A stretch of DNA of 64,000 nucleotides from Micromonospora sp. ALFpr18c (GTDB lineage Bacteria > Actinomycetota > Actinomycetes > Mycobacteriales > Micromonosporaceae), in NCBI RefSeq assembly GCF_008868155.1, contig NZ_WBKR01000003.1, positions 1-64,000 on the forward strand. Direction: 5' to 3'. Positions 1 to 64,000 of the stretch are shown piece by piece. Position 1 is the stretch's first letter. Each line of letters opens with the position of its first letter. The translations under genes and the position numbers were made by a program. Under the pieces are notes generated by a model that saw only the letters and a program-made list of their open reading frames with translations, searched no databases and was not told where the DNA came from.

Positions 1-110
1 ACCAGCCAAACCGAAGCCTGACCAGTCCGGGGTATAAATCATAATTGGCACTGGCTTTACAAGCACCCTGTTGAGTTCTCAAAGAACAACCACACACCGA
101 TCAGAAGCCC
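1..110 (-). promoter_or_regulatory. rRNA operon leader with boxA-like antitermination element
   Basis: Read on the minus strand, this stretch contains TTCTTTGAGAACTCAACAG (about 73-93). That is the conserved boxA/nut-like leader element found upstream of 16S rRNA genes in actinomycetes. It is followed by GTGCTTGTAAAGCCAGTGCC and an AT-rich stretch, as in pre-16S leaders. The 16S gene itself would begin beyond the left edge of the window, transcribed leftward. The role (antitermination and pre-rRNA processing) is from family knowledge. Confidence 0.8.
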
Positions 111-184
111 CACATTCCGTGGAACCCCGTTTCGGGGCTTTTCCGCTCTGCGTCCCGGCACTTTCCAGCGCCAGGCACTTTTAC

Positions 185-214
185 TACGTTACCCGCTCGT
201 TTCCGCCGTGTCAA
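185..214 (-). promoter_or_regulatory. candidate proximal rRNA promoter
   Basis: On the minus strand there is a perfect -35 hexamer TTGACA (209-214) followed, 17 nt later, by TAACGT (186-191), a plausible actinomycete -10. It lies about 100 nt upstream of the boxA-like leader and points toward the rRNA operon. The remaining sequence from 215 to 520 shows no gene, and I see no other equally good promoter in it. Confidence 0.5.
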
Positions 215-520
215 ACCGGTGTTTCGCGGTTCGTCGTGCTTCATCCGGTAATGCGGGCGCCATGTCTCGACCGGCTCACGCCGCTCTCGTCACGGATTTG
301 GCAGGCCGGCCGCCGCGGTTTCCCGCGAGCTCGCCCGGTGCCCTGCCGACTGCCAACCATACCCGGTCGGTTTCGCCGCACCAAATCCGCCTCGCGGTGT
401 TTCTGGTGGCACCTCCCGGTCCGGGATCCGGTGGGCAAGCCGCCCGACCCCGAGGCCTTCGCCGCGCTCCGGCCGCTTTCGGCTTTCGCCTGTTTCGTCC
501 GTTCCGCGCTGGCAGAGAGA

Positions 521-550
521 AAGTTACGCGTCCGGCGGAGTGATCGTCAA
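521..550 (-). promoter_or_regulatory. candidate distal rRNA promoter inside the tyrS terminator hairpin
   Basis: TTGACG (545-550) and TAACTT (521-526) are separated by 18 nt on the minus strand and resemble a sigma70-type promoter directed at the rRNA operon. The -35 lies in the loop of the 526-565 hairpin and the -10 at its base. Multiple tandem promoters are usual upstream of actinomycete rrn operons. Function here is inferred. Confidence 0.35.
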
Positions 551-565
551 ATCCGCCGGACGCGT
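526..565 (-). terminator. 14-bp hairpin after tyrS
   Basis: Positions 526-539 and 552-565 form a perfect 14-bp inverted repeat (ACGCGTCCGGCGGA) with a 12-nt loop. It lies 26 nt beyond the tyrS stop codon. On the minus strand the stem is followed by a moderately T-rich stretch (AACTTTCTCTCT). It is the likely tyrS transcription terminator and would separate tyrS from the rRNA operon downstream. Confidence 0.65.
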
Positions 566-590
566 CCCCCGTCACATTGTCGACGGTTCG

Positions 591-1889
591 CTATTCACCC
601 AGCTCAACGCCCGCAAACGAGCGCTTGCCCCGGCGCAGCACCAGGTATCGCCCGTGCAGCAGATCGGCCGGGGACACCGTCGCGTCGACCTCGGTCACCC
701 GGTCGTTGTTGACGTACGCGCCGCCTTCGGCGATCACCCGACGCGCCTCCTTGAGGCCGCTCGCGAGCCCGGAGTCCCGCAGGAGCCCGGCCACGTCGGG
801 CAGCTCGCCGGTGAGGCGGACCAGGCCCGCCTCGGTCAGGGCGGCGCGCAGCGTCTCCGGGGCCAGCTCGTCGAGCGAACCCCGGCCGAACAACGCCTGG
901 CTGGCGGCGACCGCCTGCCGGGCCTCCTCGGGGCCGTGCACCAACGTGGTGAGCTCCTCGGCGAGCGCCCGCTGGGCCAGCCGGGCGGCCGGCCGCTCGG
1001 CGGTGGCCTTCGCCAGCTCCTCCAGCTCGTCGCGGCTACGGAAGCTGAAGTACCGCAGGTAGCGGTCGACCTCCCGGTCGTCCACGTTGAGCCAGAACTG
1101 GTAGAACGCGTACGGGCTGGTCATCGTGGGGTCGAGCCAGACGGCGCCGCCCTCGCTCTTGCCGAACTTCGTACCGTCGGCCTTGGTGACCAGAGGCGTG
1201 GTGAACGCCTGCACCGGCCCCGCGCCTCGCCGGCGGACGTAGTCGACGCCGGCGGTGATGTTGCCCCACTGGTCGGAGCCACCGAACTGGAGCTGACAGC
1301 CGTGCCGACGGTGCAGCTCGAAGAAGTCGTTGGCCTGCAACAGCTGGTAGCTGAACTCGGTGTAGCTGATGCCCGTCTCCAGCCGGGCCCGCACCACCTC
1401 CCGGGCCAGCATCTTGTTGACCGGGAAGTGCTTGCCCACGTCGCGGAGGAACTCGATGATCGACATCTCGCCGGTCCACTCGAGGTTGTTGACCAGCTGG
1501 GCCGCGTTCTCACCGGTGTACGACACGAAGGGCGCGAGCTGATCACGGATGCGGCTGACCCAGCCGGCGATCACGTCGGGCGGGTTGAGCGTCCGTTCGG
1601 CGCTCTCCTTCGGGTCACCGATCTGCCCGGTCGCCCCGCCGACCAGCAGCAACGGGCGGTGGCCGGCGAGTTGCAGCCGGCGGGCCATGAGGACCTGCAT
1701 GAGGTTGCCGACGTGCAGGCTCGGCGCGGTCGGGTCGAAACCCACGTAATAGGTGGCGGCGCTCCCACCGTCGAGCAGCTCGCGCAGCTCGTCGAGGCCG
1801 GTCGAGTCCTGGATCAGGCCACGCCAGAGCAGGTCGTCGGTCAGGGAGTCCCGCCCGGGCGGCGGGGGGCTGCTGTCGGTCACGGTCAC
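591..1889 (-). CDS. tyrS: tyrosyl-tRNA synthetase
   Basis: The 432-residue product is a cytoplasmic class I aminoacyl-tRNA synthetase that charges tRNA-Tyr. The HIGH motif appears as HVGN within PSLHVGNL near residue 60, and the KMSKS loop as KFGKS within GTKFGKSEGG near residue 240. An S4-type RNA-binding domain forms the C-terminus (roughly 360-432, ending in LRRGKRSFAGVELGE). Length is normal for bacterial TyrRS. It is divergent from the thioesterase gene and its transcript runs toward the rRNA operon, from which a hairpin separates it. I saw no T-box-like leader in the short upstream gap. Confidence 0.97.
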   Translation of the reverse strand: MTVTDSSPPPPGRDSLTDDLLWRGLIQDSTGLDELRELLDGGSAATYYVGFDPTAPSLHVGNLMQVLMARRLQLAGHRPLLLVGGATGQIGDPKESAERTLNPPDVIAGWVSRIRDQLAPFVSYTGENAAQLVNNLEWTGEMSIIEFLRDVGKHFPVNKMLAREVVRARLETGISYTEFSYQLLQANDFFELHRRHGCQLQFGGSDQWGNITAGVDYVRRRGAGPVQAFTTPLVTKADGTKFGKSEGGAVWLDPTMTSPYAFYQFWLNVDDREVDRYLRYFSFRSRDELEELAKATAERPAARLAQRALAEELTTLVHGPEEARQAVAASQALFGRGSLDELAPETLRAALTEAGLVRLTGELPDVAGLLRDSGLASGLKEARRVIAEGGAYVNNDRVTEVDATVSPADLLHGRYLVLRRGKRSFAGVELGE

Positions 1890-1947
1890 CGATTCTCCCC
1901 CATCGCCGGTGCCGACCCGTACCGGGTTTGGCGCAACCCGCCCCGGT

Positions 1948-1953
1948 TAGGCT
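1948..1953 (+). promoter_or_regulatory. candidate -10 element for the thioesterase gene
   Basis: TAGGCT within GGTTAGGCTTG fits the common actinomycete -10 pattern and lies about 30 nt upstream of the chosen start codon. No convincing -35 hexamer is seen at 16-18 nt. It is in the short divergent region shared with tyrS. Confidence 0.3.
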
Positions 1954-1983
1954 TGCGCCCCGTTGATCGAGGAGGGTTTCGCC

Positions 1984-2373
1984 GTGGAGATGCCGGATCT
2001 GACGGGTGGGTTCGTCGCCCTGCTCGGCCTGACGTTCGAGGAGGCGACCGCCGACCGGGTGGTCATCACGTGGCGGGTCCGCCCGGAGCTGCACCAGCCG
2101 TTCGGCATCCAGCACGGCGGGGTGTACTGCTCGGTGGTGGAGACCGCGGCCAGCGTGGGTGGTTCGCTCTGGCTGGCCGACCGGGGAACGGTCGTCGGGG
2201 TGTCGAACCAGACCGACTTCCTGCGGGCCGTCCGCGACGGCGAGCTGAGCGCGGTTGGCACTCCGGTGCACCGGGGGCGCAGCCAGCAGCTCTGGCAGGT
2301 GGAGATCACCGACGCCGACGAGCGGCTGGTCGCCCGCGGACAGGTGCGTCTGCAGAACCTCTCCCGCGACTGA
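1984..2373 (+). CDS. PaaI-type hotdog-fold thioesterase
   Basis: The 129-residue protein has the hotdog thioesterase signature QHGGVYCSVVETAAS near residues 42-56 (HGG motif plus the helix with the catalytic acid). The C-terminal strand VARGQVRLQN is usual for the PaaI/YbgC-like acyl-CoA thioesterases. Substrate cannot be read from sequence, but cytoplasmic acyl- or aryl-CoA hydrolysis is the family role. GTG at 1984 is preferred because GAGGAGG (1969-1975) lies 8 nt upstream; an upstream TTG at 1963 would overlap it. The gene converges on the CorC-type gene with an 18-nt gap. Confidence 0.85.
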   Translation: MEMPDLTGGFVALLGLTFEEATADRVVITWRVRPELHQPFGIQHGGVYCSVVETAASVGGSLWLADRGTVVGVSNQTDFLRAVRDGELSAVGTPVHRGRSQQLWQVEITDADERLVARGQVRLQNLSRD

Positions 2374-2391
2374 GCGGGCGACACCCGAGGG

Positions 2392-3717
2392 TCAGCTGCG
2401 GGCGTCGTCCAGCACCGGCTCGACGTCGGGCTCGGCCTCCGCCTCGTCGGGCACCCGGCTCAGCCGTACCTCCGTGATGGCCCGGTGGTCGATGCCGGTG
2501 ACCATCAGCTCCCAGCCGTCCAGGGTCACGTCCTCCCCGGCGACGGTGGGGATGTGCCCGAGGCGGGCCAGCACCAGCCCGGCGACGGTGGTGTAGTCGC
2601 CGGCCGGGCGCGAGGGCAGCTCGACGCCGATGTCCGGCAGGTCGTGCACCGGGAAGGTGCCGGGCAGCACCATCGCGCCGTCCGGCTCGCGACGCACCGA
2701 GCTCACGTCCCGGTCGGTCTCGTCGTAGATCTCCCCGACGATCTCCTCCAGGATGTCCTCCAGCGTCACGATGCCGTCGACGGCGCCGCGTTCGTCCACG
2801 ACCAGCGCGATGTGCTGGCGCTCGGCCTTGAACTGGCGCAGCGCGTCCACCACCGGCAGGGAGTCAGGCAGCAGCATCGGCGGGCGGGCGATCTCGTCGA
2901 CCGGCCGGTCGTCGGGCACGCCCACCAGGTCACGCAGGTGGATCACACCGGCGGTGTCGTCCAGGCCGCCGTGGCGCACCACCGGCGCCCGGGAGTGCCC
3001 GGTGGCGGCCAGCACGAGCCGCGCGGCCTCCGCGGTGGTCCCGCTGTCGAGCGTGAAGACCTGCAACCGGGGTACGAGCACAGCCCGCAACCGCCGGTCG
3101 GCGATCTCCACGGCGCCGGCGATGATGGTGCGCTGCTCCTTGGTGAAGCCGTGGTTGCCGGCGACGATGTCGCGCAGCTCGTCCGGGCCGATCTCCTCCG
3201 GCTGGTGCTTGGGGTTCAGCCCGACCAGGCGGACGACCAGGTCACTGGTGGCGCCGAGCGCCCAGACGGCCGGGCGGGTGAGGCTGGCGAGCAGGTCGAG
3301 CGGGCGGGCCACCAGCAGCGCCCACCGCTCGGCGGACTGCATGGCGATCCGCTTCGGGGCCAGTTCGCCGAAGACCAGGGTGACGAAGGTCAACGCGAGG
3401 GTGACCACCACGATGGCCACCGTCTCGGCGGCGTTCCCGAACACCCCGAGCAGCGGCACGAGAGGTTTGGCCAGGGAGACCGCCGCCGCGGCGGAGGCCA
3501 GGAAGCCGGCCAGGGTGATGCCGATCTGGATGGTGGCGAGGAAGCGGTTCGGGTCCTTGGCGAGCCGGGCCAGCACCCGTCCGGCCCGGCTGGTGCGTTC
3601 CAACCGTTGGATCTGGCTGTCCCGCAGCGACACCAACGCCATCTCACTGCCTGCGAAGAGCGCGTTGATGACGACCAGGATTCCGACCAGGGCCAGTTGG
3701 CTCCCGTAGCTCTGCAC
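2392..3717 (-). CDS. CNNM/CorC-HlyC family membrane transporter (DUF21-CBS-CorC)
   Basis: The 441-residue product has an N-terminal DUF21/CNNM membrane domain (about 1-190, beginning SYGSQLALVGILVVINALFAG) and two CBS domains (about 210-335, including ILEEIVGEIYDE). A CorC/HlyC C-terminal domain lies at about 350-430. This architecture is associated with Mg2+/Co2+ efflux or homeostasis; it is often labelled hemolysin without evidence of haemolysis. The start is GTG at 3717, preceded by GAGGGAG at about 10 nt. An open frame continues upstream, but it lacks membrane-protein character and is not part of the gene. Confidence 0.9.
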   Translation of the reverse strand: MQSYGSQLALVGILVVINALFAGSEMALVSLRDSQIQRLERTSRAGRVLARLAKDPNRFLATIQIGITLAGFLASAAAAVSLAKPLVPLLGVFGNAAETVAIVVVTLALTFVTLVFGELAPKRIAMQSAERWALLVARPLDLLASLTRPAVWALGATSDLVVRLVGLNPKHQPEEIGPDELRDIVAGNHGFTKEQRTIIAGAVEIADRRLRAVLVPRLQVFTLDSGTTAEAARLVLAATGHSRAPVVRHGGLDDTAGVIHLRDLVGVPDDRPVDEIARPPMLLPDSLPVVDALRQFKAERQHIALVVDERGAVDGIVTLEDILEEIVGEIYDETDRDVSSVRREPDGAMVLPGTFPVHDLPDIGVELPSRPAGDYTTVAGLVLARLGHIPTVAGEDVTLDGWELMVTGIDHRAITEVRLSRVPDEAEAEPDVEPVLDDARS

Positions 3718-3844
3718 GCCCGGTTCGCTCCCTCTGCGGTGGTGGCGCCGGCCGGTACGCGCGGCGCCCGCCGGTCGGCTGGCCCGCCCGGCGTACGCGC
3801 TTCTGTGCCCCGTACGGCGTCGACCGAATCCTGCCGGGGTGACG

Positions 3845-4486
3845 CTACGCCGGATCGGTGGTCGCCGGCGCGGGCAGGTCGAGGACGTACGAGCCGCCCT
3901 CGGGGCGGAACCCGAGCCGGTGGTAGTAGGGGGCGACCATGCCGGGTGGGCTGACGACCCGGTGGAAGCCGCGTTCGGTGAAGAGGCGGCTGCGCCGGTA
4001 GACGAACTCGCCGGGGGTGAAGTCGCGGAACTTCGGGGTGACGTAGTCCAGGTCGATCTGGGCGACCCCGCGCGGCTCGGCGTGCGAGAGCACCACCCCG
4101 ACGACCTCGTCGGCCGTGACCACCAGGAAGGCGGATCGGTCGGCGGTGTCCGACGCCCATCGGAAGTCGGGGTTGAAGCGGCTGATGTCCGGAGCGTGCA
4201 CCCGCAGGGTGTGCGCCAGGAACTGGTCATCGACGCCGACCTCGACCACCTGGTAGGTCTTCTCGTCGTGCCGGGTGGCGAGCATGCCGCGCAGATACCA
4301 GATGTTGATCACCGCGAGCACGATGTTGAGCCCGACCATGGGCCAGACCGCGAGCGCGGCGTTGTAGCCGATCAGGACGACGCAGCCGACGAGGTTGATC
4401 GCGCGCAGCCGCAGGACGCGCGACTGCAGCAGCGACCAGACCAGCACCGCGGAGCCGGCCCAGCCGACGAGATCCAACCAGTTCAC
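3845..4486 (-). CDS. YgjV-like membrane protein with C-terminal acetyltransferase-like region
   Basis: The N-terminal ~75 residues contain two to three hydrophobic segments (MNWLDLVGWAGSAVLVWSLL; LVGCVVLIGYNAALAVW; LNIVLAVINIWYL), as in the YgjV inner-membrane family. The C-terminal half (residues ~90-205) ends in MVAPYYHRLGFRPEGG, which looks like the last strand of a GNAT fold. This two-part form is common in actinomycetes, but its function is not established. It lies between the CorC-type gene and a GNAT gene on the same strand, with 9 nt to the GNAT stop. Confidence 0.7.
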   Translation of the reverse strand: MNWLDLVGWAGSAVLVWSLLQSRVLRLRAINLVGCVVLIGYNAALAVWPMVGLNIVLAVINIWYLRGMLATRHDEKTYQVVEVGVDDQFLAHTLRVHAPDISRFNPDFRWASDTADRSAFLVVTADEVVGVVLSHAEPRGVAQIDLDYVTPKFRDFTPGEFVYRRSRLFTERGFHRVVSPPGMVAPYYHRLGFRPEGGSYVLDLPAPATTDPA

Positions 4487-4495
4487 CCCGCGAGA

Positions 4496-4996
4496 CTAGT
4501 GCCCGCCCAGGTCAGGGGCGTCGGCGGGCAGCTCCAGCAGCCACTCCTCCACGTCGGCGCCGCGGCCGTTGGCGTACCCCGAATCCTCGCCGACCACGAC
4601 GAACCCGCACTTGCGCAGCACCGCGAGGGAGGCGGCGTTGTCCTTGGCGGCGCGGGCGTGCACGGGCCGGGGCAGCTCGCGCAGCAGGGCGGTCAGGGCC
4701 GCGGTGGCGTGACCGCGGCCCCAGCGGGCCGGGTCGATCCAGTAGCTGACCTCGGTCTGCTCGTCGACCGGGAAGGAGCTGACGTAGCCGACCACCTCGC
4801 CGTCGACCTCGATGGTGCGGACCAGGTTCGCCGGGTTGGTGAGCACCCGCGCCCAGTGCCGGGCGAACTCGCGGTGGTCGGACGGGTCCTTGGCGACGAA
4901 GGCGGCCATCCGGTTGGCCTCCGGGTCCTGCTGATGCAGGAAGAACTCCACGAGGTCGTCCTCGCGCACCGGGCGGAGCAGCACGTCGGAAGTCAT
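4496..4996 (-). CDS. GNAT family N-acetyltransferase
   Basis: The 166-residue protein begins MTSDVLLRPVREDDLVEFF. It carries the acetyl-CoA pyrophosphate-binding loop RWGRGHATAAL near residue 90 and the family's late strand NAASLAVLRKCGFVVVGED near 125. RimJ/RimL-like acetylation of a small molecule or protein N-terminus is possible; the substrate is unknown. ATG at 4996 was chosen because homology-like sequence starts there; the open frame upstream is not GNAT-like. The ribosome-binding site is weak. Confidence 0.85.
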   Translation of the reverse strand: MTSDVLLRPVREDDLVEFFLHQQDPEANRMAAFVAKDPSDHREFARHWARVLTNPANLVRTIEVDGEVVGYVSSFPVDEQTEVSYWIDPARWGRGHATAALTALLRELPRPVHARAAKDNAASLAVLRKCGFVVVGEDSGYANGRGADVEEWLLELPADAPDLGGH

Positions 4997-5028
4997 CGCG
5001 TGAGGGTACGTCCCGGCTGTGACAACGC

Positions 5029-5042
5029 GGGACCTCCGGCCC
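5029..5042. promoter_or_regulatory. weak DevR/DosR-box-like dyad
   Basis: GGGACCTCCGGCCC resembles a half-conserved DevR/DosR box (GGGAC near one end and CCC at the other). It sits between the GNAT gene and the universal stress protein gene. Universal stress proteins are frequent DosR targets in actinobacteria. The central positions do not match well, so this is only a candidate. Confidence 0.2.
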
Positions 5043-5195
5043 GCCGACCGTGGCGTCCGGCCCTGCCGACAGCACCCGACACATCGGTACGAACAGATGG
5101 AGAGGTCCGTGCGGCGCACCGCGGCGCGTACCGGCAAATGCCGGCCTTGTACGGCGGCTGCGCCGACAATGACCTGACCGACCCAGGGAGTGCCG

Positions 5196-6068
5196 ATGAA
5201 CCGACCTGTCGTGGTGGGTGTCGACGGATCGCCGTCCAGCCTCGTCGCCGCCGAACACGCGGCCCACGCCGCCCTGCTCCGGTCGCGCCCGTTGCTGCTG
5301 GTGCACGGCTACCTGCACCCGCTCGGCTACGGCGTGCCGCTCAACCCGTACGACCTCGGGGTGCCGGCGCCCTCCGAGGAGGCGCAGAAGATGTTGGAAC
5401 GCGCCGCGGCCGACCTCAGCGACCGCTGGCCCGGCCTCACCGTCGAGGTACGCCAGGTCGCCGGCGGCCCCGGCGCCACCTTGGTCGAAGAGTCCCGCCG
5501 GGCCGACCTCGTCGTCGTGGGCAGCCGTGGGCTGGGCGGGTTCGCCGGGTTGCTGCTCGGCTCGGTGGGCGCGCAGGTCGCCGCGCACGCGCACTGCCCC
5601 GTGCTGGTGGTCCGCCCGGACGAGCAGCCCATCGGCGTGGACGCACCCGTGCTGGTCGGTGTGGACGGGTCCGAGTCGTCCCGGCTCGCCGCGGAGCAGG
5701 GCGCGCACGAGGCCGCGCTACGCGCCGTGCCGCTGGTGCTGGTGCACGTCGGCCCACCGGACACCGACCGGCCGGTGCCGGAGGAGATCGAGGAGTCGCA
5801 GGCCGCGTACCAGGCCGAGGCGGTGCGGTTGCTCGCCGACGCGTCCGCCGCCGTCCGGGCCGAGCATGCCGGCCTGGTGGTACGGGAACATCCGGTTCGT
5901 GCGGTCGGCCCGGCCCAGGCGCTCATCGAGGCCAGCGGTACGGCGTCGCTGCTGGTCGTCGGCACCCGGGGCCGGGCCGGATTCGCCGGGCTGCTGCTCG
6001 GCTCGGTCAGTCAGGCCGTCATCCACCACGCACACTGCCCGGTGCTGGTCGCCCACCCGGTCAGCTGA
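5196..6068 (+). CDS. tandem-domain universal stress protein
   Basis: Two UspA domains (about 1-145 and 150-290) make up this 290-residue protein. Each has the ATP-binding signature G-x2-G-x9-G-S: GSRGLGGFAGLLLGS near 115 and GTRGRAGFAGLLLGS near 260. Each is followed by the usual AHCPVLVV-type strand. Such proteins bind ATP and aid survival under starvation, hypoxia or redox stress. ATG at 5196 is preferred because AGGGAG (5185-5190) lies 5 nt before it, while a GTG at 5190 overlaps that site. The stop overlaps the tail of the convergent FMN reductase gene by 8 nt. Confidence 0.93.
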   Translation: MNRPVVVGVDGSPSSLVAAEHAAHAALLRSRPLLLVHGYLHPLGYGVPLNPYDLGVPAPSEEAQKMLERAAADLSDRWPGLTVEVRQVAGGPGATLVEESRRADLVVVGSRGLGGFAGLLLGSVGAQVAAHAHCPVLVVRPDEQPIGVDAPVLVGVDGSESSRLAAEQGAHEAALRAVPLVLVHVGPPDTDRPVPEEIEESQAAYQAEAVRLLADASAAVRAEHAGLVVREHPVRAVGPAQALIEASGTASLLVVGTRGRAGFAGLLLGSVSQAVIHHAHCPVLVAHPVS

Positions 6069-6696
6069 CCGGGGTGTCGCCGCCGCGGCCGAGCATCTGC
6101 AGGAAGTCGGTGGTGAGGGCGAACGGGTCGGCGGGACCGCTGGCCGGCGGTCGACGCTCGACCTGGTCGGCCAGCTCCCCGGCGGCGCGCCGGATCCGAC
6201 CCCGCAACGCGCCGTCGGCGGTGCCGTCCGACCAGTCCTCGGGTGCGGCGAAGACCGCGGTGGGGACCACCACCGCCCGCAGGTAGCTGAACATCGGGCG
6301 GGCGGCGTGCTCCAGGGCCAGGGAGTGCCGGGCGGTGCCGCCGGTGGCCCCGATCAGCACCGGCCGGTCGACCAGCGACCCCGAGTCCAGCACGTCGAAG
6401 AAGGACTTGAACAGCCCGTTGTACGACGCGCTGAAGATCGGCGTGACGGCGATGATGCCGTCCGCCCCGGTCACCGCGTCGATGGCCTCCTTCAGCGCGG
6501 TCGGCGGGAACCCGGTGAGCATGTTGTTCACCACGTCGTGGGCGTACTCCCGCAGGTCGACGACGTGCAGCTCCACCTCGTGGCCCCGCCGGGCCAGCTC
6601 GTCGCGGGTCGCCCCGGCGAGCTGGTCGGCGAGCAGCCGGGTCGACGAGGGCTGACTCAGCCCCGCCGAGACCACGGCCAGGGTGCGGCGGGTCAT
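6061..6696 (-). CDS. NADPH-dependent FMN reductase, LLM-partner (CE1759) type
   Basis: The 211-residue flavodoxin-like protein begins RRTLAVVSAGLSQPSSTRLLA, the phosphate-binding loop of the NADPH-dependent FMN reductase family. It has TPIFSASYNGLFKSFFD at about 90-106, typical of the flavin-binding core. Its ATG overlaps the stop of the upstream LLM-class oxidoreductase gene by 4 bp (ATGA). That is the arrangement of the paired CE1758/CE1759-type systems, in which this subunit is presumed to supply reduced flavin. It is convergent with, and overlaps, the universal stress gene. Confidence 0.9.
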   Translation of the reverse strand: MTRRTLAVVSAGLSQPSSTRLLADQLAGATRDELARRGHEVELHVVDLREYAHDVVNNMLTGFPPTALKEAIDAVTGADGIIAVTPIFSASYNGLFKSFFDVLDSGSLVDRPVLIGATGGTARHSLALEHAARPMFSYLRAVVVPTAVFAAPEDWSDGTADGALRGRIRRAAGELADQVERRPPASGPADPFALTTDFLQMLGRGGDTPVS

Positions 6697-7835
6697 CGGG
6701 TCGCCCCCTCCGGTGCCCTGCCCGTCACGTCGTCCACGGCGTGCACGGTGCTGTCCTTGGCACCGCCGGCGGCGGCGACCAGCGAGGCGTGGGTGGGCGC
6801 CTGCGGCACGTGCGCGGGGCGCAGCGACTCGAACTCCTTGCGCAGCACCGGCACGACCTCCTCGCCGAGCAGGTCGAGCTGCTCCAGCACGGTCTTCAGG
6901 GGCAGCCCCGCGTGGTCGATCAGGAACAGCTGGCGCTGGTAGTCACCGACGTACTCGCGGAAGCCGAGCGTGCGGTCGATGACCTGCTGCGGGCTGCCCA
7001 CGGTCAGCGGCGTCTCCCGGGTGAACTCCTCCATCGACGGCCCGTGGCCGTAGACCGGGGCGTTGTCGAAGTACGGCCGGAACTCCCGGATCGCGTCCTG
7101 CGAGTTGCGCCGCATGAACACCTGCCCACCGAGGCCGACGATGGCCTGGTCGGCGGTGCCGTGGCCGTAGTGCGCGTACCGCTCGCGGTAGAGGCCGACC
7201 ATCCGCTGGGTGTGCTCCTTGGGCCAGAAGATGTGGTTGGCGAAGAAGCCGTCACCGTAGTAGGCGGCCTGCTCGGCGATCTCCGGGCTGCGGATGGAGC
7301 CGTGCCAGACGAACGGGGGCACCCCGTCGAGCGGGCGCGGCGTCGAGGTGAACGACTGCAGCGGGGTGCGGTACTTGCCCTTCCAGTCGACCACGTCCTC
7401 GCGCCACAGCCGGTGCAGCAGGTCGTAGTTCTCGATCGCGAGGGGGATGCCGGCGCGGATGTCCTTGCCGAACCACGGGTACACCGGGCCGGTGTTGCCG
7501 CGGCCCATCATGAGGTCCACCCGGCCGTCGGACAGGTGCTGGAGCATCGCGTAGTCCTCGGCGATCTTCACCGGGTCGTTGGTGGTGATCAGCGTGGTCG
7601 AGGTGGACAGCAGCAGCCGCTCGGTGCGTGCCGCGATGTGGCCGAGCATGGTGGTCGGCGACGACGGCACGAACGGTGGGTTGTGGTGCTCGCCCGCGGC
7701 GAAGACGTCCAGGCCGACCTCCTCGGCCTTCAACGCGATGGTGACCATCGCCTTGATCCGCTCATGCTCGGTCGGCTCCCGACCGGTGGTCGGGTCGACC
7801 GTGACGTCGCCGACGGTGAAGACTCCGAACTGCAT
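6693..7835 (-). CDS. LLM-class flavin-dependent oxidoreductase, CE1758 type
   Basis: This 380-residue protein is a luciferase-like (bacterial luciferase/F420-reductase fold) TIM-barrel enzyme. Visible family features are FAAGEHHNPPFVPSSP near residue 50, LSDGRVDLMMGRGNTGPVYPW near 110 and the late segment SPQQVIDRTLGF. A flavin reductase gene is coupled to its end, so an FMNH2-dependent monooxygenase is likely; the substrate is unknown. ATG at 7835 is chosen because GAGGAG lies 6 nt upstream; a start 7 codons earlier would overlap that site. Confidence 0.9.
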   Translation of the reverse strand: MQFGVFTVGDVTVDPTTGREPTEHERIKAMVTIALKAEEVGLDVFAAGEHHNPPFVPSSPTTMLGHIAARTERLLLSTSTTLITTNDPVKIAEDYAMLQHLSDGRVDLMMGRGNTGPVYPWFGKDIRAGIPLAIENYDLLHRLWREDVVDWKGKYRTPLQSFTSTPRPLDGVPPFVWHGSIRSPEIAEQAAYYGDGFFANHIFWPKEHTQRMVGLYRERYAHYGHGTADQAIVGLGGQVFMRRNSQDAIREFRPYFDNAPVYGHGPSMEEFTRETPLTVGSPQQVIDRTLGFREYVGDYQRQLFLIDHAGLPLKTVLEQLDLLGEEVVPVLRKEFESLRPAHVPQAPTHASLVAAAGGAKDSTVHAVDDVTGRAPEGATR

Positions 7836-7897
7836 GACCAGCTCCTCGCGTGTCAACCGGGTGCCGCCCTGGTACCCGGACGCAGCTCACAACTTAT

Positions 7898-7909
7898 TTG
7901 ACGACGCAA
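7898..7909. promoter_or_regulatory. candidate operator upstream of the LLM/FMN-reductase pair
   Basis: TTG-N6-CAA (TTGACGACGCAA) lies in a locally AT-rich stretch (7888-7915), 60-80 nt upstream of the LLM start. This spacing of TTG and CAA half-sites is seen in several MarR-type operators. The local drop in G+C also fits a promoter. No adjacent regulator gene is present. Confidence 0.25.
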
Positions 7910-7949
7910 CTATTCCGTGGGCGGCGTATCTCGGAGTGGCACCGGTCAC

Positions 7950-7983
7950 GCCCGATAACCGGACGTCCGGCGGGTTATCGGGC
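7950..7983 (-). terminator. 11-bp perfect hairpin after the MoaD-like gene
   Basis: GCCCGATAACC (7950-7960) and its exact complement (7973-7983) flank a 12-nt loop. The hairpin begins 14 nt past the stop of the MoaD-like gene on the minus strand. No U-tract follows, so it would be a stem-only terminator of the type common in actinomycetes. Confidence 0.65.
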
Positions 7984-7996
7984 CTCCGCGGTCGGC

Positions 7997-8272
7997 TCAG
8001 CCGCCCGCCACCGACGGCAGGACCTGCACCTCGGCGCCCACACCGACCGGCGTCGCCAGCCCGCCCGAGTGCCGGCAGTCCTCACCGTCGACGTAGACGT
8101 TGACGTAGCGACGAAGCTCGCCGCGCTCGTCGCGGAGCCGCCGGGCCAGCCGCGGATGCGCGACGGCCAGCTCGTCGAGGACCGCCCGCAGCGTGCCGAC
8201 GGCGGAGACGCTCAGCCGGCTGGCACCACCGGCGTCGCCCCGCAGCGGGCCGGGCAGCAGCACGGTGACCAC
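7997..8272 (-). CDS. MoaD/ThiS-family ubiquitin-like protein
   Basis: The 91-residue protein starts VVTVLLPGPLRGDAGG and ends PSVAGG. The C-terminal Gly-Gly is the adenylation/thiocarboxylation site of MoaD/ThiS sulfur carriers. The middle (LRAVLDELAVAHPRLARRL, then YVNVYVDGED) fits the beta-grasp fold. GTG at 8272 starts immediately after the stop of the BNR-propeller gene, so the two are almost certainly co-transcribed. No moa or thi genes lie nearby. It may serve an unassigned sulfur-transfer or protein-modification reaction rather than molybdopterin synthesis. Confidence 0.8.
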   Translation of the reverse strand: MVTVLLPGPLRGDAGGASRLSVSAVGTLRAVLDELAVAHPRLARRLRDERGELRRYVNVYVDGEDCRHSGGLATPVGVGAEVQVLPSVAGG

Positions 8273-8273
8273 G

Positions 8274-9359
8274 TCAGACCGCCGCGGCGCGGACGCAGAG
8301 CACGTCGGGCAGGTGCGCGGCCACCAGCGACCAGGAGTCGCCCTCGTCGCGGCTCGCGTAGACCTCGCCGGAGCGGGTGCCGAAGTAGACCCCGCCCGGG
8401 GTGGAGTCGTCGGCGCACATCGCGTCGCGCAGCACCGCCGGGTAGAACGGACCCTCGGGCAGCCCCACCGACAGCGACTCCCACTTGCCGCCGGCGTCGG
8501 CGGAGCGGAACACCCGGCAGCGGTGGTCGGCGGGGAACCTCTCGCCGTCGGCCACCAGCGGAAACGCCCACACCATGCCGGCCCGCGAGGGGTGGGCGAC
8601 CATCGGGAACCCGAAGTCGCTGGGCAGTCCGTCGGCGATCGAGGACCAGGTGCGGCCGTCGTCGTCGGAGCGGTAGACGCCGTGGTGGTTCTGCGCGTAC
8701 AGCCGGTCCGGGTTGCCGGAGTCGCGGGCGACCTTGTGCACGCACTGGCCGAACTCCGGCCACTCGTCGGGCAGGAAGTAGGCGCGGATGCCGGTGTTGC
8801 CCGGTGCCCAACTCGCCCCCGCGTCCTCCGAGCGGTAGACGCCACCGGTGGACATCGCGACCAGCACGCGTGCCGGGTCGTGCGGGTGGGGCAGCACGGT
8901 GTGCACGGCCTGGCCGCCGAACCCGGCCTCCCACCGCGGGCGGTGCGGGTGGTCCCAGAGCGAGCGGACCAGTTCGAAGCTCCGGCCACCGTCGGTGGAA
9001 CGGAACAGCGCCGAGGGCTCGGTGCCGGCCCAGACGACGTCCGGCTCGTCCGGGCCGGCCGGCGTCAACTGCCAGACCCGCCCGAGGCTCGCCCCGGTGT
9101 CGGCCGGAAACGCGACCGGCGCCTGGTCGGGCTCGTCCCACGAGGCGCCGAGGTCGTCACTGGTGGCGACGCTGGGCCCGAAGTGGGAACTGGTCATCCC
9201 CACGAGCAGTCGCGGCGTGGCACGCCGGGTGTCGACCGCGACCGCGTAGACACCGGTCATCGGGAAGTGCGGGCCGGTGATCTCCCAGCTGCGCCGGTCG
9301 TCGGCGGTGGTGGCGAGAAACAACCCCTTGGCCGTACCGATCGCGAGCAGCGTCGCCAT
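8274..9359 (-). CDS. BNR/sialidase-like beta-propeller protein
   Basis: The 361-residue protein has at least six Asp-box (BNR) motifs spread along its length: TSDDLGASW, STDGGRSFE, SEDAGASWA, SDDDGRTWS, SADAGGKWE and SRDEGDSWS. This predicts a beta-propeller of the sialidase/YCF48 type. No signal peptide is visible (MATLLAIGTAKGLFLATT), so it is probably cytoplasmic. It is often annotated as exo-alpha-sialidase, but I see no catalytic evidence for that. A good GGAGG site precedes the ATG. It is translationally adjacent (1 nt) to a MoaD-like protein. Confidence 0.85.
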   Translation of the reverse strand: MATLLAIGTAKGLFLATTADDRRSWEITGPHFPMTGVYAVAVDTRRATPRLLVGMTSSHFGPSVATSDDLGASWDEPDQAPVAFPADTGASLGRVWQLTPAGPDEPDVVWAGTEPSALFRSTDGGRSFELVRSLWDHPHRPRWEAGFGGQAVHTVLPHPHDPARVLVAMSTGGVYRSEDAGASWAPGNTGIRAYFLPDEWPEFGQCVHKVARDSGNPDRLYAQNHHGVYRSDDDGRTWSSIADGLPSDFGFPMVAHPSRAGMVWAFPLVADGERFPADHRCRVFRSADAGGKWESLSVGLPEGPFYPAVLRDAMCADDSTPGGVYFGTRSGEVYASRDEGDSWSLVAAHLPDVLCVRAAAV

Positions 9360-9447
9360 GACGTCCTCCGAACCGTCGGTGAGCAGGTGCGGTGATTATG
9401 GCCACTCCCCCCGACAGACGTCGCCGCGCACACGCCGGGCGCCGCGA

Positions 9448-10089
9448 TCAGCGCCGGACGCGGGGGACGTGCCGGCGGTACGCGCTGACCGTCGGATCGC
9501 CGTCGAGCCAGAACCGCCAGGGCAGGTCGTGCGCGCCGGTCACGCCGACCCGAGGACCCGCCACCACCGCCTCCGGCGGCACCGGCCGGGCCGGCGGGCG
9601 CAACCGGACCGGGCCGTCGCCGAGCAGGTACCCGCCGTACGCCGCGCGGTCGATGCCGAGCGTGGCGCAAAGCCGGGCCGGCCCCCGGGCCAGATCCACG
9701 TCCCGCCGGATGGCCGGTCGGCGCTCCCGTGCGGTGGCCAGCCCGTCGACGACCTCACCGGCGCGCAGCAACACGGCGGCGGCCTCTCCCTCGGCCCCGG
9801 TGACCACGTTCATGCACCAGTGCATGCCGTAGGTGAAGTAGACGTAGGCGTGCCCGGCGGGGCCGAACATCACGGCGTTGCGCGGGGTGCGGCCCCGGTG
9901 GGCGTGCGAGGCCGGATCGCCAGCCGTGCCCGCGTACGCCTCGACCTCGGTGATCCGGACAGTGACCCCGCCGGCGTGCAGCCGGCAGCCCAGCAGGCCC
10001 CGCGCGGCCGGCAGCAGTGGGCCGGCGAGCAGGTCAGCCAACGCCGCCAGGCCGGCGTCGGCGCCGCGGTCGTTCGGCGCGAGCTCCAT
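9448..10089 (-). CDS. mpg: DNA-3-methyladenine glycosylase (AAG/MPG family)
   Basis: The 213-residue protein belongs to the AAG/MPG family that excises alkylated purines in base excision repair. Family motifs are RITEVEAYAG at about 45, PASHAHRGRTPRNAVMFG at about 60, YVYFTYGMHWCMNVV at about 80, and RGPARLCATLGI at about 130. ATG at 10089 is used; the long open frame upstream reads through an unrelated gene region on the other strand and is not coding. Confidence 0.92.
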   Translation of the reverse strand: MELAPNDRGADAGLAALADLLAGPLLPAARGLLGCRLHAGGVTVRITEVEAYAGTAGDPASHAHRGRTPRNAVMFGPAGHAYVYFTYGMHWCMNVVTGAEGEAAAVLLRAGEVVDGLATARERRPAIRRDVDLARGPARLCATLGIDRAAYGGYLLGDGPVRLRPPARPVPPEAVVAGPRVGVTGAHDLPWRFWLDGDPTVSAYRRHVPRVRR

Positions 10090-10264
10090 GTCCGAACGGT
10101 ACCCAGCCCTGCACCCGGCCATTCCGCTGACGGATCGCACCGGCCACCCGTGGTGCCTCCAGCGTTCACCAGTTGGACATCCACGCGGCGAAACGCGTCC
10201 GGTGGTCCAGGGGTGTATCCGGTGTCGTCGCACGGCGCGGCGGCACATTCGAAGAGGAGCCATC

Positions 10265-10720
10265 ATGACCGTACGAAGCATCCGTCGGCCCCTGGTCACC
10301 ATCGGCCTGATCGCTGCCGGTGCCACGCTCGCCTTCGCCCCGTCCGCGAGCGCCAACGCCCCGCTGCGGGCGGCTGCCCTGACCGACGGCGCCCCGCTGA
10401 CCGCTGTCGCACTCGGGGGCACTGGCAAGATCGACGCCAACGGTGCGGCGGTCTTCGTTCCGGTCAGCCTGACCTGTTCGCAGCCGACGCAGGTCGACCT
10501 GACGGTGAAGGTCGCCCAGGCGATCGGGGAGTCGGTGCGGACCGGCACGACCACCCGGAAGGTGCCCTGCGACGCGACCACCCAGAAGGTGCGGATCGCG
10601 GTGACCGCGACCGAGCTCCCGTTCGCTCCCGGCGTGGCGTTCGGCGTCGTGACCGGCAACTCCTGCGACGCGCTGTGCAACTCCCTCACCGACGAGCACA
10701 GCTTCCAGCTGGCGCTCTGA
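10265..10720 (+). CDS. small secreted protein, function unknown
   Basis: A clear Sec signal peptide (RRPLVTIGLIAAGATLAFAPSASA, residues ~7-30, cleavage near ASA-NA) precedes a 120-residue exported region. That region has four cysteines (LTCSQ, VPCDA, NSCDALC) that could form two disulfides, and it is beta-rich and Thr/Val-rich. I do not recognise a named family. A strong GAAGAGGAG site is positioned before the ATG at 10265. A 14-bp terminator hairpin follows the stop directly. Confidence 0.85.
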   Translation: MTVRSIRRPLVTIGLIAAGATLAFAPSASANAPLRAAALTDGAPLTAVALGGTGKIDANGAAVFVPVSLTCSQPTQVDLTVKVAQAIGESVRTGTTTRKVPCDATTQKVRIAVTATELPFAPGVAFGVVTGNSCDALCNSLTDEHSFQLAL

Positions 10721-10726
10721 ATCGTG

Positions 10727-10759
10727 GCGTGGCGGCACGGCACGCCCGTGCCGCCACGC
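10727..10759 (+). terminator. 14-bp perfect hairpin after the secreted-protein gene
   Basis: GCGTGGCGGCACGG (10727-10740) pairs perfectly with 10746-10759 across a 5-nt loop, 6 nt past the stop codon. The short TT after the stem is not a real U-tract, but the stem is very strong. Confidence 0.8.
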
Positions 10760-10771
10760 TTCAACGAAGTG

Positions 10772-10800
10772 TTGACAAGTATCCGTTGATGCGCTTTGCT
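10772..10800 (+). promoter_or_regulatory. promoter giving a probably leaderless transcript
   Basis: A perfect -35 TTGACA (10772-10777) is followed after 17 nt by TTTGCT (10795-10800). The next gene's ATG at 10807 is only 6 nt beyond, so transcription would start at or next to the start codon. No ribosome-binding site precedes that ATG, consistent with a leaderless mRNA. Confidence 0.55.
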
Positions 10801-10806
10801 CGGACC

Positions 10807-11232
10807 ATGACGACGGAGGACCTGTTCAACCCGCCGGACCCGGCCCGGGCCCGCGCGCACCGCACCCACGAGGCGCTGCAACGGATCAGCGAGCGGCACG
10901 CCGGCTCCGACGCGCGGCGCGGGCGCTGGGCCCACCCGTACGTGCTGGACCCGTGGGAGGCGGTGGCCCTGGTCACCGCCCTGGCTGCCGGCGGAGCCGA
11001 GCGGGAGACCGGGGAGGAGCCGGTCGACGGCGCCGACCTCACCGCCGCGCTGACCCTGCTGCCGCACGTGCGCTCCGAGCTGGACGCGCTGGAGGCGGGC
11101 CTGTTGACGCTGGCTCGGGACCGGGGGCTGACCTGGCAGTCCATCGCGTACGGGCTGGGGCTGGGCAGCGCCCAGGCAGCCCGACAGCGCTACGAACGGG
11201 TCGCCGCCCGCTCCGCCGAGCAGGCTGACTGA
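10807..11232 (+). CDS. small protein with C-terminal helix-turn-helix-like segment
   Basis: The 141-residue protein is mostly helical. Its C-terminal segment (LARDRGLTWQSIAYGLGLGS AQAARQRY in two parts, residues ~100-132) reads like a sigma-region-4 or HTH recognition motif. The rest (WEAVALVTALAAGG; TLLPHVRSELDALEAGLL) is not a named domain to me. A DNA-binding role is inferred only from the HTH-like end. The start at 10807 agrees with the promoter 6 nt upstream. Confidence 0.75.
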   Translation: MTTEDLFNPPDPARARAHRTHEALQRISERHAGSDARRGRWAHPYVLDPWEAVALVTALAAGGAERETGEEPVDGADLTAALTLLPHVRSELDALEAGLLTLARDRGLTWQSIAYGLGLGSAQAARQRYERVAARSAEQAD

Positions 11233-11249
11233 CGACCGCGCTCGCCGGT

Positions 11250-11329
11250 GCAAGATCGTGCTCAAACAGGGAAGTAGTGGCCTCACCCTCGGCGGACGCC
11301 ACTGGATCCTGGATCGAGCACGATCTTGC
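11250..11329. repeat. dispersed intergenic palindrome, family 1, copy A
   Basis: An 80-bp element is bounded by perfect 14-bp inverted termini, GCAAGATCGTGCTC (11250-11263) and its complement (11316-11329). The same sequence occurs in reverse orientation at 31947-32027, including the internal GGAAGTAGTGGCCTC block. It lies in an intergenic gap, between the HTH-like gene and the YjbR gene. It encodes nothing, and a REP/MITE-like or RNA-structural element is likely. Confidence 0.85.
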
Positions 11330-11464
11330 CCGGCGGGCCGGCGGGCGGGACGAGGCGGGGCGAGGCGAGGCGGGCTGAGAGTGCGAGCCGGCACCCGGAT
11401 CGGCACGCCGCGCCTGCGACGGCGCTCGGGCGGGCAGACTGTGCGCACGACGAGGAGGCGACGC

Positions 11465-11818
11465 ATGGAACGCGCGGAGATGCTGGCGTACTGCCTGGCC
11501 AAGCCGGGAGCGTGGCTGGACCGGCCATGGGAGGGCGACGAGGTGGTGAAGGTGGGCAGCCGGATCTTCGCGTTCCTCGGCAACGGCGACGGCAGACCCA
11601 CCGTCGGCATCAAGTGCGGCCCGACCCGCGAGATCGCCGACGAGTGGCTGCACCGCCACCCCGACGACGCCCGGGTGATGGCCTACATCGGCCGGTCCGG
11701 GTGGAACACGCTGCGCCTGGACGGTGGGATCGACGCCGACGAGCTGACCGAGGCGGTCGACGGGTCGTACGACATGGTGGTGGCGAAGCTACCCAGGCGG
11801 GAGCGTCCGGCGGCCTGA
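11465..11818 (+). CDS. MmcQ/YjbR family protein
   Basis: The 117-residue protein starts MERAEMLAYCLAKPGAW and contains the CyaY-like YjbR core (KVGSRIFAFLG, VGIKCGPTREIADEW, YIGRSGWNTLRLDGGID). Members are small cytoplasmic proteins with a double-wing DNA-binding-like fold and no firm biochemical role. GAGGAGG stands about 7 nt before the ATG. The gene converges on argH, and a 14-bp hairpin lies between them. Confidence 0.88.
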   Translation: MERAEMLAYCLAKPGAWLDRPWEGDEVVKVGSRIFAFLGNGDGRPTVGIKCGPTREIADEWLHRHPDDARVMAYIGRSGWNTLRLDGGIDADELTEAVDGSYDMVVAKLPRRERPAA

Positions 11819-11823
11819 ACCGG

Positions 11824-11856
11824 CCGTGGCGCCGGCGGTCCGCGCCGGCGCCACGG
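11824..11856. terminator. bidirectional 14-bp hairpin between yjbR-like gene and argH
   Basis: CCGTGGCGCCGGCG (11824-11837) pairs perfectly with 11843-11856 over a 5-nt loop. It sits 5 nt from each of two convergent stop codons, so it can end both the YjbR-like transcript and the arginine operon. Confidence 0.8.
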
Positions 11857-11861
11857 TGAGA

Positions 11862-13328
11862 TCAGCGGGGTACGACCCGCTCGGTTGCCCACTCCCGCCA
11901 GCCGGCCAGCCGGTCCGCGGCGGCGGCGAGCTGGTCGGCGACCGGGCCGGGGCCGGTCGAGCCGGGGGTGGTCCGGGCCGCGAGAGCCGAGCGGACCGAG
12001 AGCACGTCGCGCACCGACGGGTCGAGGTGCTCGCTGACCGCGGCCAGGTCGGCGTCGGAGACGTCCTCCAGCTCGCATTCCCGAGCCGCGCACAGCGCCA
12101 CCAGCCGACCGGTGATCTCGTGCGCGTCGCGGAACGGCACGTTGCGCCGGACCAGCCAGTCGGCGACCTCGGTGGCGAGGGAGAAACCGACCGGCGCGGC
12201 GGCGACGAGCCGGTCCACCCGGACCGTCATCGTGGAGATCATCCCCGCCAGGGCCGGCAGCAGCAGCTCCAGGGTGTCGACCGCGTCGAACGCGGGCTCC
12301 TTGTCCTCCTGCATGTCCCGGTCGTAGGTCATCGGCAGGCCCTTGAGCATGGTCAGCACGGTCATCAGGCCGCCGACGAGCCGGCCGGACTTGCCCCGGG
12401 CCAGCTCGGCGATGTCCGCGTTCTTCTTCTGCGGCATGATCGACGACCCGGTGGCGAACGCGTCGTCCAGCTCCACCCAGCCGAACTCGTGCGACGTCCA
12501 AAGCACCACCTCCTCGCCGAGACGGGACAGGTGCACCCCGATCAGGGCGGTGGTGAAGAGGAACTCCGCCACGAAGTCCCGGTCGGCGACTGCGTCCATC
12601 GAGTTGGCGAACGACGTCCGGAAACCCAGCTCCTTGGCGACGGCCACCGGGTCCAGTGGAAGCCCGGAACCGGCGAGAGCACCCGCGCCGAGTGGGCTGA
12701 CCGCGGCCCGGTGGTCCCAGTCGCGCAGCCGTTCCAGGTCACGCAGCAGTGGCTGCACGTGGGCGAGCAGCCAGTGCCCGAAAGTGACCGGCTGGGCGTG
12801 CTGCAGGTGCGTCATGCCGGGCGCGGCGGTGTCGATGTGCCGCTCGGCCTGCTCGACCAGCGCCTCGGCCAGTTCCACGAGCCGGCTGGCCACACCCCGC
12901 GCGTGGTCGCGCAGGTAGAGCCGCAGGTCGGTGGCGACCTGGTCGTTGCGGGACCGGCCGGCGCGCAGCTTGCCGCCGAGGCTGCCGAGCCGCTCCAGCA
13001 GCCCTCGCTCCAACGCGGTGTGCACGTCCTCGTCGTCGATGGTCGGGCGGAACGCCCCGGAGGCGCAGGCCGCCTCCAGGTCGTCGAGCGCGGCCAGGAT
13101 CCGGCCCAGCTCTTCGGGGTCGAGCAGGCCGGCGCCGGCGAGGACCCGGGCGTGCGCCCGGGAACCGGCGATGTCGTACGGGGCCAGGCGCCAGTCGAAC
13201 TGGACGCTCACCGACAGTCGGGCGAGCGCCTCGGCGGGGCCGCCGGCGAACCGGCCACCCCACAGGCTCGTCCGGTTGGTGCCGGCGCTGTTCTCGGTGA
13301 GGCTCTTGTCGTCCACGCCGCCCATCAT
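11862..13328 (-). CDS. argH: argininosuccinate lyase
   Basis: This 488-residue protein is the last arginine-biosynthesis enzyme, splitting argininosuccinate into arginine and fumarate. The fumarase/aspartase-superfamily signature GSSIMPQKKNADIAELARGK is near residue 300. SLWGGRFAGG near residue 20 and DDEDVHTALE near 100 are typical of ArgH. It is the distal gene of the arg operon, 73 nt after argG, and the only non-overlapping junction in the series. The annotated ATG has a weak AGGCGAG site. Confidence 0.97.
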   Translation of the reverse strand: MMGGVDDKSLTENSAGTNRTSLWGGRFAGGPAEALARLSVSVQFDWRLAPYDIAGSRAHARVLAGAGLLDPEELGRILAALDDLEAACASGAFRPTIDDEDVHTALERGLLERLGSLGGKLRAGRSRNDQVATDLRLYLRDHARGVASRLVELAEALVEQAERHIDTAAPGMTHLQHAQPVTFGHWLLAHVQPLLRDLERLRDWDHRAAVSPLGAGALAGSGLPLDPVAVAKELGFRTSFANSMDAVADRDFVAEFLFTTALIGVHLSRLGEEVVLWTSHEFGWVELDDAFATGSSIMPQKKNADIAELARGKSGRLVGGLMTVLTMLKGLPMTYDRDMQEDKEPAFDAVDTLELLLPALAGMISTMTVRVDRLVAAAPVGFSLATEVADWLVRRNVPFRDAHEITGRLVALCAARECELEDVSDADLAAVSEHLDPSVRDVLSVRSALAARTTPGSTGPGPVADQLAAAADRLAGWREWATERVVPR

Positions 13329-13344
13329 TGCTCTGCTCGCCTTT

Positions 13345-13398
13345 CGCTCGCGACTGCGGGGCTCACTCGCTGCGCTCGCTCACTCCTCGCGCTCGCGC
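13345..13398. repeat. short imperfect CTCGC-rich repeat between argG and argH
   Basis: The 73-nt argG-argH gap contains near-repeating blocks (GCTCACTCGCTGCGCTCGCTCA at 13361-13382, flanked by CGCTCGCG motifs). Sequence of this kind recurs between genes in Micromonospora-like genomes; it could fold into alternative small hairpins. No ORF or regulatory motif is evident. Confidence 0.4.
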
Positions 13399-13401
13399 GT
13401 G

Positions 13402-14609
13402 TCACTGTCCGCCACCGCCCAGCCGGGCGTCCCGCGCGGCGGCCATCCGACTCGGCAGGCCCCACAGTTGCACGAAGCCCTTGGCCAGGGACTGGTCGAA
13501 CGTATCGCCGGTGTCGTAGGTGGCCAGCCCGAAGTCGTACAGGCTCGCCTCGGAGCGCCGACCGGTGACGGTGACGCGGCCGCCGTGCAGGGTCAGCCGC
13601 ACCTCACCGCTCACGTACCGCTGCGCGTCGTCGATGAACGCGTCCAGCGAGTCCTTCAACGGGGAGAACCACAGGCCGTCGTACACCAGCTCACCCCAGC
13701 GCTGGTCCACGCCCCTCTTGAACCGGGCCAGGTCCCGTTCCACGGTCACCGCCTCCAGCTCCTGGTGGGCGGTGATCAGCGCGATCGCACCGGGCGCCTC
13801 GTACACCTCGCGGCTCTTGATTCCGACGAGGCGGTCCTCGACCATGTCGAGCCGGCCGACGCCCTGCGCGCCCGCGCGCCGGTTCAGCTCCAGGATCGCC
13901 TGGTACGGGGTGACCGTCTCACCGTCGATCGCCACCGGCACGCCGGCGTCGAAGGTGATCACGACCTCGTCGGCGTCGCGGTCCTGCGCCGGGTCGACGG
14001 TGTACGAGTAGAGGTCCTCGATCGGGGCGTTCCAGATGTCCTCCAGGAAGCCCGTCTCCACGGCACGACCCCACAGGTTCTGGTCGATGGAGTACGGCGA
14101 CTTCGCCGACACGTCGATCGGCAGCCCCTTCTCCTCGGCGAAGGCGATCGCCTTGTCCCGCGTCCACGCGAAGTCCCGGGCCGGCGCGATGATCTTCAGG
14201 TCGGGGGCGAGCGCGTTCAGGCCCACCTCGAAGCGGACCTGGTCGTTGCCCTTGCCGGTGCAGCCGTGCGAGACGATCGTGCCGCCGTGCTGACGCGCCG
14301 CCGCCACCAGGTGCTTGACGATCAGCGGCCGGGACAGCGCCGACACCAGCGGGTAGCGGTCCATGTAGAGGGCGTTGGCCCGGACCGCCGGCAGGCAGTA
14401 GTCGGCGGCGAACTCGTCGCGGGCGTCGACCACCTCGGACTCGGCGGCGCCGCAGTCCAGGGCGCGCTGTCGGATGGCGTCGAGGTCCTCGCCGCCCTGC
14501 CCGACGTCGACGGCCACCGCGATCACCTCGGCGCCGGTCTGCTCGGCCAGGTAGGGGATGGCGACGGAGGTGTCCAACCCTCCGGAGTACGCCAGAACGA
14601 CCCGCTCGG

Positions 14610-14613
<4 letters not shown>
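13402..14613 (-). CDS. argG: argininosuccinate synthase
   Basis: The 403-residue enzyme condenses citrulline and aspartate with ATP. The N-terminal PP-loop [12 protein letters not shown] and the downstream [15 protein letters not shown] motif (about 120) are diagnostic. [10 protein letters not shown] near 190 is also a family block. Its ATG overlaps the argR stop by 4 bp. Length is normal. Expression should follow the ARG-box-controlled operon promoter upstream of argC. Confidence 0.97.
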
Positions 14614-17375
<2,762 letters not shown>

Positions 17376-17379
<4 letters not shown>

Positions 17380-18263
17380 GACCCGATCACCATCGTTCCG
17401 AACCCTTCCGAGGTGAACACCTCGAGCAACGTGGAGTGCGCCACCCGACCGTCGACGACATGTGCGGCGGGCACTCCCCCACGCACCGCCCGCAGGCAGG
17501 CCTCCATCTTGGGCACCATCCCCGACTCGAGGCTGGGCAACAGCTTGGCCAGGTCGTCCGCGGTGATCTCGGAGACCAGGCTGGTCGTGTCCGGCCAGTC
17601 GGCGTACAGGCCGGCCACGTCGGTGAGCACGACGAGCTTGCGCGCCTCCAACGCGATGGCCAGCGCCGCCGCGGCGGTGTCCGCGTTGAGGTTGTGCAGG
17701 ACACCGTCGGCGTCCGGCGCGACCGTGGAGATCACCGGAATCCGGCCGGCGTCGATCAGGTCGGTCACCGCCGACACGTCGACCGACTCGACGTCGCCGA
17801 CCTGGCCGACGTCCACGGGTTGCCCGTCCACGTACGCCGGGCGGCGCACCGCGGTGAACAGCCGGGCGTCCTCGCCGGAGAGACCGACGGCGAACGGGCC
17901 GTGCGAGTTGATCAACCCGACCAGTTCCCGGCCCACCTGCCCGACCAGCACCATCCGGACCACGTCCATCGCCTCGGCGGTGGTCACCCGCAGACCGCCC
18001 CGGAACTCGCTGGCAATGCCGAGCCGGCCCAGCATGGCCGAGATCTGCGGGCCACCGCCGTGCACCACCACGGGCTTGAGACCGGCGTAGCGCAGAAAGA
18101 CCATGTCGGCGGCGAACGCCCGCTGCAACTCCGGGTCGGTCATGGCGTTGCCGCCGTACTTGACCACCACGGTGGAGCCGGAGAAACGCGCCAGCCACGG
18201 CAACGCCTCGATCAGTGTCTCGGCCTTGACCTGGGCACGGCTGAGATCGGTGCTGAGGCTCAT
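17376..18263 (-). CDS. argB: acetylglutamate kinase
   Basis: The 295-residue amino-acid kinase phosphorylates N-acetylglutamate. [10 protein letters not shown] (about 33), [17 protein letters not shown] (about 66) and the late [11 protein letters not shown] segment are family hallmarks. The ATG at 18263 overlaps the argJ stop by 4 bp, and its own stop overlaps argD. An N-terminal helix precedes the first strand, as in arginine-feedback-regulated hexameric kinases; regulation of this protein is inferred, not seen. Confidence 0.97.
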
Positions 18264-19432
18264 GTCGAATACGCCGAGTTCTCGTGCACGTACGCGTGAG
18301 ACAGGTCGTTGGTCCAGATCGTCGCGGCCGAGCCGCCGGCGTGCAGATCGATCCGGATGGTCACGTCCCGCCCGGCGAGGTCGACCTTCGACCGGTCCTC
18401 GGCGGCGGCGCCGCCCCGGCACACCCACACCCCGTTGACCGCCACGTCCACCCCGTCCGGCTCGAACACGGCGGCCGTAGTGCCGACCGCCGCGAGGATC
18501 CGACCCCAGTTCGGGTCGTTGCCGAACAGCGCGGTCTTGACCAGGTTGTTGCGGGCGACCGCCCGGCCCACCTCGACCGCGTCGTCCTCGTCGGCGGCGC
18601 CGACCACGTCGATGGCGATCTGCTTCGTGGCGCCCTCGGCGTCGGCGACCAACTGCTGGGCCAGATCGTGGCAGGCCATGGTGACCGCGGCGGCCAGCTC
18701 GGCCGGGGTCGGCTCGATGCCGCTCGCGCCGCTGGACAGCAGCAGCACCGTGTCATTGGTCGACATGCAGCCGTCGGAGTCGACCCGGTCGAAACTCACC
18801 CGGGTCGCCGCGCGCAGCGCCTCGTCCAACGCCGCCGGCCCGGCCACCGCGTCGGTGGTGAGCACGCAGAGCATGGTGGCCATCCCCGGGGCGAGCATCC
18901 CGGCGCCCTTGGCCATCCCGCCGACCGTCCAGCCGCTGCCCCGGGCCACCGTGGTCTTCGGCCGGGTGTCGGTGGTCATGATGGCCTCGGCGGCCGCCTG
19001 ACCGCCGTCCCGGGAGAGCCCCCGGATCGCCGACCGGACGCCGGGCAGCAGCTTCGGCATCGGCAGCCGCTCACCGATCAGGCCGGTGGAGCAGACCGCC
19101 ACCTCACCGGCGCCGAGGATCAGCCGCGGGCTGCCCGAGGTCAACGCGGCGGCCGTGTGCTCGGCGGTGGCGTGCGTGTCCTGGAATCCGGCCGGGCCGG
19201 TGCACGCGTTGGCGCCACCGGAGTTGAGCACCACCGCCCGGACCACACCGCCCTGCACGACCTGCTGCGTCCAGAGCACCGGCGCGGCCTTGACCCGGTT
19301 GGTGGTGAAGACACCGGCGACACCGGCGTCCGGGCCGTCGTTGACCACCAGCGCGACGTCCGCGCCACCGCTGGCCTTCAACCCGGCGGCCACCCCGGCC
19401 GCCCGGAACCCCCGAGGGGTGGTGACACTCAT
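18260..19432 (-). CDS. argJ: bifunctional ornithine acetyltransferase / N-acetylglutamate synthase
   Basis: The 390-residue Ntn-hydrolase recycles the acetyl group from acetylornithine to glutamate. The self-cleavage site is visible in [18 protein letters not shown] (about 175-192), where the Thr of ATML becomes the nucleophile of the beta chain. [13 protein letters not shown] near 67 is typical. The ATG overlaps argC's stop by 4 bp. ArgJ in the operon implies the cyclic acetyl pathway; a separate argA need not be present. Confidence 0.97.
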
Positions 19433-20430
19433 GGGGTAACCCCCCAGATCGACAGGCCCGTCGTCTCCGGCAGGCCGAACATGAGATTGGCGTTCTGGAC
19501 GGCCTGACCGGCCGCGCCCTTGCCCAGGTTGTCCAACGCGCTGAGCACGATCAGCCGACCCGAGTCGACGTCGACAGTCGCCCGCAGGTGGCACGAGTTG
19601 GAACCCAGCGTGGCGGCCGTGTGCGGCCAGCGGCTCTCTGGCAGCACGTGCACGAACGACTCGTCGGCGTACGCCTGCGCCAGCACCTCCTGCGGGTCGA
19701 CGCCGCGCGCCGGCCGCGCGGTGACCGTGGCCAGGATGCCGCGCGGCATCGGCGCGAGGACCGGGGTGAACGACAGGCCGGTCGCCCCGGACGCCTGCTT
19801 GATCTCCGGCACGTGCTGGTGGGTGCCGACCCGGTACGGCGACAGGTCGCCCATCACCTCGCTGGCCAGCAGGTGCGCCTTGGCCGATCGGCCGGCGCCG
19901 GAGGTGCCGGAGGCGGCGACCACCACCACGTCGGCGGGGTCGGCCGCGCCGTCCGCGATCAGCGGCGCGAGCGCCAGAGTGATCGCCGCGGCGTAGCAGC
20001 CGGTGTTCGCCACCCGGGTCGAGCTGGCGATCAACTCCCGCTGGCCGGGCAGCTCGGGCAGGCCGTAGGTCCACTGCCCGGCGTGGGTGCCGCCGTAGTA
20101 CTGCGCCCAGGCGTACGGGTCGGCGAGCCGGTGGTCGGCGCCCAGGTCGACGATGCGCACCTCGGGCGCCAGGTGGGCGGCGAGGGCCGCCGACTCGCCG
20201 TGCGGCAGCGCCAGGAAGACCAGGTCGGCGTCGGCGAGGGTGGACGGGTCGGTCGCACCGAGCACCAGGTCGAGCCCGGTGAGCTGCGGATGGACCACGT
20301 CGACGCGGTGCCCGGCCTGGCTGTGGGCGGTGGCGGCCACCAGCTCGAACTCCGGGTGCCCGGCGACCAGGCGCAGCAGCTCGCCCCCGGCGTAGCCGCT
20401 CGCACCGGCAACCGCGACTCGGATCCCCAT
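19429..20430 (-). CDS. argC: N-acetyl-gamma-glutamyl-phosphate reductase
   Basis: The 333-residue NADPH enzyme has the Rossmann start VAVAGASGYAGGELLRL and the catalytic cysteine in VANTGCYAAAITLAL (about 145-150). It is first in the operon. ATG at 20430 is preferred because GGAGG lies 5 nt upstream; a GTG two codons earlier overlaps that site. Transcription is expected from the ARG-box promoter about 30-55 nt upstream. Confidence 0.96.
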   Translation of the reverse strand: MGIRVAVAGASGYAGGELLRLVAGHPEFELVAATAHSQAGHRVDVVHPQLTGLDLVLGATDPSTLADADLVFLALPHGESAALAAHLAPEVRIVDLGADHRLADPYAWAQYYGGTHAGQWTYGLPELPGQRELIASSTRVANTGCYAAAITLALAPLIADGAADPADVVVVAASGTSGAGRSAKAHLLASEVMGDLSPYRVGTHQHVPEIKQASGATGLSFTPVLAPMPRGILATVTARPARGVDPQEVLAQAYADESFVHVLPESRWPHTAATLGSNSCHLRATVDVDSGRLIVLSALDNLGKGAAGQAVQNANLMFGLPETTGLSIWGVTP

Positions 20431-20457
20431 ACTCACCTCCGCATGACTATGCAGAGG

Positions 20458-20486
20458 AGATTAACAAGGACGACTCACTAGTGCAA
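20458..20486 (-). promoter_or_regulatory. argC operon promoter
   Basis: On the minus strand TTGCAC (20481-20486), a 17-nt spacer, and TAATCT (20458-20463) make a good sigma70-type promoter 28 nt before the argC start. The -35 hexamer is contained in the ARG-box region, giving a direct steric route for ArgR repression. Confidence 0.7.
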
Positions 20487-20516
20487 GTTCATGCAGCATC
20501 GTGCATGGTAATGAAC
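20481..20516. promoter_or_regulatory. argC operator: ArgR operator (ARG boxes)
   Basis: The stretch contains repeated ATGCA/TGCAT half-sites (minus strand CCATGCACGATGCTGCATGA, followed by TTGCAC). This is the AT-richest segment of the neighbourhood and matches the character of actinomycete ARG boxes. It overlaps the -35 of the argC promoter, and the operon it would control encodes ArgR itself. Confidence 0.7.
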
Positions 20517-20554
20517 AGATCGACCGCATCGCGATGCGTCCCCAAACCCGGCGA

Positions 20555-20962
20555 TCACGCTTCCGGCTCCTCGGGACGGGAAGAGCCGATCTCAGTCATC
20601 CGGTAGGAGCGGGTGTGTCGGGCGGGCCAGCCAAGGAACCGATCGAACATGTCACTGGCGCAACCGGTGGTGGTGGGGTTGAGCTTATGCAGGTCATCGA
20701 TGGCGTCATGGAGCAGACTGGCCAGACAGAGAAACAGGCTGACCGGGTTGCCGTCGTACTCGGTGACGAGGGCGAGCTTCGCCCGGCCGCAGGGCCAGGG
20801 TTGGCCACAGGCACGGCAGAGCCAGATCGGGCGCAGCGGCGTGTGCTCTCTGGGCCCGGAGTCGAGGCGTTGGGCTTGGGTAAGGCGCGTCGGCTCTTCC
20901 TGGGTCCGAGCGGCAGAAGACGCTCCGGTGGAGTCAAGCCGGTCTCGCTCCTGGGCACTCAC
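20555..20962 (-). CDS. small Cys-motif protein of unknown function
   Basis: The 135-residue protein has a hydrophilic N-terminus and then WLCRACGQPWPCGRAK (residues ~47-62), a C-x2-C-x5-C cluster suggestive of metal binding. A helical region follows (VSLFLCLASLLHDAIDDLHKL). Similar proteins in actinomycetes are sometimes labelled flavin reductase, for which I see no motif. The start is GTG at 20962, with GGGGGAAG upstream. It is divergent from the XRE regulator and reads toward the argC promoter. Confidence 0.7.
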   Translation of the reverse strand: MSAQERDRLDSTGASSAARTQEEPTRLTQAQRLDSGPREHTPLRPIWLCRACGQPWPCGRAKLALVTEYDGNPVSLFLCLASLLHDAIDDLHKLNPTTTGCASDMFDRFLGWPARHTRSYRMTEIGSSRPEEPEA

Positions 20963-21127
20963 TTCTTCCCCCCGCTCAATAGGTCGTGCTTGGAGTGGCA
21001 GCGGAACGGGCGGGAGCTCACGTAGTAGCCACGCCTTGCACAGCGGCTTCTGCTCTCACCCGTTCCGGCCATGCGTCTACACAAGCCCCGGCGATCGCTG
21101 GTGCCCAGCGCGGCAACGGCGCAGAAC

Positions 21128-21158
21128 TGACGCATCCCCATTGCGTCACACGGTGTGA
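21128..21158. promoter_or_regulatory. two overlapping dyads upstream of the XRE regulator
   Basis: A perfect 7-bp inverted repeat, TGACGCA (21128-21134) / TGCGTCA (21142-21148), overlaps a second perfect dyad, TCACAC-G-GTGTGA (21146-21158). Both lie in the divergent gap between the Cys-motif gene and the regulator, 47-77 nt before the regulator start. They are good candidates for autoregulatory operator sites. Confidence 0.45.
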
Positions 21159-21204
21159 GCTGGATGAATGGACCGTGACGGATGGCGGCGAAGGGAGGCG
21201 TTAC

Positions 21205-22371
21205 GTGGCGGATAGGCGTCGGCACCGGCTCGCCCAGCGCCGCAAGACGATCGGTCTGAGCCAGGAACGCCTCGCCGAAGCCCTCGGCGTGGACCGCTCC
21301 ACCATCGTGCGGTGGGAACGGGCCGAGACTGACCCCCAGCCCTGGCACCGGCCGCGTCTCGCCGCGGCCCTCAAGCTGTCGATCGAGGCACTGGCCGACC
21401 TCCTGGCCGATGTCGGCCAGGCACCGTCACCGCCCGACGAGCGTCTCGGCTACGTTCTGCGCAACCCCGGCCGCGTCGACCTGCTAGCTGTGGCGTACCT
21501 GCGGGAGCGCGTGCAGCGCCTCGACGAGCGCTACGACCAGACGCCCTCGACGCTCCTGCTCGCCGAGGCCGGGCAACTACACGGTCAGGCAGTCTTCCTT
21601 CGCCATCACGCCAGCAACGGGCCGGTTCAGCGCGAACTGGCGGCAGCAGTCGCCGAGTCCTCGACGTTGATGGGTCAACTCGTCTGGGACGCCTCGCAGC
21701 GGCGCGACCATGTCGCCAGCGCTGACTACTTCGACCAAGCGATCAGCGCATCCCAGGAAACGCGAGATCCCGTCACCGAGGCCAACGCGTTGCTCCGCAA
21801 GAGCTACCTCGCCCTCTACGGCACGAAGCAGCCCAAGGCCGGCGTTGTCCTGACCACCCGCGCCGCCGCCGTCAGCCACACCGACAGTCACGTCATCGCC
21901 GGCCTCGCCGAACTGCATCGGGCTGAGGCACACGCAATGCTCGGCCAGGCCCTGGACTGCTCCGACGCTCTCGGTACCGCTGAAGCTCACTTCGCCGCCA
22001 TCGACGCCCGAGACCCAGCCATGGACATCTTCTGCCCCAGCCACTACACGAGGCTCGCGGGCTCCTGCTGGCTCTCCCTCAACAAGCCAGACCAAGCAGT
22101 GCCAGCGCTCGAGAACGCCCGACAACTGATCGCCGCACGCCGCAAGTCCACGGCCGTCATCCTCGGCAATCTCGCCCTCGCCAGCATCCTCCAACGCGAC
22201 GCCGACGCCGCAACGTCCTACCTGCATCAGGCCATCGACGTCATCGAGCGGACCCGTGCCGGAGGCGGACTCAACCTCGCCTTCGCCGCCGCCCGACAGC
22301 TACGCCCCTGGCGTAACGAGCCCTCGGTTCAGGACGTGAACGACCGACTCCTCGCACTCATGAGTCCATAG
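21205..22371 (+). CDS. XRE-family regulator with TPR-like C-terminal domain
   Basis: The 388-residue protein has an N-terminal Cro/CI-type HTH (QRRKTIGLSQERLAEALGVD and RSTIVRWERAETDPQ, residues ~11-46). About 300 residues of helical repeats follow, consistent with tetratricopeptide-like helices (for example GLAELHRAEAHAMLGQALD). Such regulators often respond to a small ligand or peptide. GTG at 21205 has GGGAGG 6 nt upstream; the frame is open further upstream, but without a site. It is followed 10 nt later by the cyclo-ligase paralogue and is likely co-transcribed with it. Confidence 0.85.
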   Translation: MADRRRHRLAQRRKTIGLSQERLAEALGVDRSTIVRWERAETDPQPWHRPRLAAALKLSIEALADLLADVGQAPSPPDERLGYVLRNPGRVDLLAVAYLRERVQRLDERYDQTPSTLLLAEAGQLHGQAVFLRHHASNGPVQRELAAAVAESSTLMGQLVWDASQRRDHVASADYFDQAISASQETRDPVTEANALLRKSYLALYGTKQPKAGVVLTTRAAAVSHTDSHVIAGLAELHRAEAHAMLGQALDCSDALGTAEAHFAAIDARDPAMDIFCPSHYTRLAGSCWLSLNKPDQAVPALENARQLIAARRKSTAVILGNLALASILQRDADAATSYLHQAIDVIERTRAGGGLNLAFAAARQLRPWRNEPSVQDVNDRLLALMSP

Positions 22372-22381
22372 GAGCATCAAC

Positions 22382-23092
22382 GTGACCGACATCGACCGCG
22401 CCAAACACGCCGTTCGGCAACACGTATGGGACCTCCTCGAACGTCGAGGTGCCGTCCCACCCGGCGTGCACGGTCACATCCCTGACTTCGTCGGCAAGGA
22501 AGAAGCCGCAGCCCGCCTCGCGGAACTGGACGTATGGAAGAAGGCCCGAGTGATCAAGTGCAACCCGGACCGGGCACAACTTCCCGTCCGGGTACGAGCC
22601 CTGCAGGAAGGCAAGCTGCTCTACATGGCGGTCCCGAAACTCGCTACCCCCAAGCCCTTCTATCTACTCGACCCTGCCAGCCTCACCGCACCAATCGAGA
22701 CCGCAGCTACGAGTAGCGGTGCACTGCAGGTCGCTCCCACCGTGGGACCCGACGAGATGCGTCCGGTGGACTTCATCGTCTGCGGCAGCGTCGCTGTCAG
22801 CCGCCACAGCGGCGTGCGGGTCGGCAAGGGCGCCGGCTACTCCGACCTGGAGATCGCTCTCCTCACCGATGCCGGCCTCGTCACCACCAACACCGCCATC
22901 TCCACCACGATCCACCAGACCCAACTTCTCGATGAGGATCTGCCCGACGCCGACCATGACTTCAGGGTCGACTTCGCGATCACGCCGAACGAGGTAGTCG
23001 CCTGCAGACCCGACCGGGGACGGCCGTCCGGCATCATCAGATCAAACCTTCGCCAAGATCAGCTCGACAGCATTCCCATACTGCGCGCCTGA
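22382..23092 (+). CDS. 5-formyltetrahydrofolate cyclo-ligase-like (COG0212 paralogue) protein
   Basis: The 236-residue protein has the MTHFS-fold block VRVGKGAGYSDLEIALL near residue 157. True 5-FCL enzymes have a G-x-GGGYYDR loop; the GKGxGYxDLE form here matches the paralogue group that has been linked to thiamin metabolism rather than folate. The start is GTG at 22382 with AGGAG about 7 nt upstream, and the gene follows the XRE regulator. ATP-dependent ligase-type chemistry is possible, but the substrate is unknown. Confidence 0.75.
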   Translation: MTDIDRAKHAVRQHVWDLLERRGAVPPGVHGHIPDFVGKEEAAARLAELDVWKKARVIKCNPDRAQLPVRVRALQEGKLLYMAVPKLATPKPFYLLDPASLTAPIETAATSSGALQVAPTVGPDEMRPVDFIVCGSVAVSRHSGVRVGKGAGYSDLEIALLTDAGLVTTNTAISTTIHQTQLLDEDLPDADHDFRVDFAITPNEVVACRPDRGRPSGIIRSNLRQDQLDSIPILRA

Positions 23093-23180
23093 AGACGGCA
23101 GAGTGCCGGCTGTGCCGGTCTGTGATGGCGGCTTCGGCACGAGGGGTGCCTGACGACCGACGGGGTCAAATCCAGTCGGG

Positions 23181-23186
23181 TAGCGT
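23181..23186 (+). promoter_or_regulatory. candidate -10 for a leaderless HAD transcript
   Basis: TAGCGT fits an actinomycete -10, and the GTG start codon of the HAD gene is only 6 nt beyond. No ribosome-binding site is visible. This combination predicts a leaderless mRNA. A recognisable -35 is lacking. Confidence 0.3.
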
Positions 23187-23192
23187 CTCACT

Positions 23193-23864
23193 GTGTATCA
23201 GGCGATCTTGCTGGACCTGTACGGCACGCTCGTACACGATGATGAAGGCTCGGTCGATGACGTCTGCGTGCAGGTAGCAGATTTGATCGCAGTCGATCCG
23301 TCTGCTATCGCGGCAGAGTGGTCCCGACGGCTGGAGGCCAGCGCCGAAATGGCGTATGGGGCCGATTTTCGTACGCTCGCAGACCTGACGCTCGGCAGCC
23401 TCGCCGAGGCTGTAGCGAACTTCGGGGCATCCGTGGATGTTGAGCCAATCTGCCGGAAGCATCTGCAATCCTGGCGTCATCCACCGTTGTACGACGACAG
23501 CCGGCCGTTCCTCGATGCTGTGAAGGTGCCGGTGTGCCTGGTGTCCGACGTCGACCAGGACGACCTGACGGCGGTGCTGCGGTGCCACGGCGTCGCCGTC
23601 GCCGCCGCGGTGACCAGCGAAGAAGCCCGCGCATACAAGCCCCGCCCCGAACCGTTCCAGCTCGCGCTGGCCCGCCTCGGCCTGGGCGCCGGCGACGTGA
23701 TCCACATCGGTAACTCCGCATCGTCCGATGTCGCCGGAGCCGCCGCTCTGGGTATCGACACGGCATTCCTCGACCGTGCTGGAGACGGCCTGCCGCCAGG
23801 GGTCACGGCAACCTACACCGCGGCGACGCTGACGGCGCTGCTGCCCCAGGTGATGCCATGCTGA
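23193..23864 (+). CDS. HAD-superfamily hydrolase
   Basis: The 223-residue protein has HAD motif I as ILLDLYGTLV (nucleophile Asp near residue 8; the DxYGT form typical of haloacid-dehalogenase-like subfamily members) and motif II CLVSDVDQDD near 110. The motif III Lys is in ARAYKPRPEPF near 150, and motif IV is a modified GNSASSDVAGA near 172. It is a cytoplasmic phosphatase- or dehalogenase-like enzyme of unknown substrate. The start is GTG at 23193. Its 3' end overlaps the DUF523 gene by 7 nt. Confidence 0.88.
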   Translation: MYQAILLDLYGTLVHDDEGSVDDVCVQVADLIAVDPSAIAAEWSRRLEASAEMAYGADFRTLADLTLGSLAEAVANFGASVDVEPICRKHLQSWRHPPLYDDSRPFLDAVKVPVCLVSDVDQDDLTAVLRCHGVAVAAAVTSEEARAYKPRPEPFQLALARLGLGAGDVIHIGNSASSDVAGAAALGIDTAFLDRAGDGLPPGVTATYTAATLTALLPQVMPC

Positions 23865-24364
23865 AAATCCTGGTCAGCGGCTGCCTCGGCGGCGCACCGA
23901 TCCGGTTCAACGAGACCGGCGTGCCGGTCGCCTCTCCGATCTGGCAGCGCTGGGCTTCTGAAGGGCGCCTCGTGTCGCTGTGTCCAGAACTGGCCGTCGG
24001 ATTCCCGGTGCCGCGCCCGCCAGCCGAGATCGTCGGCGGCAGCGCGGCCGACGTCCTCGACGGCCACGCCCACGTACACGAAGCATCGGGCCGTGACGTC
24101 ACCGAACTGTTCCAGGCGGCGGCGCAGCGGGCGGTCGACAAGGCACTGCAAGCCGGCGTCGGGCTCGCCATCCTGGTCGAGGGCAGCCCTACCTGCGGTA
24201 GCACCTACGTTCACGACGGAACCTTCACCGGCGTCACCGTCGCTGGGCGTGGCGTCGCGGCCGAGGCGTTGCGCCGCCGGGGCATCCCTGTATTTCCTCA
24301 CTACGACCTGGACAGGGCAGCGGCTGCTCTGGCGGAGCAGGAACGGCAGCACGGCAACGGCTGA
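23858..24364 (+). CDS. DUF523 family protein
   Basis: The 168-residue protein starts MLKILVSGCLGGAPIRFN. It carries the family's conserved Cys positions: SGCLGG near 9, SLCPELAVGFPVPRPP near 41-55, and EGSPTCGST near 108-116. These cysteines could bind a metal or Fe-S cluster; function is undetermined in the family. It overlaps the HAD gene by 7 nt, so the two are translationally coupled. It is the last gene before the pheT terminator region. Confidence 0.85.
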   Translation: MLKILVSGCLGGAPIRFNETGVPVASPIWQRWASEGRLVSLCPELAVGFPVPRPPAEIVGGSAADVLDGHAHVHEASGRDVTELFQAAAQRAVDKALQAGVGLAILVEGSPTCGSTYVHDGTFTGVTVAGRGVAAEALRRRGIPVFPHYDLDRAAAALAEQERQHGNG

Positions 24365-24596
24365 CGCCCGCTCGTCGCGGCGTGCGCTATCACCTAACGC
24401 ACTCACATCGGCCAGATGCGCGCGTCGGCTCATCCGCCGCCGTCGCCATCGGGGCCTACGGAGGTTGACTGACCGACCATGCGCTGATCGCGCCATCAGC
24501 AGTTTGCCGCCAGTAAAACCGTGGGGTCGGCCAAACGGAGAAGGATGTCCAACGGCTCCCGAGCGCCCGAGCCACCACCGGCCACCGACGTACGCG
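24365..24596. other. gene-free gap between DUF523 gene and pheT terminator
   Basis: This 232-nt stretch contains no convincing gene, RNA or promoter. It is less GC-rich in places (for example CCAGTAAAACCG near 24510) than the core genes. It forms the right boundary of the accessory block inserted between argC and pheT. I found no terminal repeats or transposase remnant in it. Confidence 0.5.
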
Positions 24597-24599
24597 AAA

Positions 24600-24638
24600 A
24601 AGGCCCTGACCGGCAGATTTCTACCAGGTCAGGGCCTT
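24600..24638 (-). terminator. rho-independent terminator of the pheS-pheT transcript
   Basis: AAGGCCCTGACC (24600-24611) and its exact complement (24627-24638) form a 12-bp stem with a 15-nt loop. On the minus strand the stem is followed by a run of five T. This is the best intrinsic terminator in the window and lies 74 nt past the pheT stop. Confidence 0.85.
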
Positions 24639-24665
24639 GCTCGTTGGTGCGCCACCAGGGACCGA

Positions 24666-24704
24666 GCCCCGAACCCGCAGATTGAGAGATCGCGGGTCCG
24701 GGGC
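24666..24704 (-). terminator. second hairpin just after pheT
   Basis: GCCCCGAACCCGC (24666-24678) pairs with 24692-24704 with one mismatch, starting 7 nt past the pheT stop codon. It lacks a U-tract and may act with the stronger hairpin downstream or protect the mRNA 3' end. Confidence 0.45.
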
Positions 24705-24711
24705 CGCTCCG

Positions 24712-27291
24712 TCAGGCGCCGCGCAGGGTCGCGCCGAAGCGCTCGGCCGCGACGGCGACCGCCGCGTCCCGTGCGGCCACCGCCTCCTCGACGGTGAGCG
24801 TCCGGTCCGGGGCCCGGAACGTGAGCTTGTACGCCAGCGACCGCCGCCCTTCGCCGAGCTGCTCGCCGGAGTACACGTCGAACAGCCGCACGTCCTCCAG
24901 CAGCTCACCGGCGCCCGCCTCCAGCGCGCGGCCCACCTGCTCGGCCGGCACCGAGTCGTCCACCACCAGGGCCACGTCGATAAGCGCCGGCGGGAAGCCG
25001 GAGACCGTCGGCGCGGGCGTCACCGGGGTCGGCGGCAGCGCGTCGAGGTTCAGTTCCATCGCGCAGGTGCGGCGGGGCAGCTCCAGCGCCGCCACCACCG
25101 TCGGGTGCAGCTCACCGGCGTGCCCGACGACCGTGTCGTCGACCCGCAGCTCGGCACAGCGGCCCGGGTGCCACGGCGCGTACTCGGCCGCGCGCAACTC
25201 GACCCGCTCGTCGGGGATCCCGGCGGCGGCCAGCACGTCGCGGGCCGCCTCGATCGCGTCCGCCCAGCCGGCCGGTCGTCCCGCGCCCCACCAGCCGGCC
25301 GGATCGAGGTCGCCGGAGAGGACCACCGCGACGTGCACGGGCTGCGCCGGCACCACCGCGTCGGCGGCGGCGAACTCCGCGTCGGTGGGTCGCCGGTCCA
25401 CGCCCATCGCGGGCGGGCTGCCGGCACCGACGCGCGGGTGGAAGACCGCGCCGATCTCGTAGAGGGCGAGGTCGCGGTGACCTCGGCCGAGGTTGCGCTT
25501 CAGGATGCCGAGCAGCGGGCCGAGCAGCGTCGTGCGCAGCAGCGGCTCCTTTTCGGACAGCGGGTTGGCCAGCCGCACCGCGGGGCGGCGCGGGTCGTCG
25601 GCGGGCAGGCCGAGCAGGTCGGCCAGCTCCGGCGACACGAACGGGTGCGCGAGCACCTCGACGTACCCCCGCTCGGCCAGCGCCGTCGCGACCGCCCGGC
25701 GGCGACGCTGCCGCGGCGTCAGACCACGGCCGGGGGGCGCGGTCGGCAGCACCGACGGCACCCGGTCGTACCCGTCGAGGCGGACCACCTCCTCGACCAG
25801 GTCGGCCGGGTCGGTCAGGTCGGGTCGCCAGGTCGGCGGGGTGACGCTGAGCGCCGTCCCGGCGCCGCTGGCCACGCCGACCGCGCCCGCGTCCTCGGAC
25901 AGCCGGTCCGCGCCCTGCGCGACCGTGCAGCCGACCCGCTCCAGCAGGGCGACGACCCGCGCCGGCGGGTACTCGACGCCGACCCGCCGGGTGGGCAGGT
26001 CCGCCGGCAGGGTGATCGGGGTACGCGGACGGACGTGGTCGATGTCCAGGATCTCGGCGCTCGGCGTGCCGCCGCCGTGCTCGGTGAGCAGCCTGACGGC
26101 CCGCTCCAGCGCGACCAGCGCCACGGCCGGGTCGACGCCCCGCTCCCAGCGCTTCGCAGCCTCGCTGAACAGCTTGTGCCGACGCGCGGTCCGCCCGACC
26201 ATCGCCGGATCCCAGTGCGCCGCCTCGAACAGCACGGTGGTGGTGCCGGCGACGACCTCGCTGGTCTCGCCGCCCATCACCGCCGCGAGGGAGATCGGGA
26301 CGCCGGCGCCCTCGCCCGCGAGGGCGTTGTCCAGCCCAGCGTCGCAGATGACCATGTCGTCGGCGGTGAGCACCCGGTTGACGCCGTCCAGGGTGGTGAG
26401 CTTCTCCCCCGCCTCGGCGCGGCGGACCACCAGCGGCCCGACGATCCGATCGGCGTCGAAGGCGTGCATGGGCTGGCCCAGCTCCAGCATCACGTAGTTG
26501 GTGATGTCCACCGGCAGCGAGATGCTGCGGATGCCGGCGGTGACGAGCCGCTGGGCCATCCACGACGGCGTCGGCGCGTTCGGGTCGATGCCGCGGACCA
26601 GCCGGGCGGCAAATCGGTCGCAGCCGACCGTGTCGCGGACCTCCACCGGGTACGCCGGGGTCTGCGTGCCGGCCGGGGCGGGCGCCAGGGCCGGGTCGCG
26701 CAGCGGCACGTCGAACGCGTGCGACAACTCCCGGGCCAGGCCGCGCAGGCTCAGCGCGTACCCCCGGTCCGGGGTGATCTCGAGCTCGAACACCACGTCG
26801 TCGAGGCCCACGACCGGCCGCGCGTCGTCGCCCGGCTTGGCCGCCACATCCGGCGGAAGCACGATGATGCCGGAGTGGTCGTCGCCCAGGCCCAACTCCT
26901 TCGCCGAGCAGATCATGCCGGCCGAGTGGTGCCCGTACGTCTTGCGGGCGCCGATGGCGAACCCGCCGGGCAGCACACCGCCGGGCAGGATCACCACCAC
27001 CCGGTCGCCGACGGCGAAGTTACGCGCCCCGCAGACGATCTCCTGCGGCTCGCCGGTGCCGTTGGCGTCACCCACGTCCACCCGGCAGAACCGGATCGGC
27101 TTCTTGAAACCGGTGAGCTCCTCGATCTCGCGCACCTCACCGACGACGAGCCGGCCGGTGACGCTCTCGCGCAGGTCCACCACGGACTCGACCTCGATGC
27201 CGAGGTCGACAAGCGCCTGCTCCACGTCACCGGTGGGCAGGTCGGCAGGGAGGTCGACGTACTCCCGCAGCCAACTGACAGAAACTCGCAT
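24712..27291 (-). CDS. pheT: phenylalanyl-tRNA synthetase beta subunit
   Basis: The 859-residue subunit of the alpha2-beta2 PheRS starts MRVSVSWLREYVDLP. It shows the EMAP-like tRNA-binding domain (about 40-150), the B3/B4 editing domain (about 205-390), the B5 domain (about 410-490), and a C-terminal FDX-ACB anticodon-binding domain (about 765-858, PALIDVALVVDDSVPAEQV). Length is normal. It follows pheS by 41 nt. Transcription ends at the hairpins at 24600-24704. Confidence 0.97.
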   Translation of the reverse strand: MRVSVSWLREYVDLPADLPTGDVEQALVDLGIEVESVVDLRESVTGRLVVGEVREIEELTGFKKPIRFCRVDVGDANGTGEPQEIVCGARNFAVGDRVVVILPGGVLPGGFAIGARKTYGHHSAGMICSAKELGLGDDHSGIIVLPPDVAAKPGDDARPVVGLDDVVFELEITPDRGYALSLRGLARELSHAFDVPLRDPALAPAPAGTQTPAYPVEVRDTVGCDRFAARLVRGIDPNAPTPSWMAQRLVTAGIRSISLPVDITNYVMLELGQPMHAFDADRIVGPLVVRRAEAGEKLTTLDGVNRVLTADDMVICDAGLDNALAGEGAGVPISLAAVMGGETSEVVAGTTTVLFEAAHWDPAMVGRTARRHKLFSEAAKRWERGVDPAVALVALERAVRLLTEHGGGTPSAEILDIDHVRPRTPITLPADLPTRRVGVEYPPARVVALLERVGCTVAQGADRLSEDAGAVGVASGAGTALSVTPPTWRPDLTDPADLVEEVVRLDGYDRVPSVLPTAPPGRGLTPRQRRRRAVATALAERGYVEVLAHPFVSPELADLLGLPADDPRRPAVRLANPLSEKEPLLRTTLLGPLLGILKRNLGRGHRDLALYEIGAVFHPRVGAGSPPAMGVDRRPTDAEFAAADAVVPAQPVHVAVVLSGDLDPAGWWGAGRPAGWADAIEAARDVLAAAGIPDERVELRAAEYAPWHPGRCAELRVDDTVVGHAGELHPTVVAALELPRRTCAMELNLDALPPTPVTPAPTVSGFPPALIDVALVVDDSVPAEQVGRALEAGAGELLEDVRLFDVYSGEQLGEGRRSLAYKLTFRAPDRTLTVEEAVAARDAAVAVAAERFGATLRGA

Positions 27292-27332
27292 GACTTTCAG
27301 ACCACCGTTCCCGTGTCTCGTACCCGCATCGC

Positions 27333-28400
27333 CTACGCCCCGGTCCCGAGCGCGCGGCTGAACCGCACGTCGCCCTCGAAGAGATGGCGGATGTCGCTGA
27401 CCCCGTGCCGGACCATCAGGGTCCGGTCGATGCCCATGCCGAAGGCGAATCCGGAGTAGACCTCCGGGTCGACGCCGCAGGCGCGCAGCACCCGAGGGTT
27501 GACCATCCCGCAGCCGCCCCACTCGACCCACTGCGGCCCGTCGCGGTGCTCCGGGAACCACACGTCGAACTCCGCCGACGGCTCGGTGAACGGGAAGTAG
27601 TGCGGCCGCCACCGGGTCTTCGCCTCCGGGCCGAACATCGCCCGCGCGAAGTGGTCCAGCGTGCCCCGCAGGTGCGCCATCGTGATGCCCTTGTCCACCA
27701 CGAGGCCCTCGGCCTGGTGGAACACCGGGCTGTGCGTGGCGTCGATCTCGTCGGTGCGGTAGACACGGCCGGGCACGATCACGTAGATCGGCGGCTTGCG
27801 GCTGAGCATGGTGCGGGTCTGCACCGTCGAGGTGTGCGTCCGCAGCACCAGGCCGGAACCCTCCGGTGCGATGTGGAACGTGTCCATCAGGCCGCGCGCC
27901 GGGTGGTCGGCGGGGATGTTCAACGCGTCGAAGTTGACCCACTCCAGGTCGACCTCGGGCCCCTCGGCCACCTCGTAGCCCATCCCGACGAACAGGTCGC
28001 TGATCGACTCCATCAGGGTGCTCAGCGGATGCCGGGCGCCCCGCGGACGCCGGGCGTACGGCAGGGTGACGTCCACCCGCTCCTCGACGAGCATGCGCTC
28101 GGCCTGCTCACGCTCCACCACCTCGGCGCGGTCGGCGTACGCGGTTTCGATCGCCCGGCGGGCCTCGTTGACCCGCTTACCGGCGTCGGACTTCGCGGCC
28201 GGCGGCAACGCGCCGATCTCCCGGCGCGCGAGGGAGACCGGTGACCGGTCCCCCAGGTGCACCGAGCGCAGCGCGGTCAGGGCGTCCGGGTCGGTCGCCG
28301 CGGTGAACGCCTTCGTGGCGTCCGCGACGGCCTCGTCCAGGGCGGCGGGGTCGAGCAGGGCGACCTGCTTCGGGTCGTACGGATCGTTACGGTAGCTCAT
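27333..28400 (-). CDS. pheS: phenylalanyl-tRNA synthetase alpha subunit
   Basis: The 355-residue catalytic subunit is a class II synthetase. Motif 2 region [10 protein letters not shown] is near residue 200, [17 protein letters not shown] near 240 and the motif 3 block [18 protein letters not shown] near 325. A coiled N-terminal region (about 1-95) is typical. ATG at 28400 is supported by family length; GAGGGAG lies rather far (13 nt) upstream. About 220 nt separate it from the rRNA methylase gene; I saw no T-box or Phe-rich leader peptide there. Confidence 0.97.
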
Positions 28401-28523
28401 GGCGTACGGGCACTCCCTCACGGCGGCGCCAGCCCTCACCGAGGCGGCTAAGCGAGTCTACGGACGCGCGGCTGCGCCGCAGCCCGCCGGTAGGAGTTTC
28501 GCAGGGAGCAGGTCAGGCCCGCC

Positions 28524-28543
28524 GCCCGCCGACACCGGCGGGC
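28524..28543. terminator. 8-bp hairpin between rRNA methylase gene and pheS
   Basis: GCCCGCCG (28524-28531) pairs perfectly with 28536-28543 across ACAC. It lies 77 nt past the methylase stop on the minus strand and before pheS. It could be a weak terminator or attenuator; there is no U-tract. The rest of 28401-28619 shows nothing recognisable. Confidence 0.35.
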
Positions 28544-28619
28544 TGGCTAAACGAACGCCGTGGCGCGCTCATCGACGGACGCTCTCCCCTGCGGTCTGTC
28601 GCGCCGGGCGTGGACACCA

Positions 28620-29417
28620 TCAGCGCTGTGCTCTCGCTGAAGCGTACAGGCAGACCGCGGCGGCCGCAGCCAGGTTGAGGCTCTCCGCCCGCCCGTACAG
28701 CGGCACCCGCACCCGCGCGTCGGCGGCCGCGATCAGCTCCTCGGGCAGCCCGTGCGCCTCGGAGCCGAACAGCCAGGCGGTGGGCCCGGCGAGCCGGCCG
28801 TAGTCGGTCAGGTCGTCCAGGTCGCTGTCGCCGTACCCGGTGGTGGCGAAGATCGACAACCCGGCGGCGCGCAGCGCGTCGACCACCGCGACCGGGTCCG
28901 GCGCGCGGACCACGTCGACGTGGAAGAGGCTGCCGGCGGAGGCCCGCACACACTTGCCGTTGTACGGGTCGACGGCGTCACCGGCGAAGACCACCGCACC
29001 CGCCCCGGCGGCGTCGGCGGTCCGCAGCACCGTGCCGGCGTTGCCCGGATCACGGATCTCGGCGAGCACCGCCACCAACCGGGGCGCACCCGCGAGGGCC
29101 TGCTCCAACGGCACGTCGAGGTGCCGGCAGACGGCGATCAGCCCCTGCGGGGCGACAGTCTCGGCGAGCGCGGCGAGGCCGTCGTCGGTCACCTCGGAGA
29201 CCGGCACGTCGGCGTGGGCCGCCACGGCGGCCAGCTCCGGGTGCCGGTCCAGCGCGGTGGGCGTACCGAAAAGCTCGGTGACCACGCCGGGCCGCGCGAG
29301 GGCCTCGCGGACCGCCTGCGGTCCCTCGGCCAGGAACCGGCCGGTGGCGTCGCGGTCCCGGCGGCGCTGCAACCGCCGAGCGGCGACAACCCTGGGGGTA
29401 CGCGCAGTGAAAGCCAT
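28620..29417 (-). CDS. TrmH/SpoU-family RNA 2'-O-ribose methyltransferase
   Basis: The 265-residue SPOUT enzyme has an N-terminal substrate-binding domain (about 1-105). The three SpoU motifs follow: EIRDPGNAGTVLRTADAAGA near 145, FGSEAHGLPEEL near 215, and LNLAAAAAVCLYASAR at the end. It resembles TsnR-like 23S rRNA methyltransferases, which sit beside rplT in other actinobacteria. GGAGGAG stands 7-8 nt before the ATG at 29417. Confidence 0.9.
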   Translation of the reverse strand: MAFTARTPRVVAARRLQRRRDRDATGRFLAEGPQAVREALARPGVVTELFGTPTALDRHPELAAVAAHADVPVSEVTDDGLAALAETVAPQGLIAVCRHLDVPLEQALAGAPRLVAVLAEIRDPGNAGTVLRTADAAGAGAVVFAGDAVDPYNGKCVRASAGSLFHVDVVRAPDPVAVVDALRAAGLSIFATTGYGDSDLDDLTDYGRLAGPTAWLFGSEAHGLPEELIAAADARVRVPLYGRAESLNLAAAAAVCLYASARAQR

Positions 29418-29500
29418 GGTGTGCGCTCCTCCGGCACGATCGAGGCGCCCCCCGGACGGCGGTGCCGACACGGGAGACGCCTCGCTCTGGTGCGTGGGGA

Positions 29501-29893
29501 TCAGGCGGCCTGAGCCGCCGCGCCGCCGGTGCCCTCGGCCGCGACCGCGGCCCGGGCCAGCTCGACGATCGCCGCGAACGCGGCGGCGTCGTTGACAGCC
29601 AGGTCGGCCAGGATCTTGCGGTCGACCTCGATGCCGGCCAGACGCAGGCCCTGGATCAGGCGGTTGTAGGTCATCCCGTTCGCCCGGGCGCCCGCGTTGA
29701 TCCGCTGGATCCACAGCTGCCGGAAGTCGCCCTTGCGGTCGCGACGGTCCCGGTAGGCGTACTGCATCGAGTGCAGCACCTGCTCCTTGGCCTTGCGGTA
29801 CAGCCGGGAGCGCTGACCGCGGTAACCGCTCGCGGTCTCCAGCAGGGTACGACGCTTCTTCTGGGCGTTCACAGCCCGCTTGACGCGTGCCAT
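29501..29893 (-). CDS. rplT: 50S ribosomal protein L20
   Basis: The 130-residue basic protein starts [15 protein letters not shown] and contains [20 protein letters not shown] and [17 protein letters not shown], diagnostic of bacterial L20. It has a slightly longer Ala-rich C-terminus ([10 protein letters not shown]) than many orthologues. L20 nucleates early 23S assembly and can regulate the infC-rpmI-rplT transcript in some bacteria. It is 32 nt after rpmI. Confidence 0.98.
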
Positions 29894-29925
29894 CTCAACT
29901 CCTTAGTAGGTAAAGGTGGCGCGCG

Positions 29926-30120
29926 TCAGCGGCCGAGCAGCTTCTTGATGCGCTTGACGTCGGCCTTGGCCACCTCGACCGTGCCGGTCAACCGCCGGGT
30001 ACGGGTGGAGGACTTACCCTCCAGCAGGTGGCGCTTGCCGGCCTGCTCGGCCACGATCTTGCCGCGGCCGGTCACCTTGACCCGCTTGCCCATACCCGTG
30101 TGGCTCTTCATCTTCGGCAT
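29926..30120 (-). CDS. rpmI: 50S ribosomal protein L35
   Basis: The 64-residue basic protein (MPKMKSHTGMGKRVKVTGRG; C-terminus DVKRIKKLLGR) is L35. It lies 20 nt after infC and before rplT, the normal order. Length is normal. Confidence 0.98.
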   Translation of the reverse strand: MPKMKSHTGMGKRVKVTGRGKIVAEQAGKRHLLEGKSSTRTRRLTGTVEVAKADVKRIKKLLGR

Positions 30121-30140
30121 GTGGAACGTCTTCTCCCCTG

Positions 30141-30806
30141 TTACTCGCCGCTGGTGTCGGCGGCGGTGCCACCGTCAACGGCTGCTGCGGTCTCGCCGGC
30201 CGCCGCGGTCTCATCGGTAACCGGCGCGGACTCGTCCGCCCCCCGGTCCCGAGGTGCACCGCGGGACGCCGTAGCGGCGACCGCGGAGGCCTTGACGGCC
30301 CGATGCGGAGCGAGAACCATGATCATGTTTCGACCGTCCTGCTTCGGAGCGGCCTCGACGTATCCCAGGTCCGTGATCTCGGACTCGAGCCGACGCAGGA
30401 GCCGGTAACCCAGCTCCGGGCGGCTCTGCTCGCGACCGCGGAACATGATCGTCACCTTGACCTTGTCGCCCGCCTTGAGGAACCGCACCACGTGACCCTT
30501 CTTGGTCTCGTAGTCGTGCGGGTCGATCTTCGGCCGAAGCTTCATTTCCTTGATGACGGTCTGCTGCTGATTACGCCGCGCTTCGCGCGCCTTCAGTGCG
30601 CTCTCGTACTTGAACTTGCCGAAGTCCATGAGCTTGCACACCGGCGGGCGCGCCATCGGCGCAACCTCGACCAGGTCCAGATCGACGTCCGCGGCCAGCT
30701 GAAGGGCGCGCTCCAGTGGGACGATGCCCACCTGCTCACCCTCGGGGCCGACCAGTCGGACCTCACGTGCCCGGATCTGATCGTTCACGCGTGGTTCGAC
30801 GCTGAT
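30141..30806 (-). CDS. infC: translation initiation factor IF-3 with probable ATC start
   Basis: The 221-residue protein has the IF3 N-domain ([16 protein letters not shown]) and C-domain ([38 protein letters not shown]). An Ala/Thr/Glu-rich tail of ~40 residues follows, common in actinomycetes. The usual GTG at 30788 would be 22 nt from the only good ribosome-binding site. GAGGAGG is instead directly followed, after CCCC, by ATC at 30806, giving the added N-terminus SVEPRVNDQ that IF3 orthologues share. A rare AUU/AUC start is the known basis of infC autoregulation. Confidence 0.9.
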
Positions 30807-30882
30807 GGGGCCTCCTCGAGTCGTTTCTGCTCAGTTGCCGACCCCTGCGGCTCCCGGATGGGAACCAACCCGGAAAGCAGAA

Positions 30883-30904
30883 GGCCCCGGCGCATGCCAG
30901 GGCC
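30883..30904 (-). promoter_or_regulatory. terminator-like hairpin in the infC leader
   Basis: On the minus strand GGCCCTGGC-atgc-GCCGGGGCC makes a 9-bp stem (one G-U pair) followed by the T-rich TTCTGCTTTCC. It lies about 77 nt before the infC start. A premature terminator here would be an attenuator for infC-rpmI-rplT; such leader control by L20 or IF3 is known in other bacteria. Here it is inferred from structure only. Confidence 0.45.
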
Positions 30905-31133
30905 CGCTCGACCGGTCGGCACGATCACAGGATCGCGCATCCGGCACCGGGACGCACCCGGAACCGGGGACCGGACCCGGCCACCGTGGCGGCGACTCGG
31001 GTGGGAGCAGGCGCTCCGCTTTCGTGGCTGTCTGCTCGCACGCGGAGACAGCCTGGTCGACTCGATAACACTACACCCCGGCCCCGGTCACCCCCAAACC
31101 GGACACGACCCAGGGTCGCGAGGTCCCAGCGCC

Positions 31134-31232
31134 CACGCCGCGGGTGCGGCGCTGGTGCGGGTGCGGGCGCGGGTGCGGGTGCGGCGCGGGTGCGGGCGCG
31201 GCGCGGGCGCGGGCGCGGCGCGGGCGCGGGCG
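31134..31232. repeat. GC-only low-complexity tract (GTGCGG/GCGCGG units)
   Basis: Imperfect tandem units of GTGCGG and GCGCGG make an almost pure G+C tract of about 100 nt in the 590-nt gap between infC and the PH-like gene. No coding signal is credible in it. It directly abuts the family 2 palindrome. Confidence 0.8.
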
Positions 31233-31314
31233 CCAAGATCCGCGCACTTTGCAGGAAACTCGTGCCTCCGGTCGCGGTGAGGCAGCAGTTTCCTGGAAGT
31301 TGTGCTGATCTTGG
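31233..31314. repeat. intergenic palindrome, family 2
   Basis: An 82-bp element has inverted termini CCAAGATC (31233-31240) / GATCTTGG (31307-31314) and a second nested inverted pair CAGGAAACT (31252-31260) / AGTTTCCTG (31287-31295). It shares the CAAGATC/GATCTTG ends of family 1 but has a different interior. It is noncoding and lies between infC and the PH-like gene. Confidence 0.75.
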
Positions 31315-31396
31315 ACGGCGGCGCGATCTTGGCCGGCGGCGCGGGTCAGCGACCGGCCAGCGGACGGCAGCACCGGCGAGCGGCCGGCGGCGCGGG

Positions 31397-31870
31397 TCAG
31401 CGGCCGGCGGCGCGTTCGGCGAGGCGGGCCAGGTGGGCTTCGTGCAGTCGGCGCAGCGCGCGGACCCCGTCGACAGCCAACTCCTTGTCGGCGGCCTGCA
31501 GGGCGACCATCGGCAGCAGGTCGTCGTCGTGCAGCTCCAGGCTGGCCCACGGCGCGCCCCGGTCGAAGCGGACCCCCCGGACGACCTCCCAGGGCAGCTC
31601 GTACGAGCTGATGACGTTCCGTACGCGGATGCCACGTGCGTCCGCCTCCACCCGTGGCCGGGTGAACAGCAGGAAGCCCAGCGCGCCGAAGATGCCCAGG
31701 CCGATCATGGCGATCTGGTCGCCGCGCTGGAAGCTGCCGTAGCCATCGCCGGTCGGCCCACTCAGCGAGGTGGCGACCAGGCCGAACACGACCACCAGTG
31801 CGACCGCGGCCGACCAGCAGACCACCCGGATCCGGCGGGGCTTCAGGCGGACCAGCTCGGTTTCACTCAC
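31397..31870 (-). CDS. small membrane protein with bacterial PH-like domain
   Basis: The 157-residue protein has two hydrophobic segments: VVCWSAAVALVVVFGLVATS at about 15-34 and MIGLGIFGALGFLLF at about 52-66. A beta-rich C-terminal region follows (ADARGIRVRNVISSYELPW; WASLELHDDDLLPMVALQ), consistent with the actinobacterial PH-domain membrane proteins often found beside his genes. GTG at 31870 is preferred since the region upstream is not conserved-looking and abuts repeat copy B; the start is uncertain by up to 19 codons. Confidence 0.75.
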   Translation of the reverse strand: MSETELVRLKPRRIRVVCWSAAVALVVVFGLVATSLSGPTGDGYGSFQRGDQIAMIGLGIFGALGFLLFTRPRVEADARGIRVRNVISSYELPWEVVRGVRFDRGAPWASLELHDDDLLPMVALQAADKELAVDGVRALRRLHEAHLARLAERAAGR

Positions 31871-31946
31871 CCCACCAGTCTGCCATCCGCACCCGTCCAC
31901 CGACCGCACCACCCGCCGAGCCGTCACTCAGCCCAGCGCCGGACCC

Positions 31947-32027
31947 GCAAGATCGTGCTCGATCCTGGTTCGAGTGGCCTCGGTGGCGCGGGGAGGCCAC
32001 TACTTCCATGTTCGAGCGCGATCTTGC
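31947..32027. repeat. dispersed intergenic palindrome, family 1, copy B (inverted relative to A)
   Basis: An 81-bp element starts GCAAGATCGTGCTC and ends GAGCGCGATCTTGC. Its reverse complement aligns along its whole length with 11250-11329, including the CATGGAAGTAGTGGCCTC-like interior and GGATCGAGCACGATCTTGC. It fills most of the gap between the hisG stop and the PH-like gene. Confidence 0.85.
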
Positions 32028-32061
32028 GGGTGCCGGCACCGAGTCGATCAAGCAGGGGCGG

Positions 32062-32907
32062 TCAGAGCCGGCAGGCGTGGATGTTGGTGACCAGGATGGC
32101 GCGGGCGCCCAACTCGTACAGCTCGTCCATGATCCGGTGCACGTCGTCGCGGAGCACCATCGCCTGCACCGCCACCCAGCCCTCGCGGTGCAGCGGCGAC
32201 ACGGTGGGCGACTCGATGCCCGGGGTGAGCCCGCTGGCCCGGTCCAGGAGGCCGGCCGGCACGTCGTAGGCGAGCATCACGTAGCGGCGGGCCACCAGCA
32301 CCCCGTGCAGGCGACGCAGCAACTGCTCGGCCTGCTGGTGCGCCGGGGCGCCGGCGCGGCGGACCAGCACCGCCGAGGAGCGCAGCAGCGGCTCTCCGAA
32401 GACCACCAGGCCGGCCTGGCGCAGGGTGGCGCCGGTCTCCACCACGTCGGCGACCACGTCGGCGACGCCCAGGCGGACGGCGTTCTCCACCGCGCCGTCG
32501 AGGCGGATCACGTCGGCCTTGACGCCCAGGTCGCCGAGGTGCCGCTCGACCAGGCCGGGGTACGCGGTGGCGATCCGGTGCCCGCCCAGGTCCTGCACGG
32601 AGGCGATGTCGTCGGGGCGGGCGGCGAAGCGGAAGGTGGCCCGGCCGAAGGCGAGGTCGACGACCTCCTCGGCGGGTGCGGCCGAGTCGATCAGCAGGTC
32701 CCGGCCGGTGATGCCGAGGTCGAGGTCACCGGAGCCGACGTAGGTGGCGATGTCCTTGGGGCGCAGGTAGAAGAATTCGACGTCGTTGCCCTCGTCGCGG
32801 CAGACGAGGTCCTTGGGGTCGGTGCGCTGGCGGTAGCCCGCCTCGCGCAGCATCTGGGCGGCCGGCTCGGCCAGGGTGCCCTTGTTGGGGATGGCGACAC
32901 GCAGCAT
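32062..32907 (-). CDS. hisG: ATP phosphoribosyltransferase, long form
   Basis: The 281-residue enzyme starts histidine biosynthesis from ATP and PRPP. MLRVAIPNKGTLAEPA, GSGDLDLGITGRDLL (about 65) and the PRPP-binding EAVEN-type segment are present. The C-terminal ~75-residue ACT-like regulatory domain (ending ILVTNIHACRL) identifies the histidine-inhibited long form, so hisZ is not needed. AAGGAG lies before the ATG at 32907. It follows hisE by 45 nt. Confidence 0.96.
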   Translation of the reverse strand: MLRVAIPNKGTLAEPAAQMLREAGYRQRTDPKDLVCRDEGNDVEFFYLRPKDIATYVGSGDLDLGITGRDLLIDSAAPAEEVVDLAFGRATFRFAARPDDIASVQDLGGHRIATAYPGLVERHLGDLGVKADVIRLDGAVENAVRLGVADVVADVVETGATLRQAGLVVFGEPLLRSSAVLVRRAGAPAHQQAEQLLRRLHGVLVARRYVMLAYDVPAGLLDRASGLTPGIESPTVSPLHREGWVAVQAMVLRDDVHRIMDELYELGARAILVTNIHACRL

Positions 32908-32952
32908 GACGGAGTGCTCCTTCGATCGGGTCTGATCAACGACGGGGCGCAC

Positions 32953-33216
32953 TCACAGATGTCGGTAGACGTCCTTCAGCTCGAGACCGCTGGCGAGCAT
33001 CAGCACCTGGACCTGGTAGAGCAGCTGGGAGATCTCCTCGGCGGTCCGCTCCGGGCCCTCGTGCTCGGCGGCCATCCACGACTCGGCCGCCTCCTCGACG
33101 ACCTTCTTGCCGATGAAGTGCACGCCCTTGTCCAGTGCGGCGACGGTGCCCGAGCCCGGGGTGCCGGCGGCGGCCTTGGCCTGCAGCTCGGCGAACAACT
33201 CCTCGAACGTCTTCAC
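32953..33216 (-). CDS. hisE: phosphoribosyl-ATP pyrophosphatase
   Basis: The 87-residue MazG-like enzyme has [12 protein letters not shown] (about 33-44; metal-binding Glu residues) and [18 protein letters not shown]. It catalyses the second step of histidine biosynthesis, on the product of HisG encoded next. The start is GTG at 33216, with only a weak ribosome-binding site. HisI is not fused to it. Confidence 0.95.
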
Positions 33217-33350
33217 GGGGAGCGATTCTTCCAGCCGCCGGGCCGGCACCCGGAGTCCGGGTCCACGCGAACCCAGCAAGCGGACAATTCCCTATCGACA
33301 TGGTGGGACAAGCTCCAAGCGGACCGGTCGATGCCTCTACGCTGTCCGCC

Positions 33351-34214
33351 ATGGCCAGCAGCTCACGTCTCCTCGCGCTCACCCTCGCCGGTGCGGTCGT
33401 CGCCGCCACCGCCGGGTGCGCGCCACAGGACGAGACACCGACCCCCACCGTCACCGCGTCGCCGTCCTGCACCAGGGACAGCCTGCCCACCCGTACGCCG
33501 GGCAAGCTCACCATCGCCACCGACCAGCCCGCCTACGAGCCGTGGTTCCGGCAGGACAAACCGGACAACGGCGAAGGCTTCGAGGCCGCCGTCGCGTACG
33601 CGGTGGCCGAGAAGCTCGGCTACGCCCGTGCCGACGTGACCTGGACCCGGGTCAAGTTCGACTCCGCGATCGCACCCGGGCCGAAGAGCTTCGACTTCGA
33701 CATCAACCAGTTCTCCATCACCGAGGAGCGCAAGCAGGCGGTGGACTTCTCCGCGCCGTACTACCTGGTGCGGCAGACCGTCATCGCGTTGAAGTCGTCG
33801 AAGATCGCCGGTAAGACGTCGTTGGCCGACCTGCGGGACGCCCGGCTCGGCGCCCAGGTGGGCACCACCAGCTATCAGGCGATCACCGACGTGATCAAGC
33901 CGGCCGCGAAGCCGCAGGTCTACAACAGCAACGACGACGCCAAGAAGGCGTTGCAGAACGGGCAGCTCGACGGTCTGGTGGTGGACCTGCCGACGGCGTT
34001 CTACATCACCGGCGCGGAGATCACCGATGCGACGATCGTCGGGCAGGTGCCGCAGGTCGGTGTGCCCGAGGCTTTTGGGCTGCTACTGGACAAGAACTCC
34101 CCGCTGACCCGCTGCGTGAGCACCGCCGTCGGTCAGCTCAGCGAGGCCGGCACGCTGACCGAGCTGGAGCAGAAGTGGCTCGCGCAGGTGGCGGGGGCGG
34201 CCGAGCTGCGGTGA
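33351..34214 (+). CDS. ABC transporter substrate-binding lipoprotein (polar amino acid/glutamate type)
   Basis: The 287-residue protein has a lipoprotein signal peptide (LLALTLAGAVVAATAGC, lipid Cys near residue 23). It also has the family 3 solute-binding fold: GKLTIATDQPAYEPWF near 50, GFEAAVAYAVAEKLGY near 75, NQFSITEERKQAVDFSAPYY near 117-136. The stop overlaps the permease GTG (GTGA). It is expected to deliver a polar amino acid such as glutamate or glutamine to the membrane complex. A TACGCT -10-like motif 7 nt before the ATG hints at a leaderless transcript. Confidence 0.92.
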   Translation: MASSSRLLALTLAGAVVAATAGCAPQDETPTPTVTASPSCTRDSLPTRTPGKLTIATDQPAYEPWFRQDKPDNGEGFEAAVAYAVAEKLGYARADVTWTRVKFDSAIAPGPKSFDFDINQFSITEERKQAVDFSAPYYLVRQTVIALKSSKIAGKTSLADLRDARLGAQVGTTSYQAITDVIKPAAKPQVYNSNDDAKKALQNGQLDGLVVDLPTAFYITGAEITDATIVGQVPQVGVPEAFGLLLDKNSPLTRCVSTAVGQLSEAGTLTELEQKWLAQVAGAAELR

Positions 34215-35056
34215 CCCTGCTCGAGCACACCCCGTCGCCGGCGCAGCTGCGGCGCTCGGCGTACCGGCGGCGGCAGACCGTGTACAGCGTGCTGGTGGCG
34301 GCGTCCTCCACGGCGGCGCTCGGCACGCTGCTGGTCGTCGCGGTGACCGGCGCGCCGGGCTGGGATCGGGTCCGGCGGTCCTTCCTGGACCCGGAGATCG
34401 CCGTCGACGCGCTGCCGGCGGTGCTGAGCGGGCTCTGGCTCAACGTCCGGCTGCTGGTGTGCTGCGCGGCCGGCGCGCTGCTGCTCGGGTTGGTGATCGC
34501 CGTGCTGCGGACGCTACGCGGCCCGATCTTCTTCCCGGTGCGGGCGCTGGCCGCCAGCTACACGTACACCTTCCGCGGCCTGCCGTTGATCATCGTGCTC
34601 TACCTGCTCACCCTCGGCGTGCCGGGGCTGCGGCTACAGGGCACGCCGCCGGTGCTGGTGCTCGGCGGGCTCGCGCTGGTGCTCACCTACGGCGGCTATC
34701 TCGCCGAGGTGTTCCGGGCCGGCATCGAGTCGGTGCACCCCAGCCAGCTCGCCGCGGCCCGGTCGCTGGGTCTCACGTACCGGCAGACGATGCGGCACGT
34801 GGTCCTGCCGCAGGCCGTCCGCCGGGTGGCGCCACCGTTGCTCAACGACGTGGTGGCCCTGCAGAAGGATGTCGGCCTGGTCTCGCTGGCCGGGCCGATC
34901 GACGCGGTCCGCGCCGCCCAGATCGCCACCGCCCAGTCGTTCAACTACACGCCGTACGTGGTGGCGGGGGTGCTCTTCGTGCTGCTCGCGATCCCGCTGA
35001 TCGCGGTCACCGACTGGGTGACGTTGCGCGCGGCCCGTCGCCAGTCGGGAGGCTGA
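34211..35056 (+). CDS. amino acid ABC transporter permease
   Basis: The 281-residue membrane protein has several hydrophobic segments. The EAA-type loop appears as FRAGIESVHPSQLAAARSLGL (in two parts, residues ~180-200), with the HisM/GluC-type TFRGLPLIIVLYLL segment near 118. A single permease gene implies a homodimer. GTG at 34211 overlaps the binding-protein stop by 4 bp. The ATPase gene begins 2 nt after its stop. Confidence 0.93.
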   Translation: MTLLEHTPSPAQLRRSAYRRRQTVYSVLVAASSTAALGTLLVVAVTGAPGWDRVRRSFLDPEIAVDALPAVLSGLWLNVRLLVCCAAGALLLGLVIAVLRTLRGPIFFPVRALAASYTYTFRGLPLIIVLYLLTLGVPGLRLQGTPPVLVLGGLALVLTYGGYLAEVFRAGIESVHPSQLAAARSLGLTYRQTMRHVVLPQAVRRVAPPLLNDVVALQKDVGLVSLAGPIDAVRAAQIATAQSFNYTPYVVAGVLFVLLAIPLIAVTDWVTLRAARRQSGG

Positions 35057-35058
35057 GC

Positions 35059-35802
35059 ATGGCTCTGCTGCGGTGCCGGGGGCTGCGCAAGGAGTTCGCC
35101 GGAAACATCGTGCTCGACCGGCTCGACCTGACGGTCGCCGAGCACCAGGTGGTGGCGTTGATCGGTGCGTCGGGGTCGGGCAAGTCCACCCTGCTGCGCT
35201 GCGTGAACCTCCTGGAGGAGCTCGACGACGGCACCATCGAGCTGGACGGGGAGGACATCTCCGATCCCCGGGTGGACCCCGACCGGGTACGCCGACGGAT
35301 CGGCATGGTGTTCCAGGCGTACAACCTGTTTCCGCACCTGAGCGTGCTGGAGAACATCACCCTCGCGCCGCGACGGGTGCACCGGCGGGCCCGCGCGGAG
35401 GCCGAGGCGCAGGCCCGGGAGCTGCTCGACCGGGTGGGGCTGGGCGCGAAGGCGGACGCCTACCCGGATCGGCTCTCCGGCGGGCAGCAGCAGCGGGTGG
35501 CGATCGTGCGGGCGCTGGCCAACTCGCCCCGGCTGATGCTGCTCGACGAGGTGACCTCCGCCCTGGACCCGGAACTCGTCGGTGAGGTGCTGGCGATGAT
35601 CCGGGACCTGAAGGCCGACGGGATGACCATGGTGCTGGCCACCCACGAGATGGGCTTCGCCCGGGACGTCGCCGACGAGGTCTGTTTCCTCGACGCGGGA
35701 CGGGTCGTCGAGAGCGGCCCACCCGAGCAGGTCCTCGGCGAGCCGACGCAGCCCCGTACCCGGCAGTTCCTGCGCCGGATCATCGAGGCCGGCCGTCTCT
35801 GA
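35059..35802 (+). CDS. amino acid ABC transporter ATP-binding protein
   Basis: The 247-residue ATPase has Walker A GASGSGKST (about 36-44), the Q-loop in GMVFQAYNLFPH, signature LSGGQQQR (about 140), Walker B LMLLDEVTSALD (about 160) and the H-loop in LATHEM. It is of the GlnQ/GluA polar amino-acid class. It is the last gene of the three-gene transporter operon. Its stop codon lies inside a 12-bp terminator hairpin. Confidence 0.95.
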   Translation: MALLRCRGLRKEFAGNIVLDRLDLTVAEHQVVALIGASGSGKSTLLRCVNLLEELDDGTIELDGEDISDPRVDPDRVRRRIGMVFQAYNLFPHLSVLENITLAPRRVHRRARAEAEAQARELLDRVGLGAKADAYPDRLSGGQQQRVAIVRALANSPRLMLLDEVTSALDPELVGEVLAMIRDLKADGMTMVLATHEMGFARDVADEVCFLDAGRVVESGPPEQVLGEPTQPRTRQFLRRIIEAGRL

Positions 35803-35824
35803 AGGCCCGCCCTCAGAGACGGCC
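35791..35824. terminator. hairpin spanning the ATPase stop codon
   Basis: GGCCGTCTCTGA (35791-35802, ending in the TGA stop) pairs perfectly with 35813-35824 over a 10-nt loop. It lies between two convergent operons and probably ends the transporter transcript. The following 35825-35891 contains imperfect repeats of GGCCGAGACAACC-GAGACG. Confidence 0.65.
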
Positions 35825-35891
35825 GAGACAACCCAGACGCCCAGCGGCAGAGCCGGCCGAGACAACCGAGACGGCCCAGACGGCCGAGGCG

Positions 35892-36398
35892 TCAGCCGCC
35901 GAAGCCGACCCGCTGGGCGTTACCGGCCGCCACGGTCCGCACGGCCAGCGCGGCGTCGAGCGCGGCGACGGTGGCCGCCCAGCCCTTGTCCTCCGCCGAC
36001 CCGGGGAGTCCGGCCCGGTCCCGGGCCTGCTCGATGGTCTCCACGGTGAGCACACCGTGGGCGACCGGCTTGCCCTCGTCCAGGGCGACCCGGGTCAGCC
36101 CGTCGGTGACCGAACGGCAGACGTAGTCGAAGTGCGCGGTGGCGCCACGGACCACCACGCCGAGCGCGACCACGACGTCGCAGCGGCGCGCCAGGGCCTG
36201 GGCGACCACGGGCAGCTCGACCGAGCCGGCGACCCGGGCGACCACGGACCGGGCGCCGCACGCCTCGGCGGCGGCCACCGCGCGCTCCAGCATGTGGTCG
36301 GTCAGGTCACCGTGCCAGCGGGCGGCGACCACCCCGACGGTCAGCCCTGCGGCGTCCACCGCGTCGACTCCCGGCTCACCGAAACCCGCCATCGTCAT
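35892..36398 (-). CDS. ribH: 6,7-dimethyl-8-ribityllumazine synthase
   Basis: The 168-residue protein condenses the RibBA-derived butanone phosphate with the pyrimidine to form lumazine. [20 protein letters not shown] (about 21-40), [18 protein letters not shown] (about 80-97) and VAHGVLTVE (about 112) are family blocks. The ATG at 36398 overlaps the ribBA stop by 4 bp. It is the last gene of the rib operon. Confidence 0.96.
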
Positions 36399-37660
36399 GC
36401 TCCGATCTCGTCGTTGGCGACGGGACGCCCCATCGGCGCCTCGGTCACCTCGTCCAACTCGTCCAGCAGGTGACCCATCCGGTCCCGCTTGGTACGCAGG
36501 TAGCGCAGGTTCTCCGGGTGCGCCCCGGCCGGCAGTCCCTCCCGGCCGCTGATGGTCAGCCCGTAGCCCTCCAACCCGGCGCGCTTGGCCGGGTTGTTGG
36601 TCAGCAGTCGCATCGAGCGCACGCCCAGGTCGTAGAGGATCTGCGCGCCGGTGCCGTAGTCGCGGGCGTCGGCGGGCAGGCCCAGGTCGAGGTTGGCGTC
36701 CACGGTGTCGCGGCCCTGGTCCTGCAACTGGTACGCCTGCAGCTTGTGCAGCAGGCCGATGCCGCGTCCCTCGTGTCCGCGGACGTAGAGCACCACGCCC
36801 CGACCCTCGCGTGCGACCCGGGCCAGCGCGGCGTCCAGCTGCGGCCCGCAGTCGCAGCGCAGCGAGCCGAACACGTCCCCGGTGAGGCACTCGGAGTGCA
36901 CCCGGACCAGGACGTCCTGGCCGTCGCCGAGGTCGCCGAGCACCATCGCGACGTGCTCGGCCGGATCGTGCTCGGCGCGGTAGCCGAGTGCCCGGAACAC
37001 ACCGTGCCGGGTGGGCATCCGGGCGTCGGCGACCAGCTCGACCTGCTTCTCGGTGCGCCGCCGGTAGGCGATCAGGTCGGCGATGGTGATCAGCGTGAGG
37101 CCGTGCTCGGCGGAGAACTTCTCCAGGTCCGGCAGCCGCATCATGGTGCCGTCGTCGTTGATCAGTTCGCAGAGCACGCCCGCCGGGCGCAGCCCGGCCA
37201 GCCGGGTCAGGTCGATCGCCGCCTCGGTGTGCCCCGGTCGGCGCAGCACGCCGCCCTCGCGGGCGCGCAGCGGCACCACGTGCCCGGGGCGGGCCAGGTC
37301 GGTCGGGTCGGTCGCGGCGCCGGCGAGCAGCCGACTGGTGTGGGCGCGGTCGGCCGCCGAGATGCCGGTGCTGATCCCCTCCCGGGCGTCCACGGTCACC
37401 GTGTACGCGGTGCCGCGCCGGTCCTGGTTGGTGTGGTGCATCGGCGGCAGGTCGAGCCGGTCGGCCTCGCTCTCGGTCAGGGCCACGCAGACGTACCCGG
37501 AGGTGTAGCGCACCATGAACGCCATCTGCTCCGGCGTGGCCAGCTCGGCCGCGAAGATCAGGTCGCCCTCGTTCTCGCGGTCGGCGTCGTCGACCACGAC
37601 GACCGGCCGACCGGCCGCGATCTCGGCGATCGCCTGCTCGATATCTCCGAAGCTGGTCAT
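36395..37660 (-). CDS. ribBA: bifunctional 3,4-dihydroxy-2-butanone-4-phosphate synthase / GTP cyclohydrolase II
   Basis: The 421-residue fusion has an N-terminal DHBP synthase domain (about 1-205; [11 protein letters not shown] acid cluster near 28, [17 protein letters not shown] near 95). The C-terminal GTP cyclohydrolase II domain (about 210-421) has the zinc ligands in [18 protein letters not shown] and the catalytic [15 protein letters not shown] at 37660 overlaps the stop of a 22-codon ORF. It also lies within an 11-bp hairpin that would mask the start codon. Confidence 0.96.
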
Positions 37661-37725
37661 GCCGCCACTCCGCTTCGCTGCGTGGCGGCATGACCCACCA
37701 CGACATCGATGATTCGCTCGCTCAT
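37657..37725 (-). CDS. 22-codon ORF coupled between ribM and ribBA
   Basis: The frame encodes a 22-residue peptide beginning [16 protein letters not shown] and ending SGVAA. Its ATG overlaps the ribM stop, and its stop overlaps the ribBA ATG, both as ATGA. It could serve as a coupling leader so that ribosomes from ribM continue into ribBA and open the hairpin at 37658-37692. It may instead be a fortuitous frame. No similar peptide is known to me. Confidence 0.35.
37658..37692 (-). promoter_or_regulatory. hairpin sequestering the ribBA start codon
   Basis: CATGCCGCCAC (37658-37668) and its exact complement (37682-37692) flank a 13-nt loop. In the mRNA the ribBA AUG is at the base of the stem, and the probable GGAG ribosome-binding site lies just inside the loop/stem border. 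The whole structure falls within the 22-codon ORF, suggesting translational coupling. Confidence 0.45.
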
Positions 37726-38411
37726 GCCACGGCCTCCGTGTAGATGGGCGTACGGGCGGCGGCCGGCCGGGCGGCGCGCGAGGTGCGCCACCAGGCGGCG
37801 AAGCCCCCGGCGCAGAGGGCGCCGTAGATGAGGTACATGACGGCCGACGGGTAGAACCCGCCGCGCAGCAGCAGCGGCACACCGACCGCGTCCACCGCGA
37901 TCCAGACCAGCCAGAACTCCACCCAGCCACGGGCCATGCCGTAGGTGGCCAGCAGGCTGCCGGTGAGGATCCAGGCGTCCGGCAGCGGCCCCCAGGACCC
38001 CAGCGCGGCGAGCACCGGGTACGCCGCGGCGGTGCCGACGGCGGCGGCCAGCAGCATCGCCAGCCGTTCCCGGCCGGTGGCCCACCGCGGCTGCACCGCG
38101 GCGTGCCCGGCGTCGGCCCGGCGGTTGCGCCGCCAGCGCCACCAGCCGTAGACGCTGACCGCGAAGAAGAACACCTGCCGGCCGGCCTGCCCGTACAGGT
38201 CGTGTGCCTGCGGGGTGGCGAACACCCCGCCCAGGAAGACGGTGAGCAGCAGCGCATTGCCGATCATGCCGACCGGCCAGGCCCAGACCACCCGGCGCAG
38301 CCCGAGCAGCGCGGAGACCAGCCCGAACACGTTGCCGACGATCTCCCGGACCAGCACCGGCGAGCCGGCGATCTGCACCTGGGCGTCCAGCAGCCAACCG
38401 AGGGCGCCCAT
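37722..38411 (-). CDS. ribM: PnuC-family riboflavin transporter (RibM-like)
   Basis: The 229-residue protein has about seven hydrophobic segments. The PnuC/RibM-type features are [16 protein letters not shown] near 90, a [21 protein letters not shown] segment (in two parts, near 150-170), and [24 protein letters not shown] near 180-203. PnuC-family proteins inside actinobacterial rib operons (RibM) take up riboflavin. The position between ribE and ribBA, downstream of an FMN riboswitch, supports that over nicotinamide riboside. The start overlaps the ribE stop by 1 nt. Confidence 0.88.
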
Positions 38412-39028
38412 CAAGCCACCTCCCCGGCCTCGGTGAGCCGGGTGCCGAGCAGCCGCTCCACGTACTTCGCCACCACGTCGACCTCCAGGTTGACCGGGTC
38501 GCCGACGCCCTTCGCGCCGAGCGTGGTCAGCTTGAGCGTGGTGGGGATCAGCCCGACGGCGAACTCGTCCGCGCCCACCTCGGCCACGGTCAACGAGACG
38601 CCGTCGATGGTGATCGAGCCCTTCTCCACCACGTACCGGGACAGGGCGGCCGGCAGCCGGAACCGGACGGTCTCCCACTGCTCGGCCGGCTCGCGGGAGA
38701 TCACCGCACCGACGCCGTCCACGTGGCCCTGCACGAGGTGCCCGCCGAGTCGGCTGCCCAGTGCGGCGGCCCGCTCCAGGTTGACCGGGTCGCCGGGGCG
38801 CAGCGCGCCCAGCGCGGAGCGGCGCAGCGTCTCGCCCATCACGTCGGCGGTGAAGACGCCGTCGGTCGCCTCCACGACGGTCAGGCAGACGCCGTTGACC
38901 GCGATGGAGTCGCCGTGGCGGGCGTCGGAGGTGACCAGCGGACCGCGGACGGCGACCAGCGCCGAATCGCCCGCCGTGGGAGTCACCCGGACGACCTCGC
39001 CCAACTCCTCGACAATGCCGGTGAACAT
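38411..39028 (-). CDS. ribE: riboflavin synthase alpha chain
   Basis: The 205-residue protein is a tandem of two lumazine-binding domains (about 1-95 and 96-200). MFTGIVEELGEVV starts the first, and LGSRLGGHLVQGHVDGVG starts the second. It dismutates two 6,7-dimethyl-8-ribityllumazine to riboflavin. It begins 1 nt after the ribD stop. Confidence 0.95.
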   Translation of the reverse strand: MFTGIVEELGEVVRVTPTAGDSALVAVRGPLVTSDARHGDSIAVNGVCLTVVEATDGVFTADVMGETLRRSALGALRPGDPVNLERAAALGSRLGGHLVQGHVDGVGAVISREPAEQWETVRFRLPAALSRYVVEKGSITIDGVSLTVAEVGADEFAVGLIPTTLKLTTLGAKGVGDPVNLEVDVVAKYVERLLGTRLTEAGEVA

Positions 39029-39029
39029 G

Positions 39030-40091
39030 TCAGCCCTCCCTTTTTCGGGGCAAAGCGGTGATCCGGAGATCCGGACCGACCTGCGTAACGTCGACGAACT
39101 CCAGATCGATCGCCTCAGCGATGGTCGTCACTTTCGCGTCGACCAGAGCGGTCGGGCCGGCGCCGAGCAGCCGGGGCGCGACGTACCCGACGATCTTGTC
39201 GACCAGGCCGGCGGCGAGGAACGCGCCGGCCAGTCGGGGGCCGCCCTCCAGCAGCACCGCGCGGACCCCGCGCTGGTGCAGCGCCGCGAGCAGCGCCGGC
39301 AGGTCGACCTGGCCGTCCGGGTCGGCGCCGACCTCGGCGGCGGTCGCGATCCACGTCCGTGCGGCGCCGTCGCGGACCCGGGCGTCGACCGGGGTACGCC
39401 CCGAGCTGTCCACCACCACCCGCAGCGGCTGCCGGATGGCCAGGCTTCCGTCGCGCAGGTTGCGGGCGGTCAGCCGGGGATCGTCGGCGAGCACGGTACC
39501 CACCCCGGCGATGACCGCGTCGACCGTGCCGCGCAGCGCGTGCACGTCGATCCGGGCCGCCTCCGAGGTGATCCACATGCTGGTGCCGTCCGCCGCGGCG
39601 GACCGGCCGTCCAGCGTCGCGGCGTACTTCCAGATGACGTACGGCCAGCCCCGGCGCATCGAGGTCAGCCAGGCGATGTTGCCGGCCTGCGCCTCGTCGC
39701 CGCGTACCCCCAGATCGACCCGGACCCCGGCGGAGCGCAACGTGGCGGCACCGCCGGAAGCGACCGGGTTGGGGTCGGGCACGGCGATGACCACCCGGGC
39801 GACGCCGGCCTGCACGAGCGCGGTGCTGCAGGGGCCGGTGCGACCGGTGTGGTTGCAGGGTTCCAGAGTGACGACCGCGGTGCCGCCCTTGGCGCGTTGC
39901 CCGGCCTGGGCCAACGCGACGATCTCGGCGTGCGGCCCGCCGGCGTAGGCGTGGAAACCCTCCCCGACGACCTGGCCGTCCTCGTCGAGCAGCACGCAGC
40001 CGACCACCGGGTTGGGACTGGTCGTGCCCAGCCCACGTGCGGCCAGCTCGATCGCACGCCGCATCGCCTCATCGACGGAGACGCTGGCCAT
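39030..40091 (-). CDS. ribD: bifunctional diaminohydroxyphosphoribosylaminopyrimidine deaminase / reductase
   Basis: The 353-residue protein has an N-terminal cytidine-deaminase-type zinc domain (PHAEIVAL near 49; TLEPCNHTGRTGPC near 75-88) and a C-terminal HTP reductase domain (KYAATLDGRSAAADG near 155; LLEGGPRLAGAFL near 280). It is the first gene of the rib operon. ATG at 40091 lies about 165 nt downstream of the FMN riboswitch. Confidence 0.96.
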   Translation of the reverse strand: MASVSVDEAMRRAIELAARGLGTTSPNPVVGCVLLDEDGQVVGEGFHAYAGGPHAEIVALAQAGQRAKGGTAVVTLEPCNHTGRTGPCSTALVQAGVARVVIAVPDPNPVASGGAATLRSAGVRVDLGVRGDEAQAGNIAWLTSMRRGWPYVIWKYAATLDGRSAAADGTSMWITSEAARIDVHALRGTVDAVIAGVGTVLADDPRLTARNLRDGSLAIRQPLRVVVDSSGRTPVDARVRDGAARTWIATAAEVGADPDGQVDLPALLAALHQRGVRAVLLEGGPRLAGAFLAAGLVDKIVGYVAPRLLGAGPTALVDAKVTTIAEAIDLEFVDVTQVGPDLRITALPRKREG

Positions 40092-40253
40092 CGCGCTTCC
40101 CTGCCCTCTCACTCGCCGGTCCGCGCGCGGGCGGTCAGGGAGGCGGCATGGGCCGCGGGCAGGCGGTGGCGGATTCCGGGTACGGCAGGGCCGCCCCGGG
40201 GGGTCGGCACGGCACGCTGACGCCAGCGGCCGGCTCGGACCCGTCCGTCCCGC

Positions 40254-40416
40254 GCGCTGTCTCCCATCCGGACTGTCTGGGCGCGGACGAACCGCCCCCA
40301 ACCGTCGGCCCCGGATTTTCACCAGGTCCACCGGACGACAGAGCCGTCCGGGTCGCGGGCTGACCACGGTCGGACCGTGGATCACCGCCGGTTCGGAATT
40401 TCACCGAGTCCCGCCA
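40254..40416 (-). ncRNA. FMN riboswitch (RFN element)
   Basis: On the minus strand the conserved blocks occur in order: CTCGGTGAAATTCCGAACC-GGCGGT (about 40411-40387), GGTGGACCTGGTGAAAATCCGG near 40335-40314, GGCCGACGGTT near 40311-40301, and the closing GGATGGGAGACAG (40271-40258). This is the RFN element that senses FMN and controls riboflavin genes. It precedes ribD by about 160 nt and so governs the five-gene operon by termination or by masking the ribosome-binding site. Confidence 0.95.
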
Positions 40417-40502
40417 GCGCGTGGTGGGTACACCGGAAGTCTTACACGCTTCTCCGGCTCCGACACCTTCTAGGCGAGCTACTTCACAGCGGGAATCACG
40501 CC

Positions 40503-41459
40503 TCAGGTGACGCCGCGCCGCCGGTCCACCGCCACGTACGACCCGGGCTGACTCTTGGCCACCGTCTTCATCTCCGAGGCCACCGCGATCGCTTCCAGAG
40601 GGTCGGTGAACCGCTTGCCGGCGTCGGAGAGGGAGACCCCGATGGAGAGGGTGACCAGGGCGGCCCGGCGGATGGCGCCGCGCCGGTCCTTCAGCTCCAC
40701 GAAGCCCCGCTCCCGGTCGGTCGGGTCGTAGAGGGTGTCGGCCGACTTCTCGAAGTCGACGACGGCCCGGGAGGTCAACGGACGGACCTGGTCGGGAGCG
40801 CAGACGATGACGAAGTCGTCGCCGCCGACATGGCCGAGGAAGGCCGGCGGCAGACCCACCGCCACCACGGCCCGATGCAGGCTGCGGGCCAGCGCGGAGA
40901 TGAAGTCGTCGCCGCGCACGAAGCCGTACCGGTCGTTGACGCTCTTGAACCGGTCGATGTCGATGTAGCCGACCGCGTAGTCCACACCCTGCCGGACCCG
41001 GTCGCTGATCTCCCGACGGATCCGGCTGTTGCCGGGCAGCCCGGTCAGGGGGGAGACCTCCCGGAACTCCTTGTTGCGGCGCAGGGTCGACGAGACCCGG
41101 GCCACCAGCTCGGCGGTGTCGAACGGCTTGACCAGGTAGTCGTCGGCACCGGCGCTGAGCCCGTGCACCTTGTCCACGGTCATGCCCTTCGCGGTCAGCA
41201 TGATCACCGGCAGGGCGGAGGTCATCGGGTCGGCGCGCAGCCGCCGGGTCAGCTCCAGCCCGTCGATCCGGGGCATCATCAGGTCGACCACGGCCAGGTC
41301 GGGCCGCTGCCGTTCGATGACCTCCAGGGCCTCCTGGCCGTCGCTGGCATGGATGACGTCGAAGCCGTGCAGCCGCAGGTTGAACTCGACGAAACGAGCG
41401 ATGTCGTCGTCGTCGTCGACGACGAGGATGATGTCCTTGCGGTCGCCGTCCGGATCCAT
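40503..41459 (-). CDS. response regulator with degenerate GGDEF domain
   Basis: The 318-residue protein has a receiver domain (about 8-125) with the acidic pocket DDDDD at 15-19, phospho-acceptor Asp59 in VVDLMMP and Lys111 in YLVKPFD. A GGDEF-like domain (about 138-300) follows. The signature is GGDDF (212-216) rather than GG[DE]EF, and I see no RxxD I-site before it, so cyclase activity is doubtful. It starts 1 nt after the rpe stop. No histidine kinase gene is adjacent. Confidence 0.88.
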   Translation of the reverse strand: MDPDGDRKDIILVVDDDDDIARFVEFNLRLHGFDVIHASDGQEALEVIERQRPDLAVVDLMMPRIDGLELTRRLRADPMTSALPVIMLTAKGMTVDKVHGLSAGADDYLVKPFDTAELVARVSSTLRRNKEFREVSPLTGLPGNSRIRREISDRVRQGVDYAVGYIDIDRFKSVNDRYGFVRGDDFISALARSLHRAVVAVGLPPAFLGHVGGDDFVIVCAPDQVRPLTSRAVVDFEKSADTLYDPTDRERGFVELKDRRGAIRRAALVTLSIGVSLSDAGKRFTDPLEAIAVASEMKTVAKSQPGSYVAVDRRRGVT

Positions 41460-41460
41460 C

Positions 41461-42141
41461 TCAGGCCCCGGCGGTCGCGCGTTCCGCCAGTGCCCGCAGG
41501 TGCCGCACGGCCTGGGCCGGGTCGGCGGCGCCGTAGACGGCGGTGCCGGCCACGAACGCGTCGGCGCCGGCGGACGCCGCCTGCTCGATGGTGTCGGCGG
41601 CGATCCCGCCGTCCACCTCGATGCGCAGCTCCAGGTGCCCGGCGTCGACGTGCCGGCGGGCGGCACGCACCTTGTCCAGCAACTGCGGGATGAACCGCTG
41701 GCCGCCGAAGCCCGCCTTGATCGTCATGATCAGGAGGGTGTCGAAGCTGGGCAGCAGGTCCAGGTACGGCTCGATCGGAGTGTCCCGGTCGATGGCCAGC
41801 CCGGCCTTCGCGCCGGCCGAACGCAGGTCCTTGGCCAACGCCACCGGGTCGTCGCACGCCTCGGCGTGAAACGTCACGTTGTACGCCCCGGCGTCGGCGT
41901 AACCGGGGGCCCACCGACGCGGATCCTCGATCATCAGGTGCACGTCGAAGGGCATCTCGGTGACCGCCCGCAGGCTCTGCACCACGGGCAGCCCGATGGT
42001 CAGGTTCGGCACGAAATGGTTGTCCATCACATCCACGTGCAGCCAGTCCGCGGCGTCCTCGACGGCACGGACCTCTTCGGCGAGATGGGCGAAATCGGCG
42101 GCCAGGATGCTCGGCGCGACGATCGGCGGCGGTACGGTCAC
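41461..42141 (-). CDS. rpe: ribulose-phosphate 3-epimerase
   Basis: The 226-residue TIM-barrel enzyme has [13 protein letters not shown] (about 8-20), [16 protein letters not shown] (about 36-51), [10 protein letters not shown], and [17 protein letters not shown] (about 140). It interconverts ribulose-5-P and xylulose-5-P, which links to riboflavin synthesis, since RibBA uses ribulose-5-P. GTG at 42141 gives a normal-length protein; the frame is open further upstream without family similarity. Confidence 0.95.
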
Positions 42142-42394
42142 GGGGCCAGTGTACGAACGCGGCCACCCGCCGCCCGCATCGCGGCACCATCTCCGACGCG
42201 CTGTGATGCGGCAGTGACCAGTGGTGCAGAATTGGTCGACCCGGTCCGGTGAATCCGGACGAAGAGACATCAGCGACTGGCCGATCGACGGAAACGCGAC
42301 GACACTCCAACGGGGATGGTGCCTTAGGCTGCACGCCCGCCGGGGTTTCGCCGCGGGGGCGGTGACCGGCCGTCAGCTCCCGGGAGGGCGGACG

Positions 42395-43285
42395 ATGCGA
42401 CGGTGGCTTCCAGTGCTGGCGCTGGCCTGCGTCACGACGGTGCTGCTGGCCGGCTGCGGTCCGGCGCGAGGCGCGGACGGCGATCTGACCGACGACTGGC
42501 CCGAACTGGGCGCCCCGAAGCCGTTCACCCCCGCCACCGACACCTGCCTGCCCCGCATCACCTCGATCGTGCAGGCCAGCACGTACGAGACGGTGGACTG
42601 CGCGCGCAGCCACCTGGCCGAGTCGATCCACGTCGGCGCGTTCACCGGCCCCGCCGCGAAGGCCGGGGCGCGACCCGGGCCGGGCTCACCGGCGCTGCGC
42701 GCCGCCCGCGGCGAGTGTGACCAGCGGGCCCGGGAGATGCTCGGCGGCGACTGGCACACGGCCCGGCTCACCCTGTCGCTCGCGCTGCCCTCGGCGCCCG
42801 CCTGGGCCGGCGGCGCCCGCTGGTTCCGTTGCGACCTGAGCGAGACCGACAGCATCGACAACACCCGGCCGGTGAACCGCAGCGGCAGCCTGCGCGGGGC
42901 ACTGATCGGCGACGCCCCCCTCACCCACCGCTGCTTCGATCCCAAGCTGATCGGCGACAACCTCAACTACATGGCGCCGGTGCTCTGCACCGAGCCGCAC
43001 CGCGCCGAGTTCGTCGGCGTCTACGTGGAACGGGACATGAGCTGGGTGGAGTTCACCCGCTCCGCCGAGCAGGCGCACCGACGCTGCATGGCGCTGATCG
43101 CCGGGTACGCCGCCGTGCCGAACAACGCCGACCTGCCGTACCGGGCCGGGTCCATCTACTACCCACCGTCGCAACGGGAATGGGAGGAGGGCGACCGTGG
43201 TGTGCGGTGTTTCCTGTGGAGCGACGACCGCAAACTCACCCGCTCGATGCGCGGTGCGGGCCCCGAGGGACTACCCGCGATCTGA
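42395..43285 (+). CDS. septum-formation-family lipoprotein, first tandem copy
   Basis: The 296-residue protein has a lipoprotein signal (VLALACVTTVLLAGC, lipid Cys near residue 21). It also has eight later cysteines (including TCLP, VDCARSH, GECDQ, WFRCD, HRCFDPK, VLCTEPH, RRCMAL, VRCFLW) in the pattern of actinobacterial septum-formation proteins, a family named without firm function. GGGAGG precedes the ATG. It is followed 84 nt later by a same-length paralogue. Confidence 0.8.
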   Translation: MRRWLPVLALACVTTVLLAGCGPARGADGDLTDDWPELGAPKPFTPATDTCLPRITSIVQASTYETVDCARSHLAESIHVGAFTGPAAKAGARPGPGSPALRAARGECDQRAREMLGGDWHTARLTLSLALPSAPAWAGGARWFRCDLSETDSIDNTRPVNRSGSLRGALIGDAPLTHRCFDPKLIGDNLNYMAPVLCTEPHRAEFVGVYVERDMSWVEFTRSAEQAHRRCMALIAGYAAVPNNADLPYRAGSIYYPPSQREWEEGDRGVRCFLWSDDRKLTRSMRGAGPEGLPAI

Positions 43286-43369
43286 GTATCGGTGCCGTAT
43301 GCTGCTGCGCCGTGGCGCTACCGACCAGCCGAGGGTCGGCCGGAGGCCACCAGCGGCGGGAGGTCGACG

Positions 43370-44260
43370 ATGCGACGGTGGTTGACGGCGGTGGCCGGGG
43401 GCGCGGCGGTGGCCCTGGCGCTCGCCGGGTGTGGCGCACCGGCCGGAGTCGACCGTGACCTCACCGACGACTGGCCGGCGCCCGTCGCGGCGCAGCAGTT
43501 CGTGCCCGCCGCCGACGTCTGCCACCACTCCTCCCAGCAGGTCGGTTTCCTGACCGGCTACAACCCGATGGCGTGTGCCGAGTCGCACCGGGTGGAAACC
43601 ATGTTCGTCGGCACCCTCACCGGGCCGGGAGCGGAGCGCGGCACGCCCCCGCCGCCCGGCTCGGAGGGCATGCGGGCCGCGCAGGCGAGCTGCGACAAGG
43701 AGGTCAACAAGGCCGTCGGCGCCGACTGGCGCTCCGGTCGGCTCGGCCTGACCGTCGTGCTGCCCTCGCCGCAGGCCTGGACCGGCGGGGCCCGCTGGTA
43801 CCGCTGCGACGTCACTGAGGTCGCCAGCATCGACGACACCGCCGTCGACCTGCGCACCGGCAGCCTCCGGGGGGCGTTGATCGGGGCGGCGCCGTTGGCG
43901 TACCGCTGCTTCAACCCGAAGCTCGTCAAGGACGACATCGACGAGATGGTCACGGTGCCGTGCACCGCCAAGCACCACGCCGAGTTCGTCGGGATCTGGC
44001 AGGCCCCGGACATCAGCTACGCCGAGTTCACCCGCACCACCAAGCGGACCCACCGGGCCTGCCAGACGATGACCGCGACGTTCGCCAAGGTGCCGGACAA
44101 CGCGCAGCTCGACTTCCGCGCCGGAACGATCTACTACCAGCCGTACGAGCAGGAGTGGAAGAACGGCAACCGCGGTGTGCAGTGCTTCCTGTGGATCAGC
44201 GACCGGGACCTGACCCGTTCGCTGCGCAACGCGGGCACGAAGGGCCTCCCGGTCACCTGA
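43370..44260 (+). CDS. septum-formation-family lipoprotein, second tandem copy
   Basis: This 296-residue paralogue starts MRRWLTAVAGGAAVALALAG, with the lipid Cys at the same place as in the upstream copy. It keeps all eight later cysteines and shared blocks (DLTDDWP, GSLRGALIG, AGTIYYQP versus AGSIYYPP, RGVQCFLW). The pair is an intact tandem duplication that has diverged considerably. A GGGAGG site precedes the ATG. A 13-bp hairpin follows. Confidence 0.8.
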   Translation: MRRWLTAVAGGAAVALALAGCGAPAGVDRDLTDDWPAPVAAQQFVPAADVCHHSSQQVGFLTGYNPMACAESHRVETMFVGTLTGPGAERGTPPPPGSEGMRAAQASCDKEVNKAVGADWRSGRLGLTVVLPSPQAWTGGARWYRCDVTEVASIDDTAVDLRTGSLRGALIGAAPLAYRCFNPKLVKDDIDEMVTVPCTAKHHAEFVGIWQAPDISYAEFTRTTKRTHRACQTMTATFAKVPDNAQLDFRAGTIYYQPYEQEWKNGNRGVQCFLWISDRDLTRSLRNAGTKGLPVT

Positions 44261-44271
44261 CCGGCCGCACG

Positions 44272-44302
44272 ACCGCACCCGGCCGGGTCGGCCGGGTGCG
44301 GT
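44272..44302. terminator. bidirectional 13-bp hairpin
   Basis: ACCGCACCCGGCC (44272-44284) pairs perfectly with 44290-44302 over GGGTC. It lies between the stops of the lipoprotein gene and the convergent rsmB gene, so it can end both transcripts. Confidence 0.8.
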
Positions 44303-44344
44303 GCCGTGTCGGCCCGTGCGTCAGCTCTCCGCGCAGGACGGCGG

Positions 44345-45781
44345 TCAGCCCTTGCGCAGGACGGCGAGGAACATCGCGTCGGTGCCGTGCCGGTGCGGCC
44401 AGAGCTGCACGGTCGGGCCGTCGCCCAGGCCGGGCATACCGGCCGGCAGCAACGGTCGGGCGTCGACGAAGTCCACCGACACACCGCTGCGGCGAGCCGC
44501 CTCGGTCACCGTCACGTGCGTCTCGACGGTGTGCGGCGAGCAGGTGACGTAGGCGACCAGACCACCCGGGCGCACCGCCCGCAGCGCCGCGCCGAGCAGC
44601 TCGCGTTGCAGCCGGGTCAGCGGCGGCAGGTCGGATGGCTGGCGACGCCACCGTGACTCCGGCCGGCGGCGCAGCGACCCGAGCCCGGTGCACGGGGCGT
44701 CCACCAGGACCCGGTCGAAGTGCCCCTCGGGCAGCTTCGGGTCCGCGCCGACCTCACGGCCGTCGGTGGCCAGCACGGCCACCGGCAGCCCCCGGGTCGC
44801 CTGGGACACCAGCCGGGCGCGGTGCTCGGCCACCTCCACCGCGGTCACCCGGGCACCACGCTGCGCGGCCAGCGCGCCGAGCAGCCCGGCCTTGCCGCCG
44901 GGGCCGGCGCACAGGTCCAGCCAGCGCCCGTCCGGGCCGTCGAGCGGCGCGTCGGCCAGGGCGGCGGCCACCAGTTGGGAGCCCTCGTCCTGGACGTGGG
45001 CGCGGCCGTCGACCACCGCCGGCACATCGCCCGGCGAGCCACCGGGCAGATAGACGGCGTACGGCGAGAACGCGCCCGGCGCACCGCCGACCTGGTCGGC
45101 CAGCTCGACCGGGTCGATCAGGCCGGGCCGGGCGCACAGGTGCACCGGCGGACGCTCGTTGTCCTCGATCAGAAGGCGGGCCGTCTCGCCCAGATCACCG
45201 TCGAGCGCCTCGGAGAAGGCCCGCACGATCCACTGCGGGTGGCTGTACGCGACCGCCAGGTGCCCGACCGGGTCGGTCTCCATCGGCGGGGCGAGCTTCG
45301 CCACCCAGCCGTCGGAGTCGAGGGTCGACACCTCCCGCAGCACCGCGTTGGCGAACCCGGTCGCACCCGGCGCGACCGAGCGGACCAGGTCCACCGTCGA
45401 CGAGACCGCGGCGTGCGCCGGCACACGGGTGTGCAGGAGCTGGTACGCCCCGAGCCGCAGCGCGTCACGCACCGGCGGGTCGATCCGGGCCACGTCCCGG
45501 CCGGCCGCGTCGGTGAGGATCGCGTCCAACGTGCCCAGGTGACGCAGGGTGCCGTAGGTCAGCTCGGTGGCGAACGCCGCGTCCCGGCCGAACAGGCCCT
45601 CCTCGCGCAGGATGATCGGCAGCACCAGGTTGGCGAACGCGTCGTCGCGGTGCACGGCGGCCACCGCCTCGTACGCCGCGCGGCGCGGCCGGTCCAGCGG
45701 CGGTCGTACCGGCCGGCGGTCCGCGCCGCGACCGGCGGGCGGGCCGGAGCGCGGCGGGCGCGTCCCCTCCGGGGCGCTCAC
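44345..45781 (-). CDS. rsmB: 16S rRNA m5C967-type methyltransferase (RsmB/Fmu)
   Basis: The 478-residue protein has an N-terminal NusB-like RNA-binding domain (about 30-165; [20 protein letters not shown]) and a SAM-dependent m5C methyltransferase domain. The methyltransferase domain shows [16 protein letters not shown] near 290, [16 protein letters not shown] with the PC motif near 365, and the catalytic Cys in [12 protein letters not shown] near 420. GTG at 45781 overlaps the fmt stop (GTGA). It is the third gene of def-fmt-rsmB. Confidence 0.93.
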
Positions 45782-46704
45782 GCGAGGTCCTCGCCGGCGC
45801 CGACGCGGACGCCACGCGCCCAGTCGGTCGCCGACATGGCCCGCTTGCCCGCGGCCCGCACCTCGCCGAGACGCACCGGCACGGTGGCCGTACCGGCCAG
45901 CACGCGGGACTTCTCCACCAGCAACTCCCCCGGCTTCAGCTCCGGCCCGTCGGGCACCGGCACGACCGGGCCGAGTTTCACCCGCTCACCGCGGAACGTG
46001 GTCCAGGCGCCGGGGGCCGGGGTGCAGGCCCGGATCCGGCGGTCCACCGCGAACCCCGGGTCAGCCCAGCGGACCCGGGCGTCGTCCACGGTCAGCTTCG
46101 GTGCCAGCGACACACCGTCGGCCGGCTGCGGCTCGGCACGGGCGGTGCCGTCCTCGATCGCGTCCAGCACCGCCACCAGCAGACCCGCACCGGAGTCGGC
46201 GAGCCGCTCCAGCAGGTCGCCGGACGTGTCGGCGGGACGGATCTCGTCGGTCAGGGTGCCGTAGACCGGGCCGGTGTCCAGGCCCTGCTCCAGCTGGAAC
46301 ACGCTGGCGCCGGTCAGCTCGTCGCCGTGCAGCACGGCGTGCTGCACGGGCGCGGCGCCCCGCCAGGCCGGCAGCAGCGAGAAGTGCAGGTTGATCCAGC
46401 CGTGTCGGGGGATCTCCAGTGCCGCCGGCGGCACCAGCGCGCCGTACGCGACCACCGGCACGCAGTCCGGTGCCAGCTCGCGCAGCCGGTCGAGAAACTC
46501 CGGGTCCCGGGGGCGGGCCGGCGTGAGCACCTCGACGCCATGCTCGTCGGCCCACTCGGCGACCGGGGAGCGGGACAGGCCACGCCCCCGCCCGGCGGGC
46601 GCGTCGGGCCGGGTCACCACGGCGACCAGCTCGTGCCGCGAGGCGGCGACGGCGGACAGGGCGGGGACGGCGACGGCCGGCGTACCGGCGAAGATCACGC
46701 GCAT
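45778..46704 (-). CDS. fmt: methionyl-tRNA formyltransferase
   Basis: The 308-residue enzyme formylates initiator Met-t[19 protein letters not shown] starts the Rossmann domain, [21 protein letters not shown] (in two parts, about 105-125) holds the catalytic Asn-His region, and a C-terminal OB-like domain (about 205-305) binds tRNA. It starts 5 nt after def and is overlapped by rsmB. Confidence 0.96.
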
Positions 46705-46709
46705 CCGGG

Positions 46710-47270
46710 TCACCGGCCCAGACCGAAGGGGTTGCCCGCGCCGTGCGGGTTGACCTTGACCACCGGCGGGGCGGCCGCGTCGTACCACTCGGCCTGGCGG
46801 ATCGCCTTCATCGCCTCCTTGCGACCGGCGGCGTCGAGCCGGTCCAGGAAGAGCACACCGTCGAGGTGGTCGGTCTCGTGCTGCACGCAGCGGGCCATCA
46901 GACCGGTGCCGACGATCTGCAACGGGTCACCGTAGCCGTTGAAGCCCTTGGCGACGACGTTCTGCCGCCGCTTGGTGTCGAAGTAGAGCCCGGGGATCGA
47001 CAGGCAGCCCTCCGGGCCGTCCTGCTCCTCCTCGTCGGGAAATTCGAGCACCGGGTTGACCAGGTGCCCGAGCACGTCGTCGACGTCGAAGGTGAACACC
47101 CGCAGGCCCACACCGAGCTGCGGGGCGGCCAGGCCGGCGCCGTTCTGCTCACGCATCGTGTCGGTCAGGTCGGCGATGAGCCTCCGCAGCTCGACGTCGA
47201 AATCGACCACCGGATCAGCCGGCGTGCGCAGCACCGGATCCCCAAAAAGACGGATGGGCTGGACGGTCAC
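46710..47270 (-). CDS. def: peptide deformylase
   Basis: The 186-residue metalloprotease removes the N-formyl group. All three motifs are present: GAGLAAPQ (about 45), EGCLSIPG (about 88) and the zinc site QHETDHLDG (about 130). GTG at 47270 is preferred because AAGGAG lies 9 nt upstream; an ATG six codons earlier overlaps that site. It leads the def-fmt-rsmB operon. Confidence 0.95.
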
Positions 47271-47315
47271 GCGGGACGGCTCCTTCATGGGTGGGACGAG
47301 CGGTGCCGTACCAGT

Positions 47316-48584
47316 CTACGGAGTGCCCGGCCGGACGCCGGCCGGCGTACCGCGATCGACCACCGCCGGTGTGCCCAGCGTCACCGGCAGGCTGTCGTAG
47401 CCGCGCAGGGTCAGCCGGGTCCGGTGCCGGGGCGTCCCGGCCAGGGCCAGCTCGGGCAGCCGGCGCAGCAGCAGCGGGAACGCCAGTTGCGCCTCCAGCC
47501 GGGCCAGGCCGGCGCCGAGGCAGTAGTGCGGGCCGGCGCCGAAGGACAGCGGGTGCGCCTGCTCGCGGGTCGGGTCGAAGCAGCGCGGGTCGGGAAAGCG
47601 GCGCGGATCCCGGTTGGCCGCGCCGAGCAGCAGCAGCGCCGTGCTGCCCGCCGGCAGGTCGAGCCCACCGCAGCGCACCGGCGCCGTGCTGGTGCGGGTG
47701 GTCAGCTGCACCGGGGAGTCGTAGCGCAGCAGCTCCTCGACGTACGCCGGGGCGAGCGCGGGGTCGGCGCGCAGCGCGTCGGCGGCCGCCGGGTGACGCA
47801 GCAGCACGACGAGCCCGTTGCCGAGCAGGTTGGTGGTGGTCTCGAAGCCGGCCACCAGCAGCACCACCAGGTTGGCCAGCAGCTCGTCGCCGGTGAGCCG
47901 CTCACCGTCGGCGTCGTGCACCTGGACCAGCGCCGTGGTCAGGTCGTCGGCCGGTGCCCGGCGCCGGGCGACGATCAACTCGACGAAGTAGTCGCGCAGC
48001 TCGGCGGCACCCGCGTCGGCGACCGCCAACTCCTCGGTGGTGATCTCCGGCTCCAGCACGCCGGTCAGGTCACCGGCCCAGCGGCGGAACAACGGCCGGT
48101 CGGCCGCGGGCACGCCGAGCAGCGCGCAGATCACCCCCACCGGCAGCGGGTACGCGAAGTCGGCCAGCACGTCGACCGGCGCGCCGTCCTCGGCCCGGTC
48201 GACCATCGCGTCGAGCAGTTCCTCGGCCTGGGCCAGCACCACGTCCCGCATGCCGGCGATCCGGCGCGGGCTGAACGCCCCGGCGGCGAGCCGACGCATC
48301 CGGCTGTGGTCGGGCGGGTTGGTGCGCAGCATCGACCGGGCGATCGACGACACCGCCGGGCTCTGCCGCCAGTTCGGCCAGACCTGGTCCCGCAGCGTGT
48401 CGTCGAGCACCCCGAGCCGGGGGTCGCGCAGCAACTCGTCGGCCTCCGGATAGCCGGTCACCACGTACAGGCCGGGCAGCGCCTGCACCACCGGCCCGTG
48501 GGCGCGCAACCGCTCGTACGTCGGGTACGGGTCGACACGCCCCTGCGGCGACATGAGCAGTGTGAGCGCCTCGGCAGCATCCAT
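47316..48584 (-). CDS. cytochrome P450
   Basis: The 422-residue soluble P450 has the I-helix AGFETTTN near 240, the ExxR in VEELLRYDSPV near 280 and the heme-binding FGAGPHYCLGAGLAR near 345. The proximal NPPDHSRMRRL near 92 is typical of actinomycete class I P450s. Ferredoxin and reductase genes are not adjacent, and no biosynthetic cluster surrounds it, so its substrate cannot be guessed. GGGGGAGG is 6 nt before the ATG. It is 45 nt upstream of def and may be read into it. Confidence 0.94.
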   Translation of the reverse strand: MDAAEALTLLMSPQGRVDPYPTYERLRAHGPVVQALPGLYVVTGYPEADELLRDPRLGVLDDTLRDQVWPNWRQSPAVSSIARSMLRTNPPDHSRMRRLAAGAFSPRRIAGMRDVVLAQAEELLDAMVDRAEDGAPVDVLADFAYPLPVGVICALLGVPAADRPLFRRWAGDLTGVLEPEITTEELAVADAGAAELRDYFVELIVARRRAPADDLTTALVQVHDADGERLTGDELLANLVVLLVAGFETTTNLLGNGLVVLLRHPAAADALRADPALAPAYVEELLRYDSPVQLTTRTSTAPVRCGGLDLPAGSTALLLLGAANRDPRRFPDPRCFDPTREQAHPLSFGAGPHYCLGAGLARLEAQLAFPLLLRRLPELALAGTPRHRTRLTLRGYDSLPVTLGTPAVVDRGTPAGVRPGTP

Positions 48585-48660
48585 GGCCGGCCTCCCCCGT
48601 CGATGCGTCGGAGGCTCCATCATCCCGGTGCCGGCGTCATCCGGCAGCCCGCAGGCCACC

Positions 48661-48700
48661 GCCCTCAGGCCTCAGGCCTCAGCCCTCAGGCCACAGGCCG
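48661..48700. repeat. short CTCAGGC tandem repeat
   Basis: Four to five imperfect copies of CCTCAGGC occupy the gap between the P450 start and the end of the kinase-like gene. No dyad, promoter or coding function is apparent. Confidence 0.6.
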
Positions 48701-48730
48701 CGACGACGAGGGCTGGGACCGCCCAGGGGG

Positions 48731-49714
48731 TCAGGCGTTGACGCCCGGATCCCCGGCCAGGACCGCGTCGCCACCGAGCAGCGCGGGCTCCGGCAACGGC
48801 AGCTGGATCTTGTGAGCCGCCTCCCAGTCGTAGACCAGGCCGGGGCGCACCTGCGCGGCGAAGTAGTCGATGGCGCTCATGCCGCCCACCACCGGCTCGT
48901 CGACCTCCGCGACGAGCTGGGCGGGGACGAGGGAGAAGCCGTTCTGCAGGGCTGCGCTGAGCCGGCGGTGGCCGTCCACGACGAAGAAGTACTCGCCGGT
49001 GAACCCGATCTTCAACGGTTCGAGGGCCTCGTCACCGGCCTCGGCCACGTCACCGACGAACTCGGTGTCCCACAGTCCGCGCAGGGTGGCGATGTCCTCG
49101 GTCGGGTAGACCCGGGCCGGGTCCAGCAGCAGCAGCGGCGGGCCGTCGCGCAGCACCTCGGCGCCGAGCGTCCCCTCGTGCGCGGCGATGATGTGCTCGA
49201 CCACCTCGGCGGCCGAGGCCCGGGTGGTGTCGCAGATCAGGTCGTAGTTGCGCAGCCGCGCCTTGTCCACCCCGTAGCGGACGATGAACCGGCTGCGCTC
49301 GCTCTCGCTGCGCTCGCGGAGCTTGGCCTTGGCCTCCTCCAGCGAGGCGTAGCTCTCCGCCGGCCCGGAGGGGCGGGCCAGCACCCGGCGGGCCGCCTCA
49401 CCCGGCTCGGTGATCATGTGCACCTTGAGCGCGTCGGTGAAGAAGTGCCACGCCAGCCGGGAGTCCATGACGAGGCGCTCGCCGGACGCGGCGATGTCGC
49501 GCTGGAGCTGGTCGACGTAGCCGTCGACGGCCTGGTCCAGCTCGGCGTGCAGGTTGAGCTGCAGGGCGGTCATCTGCCGCTGCTGGGCCATCTCCCGATA
49601 GAGATCACCCACGCTGACCCGGCGCATGCCGAGCCGGTTGGCGATCTCGACCGACACGGTGCTCTTGCCGCTGCCGAGGTCGCCGTTGAAGACGATCGAT
49701 TGTCGAACGGTCAC
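48731..49714 (-). CDS. cytidylate-kinase-like protein with ParB-like C-terminal segment
   Basis: The 327-residue protein begins with a P-loop kinase region: FNGDLGSGKSTVSVEIANRL (about 8-27), RRVSVGDLYREMAQQ, and the CMP-kinase-like YASLEEAKAKLRERSESERSRF (in two parts, about 125-148). The C-terminal ~120 residues contain YFFVVDGHRRLSAALQNG near 250, which resembles the catalytic GHRR-type loop of the ParB/Srx fold. Function is unknown. GTG at 49714 is chosen; the frame stays open upstream without similarity. Confidence 0.75.
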   Translation of the reverse strand: MTVRQSIVFNGDLGSGKSTVSVEIANRLGMRRVSVGDLYREMAQQRQMTALQLNLHAELDQAVDGYVDQLQRDIAASGERLVMDSRLAWHFFTDALKVHMITEPGEAARRVLARPSGPAESYASLEEAKAKLRERSESERSRFIVRYGVDKARLRNYDLICDTTRASAAEVVEHIIAAHEGTLGAEVLRDGPPLLLLDPARVYPTEDIATLRGLWDTEFVGDVAEAGDEALEPLKIGFTGEYFFVVDGHRRLSAALQNGFSLVPAQLVAEVDEPVVGGMSAIDYFAAQVRPGLVYDWEAAHKIQLPLPEPALLGGDAVLAGDPGVNA

Positions 49715-49971
49715 GACTGGTCCACCCCTGATAACCGGCTGTTTGACATCATCGACATTCGCGTCCGACCGACGCGTTCCCGCCACCGTCGCGCCGTCCT
49801 GCGGCGGCTCCGGCTCGGTGTGTCCGACGCCGCACCGCAACCAGGAACCGTCGTACGCCCGGGCATGACGGGCGATGCTACCACCCGGGCGCCAGCGCTT
49901 TGCCGGACGCGGTGTGCGGGGGCCACCACCGCGGACCAGGTCGGGGGGGCCGCCGGCATCGGCCGAACCGG

Positions 49972-52053
49972 TCAGAACAGGCTCAGCGGATCGACCTGGA
50001 GACGAACCGGATCGGCGGCCTTGCGGGCGGCGCGCGCCCCGGCGGCCGAGTGCAGCGCCTCGGCGAGCGCGGCGGCCCGCGCCCGGGGCACCCGGACCAG
50101 CATCCGCTCCCGCCCCTCGTCGGCGGGCACGGGCCCGAGCACCTCGGCGTCGGCGGGCAGCCGGGCGGCGGCGAGCAGGTCGGCCACCGCCTCGGCCGGG
50201 CCGGTGACGCTGGCCATCCGCACCGCCGGAGGGAAGCCCAACTCCCGGCGCTCGGCCAGCTCGCGGCCGGCGAACCAGGCCGCGTCCCAGCGCAGCAGCG
50301 CCTGCACCGGGGCGAGCGCGCCGTCGGCGACGACCACCACCCGGCCGGCCGGGGCCGGCCGGGCCAGCGCCGCGGCGGCCAGCCAGCGCCGCAGCGCCTC
50401 CTCGCCGGCACGCAGGTCGGCCCGGGTCAGCAGGGCCCACGAGTCGAGCAGCAGCACCGCGCCGTAGCCGCCCTCGGCGACCGGCTCGGCACCCGGGGTG
50501 GCCACCACCAGGGCCGCCCCGCCGGGCACGTCGGTGAGCACCTCCTCCCGCCCCGAGGTGCGCACGGGCACGCCGGGGAACGCCCGGCCCAGCTCCTCGG
50601 CGGTACGCCGGGCGCCGGTCACCGCGGCCCGCAGCCGCCGACCATCGCACTGCGGGCAGGCGTACGCGGCGGCCACCCGGGCGCACCAGCGGCACGCCGG
50701 GGTGCCACCGGACGAGGGCAGCGCGAGCGGGCCGGCGCAGTGCGCGCACCGCGCCGGGGTGCGGCAGTCGGCGCAGGAGATCGACGGCAGGTAGCCGCGC
50801 CGGGGCACCTGAACGAGCACCGGCAGGTCCGCCCGGATGGCGTCCCGGGCGGCCGTCCAGGCCAGGCTGGGCAGCCGGGCGGTGGCCGCACCCGGGTCAC
50901 GCGCCAGCTGGGGATCGTCGCCGGTGGGTGCGATGGCCGCAACGCGGGCCCGCACCGTCGCCCGGTCGGCGACGACCTCCCGGGCCCAGCCGGTCTCCAG
51001 CAGCAGCTGCGCCTCGGCGGTGCGGGCGTACCCGCCGACCAGCGCGCCGGCCTCGGCGAGCTGGGCGCGGGTGAGCAGCACGTCGCGGGCGTGCGGATAG
51101 GGCGCCCGGGGCTCGGAGTGCAGGTCGTCGCCGTCATCCCAGACGGCGACCAGGCCGAGCCGGTCCACCGGGGCGAACATCGCCGCCCGGGTGCCGATCA
51201 CCACCGGTACCTGCCCACGCCGCGCGGTGAGGAAGGCCCGGTAGCGCCGGGCCGGCCCGAGCGCGGCGGAGAGGCTGACGTGCCGCCCCGAGCCGAGCAC
51301 GGCGGTGAGCGCGGCGTCGAGGCGGTCGAGGTCGCGGGCGTCGGCCACCACCACCACGGCCCCGCGTCCCCCGGCCACCGTCGCGGCGACCGCGTCGGCG
51401 TAGCGGGCCGCCCAGTCCTCGCCGGGCAACGCCGACCAGACCGCGCGGGGCGCCCGGCCGTCGGTGAGCGCCCGCAGCAGGACCGGGCCGGTCGGGTAGT
51501 CCCGCCACCCGCGCGGGTCCACCACGGACGCGGCCGGGCCGTCCGCACCGGGCACGGTCGTACCGCTTACCACGGGCGCGGTCGTACCGTCCGCCCCGGT
51601 GACCGGCGGCCCGGCGTCGGCGCGCTCCGCGCCGTCGGCGGTGGCCCCGGGGGCGGGCTGGTCGTCGCGGGACTCCTTCTCCACCCGGGCGTGCCGGGGT
51701 GGCACCGCGAGCCGGAGCACGTCGGCGAGGCTGCCCGCGTACCGGTCGGCCACCGCGCGGGCCAGCCGGGCGATCTCCGGCGCCAGCACCGGCTCCGGGG
51801 AGACCACCTTCTCCAGGTAAGCGAGGCGGCCGGTGTGCCCGGAGTCGTCGGCGCGGGACAGCAGCCACCCGTCGACGAGCTGCCCCGCGAAGCGCACCTT
51901 CACCCGGGTGCCGGGCACCGCCACGTCGTCCAGCTCGGCCGGCACCAGGTAGTCGAACGGGCGGTCCAGGTGCGCCAGTGGCACGTCCACGCAGACGCGC
52001 GCGAACGGCGACCCGTCCGCGGGTCGCCGGTCGCTGCGCCTGGTGGCGGTCAG
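49972..52053 (-). CDS. priA: PriA-like primosomal protein, helicase motifs degenerate
   Basis: The ~693-residue protein has the PriA N-terminal 3'-DNA-binding domain ([20 protein letters not shown]) and two zinc-binding clusters ([30 protein letters not shown]). Walker A is missing ([14 protein letters not shown] in its place), and the DEEH box reads DDGDD, as in other actinobacterial PriA that are presumed non-helicase. No ATG/GTG lies between the metK stop and the conserved N-terminus. CTG at 52053 overlaps the metK TGA (CTGA) and is the best start; GTG at 51990 would cut into the first strand. Confidence 0.88.
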
Positions 52054-53243
52054 GCTCCCGCGGCCGACTTGAGGTCGGCGGCCCGGTCGGTGCTCTCCCA
52101 GGTCAGGTCCGGCAGCTCCCGGCCGAAGTGGCCGTACGCGGCGGTCTGCTGGTAGATCGGGCGGAGCAGGTTGAGGTCCCGGATGATCGCGGCCGGGCGC
52201 AGGTCGAACACCTCGGCGACGGCCTTCTCGATCGAGGAGACCGGCACCGTCTCGGTGCCGAACGTCTCGATGAACAGGCTCACCGGGTGCGCCTTGCCGA
52301 TGGCGTAGGCGACCTGCGCCTCGCACCGCTCGGCCAGGCCGGCGGCGACCACGTTCTTGGCCACCCACCGCATCGCGTACGCGGCCGACCGGTCCACCTT
52401 GGACGGGTCCTTGCCGGAGAACGCGCCACCGCCGTGCCGGGCGTACCCGCCGTAGGTGTCCACGATGATCTTGCGGCCGGTCAGCCCGGCGTCACCCATC
52501 GGGCCACCGATCTCGAACCGGCCGGTCGGGTTGACCAACAGCCGGTAGCCGTCGGTGTCCAGGCCGAGGCTCTCCAGCTCGGGGGCGATGACGTGGTCGC
52601 GCACGTCCGGGGTGAGCAGCGAGTCCAGGGAGATGTCCGCGGCGTGCTGGCTGGACACGACCACCGTGTTCAGCCGGACCGGGCGCAGCCCCTCGTACTC
52701 GATGGTGACCTGGGTCTTGCCGTCCGGCCGCAGGTACGGGATCGTGCCGTCCTTGCGGACCGCGGCGAGCCGGCGGGCCAGACGGTGCGCCAGGGCGATC
52801 GGCAGCGGCATCAGCTCGGGCGTCTCCGAGCAGGCGAAGCCGAACATCATGCCCTGGTCGCCGGCGCCCTGCGCGTCCAGCGCGCTCTCCGACGCGCCGG
52901 TACGCAGCTCGAACGCGTTGTCCACGCCCTGCGCGATGTCCTCGGACTGCGCGCCGATGGAGACGCTGACCCCGCAGGAGGCGCCGTCGAAGCCCTTCTT
53001 CGACGAGTCGTAGCCGATGTCGAGGATGGTCCGCCGGACGATCGTCGGGATGTCGGCGTACGCCTTGGTGGTCACCTCACCGGCGATGTGCACCTGGCCG
53101 GTGGTGATCATGGTCTCGACCGCCACCCGGCTGTGCGGATCCTCGGCGAGCAGCGCGTCGAGGATGCCATCGCTGATCTGGTCGGCGATCTTGTCCGGGT
53201 GGCCTTCCGTGACCGATTCGGACGTGAAGAGGCGGCGTGTCAC
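52050..53243 (-). CDS. metK: S-adenosylmethionine synthetase
   Basis: The 397-residue enzyme makes SAM from Met and [19 protein letters not shown] (about 128) and the phosphate-binding [19 protein letters not shown] (about 268) are signatures; [16 protein letters not shown] opens the protein. The start is GTG at 53243 with AGGAG at suitable distance. It follows coaBC and is coupled to priA. Confidence 0.97.
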
Positions 53244-53330
53244 GGCACTCCTAAGCGTGTGATGTCGTTCCGCGGGAGTCTAATCACCACTGCGGCGGGC
53301 GTGGAGTTCAGTCGTGCTTTGTTCCACTCG

Positions 53331-54539
53331 TCAGGAGCGGTCGGCCAGCCGCGCCACGACGAGATCCCACACGGTGTCGGCCACGTCCTCCTTGGCCTGC
53401 TCCGGCAGTCGGCTGACCGAGCCGTCCGCGCCGATGACCGTCACCGTGTTGGTGTCGGCGCCGAAGACCAGATCCGGACCGACCTCGTTGACGACGATCA
53501 GGTCGGCCCGCTTCCGGGCGAGTTTCGCCCGGCCGTTGGCCTCGGCGTCGCCGGTCTCGGCGGCGAACACCACCAGCACCTGCTCCGGTCGTTTGCGCTG
53601 GCCGAGCTCCGCCGCGATGTCCGGGTTCGTGACCAGCTCGATGGTGGGAGCGACGCCGTCGTCCGACTTCTTGATTTTGCCAGGCGCGTACGTCGCCGGC
53701 CGGAAATCGGCCGGAGCCGCCGCCATCACCACCGCGTCGGCCTCGTCGGCGGCCTTGACGGTCGCGTCGCGCAGTTCGGCGGTGGAGCCGACACGGACCA
53801 GGTCGACCCCGGCGGGGGCGGCGAGGGAGACGTTGGCCGCGATCAGGGTCACCTGGGCGCCCCGGGCCACCGCCGCGCGGGCGAACGCGTAGCCCTGCTT
53901 GCCCGACGACCGGTTGCCGAGGAAGCGGACCGGGTCCAAGGGCTCGCGGGTGCCGCCCGCGGTGACCACCACCCGCCGGCCGGCCAGGTCGGCGGGGGCG
54001 GAGTCACCCCGGGCGAGGACCCGACGGGCGACGGCGAAGATCTCCGCCGGGTCGGGCAGCCGGCCCTTGCCGCTGTCGGCGCCGGTGAGTCGCCCGACGG
54101 CCGGCTCGATGACCCGGACCCCCCGGGAGCGCAGCGTGGCGACGTTGGCCACCGTGGCCGGGTGCTCCCACATCTCGGTGTGCATGGCCGGAGCCAGCAC
54201 CACCGGGCAGCGGGCGGTCAGCAGCGTGTTGGTCAGCAGGTCGTCGGCGAGCCCGTGCGCGGCCTTGGCGAGCAGGTCGGTGGTCGTCGGCGCGACCACC
54301 ACCAGGTCGGCCTGCTGGCCGAGGCGCACGTGCGGCACCTCGTGCACGTCGGACCAGACGTCGTCGGCGACCGGCTGGCCGGACAGTGCCGCCCAGGTCG
54401 GCGCTCCGACGAAGCGGAGCGCCGACGCGGTCGGTACGACGCGGACCCGGTGACCCGACTCGGTGAAGAGCCGCAGCAGCTCACACGCCTTGTAGGCGGC
54501 GATGCCGCCGCCGACCCCGAGGACGATCGAGGCGGACAT
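53331..54539 (-). CDS. coaBC: phosphopantothenoylcysteine decarboxylase / phosphopantothenate-cysteine ligase
   Basis: The 402-residue bifunctional CoA enzyme has a flavin-binding CoaC domain (about 1-180; VLGVGGGIAAYKACELLR, catalytic His in EVPHVRL, PAMHTEMW in place of PxMNxxMW) and a CoaB ligase domain (about 187-400; VVVTAGGTREPLDPVRFLGN and SSGKQGYAFARAA). It lies 14 nt after rpoZ. Confidence 0.95.
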   Translation of the reverse strand: MSASIVLGVGGGIAAYKACELLRLFTESGHRVRVVPTASALRFVGAPTWAALSGQPVADDVWSDVHEVPHVRLGQQADLVVVAPTTTDLLAKAAHGLADDLLTNTLLTARCPVVLAPAMHTEMWEHPATVANVATLRSRGVRVIEPAVGRLTGADSGKGRLPDPAEIFAVARRVLARGDSAPADLAGRRVVVTAGGTREPLDPVRFLGNRSSGKQGYAFARAAVARGAQVTLIAANVSLAAPAGVDLVRVGSTAELRDATVKAADEADAVVMAAAPADFRPATYAPGKIKKSDDGVAPTIELVTNPDIAAELGQRKRPEQVLVVFAAETGDAEANGRAKLARKRADLIVVNEVGPDLVFGADTNTVTVIGADGSVSRLPEQAKEDVADTVWDLVVARLADRS

Positions 54540-54553
54540 CGACGGGTGCGGTC

Positions 54554-54817
54554 TTACGGCTGGTCGGTCGGCTCGGCGGTGAGCAGGCCCGCGTTGATCT
54601 CGCGCATGGCGATGGAGAGGGGCTTCTCCTGGGGGGTGGTCTCGACGAGCGGGCCGACGTACTCCAGCAGGCCCTCACCGAGCTGGCTGTAGTAGGCGTT
54701 GACCTGGCGCGCGCGCTTGGCGGCGAAGATGACCAGCGCGTACTTCGACGTCGTCTTCTCGAGGAGCTCGTCGATCGGCGGGTTGGTGATGCCTTCGGGG
54801 TTGGCGATGGATCCCAC
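54554..54817 (-). CDS. rpoZ: RNA polymerase omega subunit
   Basis: The 87-residue protein has [29 protein letters not shown] (in parts, residues ~12-40), diagnostic of omega, and the actinobacterial C-terminus [15 protein letters not shown]. It assists assembly of the beta' subunit. It follows the gmk-locus gene by 64 nt. Confidence 0.96.
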
Positions 54818-54881
54818 GAATTAACCTCTGCGTCTTTCGAGCCGCGCGAACGCGGTGCTGAGTCTCAACGGCGGCCGACCG

Positions 54882-55415
54882 TCAGCCGCGCACACGCGAC
54901 CAGGTCGGATCCGGATAAGAAGAACCGAGTAAGCCTACCAGCTCGCCGACGACCCGCTCGGTGTGGTCGTGGGTCAGGGCGTGGTCGAAGCTCGCCGCGA
55001 CGGCCGGGTCGGGACGCTTCCCGGGCGGGCTCAGCAGCACCAGCCGGGCGTCGGGCAGGCGCGCCCGGACCAGCGGGGCGCCGCGCAGGTCGAGCGGGAG
55101 CAGCACCGGCTGCCCGGCGTCGAGCCGGGCGCGCAGCGGCGGGTACGGCGTACCCCGGTGGTGTGGGCCGGCCCTGGACCACTCCAGCAGCTCGCCCGCG
55201 GCCACCCGCCGGTCGAACTCGGCCGGCGCGAGGAAGACCCGGTCGACACCGTCGACCTCCTGCTCCCGGCGCGGCCGGGTGGTGGCCGGTACCGGGATCC
55301 ACACGAACGGAGAACGCGCCCGGACGAGCTCGACGACACTCTCCCTGCCGGAACCCGAAGGTCCAGCCAGGACAGTGAGCCGAGCCGCCGGGCGCGCCTC
55401 GTCATCCGTGCTCAC
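54882..55415 (-). CDS. gmk-like: degenerate guanylate-kinase-like protein at the gmk locus
   Basis: The 177-residue protein aligns with guanylate kinase over its N-terminal half (RLTVLAGPSGSG; ATTRPRREQEVDGVDRVFL; FDRRVAAGELLEW). The P-loop GPSGSGRES has Arg24 in place of the essential Lys and Glu25 in place of Ser/Thr. The GMP-binding Tyr residues of DYxF and YGT are Arg (DRVF, HRGT). The lid region is missing, and length is below the usual ~200. Position between mihF and rpoZ is that of gmk. It may be an inactive relic or a repurposed protein; a true Gmk would then be encoded elsewhere. Confidence 0.8.
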   Translation of the reverse strand: MSTDDEARPAARLTVLAGPSGSGRESVVELVRARSPFVWIPVPATTRPRREQEVDGVDRVFLAPAEFDRRVAAGELLEWSRAGPHHRGTPYPPLRARLDAGQPVLLPLDLRGAPLVRARLPDARLVLLSPPGKRPDPAVAASFDHALTHDHTERVVGELVGLLGSSYPDPTWSRVRG

Positions 55416-55440
55416 TGCTTGTTTCTACACGCTGCCAGGT

Positions 55441-55758
55441 TCAGTTGGCGGCGAACTCTCCAAGCAGTGCCTTGCGCTGCTGCTCGCCGAGGCCACGCAG
55501 GCGACGGCTGTCAGCGATCTTGAGCTTCTCCATGATCTGGGTAGCCCGGATCTTGCCAATGCCCGGCATCGCCTGCAGGACGGCCGAAACCTTGAGCTTA
55601 CCCACGACGTCGTCGCTCTCGGCGCGCTCGAGGACGGCGCCAAGGGTGGTCTTGCCCTGCTTGAGCTGCTCCTTCAGCTCGGCACGGGCCTTGCGGATCT
55701 CCGCGGCCTTCTCGAGCGCGGCAGCGCGCTGTTCGGGGGTCAGTGACGGGAGCGGCAC
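55441..55758 (-). CDS. mihF: actinobacterial integration host factor
   Basis: The 105-residue protein (PSLTPEQRAAALEKAAEIRK; C-terminal KVSAVLQAMPGIGKIRATQI) is the actinobacterial IHF with a helix-two-turn-helix DNA-binding region. It is unrelated to the proteobacterial IHF fold. It organises the nucleoid and is near-universal in this phylum. The start is GTG, preceded by GAGGAG. It sits in the usual pyrF-mihF-gmk order. Confidence 0.96.
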   Translation of the reverse strand: MPLPSLTPEQRAAALEKAAEIRKARAELKEQLKQGKTTLGAVLERAESDDVVGKLKVSAVLQAMPGIGKIRATQIMEKLKIADSRRLRGLGEQQRKALLGEFAAN

Positions 55759-55936
55759 CAGTTCTCCTCAGGTCCCTATCGCGGCGGGCGGGGCGCACCG
55801 CCGCATCTGTGAAACGTGGTGTCGCTGTGAACCAAGGGGTCCGTGGTTCCCAGCGCGGGGAAAACTAGCGGTCAACGGAGCTTTCGGCAACGTGGGCGCG
55901 CGACGATCACCGCACAGTGACCGAGCCGTCAGTCAG

Positions 55937-56773
55937 TCAACGGGCAGCCAGAACGGCCCGGCACTCGCCCAGCACCCGGTCCGCGGCGGCCCGCAGCGCG
56001 GCGACGTCGGGGCCCGCGGAGAGCACTTCCCGGGAGTACGACGGGAGCACCGTGGCGAGGCTCGAACCGAAGACGGTACGCAGATCGGCCGCGCCGGCAC
56101 CCTGCGCGCCGAGCCCCGGCGCGAGCAGCGGACCCCCCACGCCGGAGAGGTCGTGACCGGTGTCGCCGATGGTCGCGCCGACCACCAACCCGAAGCTGCC
56201 GAGGGGGGTCGCACCCTTGTTGAGCTGGGAAATCTCGTCGATCACGGTCTGCGCGACGGTGCGGCCGTCGGCCGTGCGGGCGCGTTGCACGGCGGCACCC
56301 TCGGGGTTGGAGGTGAGGGCCAGCACGAAGACCCCGCCGCCGTGCTCGGCGGCCAGCTCGAACATCGGGGCCAGCGAACCTACTCCCAGGTAAGGGCTCG
56401 CGGTGACCGCGTCGACATACAACGGGCTGGATGGATCAAGGTACGCGCAGGCGTACGCGCGCACCGTCGAGCCGATGTCTCCGCGCTTGACGTCGAGCAG
56501 AACGAGCGAACCGGCATCGCGTAACTGTCGGATAGTTGACTCAAGAATCGCCACACCGCGGGATCCGAAACGCTCGAAAAAGGCCGACTGAGGCTTCACC
56601 ACCGCAACCCGGTCACCGAGCGCTTCCACGACGGTTTGGGTGAACCGGTCAAGACCCGCGACGTCGTCGTCGAGACCCCACCGAGCCAGCAGACCGGGAT
56701 GCGGGTCGATGCCCACGCAGAGCGGCCCCCGCTCGGTGACCGCCCGGTGCAGCCGGGTTCCGAAGCTCTCCAT
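55937..56773 (-). CDS. pyrF: orotidine-5'-phosphate decarboxylase, type 2
   Basis: The 278-residue enzyme makes UMP. LCVGIDPHPGLLARWGL (about 18), KPQSAFFERFGSRG (about 60) and the catalytic LLDVKRGDIGST (about 91) define the longer type 2 subfamily. GGGAG lies before the ATG at 56773. It follows bioA by 71 nt rather than carB/pyrD directly. Confidence 0.96.
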   Translation of the reverse strand: MESFGTRLHRAVTERGPLCVGIDPHPGLLARWGLDDDVAGLDRFTQTVVEALGDRVAVVKPQSAFFERFGSRGVAILESTIRQLRDAGSLVLLDVKRGDIGSTVRAYACAYLDPSSPLYVDAVTASPYLGVGSLAPMFELAAEHGGGVFVLALTSNPEGAAVQRARTADGRTVAQTVIDEISQLNKGATPLGSFGLVVGATIGDTGHDLSGVGGPLLAPGLGAQGAGAADLRTVFGSSLATVLPSYSREVLSAGPDVAALRAAADRVLGECRAVLAAR

Positions 56774-56844
56774 CGGCGTACTCCCTCTCTCCTCGTCCCG
56801 GGTGGCGGACCCGCCCTCCGGGGTACCCGTTGCCGGCGGCCGGC

Positions 56845-58119
56845 TCAGCCGGCCACCACCGCCGCCGCCACGCCGGACGCGATCCGGGCCAGGTCGGCGT
56901 CGTCGGTGACGTACGGCGGCATCGTGTAGATCAGGTCGCGGAACGGCCGCAGCCACACCCCCTGCCCGGCCGCCGCCGCGGTGGCCGCGCCGATGTCGAC
57001 CTCGTGATCGAGCTGGACGACGCCGATCGCGCCGAGCACCCGCACGTCGGCGACGCCGGGCGCGCCGCGCAGGGGCTCCAGACCGGCGCGCAGGCCGGCG
57101 GCGATCCTGGCGACCTGCCCCGCCCAGTCCCCGGCCCGCAGCAGCCCGATGGAGGCGTTGGCCACCGCGCAGGCCAGGGGGTTGCCCATGAACGTGGGCC
57201 CGTGCGCGAGCACGCCGGCCGCGGAGATGCCCCGGGCGACCTCCGGGGTGCACAGTGTCGCCGCCAGGGTCAGGTAGCCGCCGGTGAGGGCCTTGCCCAC
57301 GCACAGCACGTCCGGGCTGACCCCGGCGTGCTCGGCGGCGAACATGCGCCCGGTTCGACCGAAGCCGGTGGCGATCTCGTCGAAGATCAGCAGGATTCCG
57401 TGCGCCCGGGTCACCTCGCGCAGGACCCGCAGGTATGCCGGATGGTGAAAGCGCATCCCGCCGGCGCCCTGCACGACCGGCTCCACGATCACCGCGGCCA
57501 GCTCGTCGGCGTGCCGCTCGACCGCGTCCACCAGCGCCGCCACGTACGCCTCGTCGGGCGGATCGGTGAAGCCGCCCGGCGGGACCGGTGCGAAGACCTG
57601 CCGCGGCAGCACGTCACCCCACAGGTGGTGCATCCCGCCCTCCGGGTCGCAGACGCTCATCGGGTGGAACGTGTCGCCGTGGTAGCCGCCCCGCCAGGTC
57701 GCCAGGCGGCGCCGCTGCGGCCGGCCGACGGCGCGTTGGTACTGCAGGCACATCTTCACCGCCACCTCGACGCTGACCGAGCCGGAGTCAGCCAGGAAGA
57801 CGTGCTCCAGGCCGTCCGGGGTCAGCTCGACCAGCGTGCGGGCCAGCTGGACGGCGGGCTCGTGAGTGAGCCCGCCGAACATCACGTGACTCATCCGGCC
57901 GAGCTGGTCGGTCACCGCCGCGTCCAGCACCGGGTGCCGGTAGCCGTGGATCGCCGCCCACCAGGACGACATCCCGTCCACCAGCTCCCGCCCGTCGGCC
58001 AGGGTCAGCCGTACCCCCTCGGCGCCGCGCACCACGTACGGCTGGGTCGCCGGCGGCAGCGCCGCGTACGGATGCCAGACGTGCGCCCGGTCCGCGGCCA
58101 GGATCTCCTCGGGTGTCAC
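56845..58119 (-). CDS. bioA: adenosylmethionine-8-amino-7-oxononanoate aminotransferase
   Basis: The 424-residue PLP enzyme converts KAPA to DAPA in biotin synthesis using [13 protein letters not shown] at the start and [14 protein letters not shown] (about 50) are BioA-specific, and the PLP block [14 protein letters not shown] (about 230) with [12 protein letters not shown] (about 265) is complete. No bioF, bioD or bioB is adjacent. It is inserted between pyrD and pyrF. The start is GTG at 58119. Confidence 0.94.
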
Positions 58120-58192
58120 ACGTCCTCCTTCCAGGCACGAACGGGCCGCGCGGCGGTGGTCAGGCGGCCGGTCGGGCCCCTCCTTCTCCGCC

Positions 58193-58271
58193 TTTGCTCT
58201 GCTTCAACGGAGGCAACGCCTGGTGTCCGGATACCGGACGCCGGCCGTTGCGTGGGTTGAAGCAGAGCAAA
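58193..58271. repeat. intergenic palindrome, family 3
   Basis: A 79-bp element is bounded by perfect 15-bp inverted termini TTTGCTCTGCTTCAA (58193-58207) and its complement (58257-58271). It has an inner dyad around GTGTCCGG-ATA-CCGGACG (about 58223-58241). It fills the gap between pyrD and bioA. Sequence differs from families 1 and 2, but the size and nested-dyad design are the same. Confidence 0.8.
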
Positions 58272-58348
58272 CGGACAGCGGAGCGGGTGGGCACCCCGGC
58301 GCAGAGCCGGCCCGGCGCAGGGCTGGACCAGCACCGGGCCGGGGCCGA

Positions 58349-59391
58349 TCACCGGCCGGCGACCGGTTCCGGTGCCAGGGCTGTGGCCGTCGTGCGGGCG
58401 GCTGCGCGGACCAGAGCCGGACCCCGGTAGATGAATCCGGTGTAGAGCTGCACCAGGGCGGCGCCGGCGTCGAACATCCGCGCCGCGTCGTCCGGGTCCA
58501 GCACCCCGCCGACCCCGATGATCGGCAGCCGGCCGCCGGTCTCGCGGTGCACGAAGGCGACCACGTCGCGGGCACGCCCGGTCAACGGCCGGCCGGACAG
58601 ACCACCGGCCTGCGCGCCGCGCTCGGCGTCACCGACGGCGAGCCCCTCGCGGGACAGCGTCGTGTTGGTGGCGATCACCCCGGCCGCACCCCGCGCCAGG
58701 CAGACCTCCAGCAGCTCGGCGATCGCCGCCTCGGTCAGGTCCGGTGCGATCTTGACCAGTACCGGCTTCTCCCCCACCAGCGCGCCGAGCAGCGCGTCCA
58801 GGTGCGTGCGGTCCTGCAGGGACCGCAGACCCGGGGTGTTCGGCGAGGAGACGTTCACCGCGAAGTAGTCGCCGTGCGCGCGCAACGCCCGGTACGAGGC
58901 GAGGTAGTCCTCGACCGCCTCGTCGAGCGGGGTCACCTTGGACTTGCCCAGCGAGATGCCCAGCGGCACCCCGAGCGGGCGCGGCAGCGCCGCCAGCCGG
59001 GCGGCCAGCGCGGCGGCCCCGGCGTTGTTGAAGCCCATCCGGTTGACCACCGCCTCGCTGGCCGGCAGCCGGAACAGCCGGGGCCGGGGATTGCCCGGCT
59101 GGGCGTGCGCGGTGACCGTGCCGACCTCGACGAAGCCGAACCCGAGCGCCGGCCAGGCCGGCAGCGCCGCGCCGTCCTTGTCCATGCCGGCGGCCAGCCC
59201 GACCGGATTGGGGAACCGCACGCCGAACACCGTGCGCGGTGCCCGCACCGCGTAGCGGGCCCGCAGGGCGGCGAGCGCCACCGGACTGCGGGACAGCCCG
59301 GACAACCGCCGCAGCGTCCACTCGTGCGCGGCCTCGGCGTCCCCACCGCCGAGCCGGAACAACCAGGGCCGAACCGCCCGCTCGAACAGGG

Positions 59392-59395
<4 letters not shown>
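58349..59395 (-). CDS. pyrD: dihydroorotate dehydrogenase, class 2
   Basis: The 348-residue flavoenzyme has an N-terminal amphipathic helix ([18 protein letters not shown]) of the membrane-associated, quinone-linked class. [15 protein letters not shown] is near 62, [10 protein letters not shown] near 116, and the catalytic-Ser region [14 protein letters not shown] near 178. GTG at 59395 overlaps the carB stop (GTGA). A family 3 palindrome lies 77 nt past its stop. Confidence 0.96.
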
Positions 59396-62738
<3,343 letters not shown>

Positions 62739-62739
<1 letters not shown>

Positions 62740-63878
62740 TACTTTCCGCCTTCGATCAGTTCCGCGAAGCGGTCGAACAGGTAGTCCGCGTCGTGCGGGC
62801 CGGCCGCTGCCTCCGGGTGGTACTGGACGGTGAAGGCGGGCACGTCCTTCGCCCGCAGCCCCTCGACCACGTTGTCATTGAGGCAGACGTGCGACACCTG
62901 AACGCCGCCGAACTCGGTCTCGATCACCTGGTCGGGCACCACCGCGCCGTCGCCCGCACCCGGCACCTGAACGGCGAAGCCGTGGTTGTGGCTGGTCACC
63001 TCGACCTTGCCGGTGACCCGGTCGAGCACCGGCTGGTTGATGCCCCGGTGGCCGTAGCCCAGCTTGTACGTGCCGAAGCCGAGCGCCCGGCCGAGGATCT
63101 GGCTGCCGAAGCAGATGCCGAACAGCGGCACCTCCCGCCGCAGCGCCTCCCGCGCCAACGCCACCGGCGCGTCGGCGGTGGCCGGGTCACCCGGACCGGG
63201 CGACAGGAAGATCGCGTCGGCCCCGGTGGCGAGCATCTGGTCGATGCTCGACCCGGCGGGCAGCACGTGGGTGGTCACCCCGCGCGCGGCCAGCCGGCGC
63301 GGCACGTTGCGCTTGATGCCCAGGTCGAGCGCCGCCACGGTGAACCGGTGCTCGCCGAGGGCCTCGACGACGTACGGCCGGGAAGTGGTCACCTCGGCGG
63401 ACAGGTCCGCGCCGACCATCTGCGGCGCCTGCCGGACCCGGGCCAGCAGGCTCTGCGGATCGTTGTCCACGCTGGAGATACCGACCCGCATGGCGCCCCG
63501 CTCCCGCAGGTGCCGGGTCAGTGCCCGGGTGTCCACCCCGCTGATGCCCACCACACCCTCGGTGGCGAGGCGGTCCTCGAGACCGCCGGTGGCCCGCCAG
63601 TTCGAGCCGATCCGGGCCGGGTCGCGCACGACATAGCCGGCCACCCAGATCCGGCCGGACTCGTCGTCCTCGCCGTTGACGCCGGTGTTGCCGATGTGCG
63701 GCGCGGTCTGCACCACCACCTGCCGGTGGTAGGACGGGTCGGTCAGCGTCTCCTGGTAACCGGTCATGCCGGTGTTGAACACCGCCTCGCCGAAGGTCTC
63801 CCCGACACTTCCGTACGCCTCACCGGGGAAGGTGCGCCCGTCCTCGAGGACGAGAATCGCGGGCCTGCGCTTGACCAT
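62739..63878 (-). CDS. carA: carbamoyl-phosphate synthase small chain
   Basis: The 379-residue glutaminase subunit has its N-terminal domain ([20 protein letters not shown] near 33) and a class I amidotransferase domain. The nucleophile is in [15 protein letters not shown] (about 235), and the catalytic His-Glu in [11 protein letters not shown] (about 350). It overlaps pyrC and carB by 1 nt each (TAATG). Confidence 0.97.
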
Positions 63879-64000
63879 TACTTGACAGCCTTTCCGTCCA
63901 GAACCGTCGGCTCGCCGCGCAGGAAGGTCGCCACGATGCGACCTGGCAGCGTCATGCGGGCATACGGGGTGTTGCGACTGCGGCTGGCCAGCTCCGCCGG
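63878..64000 (-). CDS. pyrC: dihydroorotase, C-terminal fragment (gene continues past the right edge)
   Basis: The last 40 codons of a gene run from the window edge to TAA at 63878-63880. The peptide includes LASRSRNTPYARMTLPGR and ATFLRGEPTVLDGKAVK, the usual end of type I dihydroorotase. The stop overlaps the carA ATG. The start lies outside the window. Confidence 0.88.
   Translation of the reverse strand, partial: PAELASRSRNTPYARMTLPGRIVATFLRGEPTVLDGKAVK

Follow-up and report, generated by a model that had tools for sequence, protein, structure and literature searches.

The five genes that separate argC from pheT in the window (the whole stretch of DNA analysed, 64 kb from the genome of Micromonospora sp. 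ALFpr18c) are likely to represent a composite insert of separately imported pieces, located in a spacer that is a cargo hotspot throughout the genus Micromonospora. The pieces are a triad (a cysteine-motif protein, CysP; an XRE-TPR regulator; a cyclo-ligase paralogue, hereafter cyclo), a cassette that encodes a HAD hydrolase and a TudS homologue, and a fragment of a tRNA-Lys gene joined to the pheT flank. An earlier note, made from the sequence alone, had pointed to five lower-GC genes at this place and suggested that they had been acquired. The open reading frames and family matches (CysP being without a family) agree with this description. That the genes were acquired is supported by their composition, by close relatives in which the site is nearly empty, by the different cargo found there in others and by a tRNA scar.

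The block is bounded by argC (19429-20436, minus strand) and the pheT end at 24712; the names argC, pheT, pheS and those of other core genes were assigned by reading the sequence alone. The features are listed in Table 1. Homology end points in three relatives place the left edge of the insert at about 20525-20553. The Pfam/NCBIfam families of the block are HTH_3 with an NsdA-family TPR, PF01812, PF00702 and PF04463, while CysP has no Pfam, NCBIfam or PADLOC match. Block genes show GC 0.64-0.70, GC3 0.76-0.82 and CAI-like values of 0.39-0.48, vs 0.70-0.76, 0.91-0.96 and 0.68-0.80 in nine flanking genes, whose high CAI is partly by construction since the same nine genes served as the reference set. 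No integrase, rep or tra protein occurs among the five block proteins (Pfam, NCBIfam, PADLOC), and an intact mobile element was rejected because the integrase is missing. The earlier view that neither integrase nor repeats mark the ends was thus right for the integrase in these five proteins but not for the pheT end, which is marked by the 3' half of a tRNA-Lys(CTT). An anti-phage defence system was also rejected, as PADLOC matches only the XRE HTH region and none of the other four proteins.

Table 1. Features of the argC-pheT spacer in the window.
Feature	Position	Strand	Basis or remarks
argC regulatory flank, native	20437..20553	-	homology to G063, G157 and G024 ends at 20525, 20533 and 20553
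CysP, 135 aa	20555..20962	-	motif WLCRxCGxPWPCG; homologue of Amc cyclophane-RiPP operon gene 1
Non-coding element AACTGACGCATCCCCATTGCG, largely conserved	21125..21145	.	alignment of 10 XRE upstream regions
XRE HTH + TPR regulator	21175 (or 21205)..22371	+	PF01381 5.3e-10; NF053720 134.6 bits
5-formyltetrahydrofolate cyclo-ligase paralogue, 236 aa	22382..23092	+	PF01812 71.1 bits, cut-off 27
HAD + TudS cassette	23103..24412	+	near-identical DNA at L291-L295
HAD-IA hydrolase, nucleotidase-like	23193..23864	+	PF00702 1.3e-14
TudS (DUF523) thiopyrimidine desulfidase homologue	23858..24364	+	PF04463 1.6e-34; PDB 6z92 E 4e-28
tRNA-Lys(CTT) 3' half + downstream terminator region	24547..24688	-	tRNA nt ~33-76 = 24645-24688
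pheT downstream flank, native	24689..24711	-	meets tRNA piece at about the anticodon loop; junction by eye

The spacer was compared across 151 Micromonospora genomes, own included, 136 of which could be scored. Those left out were G014 (no argC row), G094 (no pheT coordinate), nine genomes in which argC and pheT did not share contig and strand, and four with partial matches (G001, G064, G168, G172); G153 was counted although its pheT is split into two pieces. The spacer is near-empty in 38/136 genomes, where argC does follow pheT closely as the earlier note had expected, but it is loaded in the other 98; the spacer ranges in length from 145 bp up to 33 kb. The pheT-rplT control spacing, across pheT from the cargo site, is constant (2211-2343 bp in 134/136 genomes, G153 and G115 being omitted). 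Two loaded spacers (G142, G170) were counted for length and were too long to fetch, so that cargo counts cover 134/136. At least eight cargo modules occur at the site across the genus, and recurrent ones are found in both orders, A-B and B-A; these module strings are approximate, since CysP escaped the home-made gene caller in the window as well as in some of the relatives. As a caution, the gain counts come from a 300-bp tree, on which, with 40 shuffles, the loaded/empty state required 25 changes vs a shuffled mean of 33.5, and the triad 5 vs 4.9. The pheT-argC spacer is a place where these soil bacteria keep swapping genes; no description of such a hotspot, Salinispora included, was found among the open papers searched.

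Within the triad, the XRE-TPR protein belongs to the NsdA family (NF053720 cut-off 75 bits; residues 83-391) and its gene immediately precedes cyclo in 31 of 44 other cyclo-ligase loci, the XRE match being partial in at least seven of them (L223, L233, L236, L242, L243, L244, L255). At the level of gene neighbourhoods, CysP and XRE-cyclo hold together in Micromonospora, and XRE-cyclo across actinomycetes. The element upstream of XRE (AACTGACGCATCCCCATTGCG), which carries substitutions in some of the aligned regions, is a candidate operator or promoter element, through which the regulator may control its own operon with cyclo as well as the divergent CysP promoter. The cyclo protein passes PF01812 and falls below the cut-off of the bacterial MTHFS model TIGR02727 (19.7 vs 84.9 bits). 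Its C-terminal motif is GYSDLE vs GYYDR, the C-terminal motif of bacterial MTHFS (5-FCL), in 1ydm and 2jcb. A standard bacterial 5-formyl-THF cyclo-ligase was rejected on both grounds, and the paralogue is presumably COG0212-like by motif. Its AlphaFold model (pLDDT 94.2) has the MTHFS fold (best Z 16.8 over 179 residues, 3hy6), and the invariant residues include N-terminal K8 and R12 plus a Gly-rich loop. Sequence relatives in the PDB were reached with a profile of 31 cyclo sequences but not with one of six. The protein would be an MTHFS-fold enzyme that uses ATP, lacks the YYDR motif and has a different small metabolite as its substrate. XRE-cyclo is a recurrent regulator-enzyme pair with a COG0212-like enzyme; no paper joining NsdA and cyclo-ligase was found among the open papers searched.

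CysP, the third member, is the uncharacterised first gene of Amc RiPP operons, brought to notice here. In all 30 loci fetched (the best 30 AmcB matches) it stands directly upstream of AmcB, in the order CysP-AmcB-AmcA-PRP; five further partial matches of 68-76% identity (G110, G014, G081, G150, G156) lie outside this count. Amc loci usually carry a divergent TPR-type regulator beside CysP (judged by eye in the other loci), and CysP is divergent to the XRE-TPR gene in the window. AmcB and AmcA gave no tblastn match in the window's spacer, and the best AmcB match of the whole genome is 41%; together with the pentapeptide-repeat gene they are absent from the window, where CysP is the sole Amc gene kept. 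A reduction series can be followed from L219 through L229 and G024 to the window. As the CysP frame stays open over the conserved part in all five pheT-site carriers, the protein may have a role independent of AmcAB. Its structure model is poor (pLDDT 60.2), and no paper on the AmcA/AmcB cyclophane proteins was found among the open papers searched.

The earlier note had suggested that the block could be a small metabolite-repair or ligand-responsive module. On such a reading, the XRE-TPR regulator would sense a metabolite and control cyclo, HAD and TudS, a metabolite-repair set gained as a unit. Four co-directional genes with short spacers and the low GC3 common to all five are consistent with this, but a shared oddity of composition does not by itself make adjacent genes one system, and the distribution of the HAD-TudS cassette makes a single module very improbable. 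Its DNA, which begins 10 bp past the cyclo stop, is 94-97% identical over 1.2-1.3 kb at five other loci, where it travels without the triad; in one partial copy (G078) homology extends to about 24548. In relatives lacking the cassette, the cyclo-side homology continues up to 23101. Four relatives bear the triad without HAD-TudS at the same pheT-argC site; one of the four, G028, carries HAD-TudS at another place in its genome. TudS occurs in 0/44 other cyclo-ligase loci, and HAD likewise save one 31% match to a HAD-family stretch (MAG, L247). The HAD protein matches the HAD_type_II and YjjG models below their cut-offs, its assignment being at superfamily level, whereas TudS passes PF04463 (119.4 bits vs 34.7) and its three cysteine motifs (CL, CPE, SPxCG) align to 6z92. 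The pair may salvage or detoxify thio-pyrimidine nucleotides, functionally separate from XRE-cyclo.

The origin of the other piece is suggested by the pheT end. The sequence 24547-24688 is 80-90% identical to tRNA-Lys 3' sequence in six related loci (L219-L223 and L229), which carry the triad at distances of about 30 bp to 6.5 kb between the tRNA 3' sequence and cyclo, and 84-85% identical to two tRNA-Lys loci at other positions in this genome. ARAGORN reports no tRNA at pheT because only a truncated 3' half is present. Across the cyclo loci (ARAGORN on 35 of the 44, BLAST with the tRNA piece on all), a tRNA-Lys gene lies in the fetched flank of up to 8 kb in 7/35, the Micromonospora loci among these being mutually related. 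In L240 and L243 the XRE-cyclo pair has tRNA-Lys on one side and a 3' tRNA piece on the other, and L243 also has an integrase fragment. Since relatives carry CysP, XRE and cyclo near tRNA-Lys, this piece probably derives from a tRNA-Lys island. The tRNA piece is present at pheT in seven spacers (diverged in G143, shortened in G063), five with the triad and varied additions and two, G157 and G063, with other cargo. The G063 glycosyltransferase resembles, by eye, one at the L223 tRNA-Lys island.

How the piece reached pheT admits several accounts. In the favoured one, suggested by the shared anatomy, the far end of a tRNA-Lys(CTT) island brought in CysP, XRE and cyclo together with the 3' half of the tRNA, and would have been joined to the flank downstream of pheT near the anticodon loop, where tRNA-directed integrases are known to cut. 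Site-specific insertion at pheT would rest on one junction, since the block has neither an integrase nor an intact tRNA and a second tRNA 3' repeat was not seen at the argC end. Homologous recombination or end joining alone, with the tRNA-Lys half a passive passenger and no site-specific recombinase ever active at pheT, is a possible though somewhat doubtful alternative. It accords with the missing integrase, with a junction whose shared core is merely 2-4 bp by eye, and with scars that show flank recombination at this site; however, the junction falls in the anticodon loop and additional 3' tRNA copies in L219, L222 and L223 start at one shared nucleotide, nt 32, which fits an attachment-site core. 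That pheT once served as the secondary attachment site of an intact tRNA-Lys element, which then decayed to a remnant still usable for landing, is unlikely. The seven spacers with their differing cargo and the glycosyltransferase likeness would agree with such an element, but inspection of these spacers by eye revealed neither an integrase nor a second att half.

For the composite insert, the subsequent steps would be as follows. The rest of the CysP operon (AmcB, AmcA and the pentapeptide-repeat gene), whose absence is plain, was presumably lost, leaving CysP with the divergent regulator, and relatives display intermediate states. Comparison among relatives shows the 1.3-kb HAD-TudS cassette set between cyclo and the tRNA piece. 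Homologous recombination in pheT and argC may further exchange and stack cargos. Clear scars were seen in three of the 96 loaded spacers searched: in G143 and G096 both pheT' and argC' separate two cargos, and G110 has argC' only (two shorter weak matches, in G119 and G154, were left uncounted); the window's own spacer contains none. The scars suggest that cargos stack at pheT-argC by homologous recombination, an already-known mode. A broader and decidedly speculative idea, to which we give little credence, is that the transplanted tRNA-Lys 3' half acts as an ectopic attachment site linking two hotspots, so that tRNA-Lys island cargo, including cyclophane-RiPP regulator units, shuttles into a core-gene spacer and is then shuffled through the genus by homologous recombination, and that XRE with a COG0212-type enzyme forms a metabolite-sensing switch for such RiPP loci.

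The block resembles several known systems in part. It shares the CysP gene and a divergent TPR-type regulator with AmcA/AmcB cyclophane-RiPP clusters (NF041721, NF041718) but lacks AmcB, AmcA and the pentapeptide-repeat gene. With 5-formyltetrahydrofolate cyclo-ligase/COG0212 proteins, cyclo has in common PF01812, the MTHFS fold, K8, R12 and the Gly-rich loop; unlike the cyclo-ligase it is longer (236 aa vs 187-200), shares an operon with a regulator and lacks GYYDR. TudS is close, through PF04463, 6z92 and the three cysteine motifs, to the 4-thio-UMP desulfidase (PMC10611767), but shares with HAD a cassette that occurs at several places in genomes. The tRNA-Lys gene near cyclo in 7/35 loci recalls the actinobacterial tRNA-Lys genomic islands and AICEs (PMC3218068), from which the block differs by having no integrase, rep or tra among its five proteins and a single tRNA 3' half. 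Chromosomal HGT hotspots (PMC5635113) are alike in the same core-gene pair, the high cargo turnover and a block without mobility genes, and their model of flank homologous recombination is consistent with the pheT'/argC' scars seen where cargos are stacked; unlike them, one lineage's cargo here bears a tRNA-Lys att-like scar. As a concrete Micromonospora hotspot with dense sampling, the pheT-argC spacer allows cargo-stacking scars to be read, so that the proposed route through flanking core genes becomes directly testable.

The five genes between argC and pheT in the window represent a genuine acquisition in a known kind of place, and the deviant composition that the earlier note suspected for them was borne out clearly when computed. 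The content of this block is composite. What is unusual here is the presence of readable stacking scars, a tRNA-Lys scar at pheT and the way the CysP/XRE unit connects to Amc loci, which encode a cyclophane RiPP. Elsewhere in the window, a low-complexity repeat (about 16054-16200) lies at the argD-argF junction, and the predicted frame gives argD a Thr-Pro/Thr-rich tail.

Features of the argC-pheT block and recurrent gene modules of pheT-argC spacers
Feature	Position	Strand	Remark
CysP	window, argC-pheT spacer	-	
XRE-TPR	window, argC-pheT spacer	+	
5-FTHF cyclo-ligase paralogue (cyclo)	window, argC-pheT spacer	+	
HAD hydrolase	window, argC-pheT spacer	+	
DUF523/TudS protein	window, argC-pheT spacer	+	
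tRNA-Lys(CTT) 3' half and downstream terminator region	24547-24688	-	directly behind pheT
Module A			Crp-like regulator, weakly HEAT-like protein, two proteins without match
Module B			epimerase/glycosyltransferase/UDP-sugar dehydrogenase trio
Module C			BTAD-NB-ARC regulator, ABC transporter, signal peptidase
Module D			GH64 glucanase
Module E			NB-ARC/TPR set
Further spacer module			nSTAND pair
Further spacer module			Lant_dehydr/YcaO RiPP genes

The pheT-argC site is a hotspot. Both genes were mapped in 151 Micromonospora genomes, that of the window among them, and spacer length could be scored in 136: 38 spacers measure <350 bp, 6 measure 350-1500 bp and 92 reach at least 1500 bp, with a maximum of 33 kb. 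The close spacing of pheT and argC expected in the earlier note holds for the first class. On the other side of pheT, used as a control, the distance to rplT is 2211-2343 bp (134 of the same genomes). The genes predicted in 134 spacers (133 fetched and the one in the window) group into recurrent modules, each family identified from one representative, which occur singly or stacked in orders including A-B, B-A and D-A-C. A weak tree built from 300 bp requires 25 changes between loaded and empty, against a mean of 33.5 in 40 shuffles, and 5 changes against 4.9 for the triad (CysP, XRE-TPR and cyclo); the short alignment may partly explain the low clustering. RiPP clusters with Lant_dehydr/YcaO proteins occur in this hotspot in six genomes (G140, G131, G081, G072, G019, and G018; loci L207-L212), several also with short Ser/Cys-rich precursor-like peptides. 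Near-empty spacers such as those of G128 and G152 (L100, L101) contain between pheT and argC an inverted repeat whose arms resemble CGCGATCTTGCA / TGCAAGATCGCG, at the position of the cargo in loaded relatives.

Besides the piece at pheT, the genome of the window has two intact tRNA-Lys(CTT) genes elsewhere, 10.5 kb apart (L304:4072-18925). The piece at pheT recurs in genomes G002, G157, G028, and G024, again fused to the pheT flank at the anticodon loop or close to it; the copy in G143 has diverged further, and that in G063 is shortened. Away from pheT, triad loci L220, L221, L222, L223, and L229 have a tRNA-Lys gene within the fetched flank, and in L219 and L222 a tRNA-Lys 3' half lies within about 60 bp after cyclo. 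In Saccharothrix obliqua, XRE-cyclo occupies stretches of ~5 kb with a tRNA-Lys gene at one end and a 3' tRNA piece at the other (L240:4576-9826, L243:6988-12142), and in L243 a tyrosine recombinase (integrase) fragment adjoins the tRNA. As a plain count, the fetched flank includes a tRNA-Lys gene in 7 of the 35 loci scanned. From these loci and the piece at pheT, we infer that the triad derives from a tRNA-Lys island; the join at pheT may have used, or may mimic, an attachment-site core. According to PMC3218068, AICEs occur in tandem in tRNA-Lys, and NsdA-like XRE regulators are found within AICEs.

In 31 of 44 loci, cyclo is preceded by an XRE match that ends no more than 60 bp away; at least seven of these matches are partial. 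Such pairs span Micromonospora, Salinispora, Streptomyces, Saccharothrix, Nocardiopsis, Actinomadura, Haloechinothrix, Frankia, and others. The 13 loci with no XRE within this distance comprise nine from MAGs (two labelled actinobacterial, the others from other phyla or without assignment), three fragmentary loci and L254, where cyclo is full-length and an XRE match is absent. Upstream of the XRE gene of the window, a largely conserved element (21125-21145) is a candidate operator. The predicted model of cyclo is confident (pLDDT 94.2) and matches MTHFS structures, with Z reaching 16.8 over 179 residues; the protein falls below the bacterial MTHFS cut-off and has GYSDLE at the position of GYYDR in 1ydm. 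COG0212 paralogues have been tied to thiamin metabolism (Pribat et al., 2011, as cited in PMC4120688 and PMC5041015), and the window protein is a candidate member of that clade.

Each of the Amc operons fetched begins with CysP, a small protein that has the motif WLCRxCGxPWPCG and belongs to no known family. With the window protein as query, matches among the 44 cyclo loci were confined to Micromonospora/Verrucosispora; in the locus of Verrucosispora sediminis (L219), AmcB, AmcA and a pentapeptide-repeat gene (PRP) come after CysP. The order CysP-AmcB-AmcA-PRP recurs in 30/30 AmcB loci fetched (the best 30 genus matches, identity at least 72%; L260-L289), counting L260, which shows 100% identity to L219 and probably comes from the same genome. 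In most of those with sufficient flank, a TPR-regulator-type open frame lies by eye divergently on the opposite side of CysP. Reduced states include an AmcB stub in L229, only the pentapeptide gene in G024 and neither in the window, whose genome has a top AmcB match of only 41%; the direction of change would be loss of AmcAB. The conserved part of CysP is open in all five triad carriers at pheT, and about 80 bp are missing near its 5' end in G002. A second CysP in the window's genome lies beside a different XRE-like gene (by eye), 4 kb beyond the tRNA-Lys pair (L304:4072-18925).

The HAD-TudS part (23103-24412) was found again at five other loci with 94-97% DNA identity, two copies being full length and three 1.20-1.28 kb, with the right edge at 24412 in 4/5; G078 has partial copies, and TudS matches, some partial, occur in 12/151 genomes. 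This 1.3-kb cassette occupies differing positions in six Micromonospora genomes (L305-L309 and the window), and obvious terminal repeats were absent from these copies. By eye, its neighbors include integrase-like genes in L305 and transposase-like ones in L307; in L308 and L309 they include ordinary chromosomal genes. The preferred substrate of TudS enzymes is 4-thio-UMP, according to PMC10611767, and HAD is a plausible, putative nucleotidase partner.

A search of 96 loaded spacers found clear scars, i.e., leftover fragments of pheT and argC, in three; the count leaves out weaker, short matches in G119 and G154. Between the triad and module C of G143 lies a stretch that matches the pheT 3' end over 429 bp and then argC over 154 bp; in G096 shorter pieces lie in the same order between modules A and E, and the spacer of G110 contains an argC fragment of 103 bp. 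The spacer in the window has no such scar. Remnants of this type are expected from stacking via recombination through the flanking genes, and the scars in G143, G096, and G110 agree with the hotspot model set out in PMC5635113.
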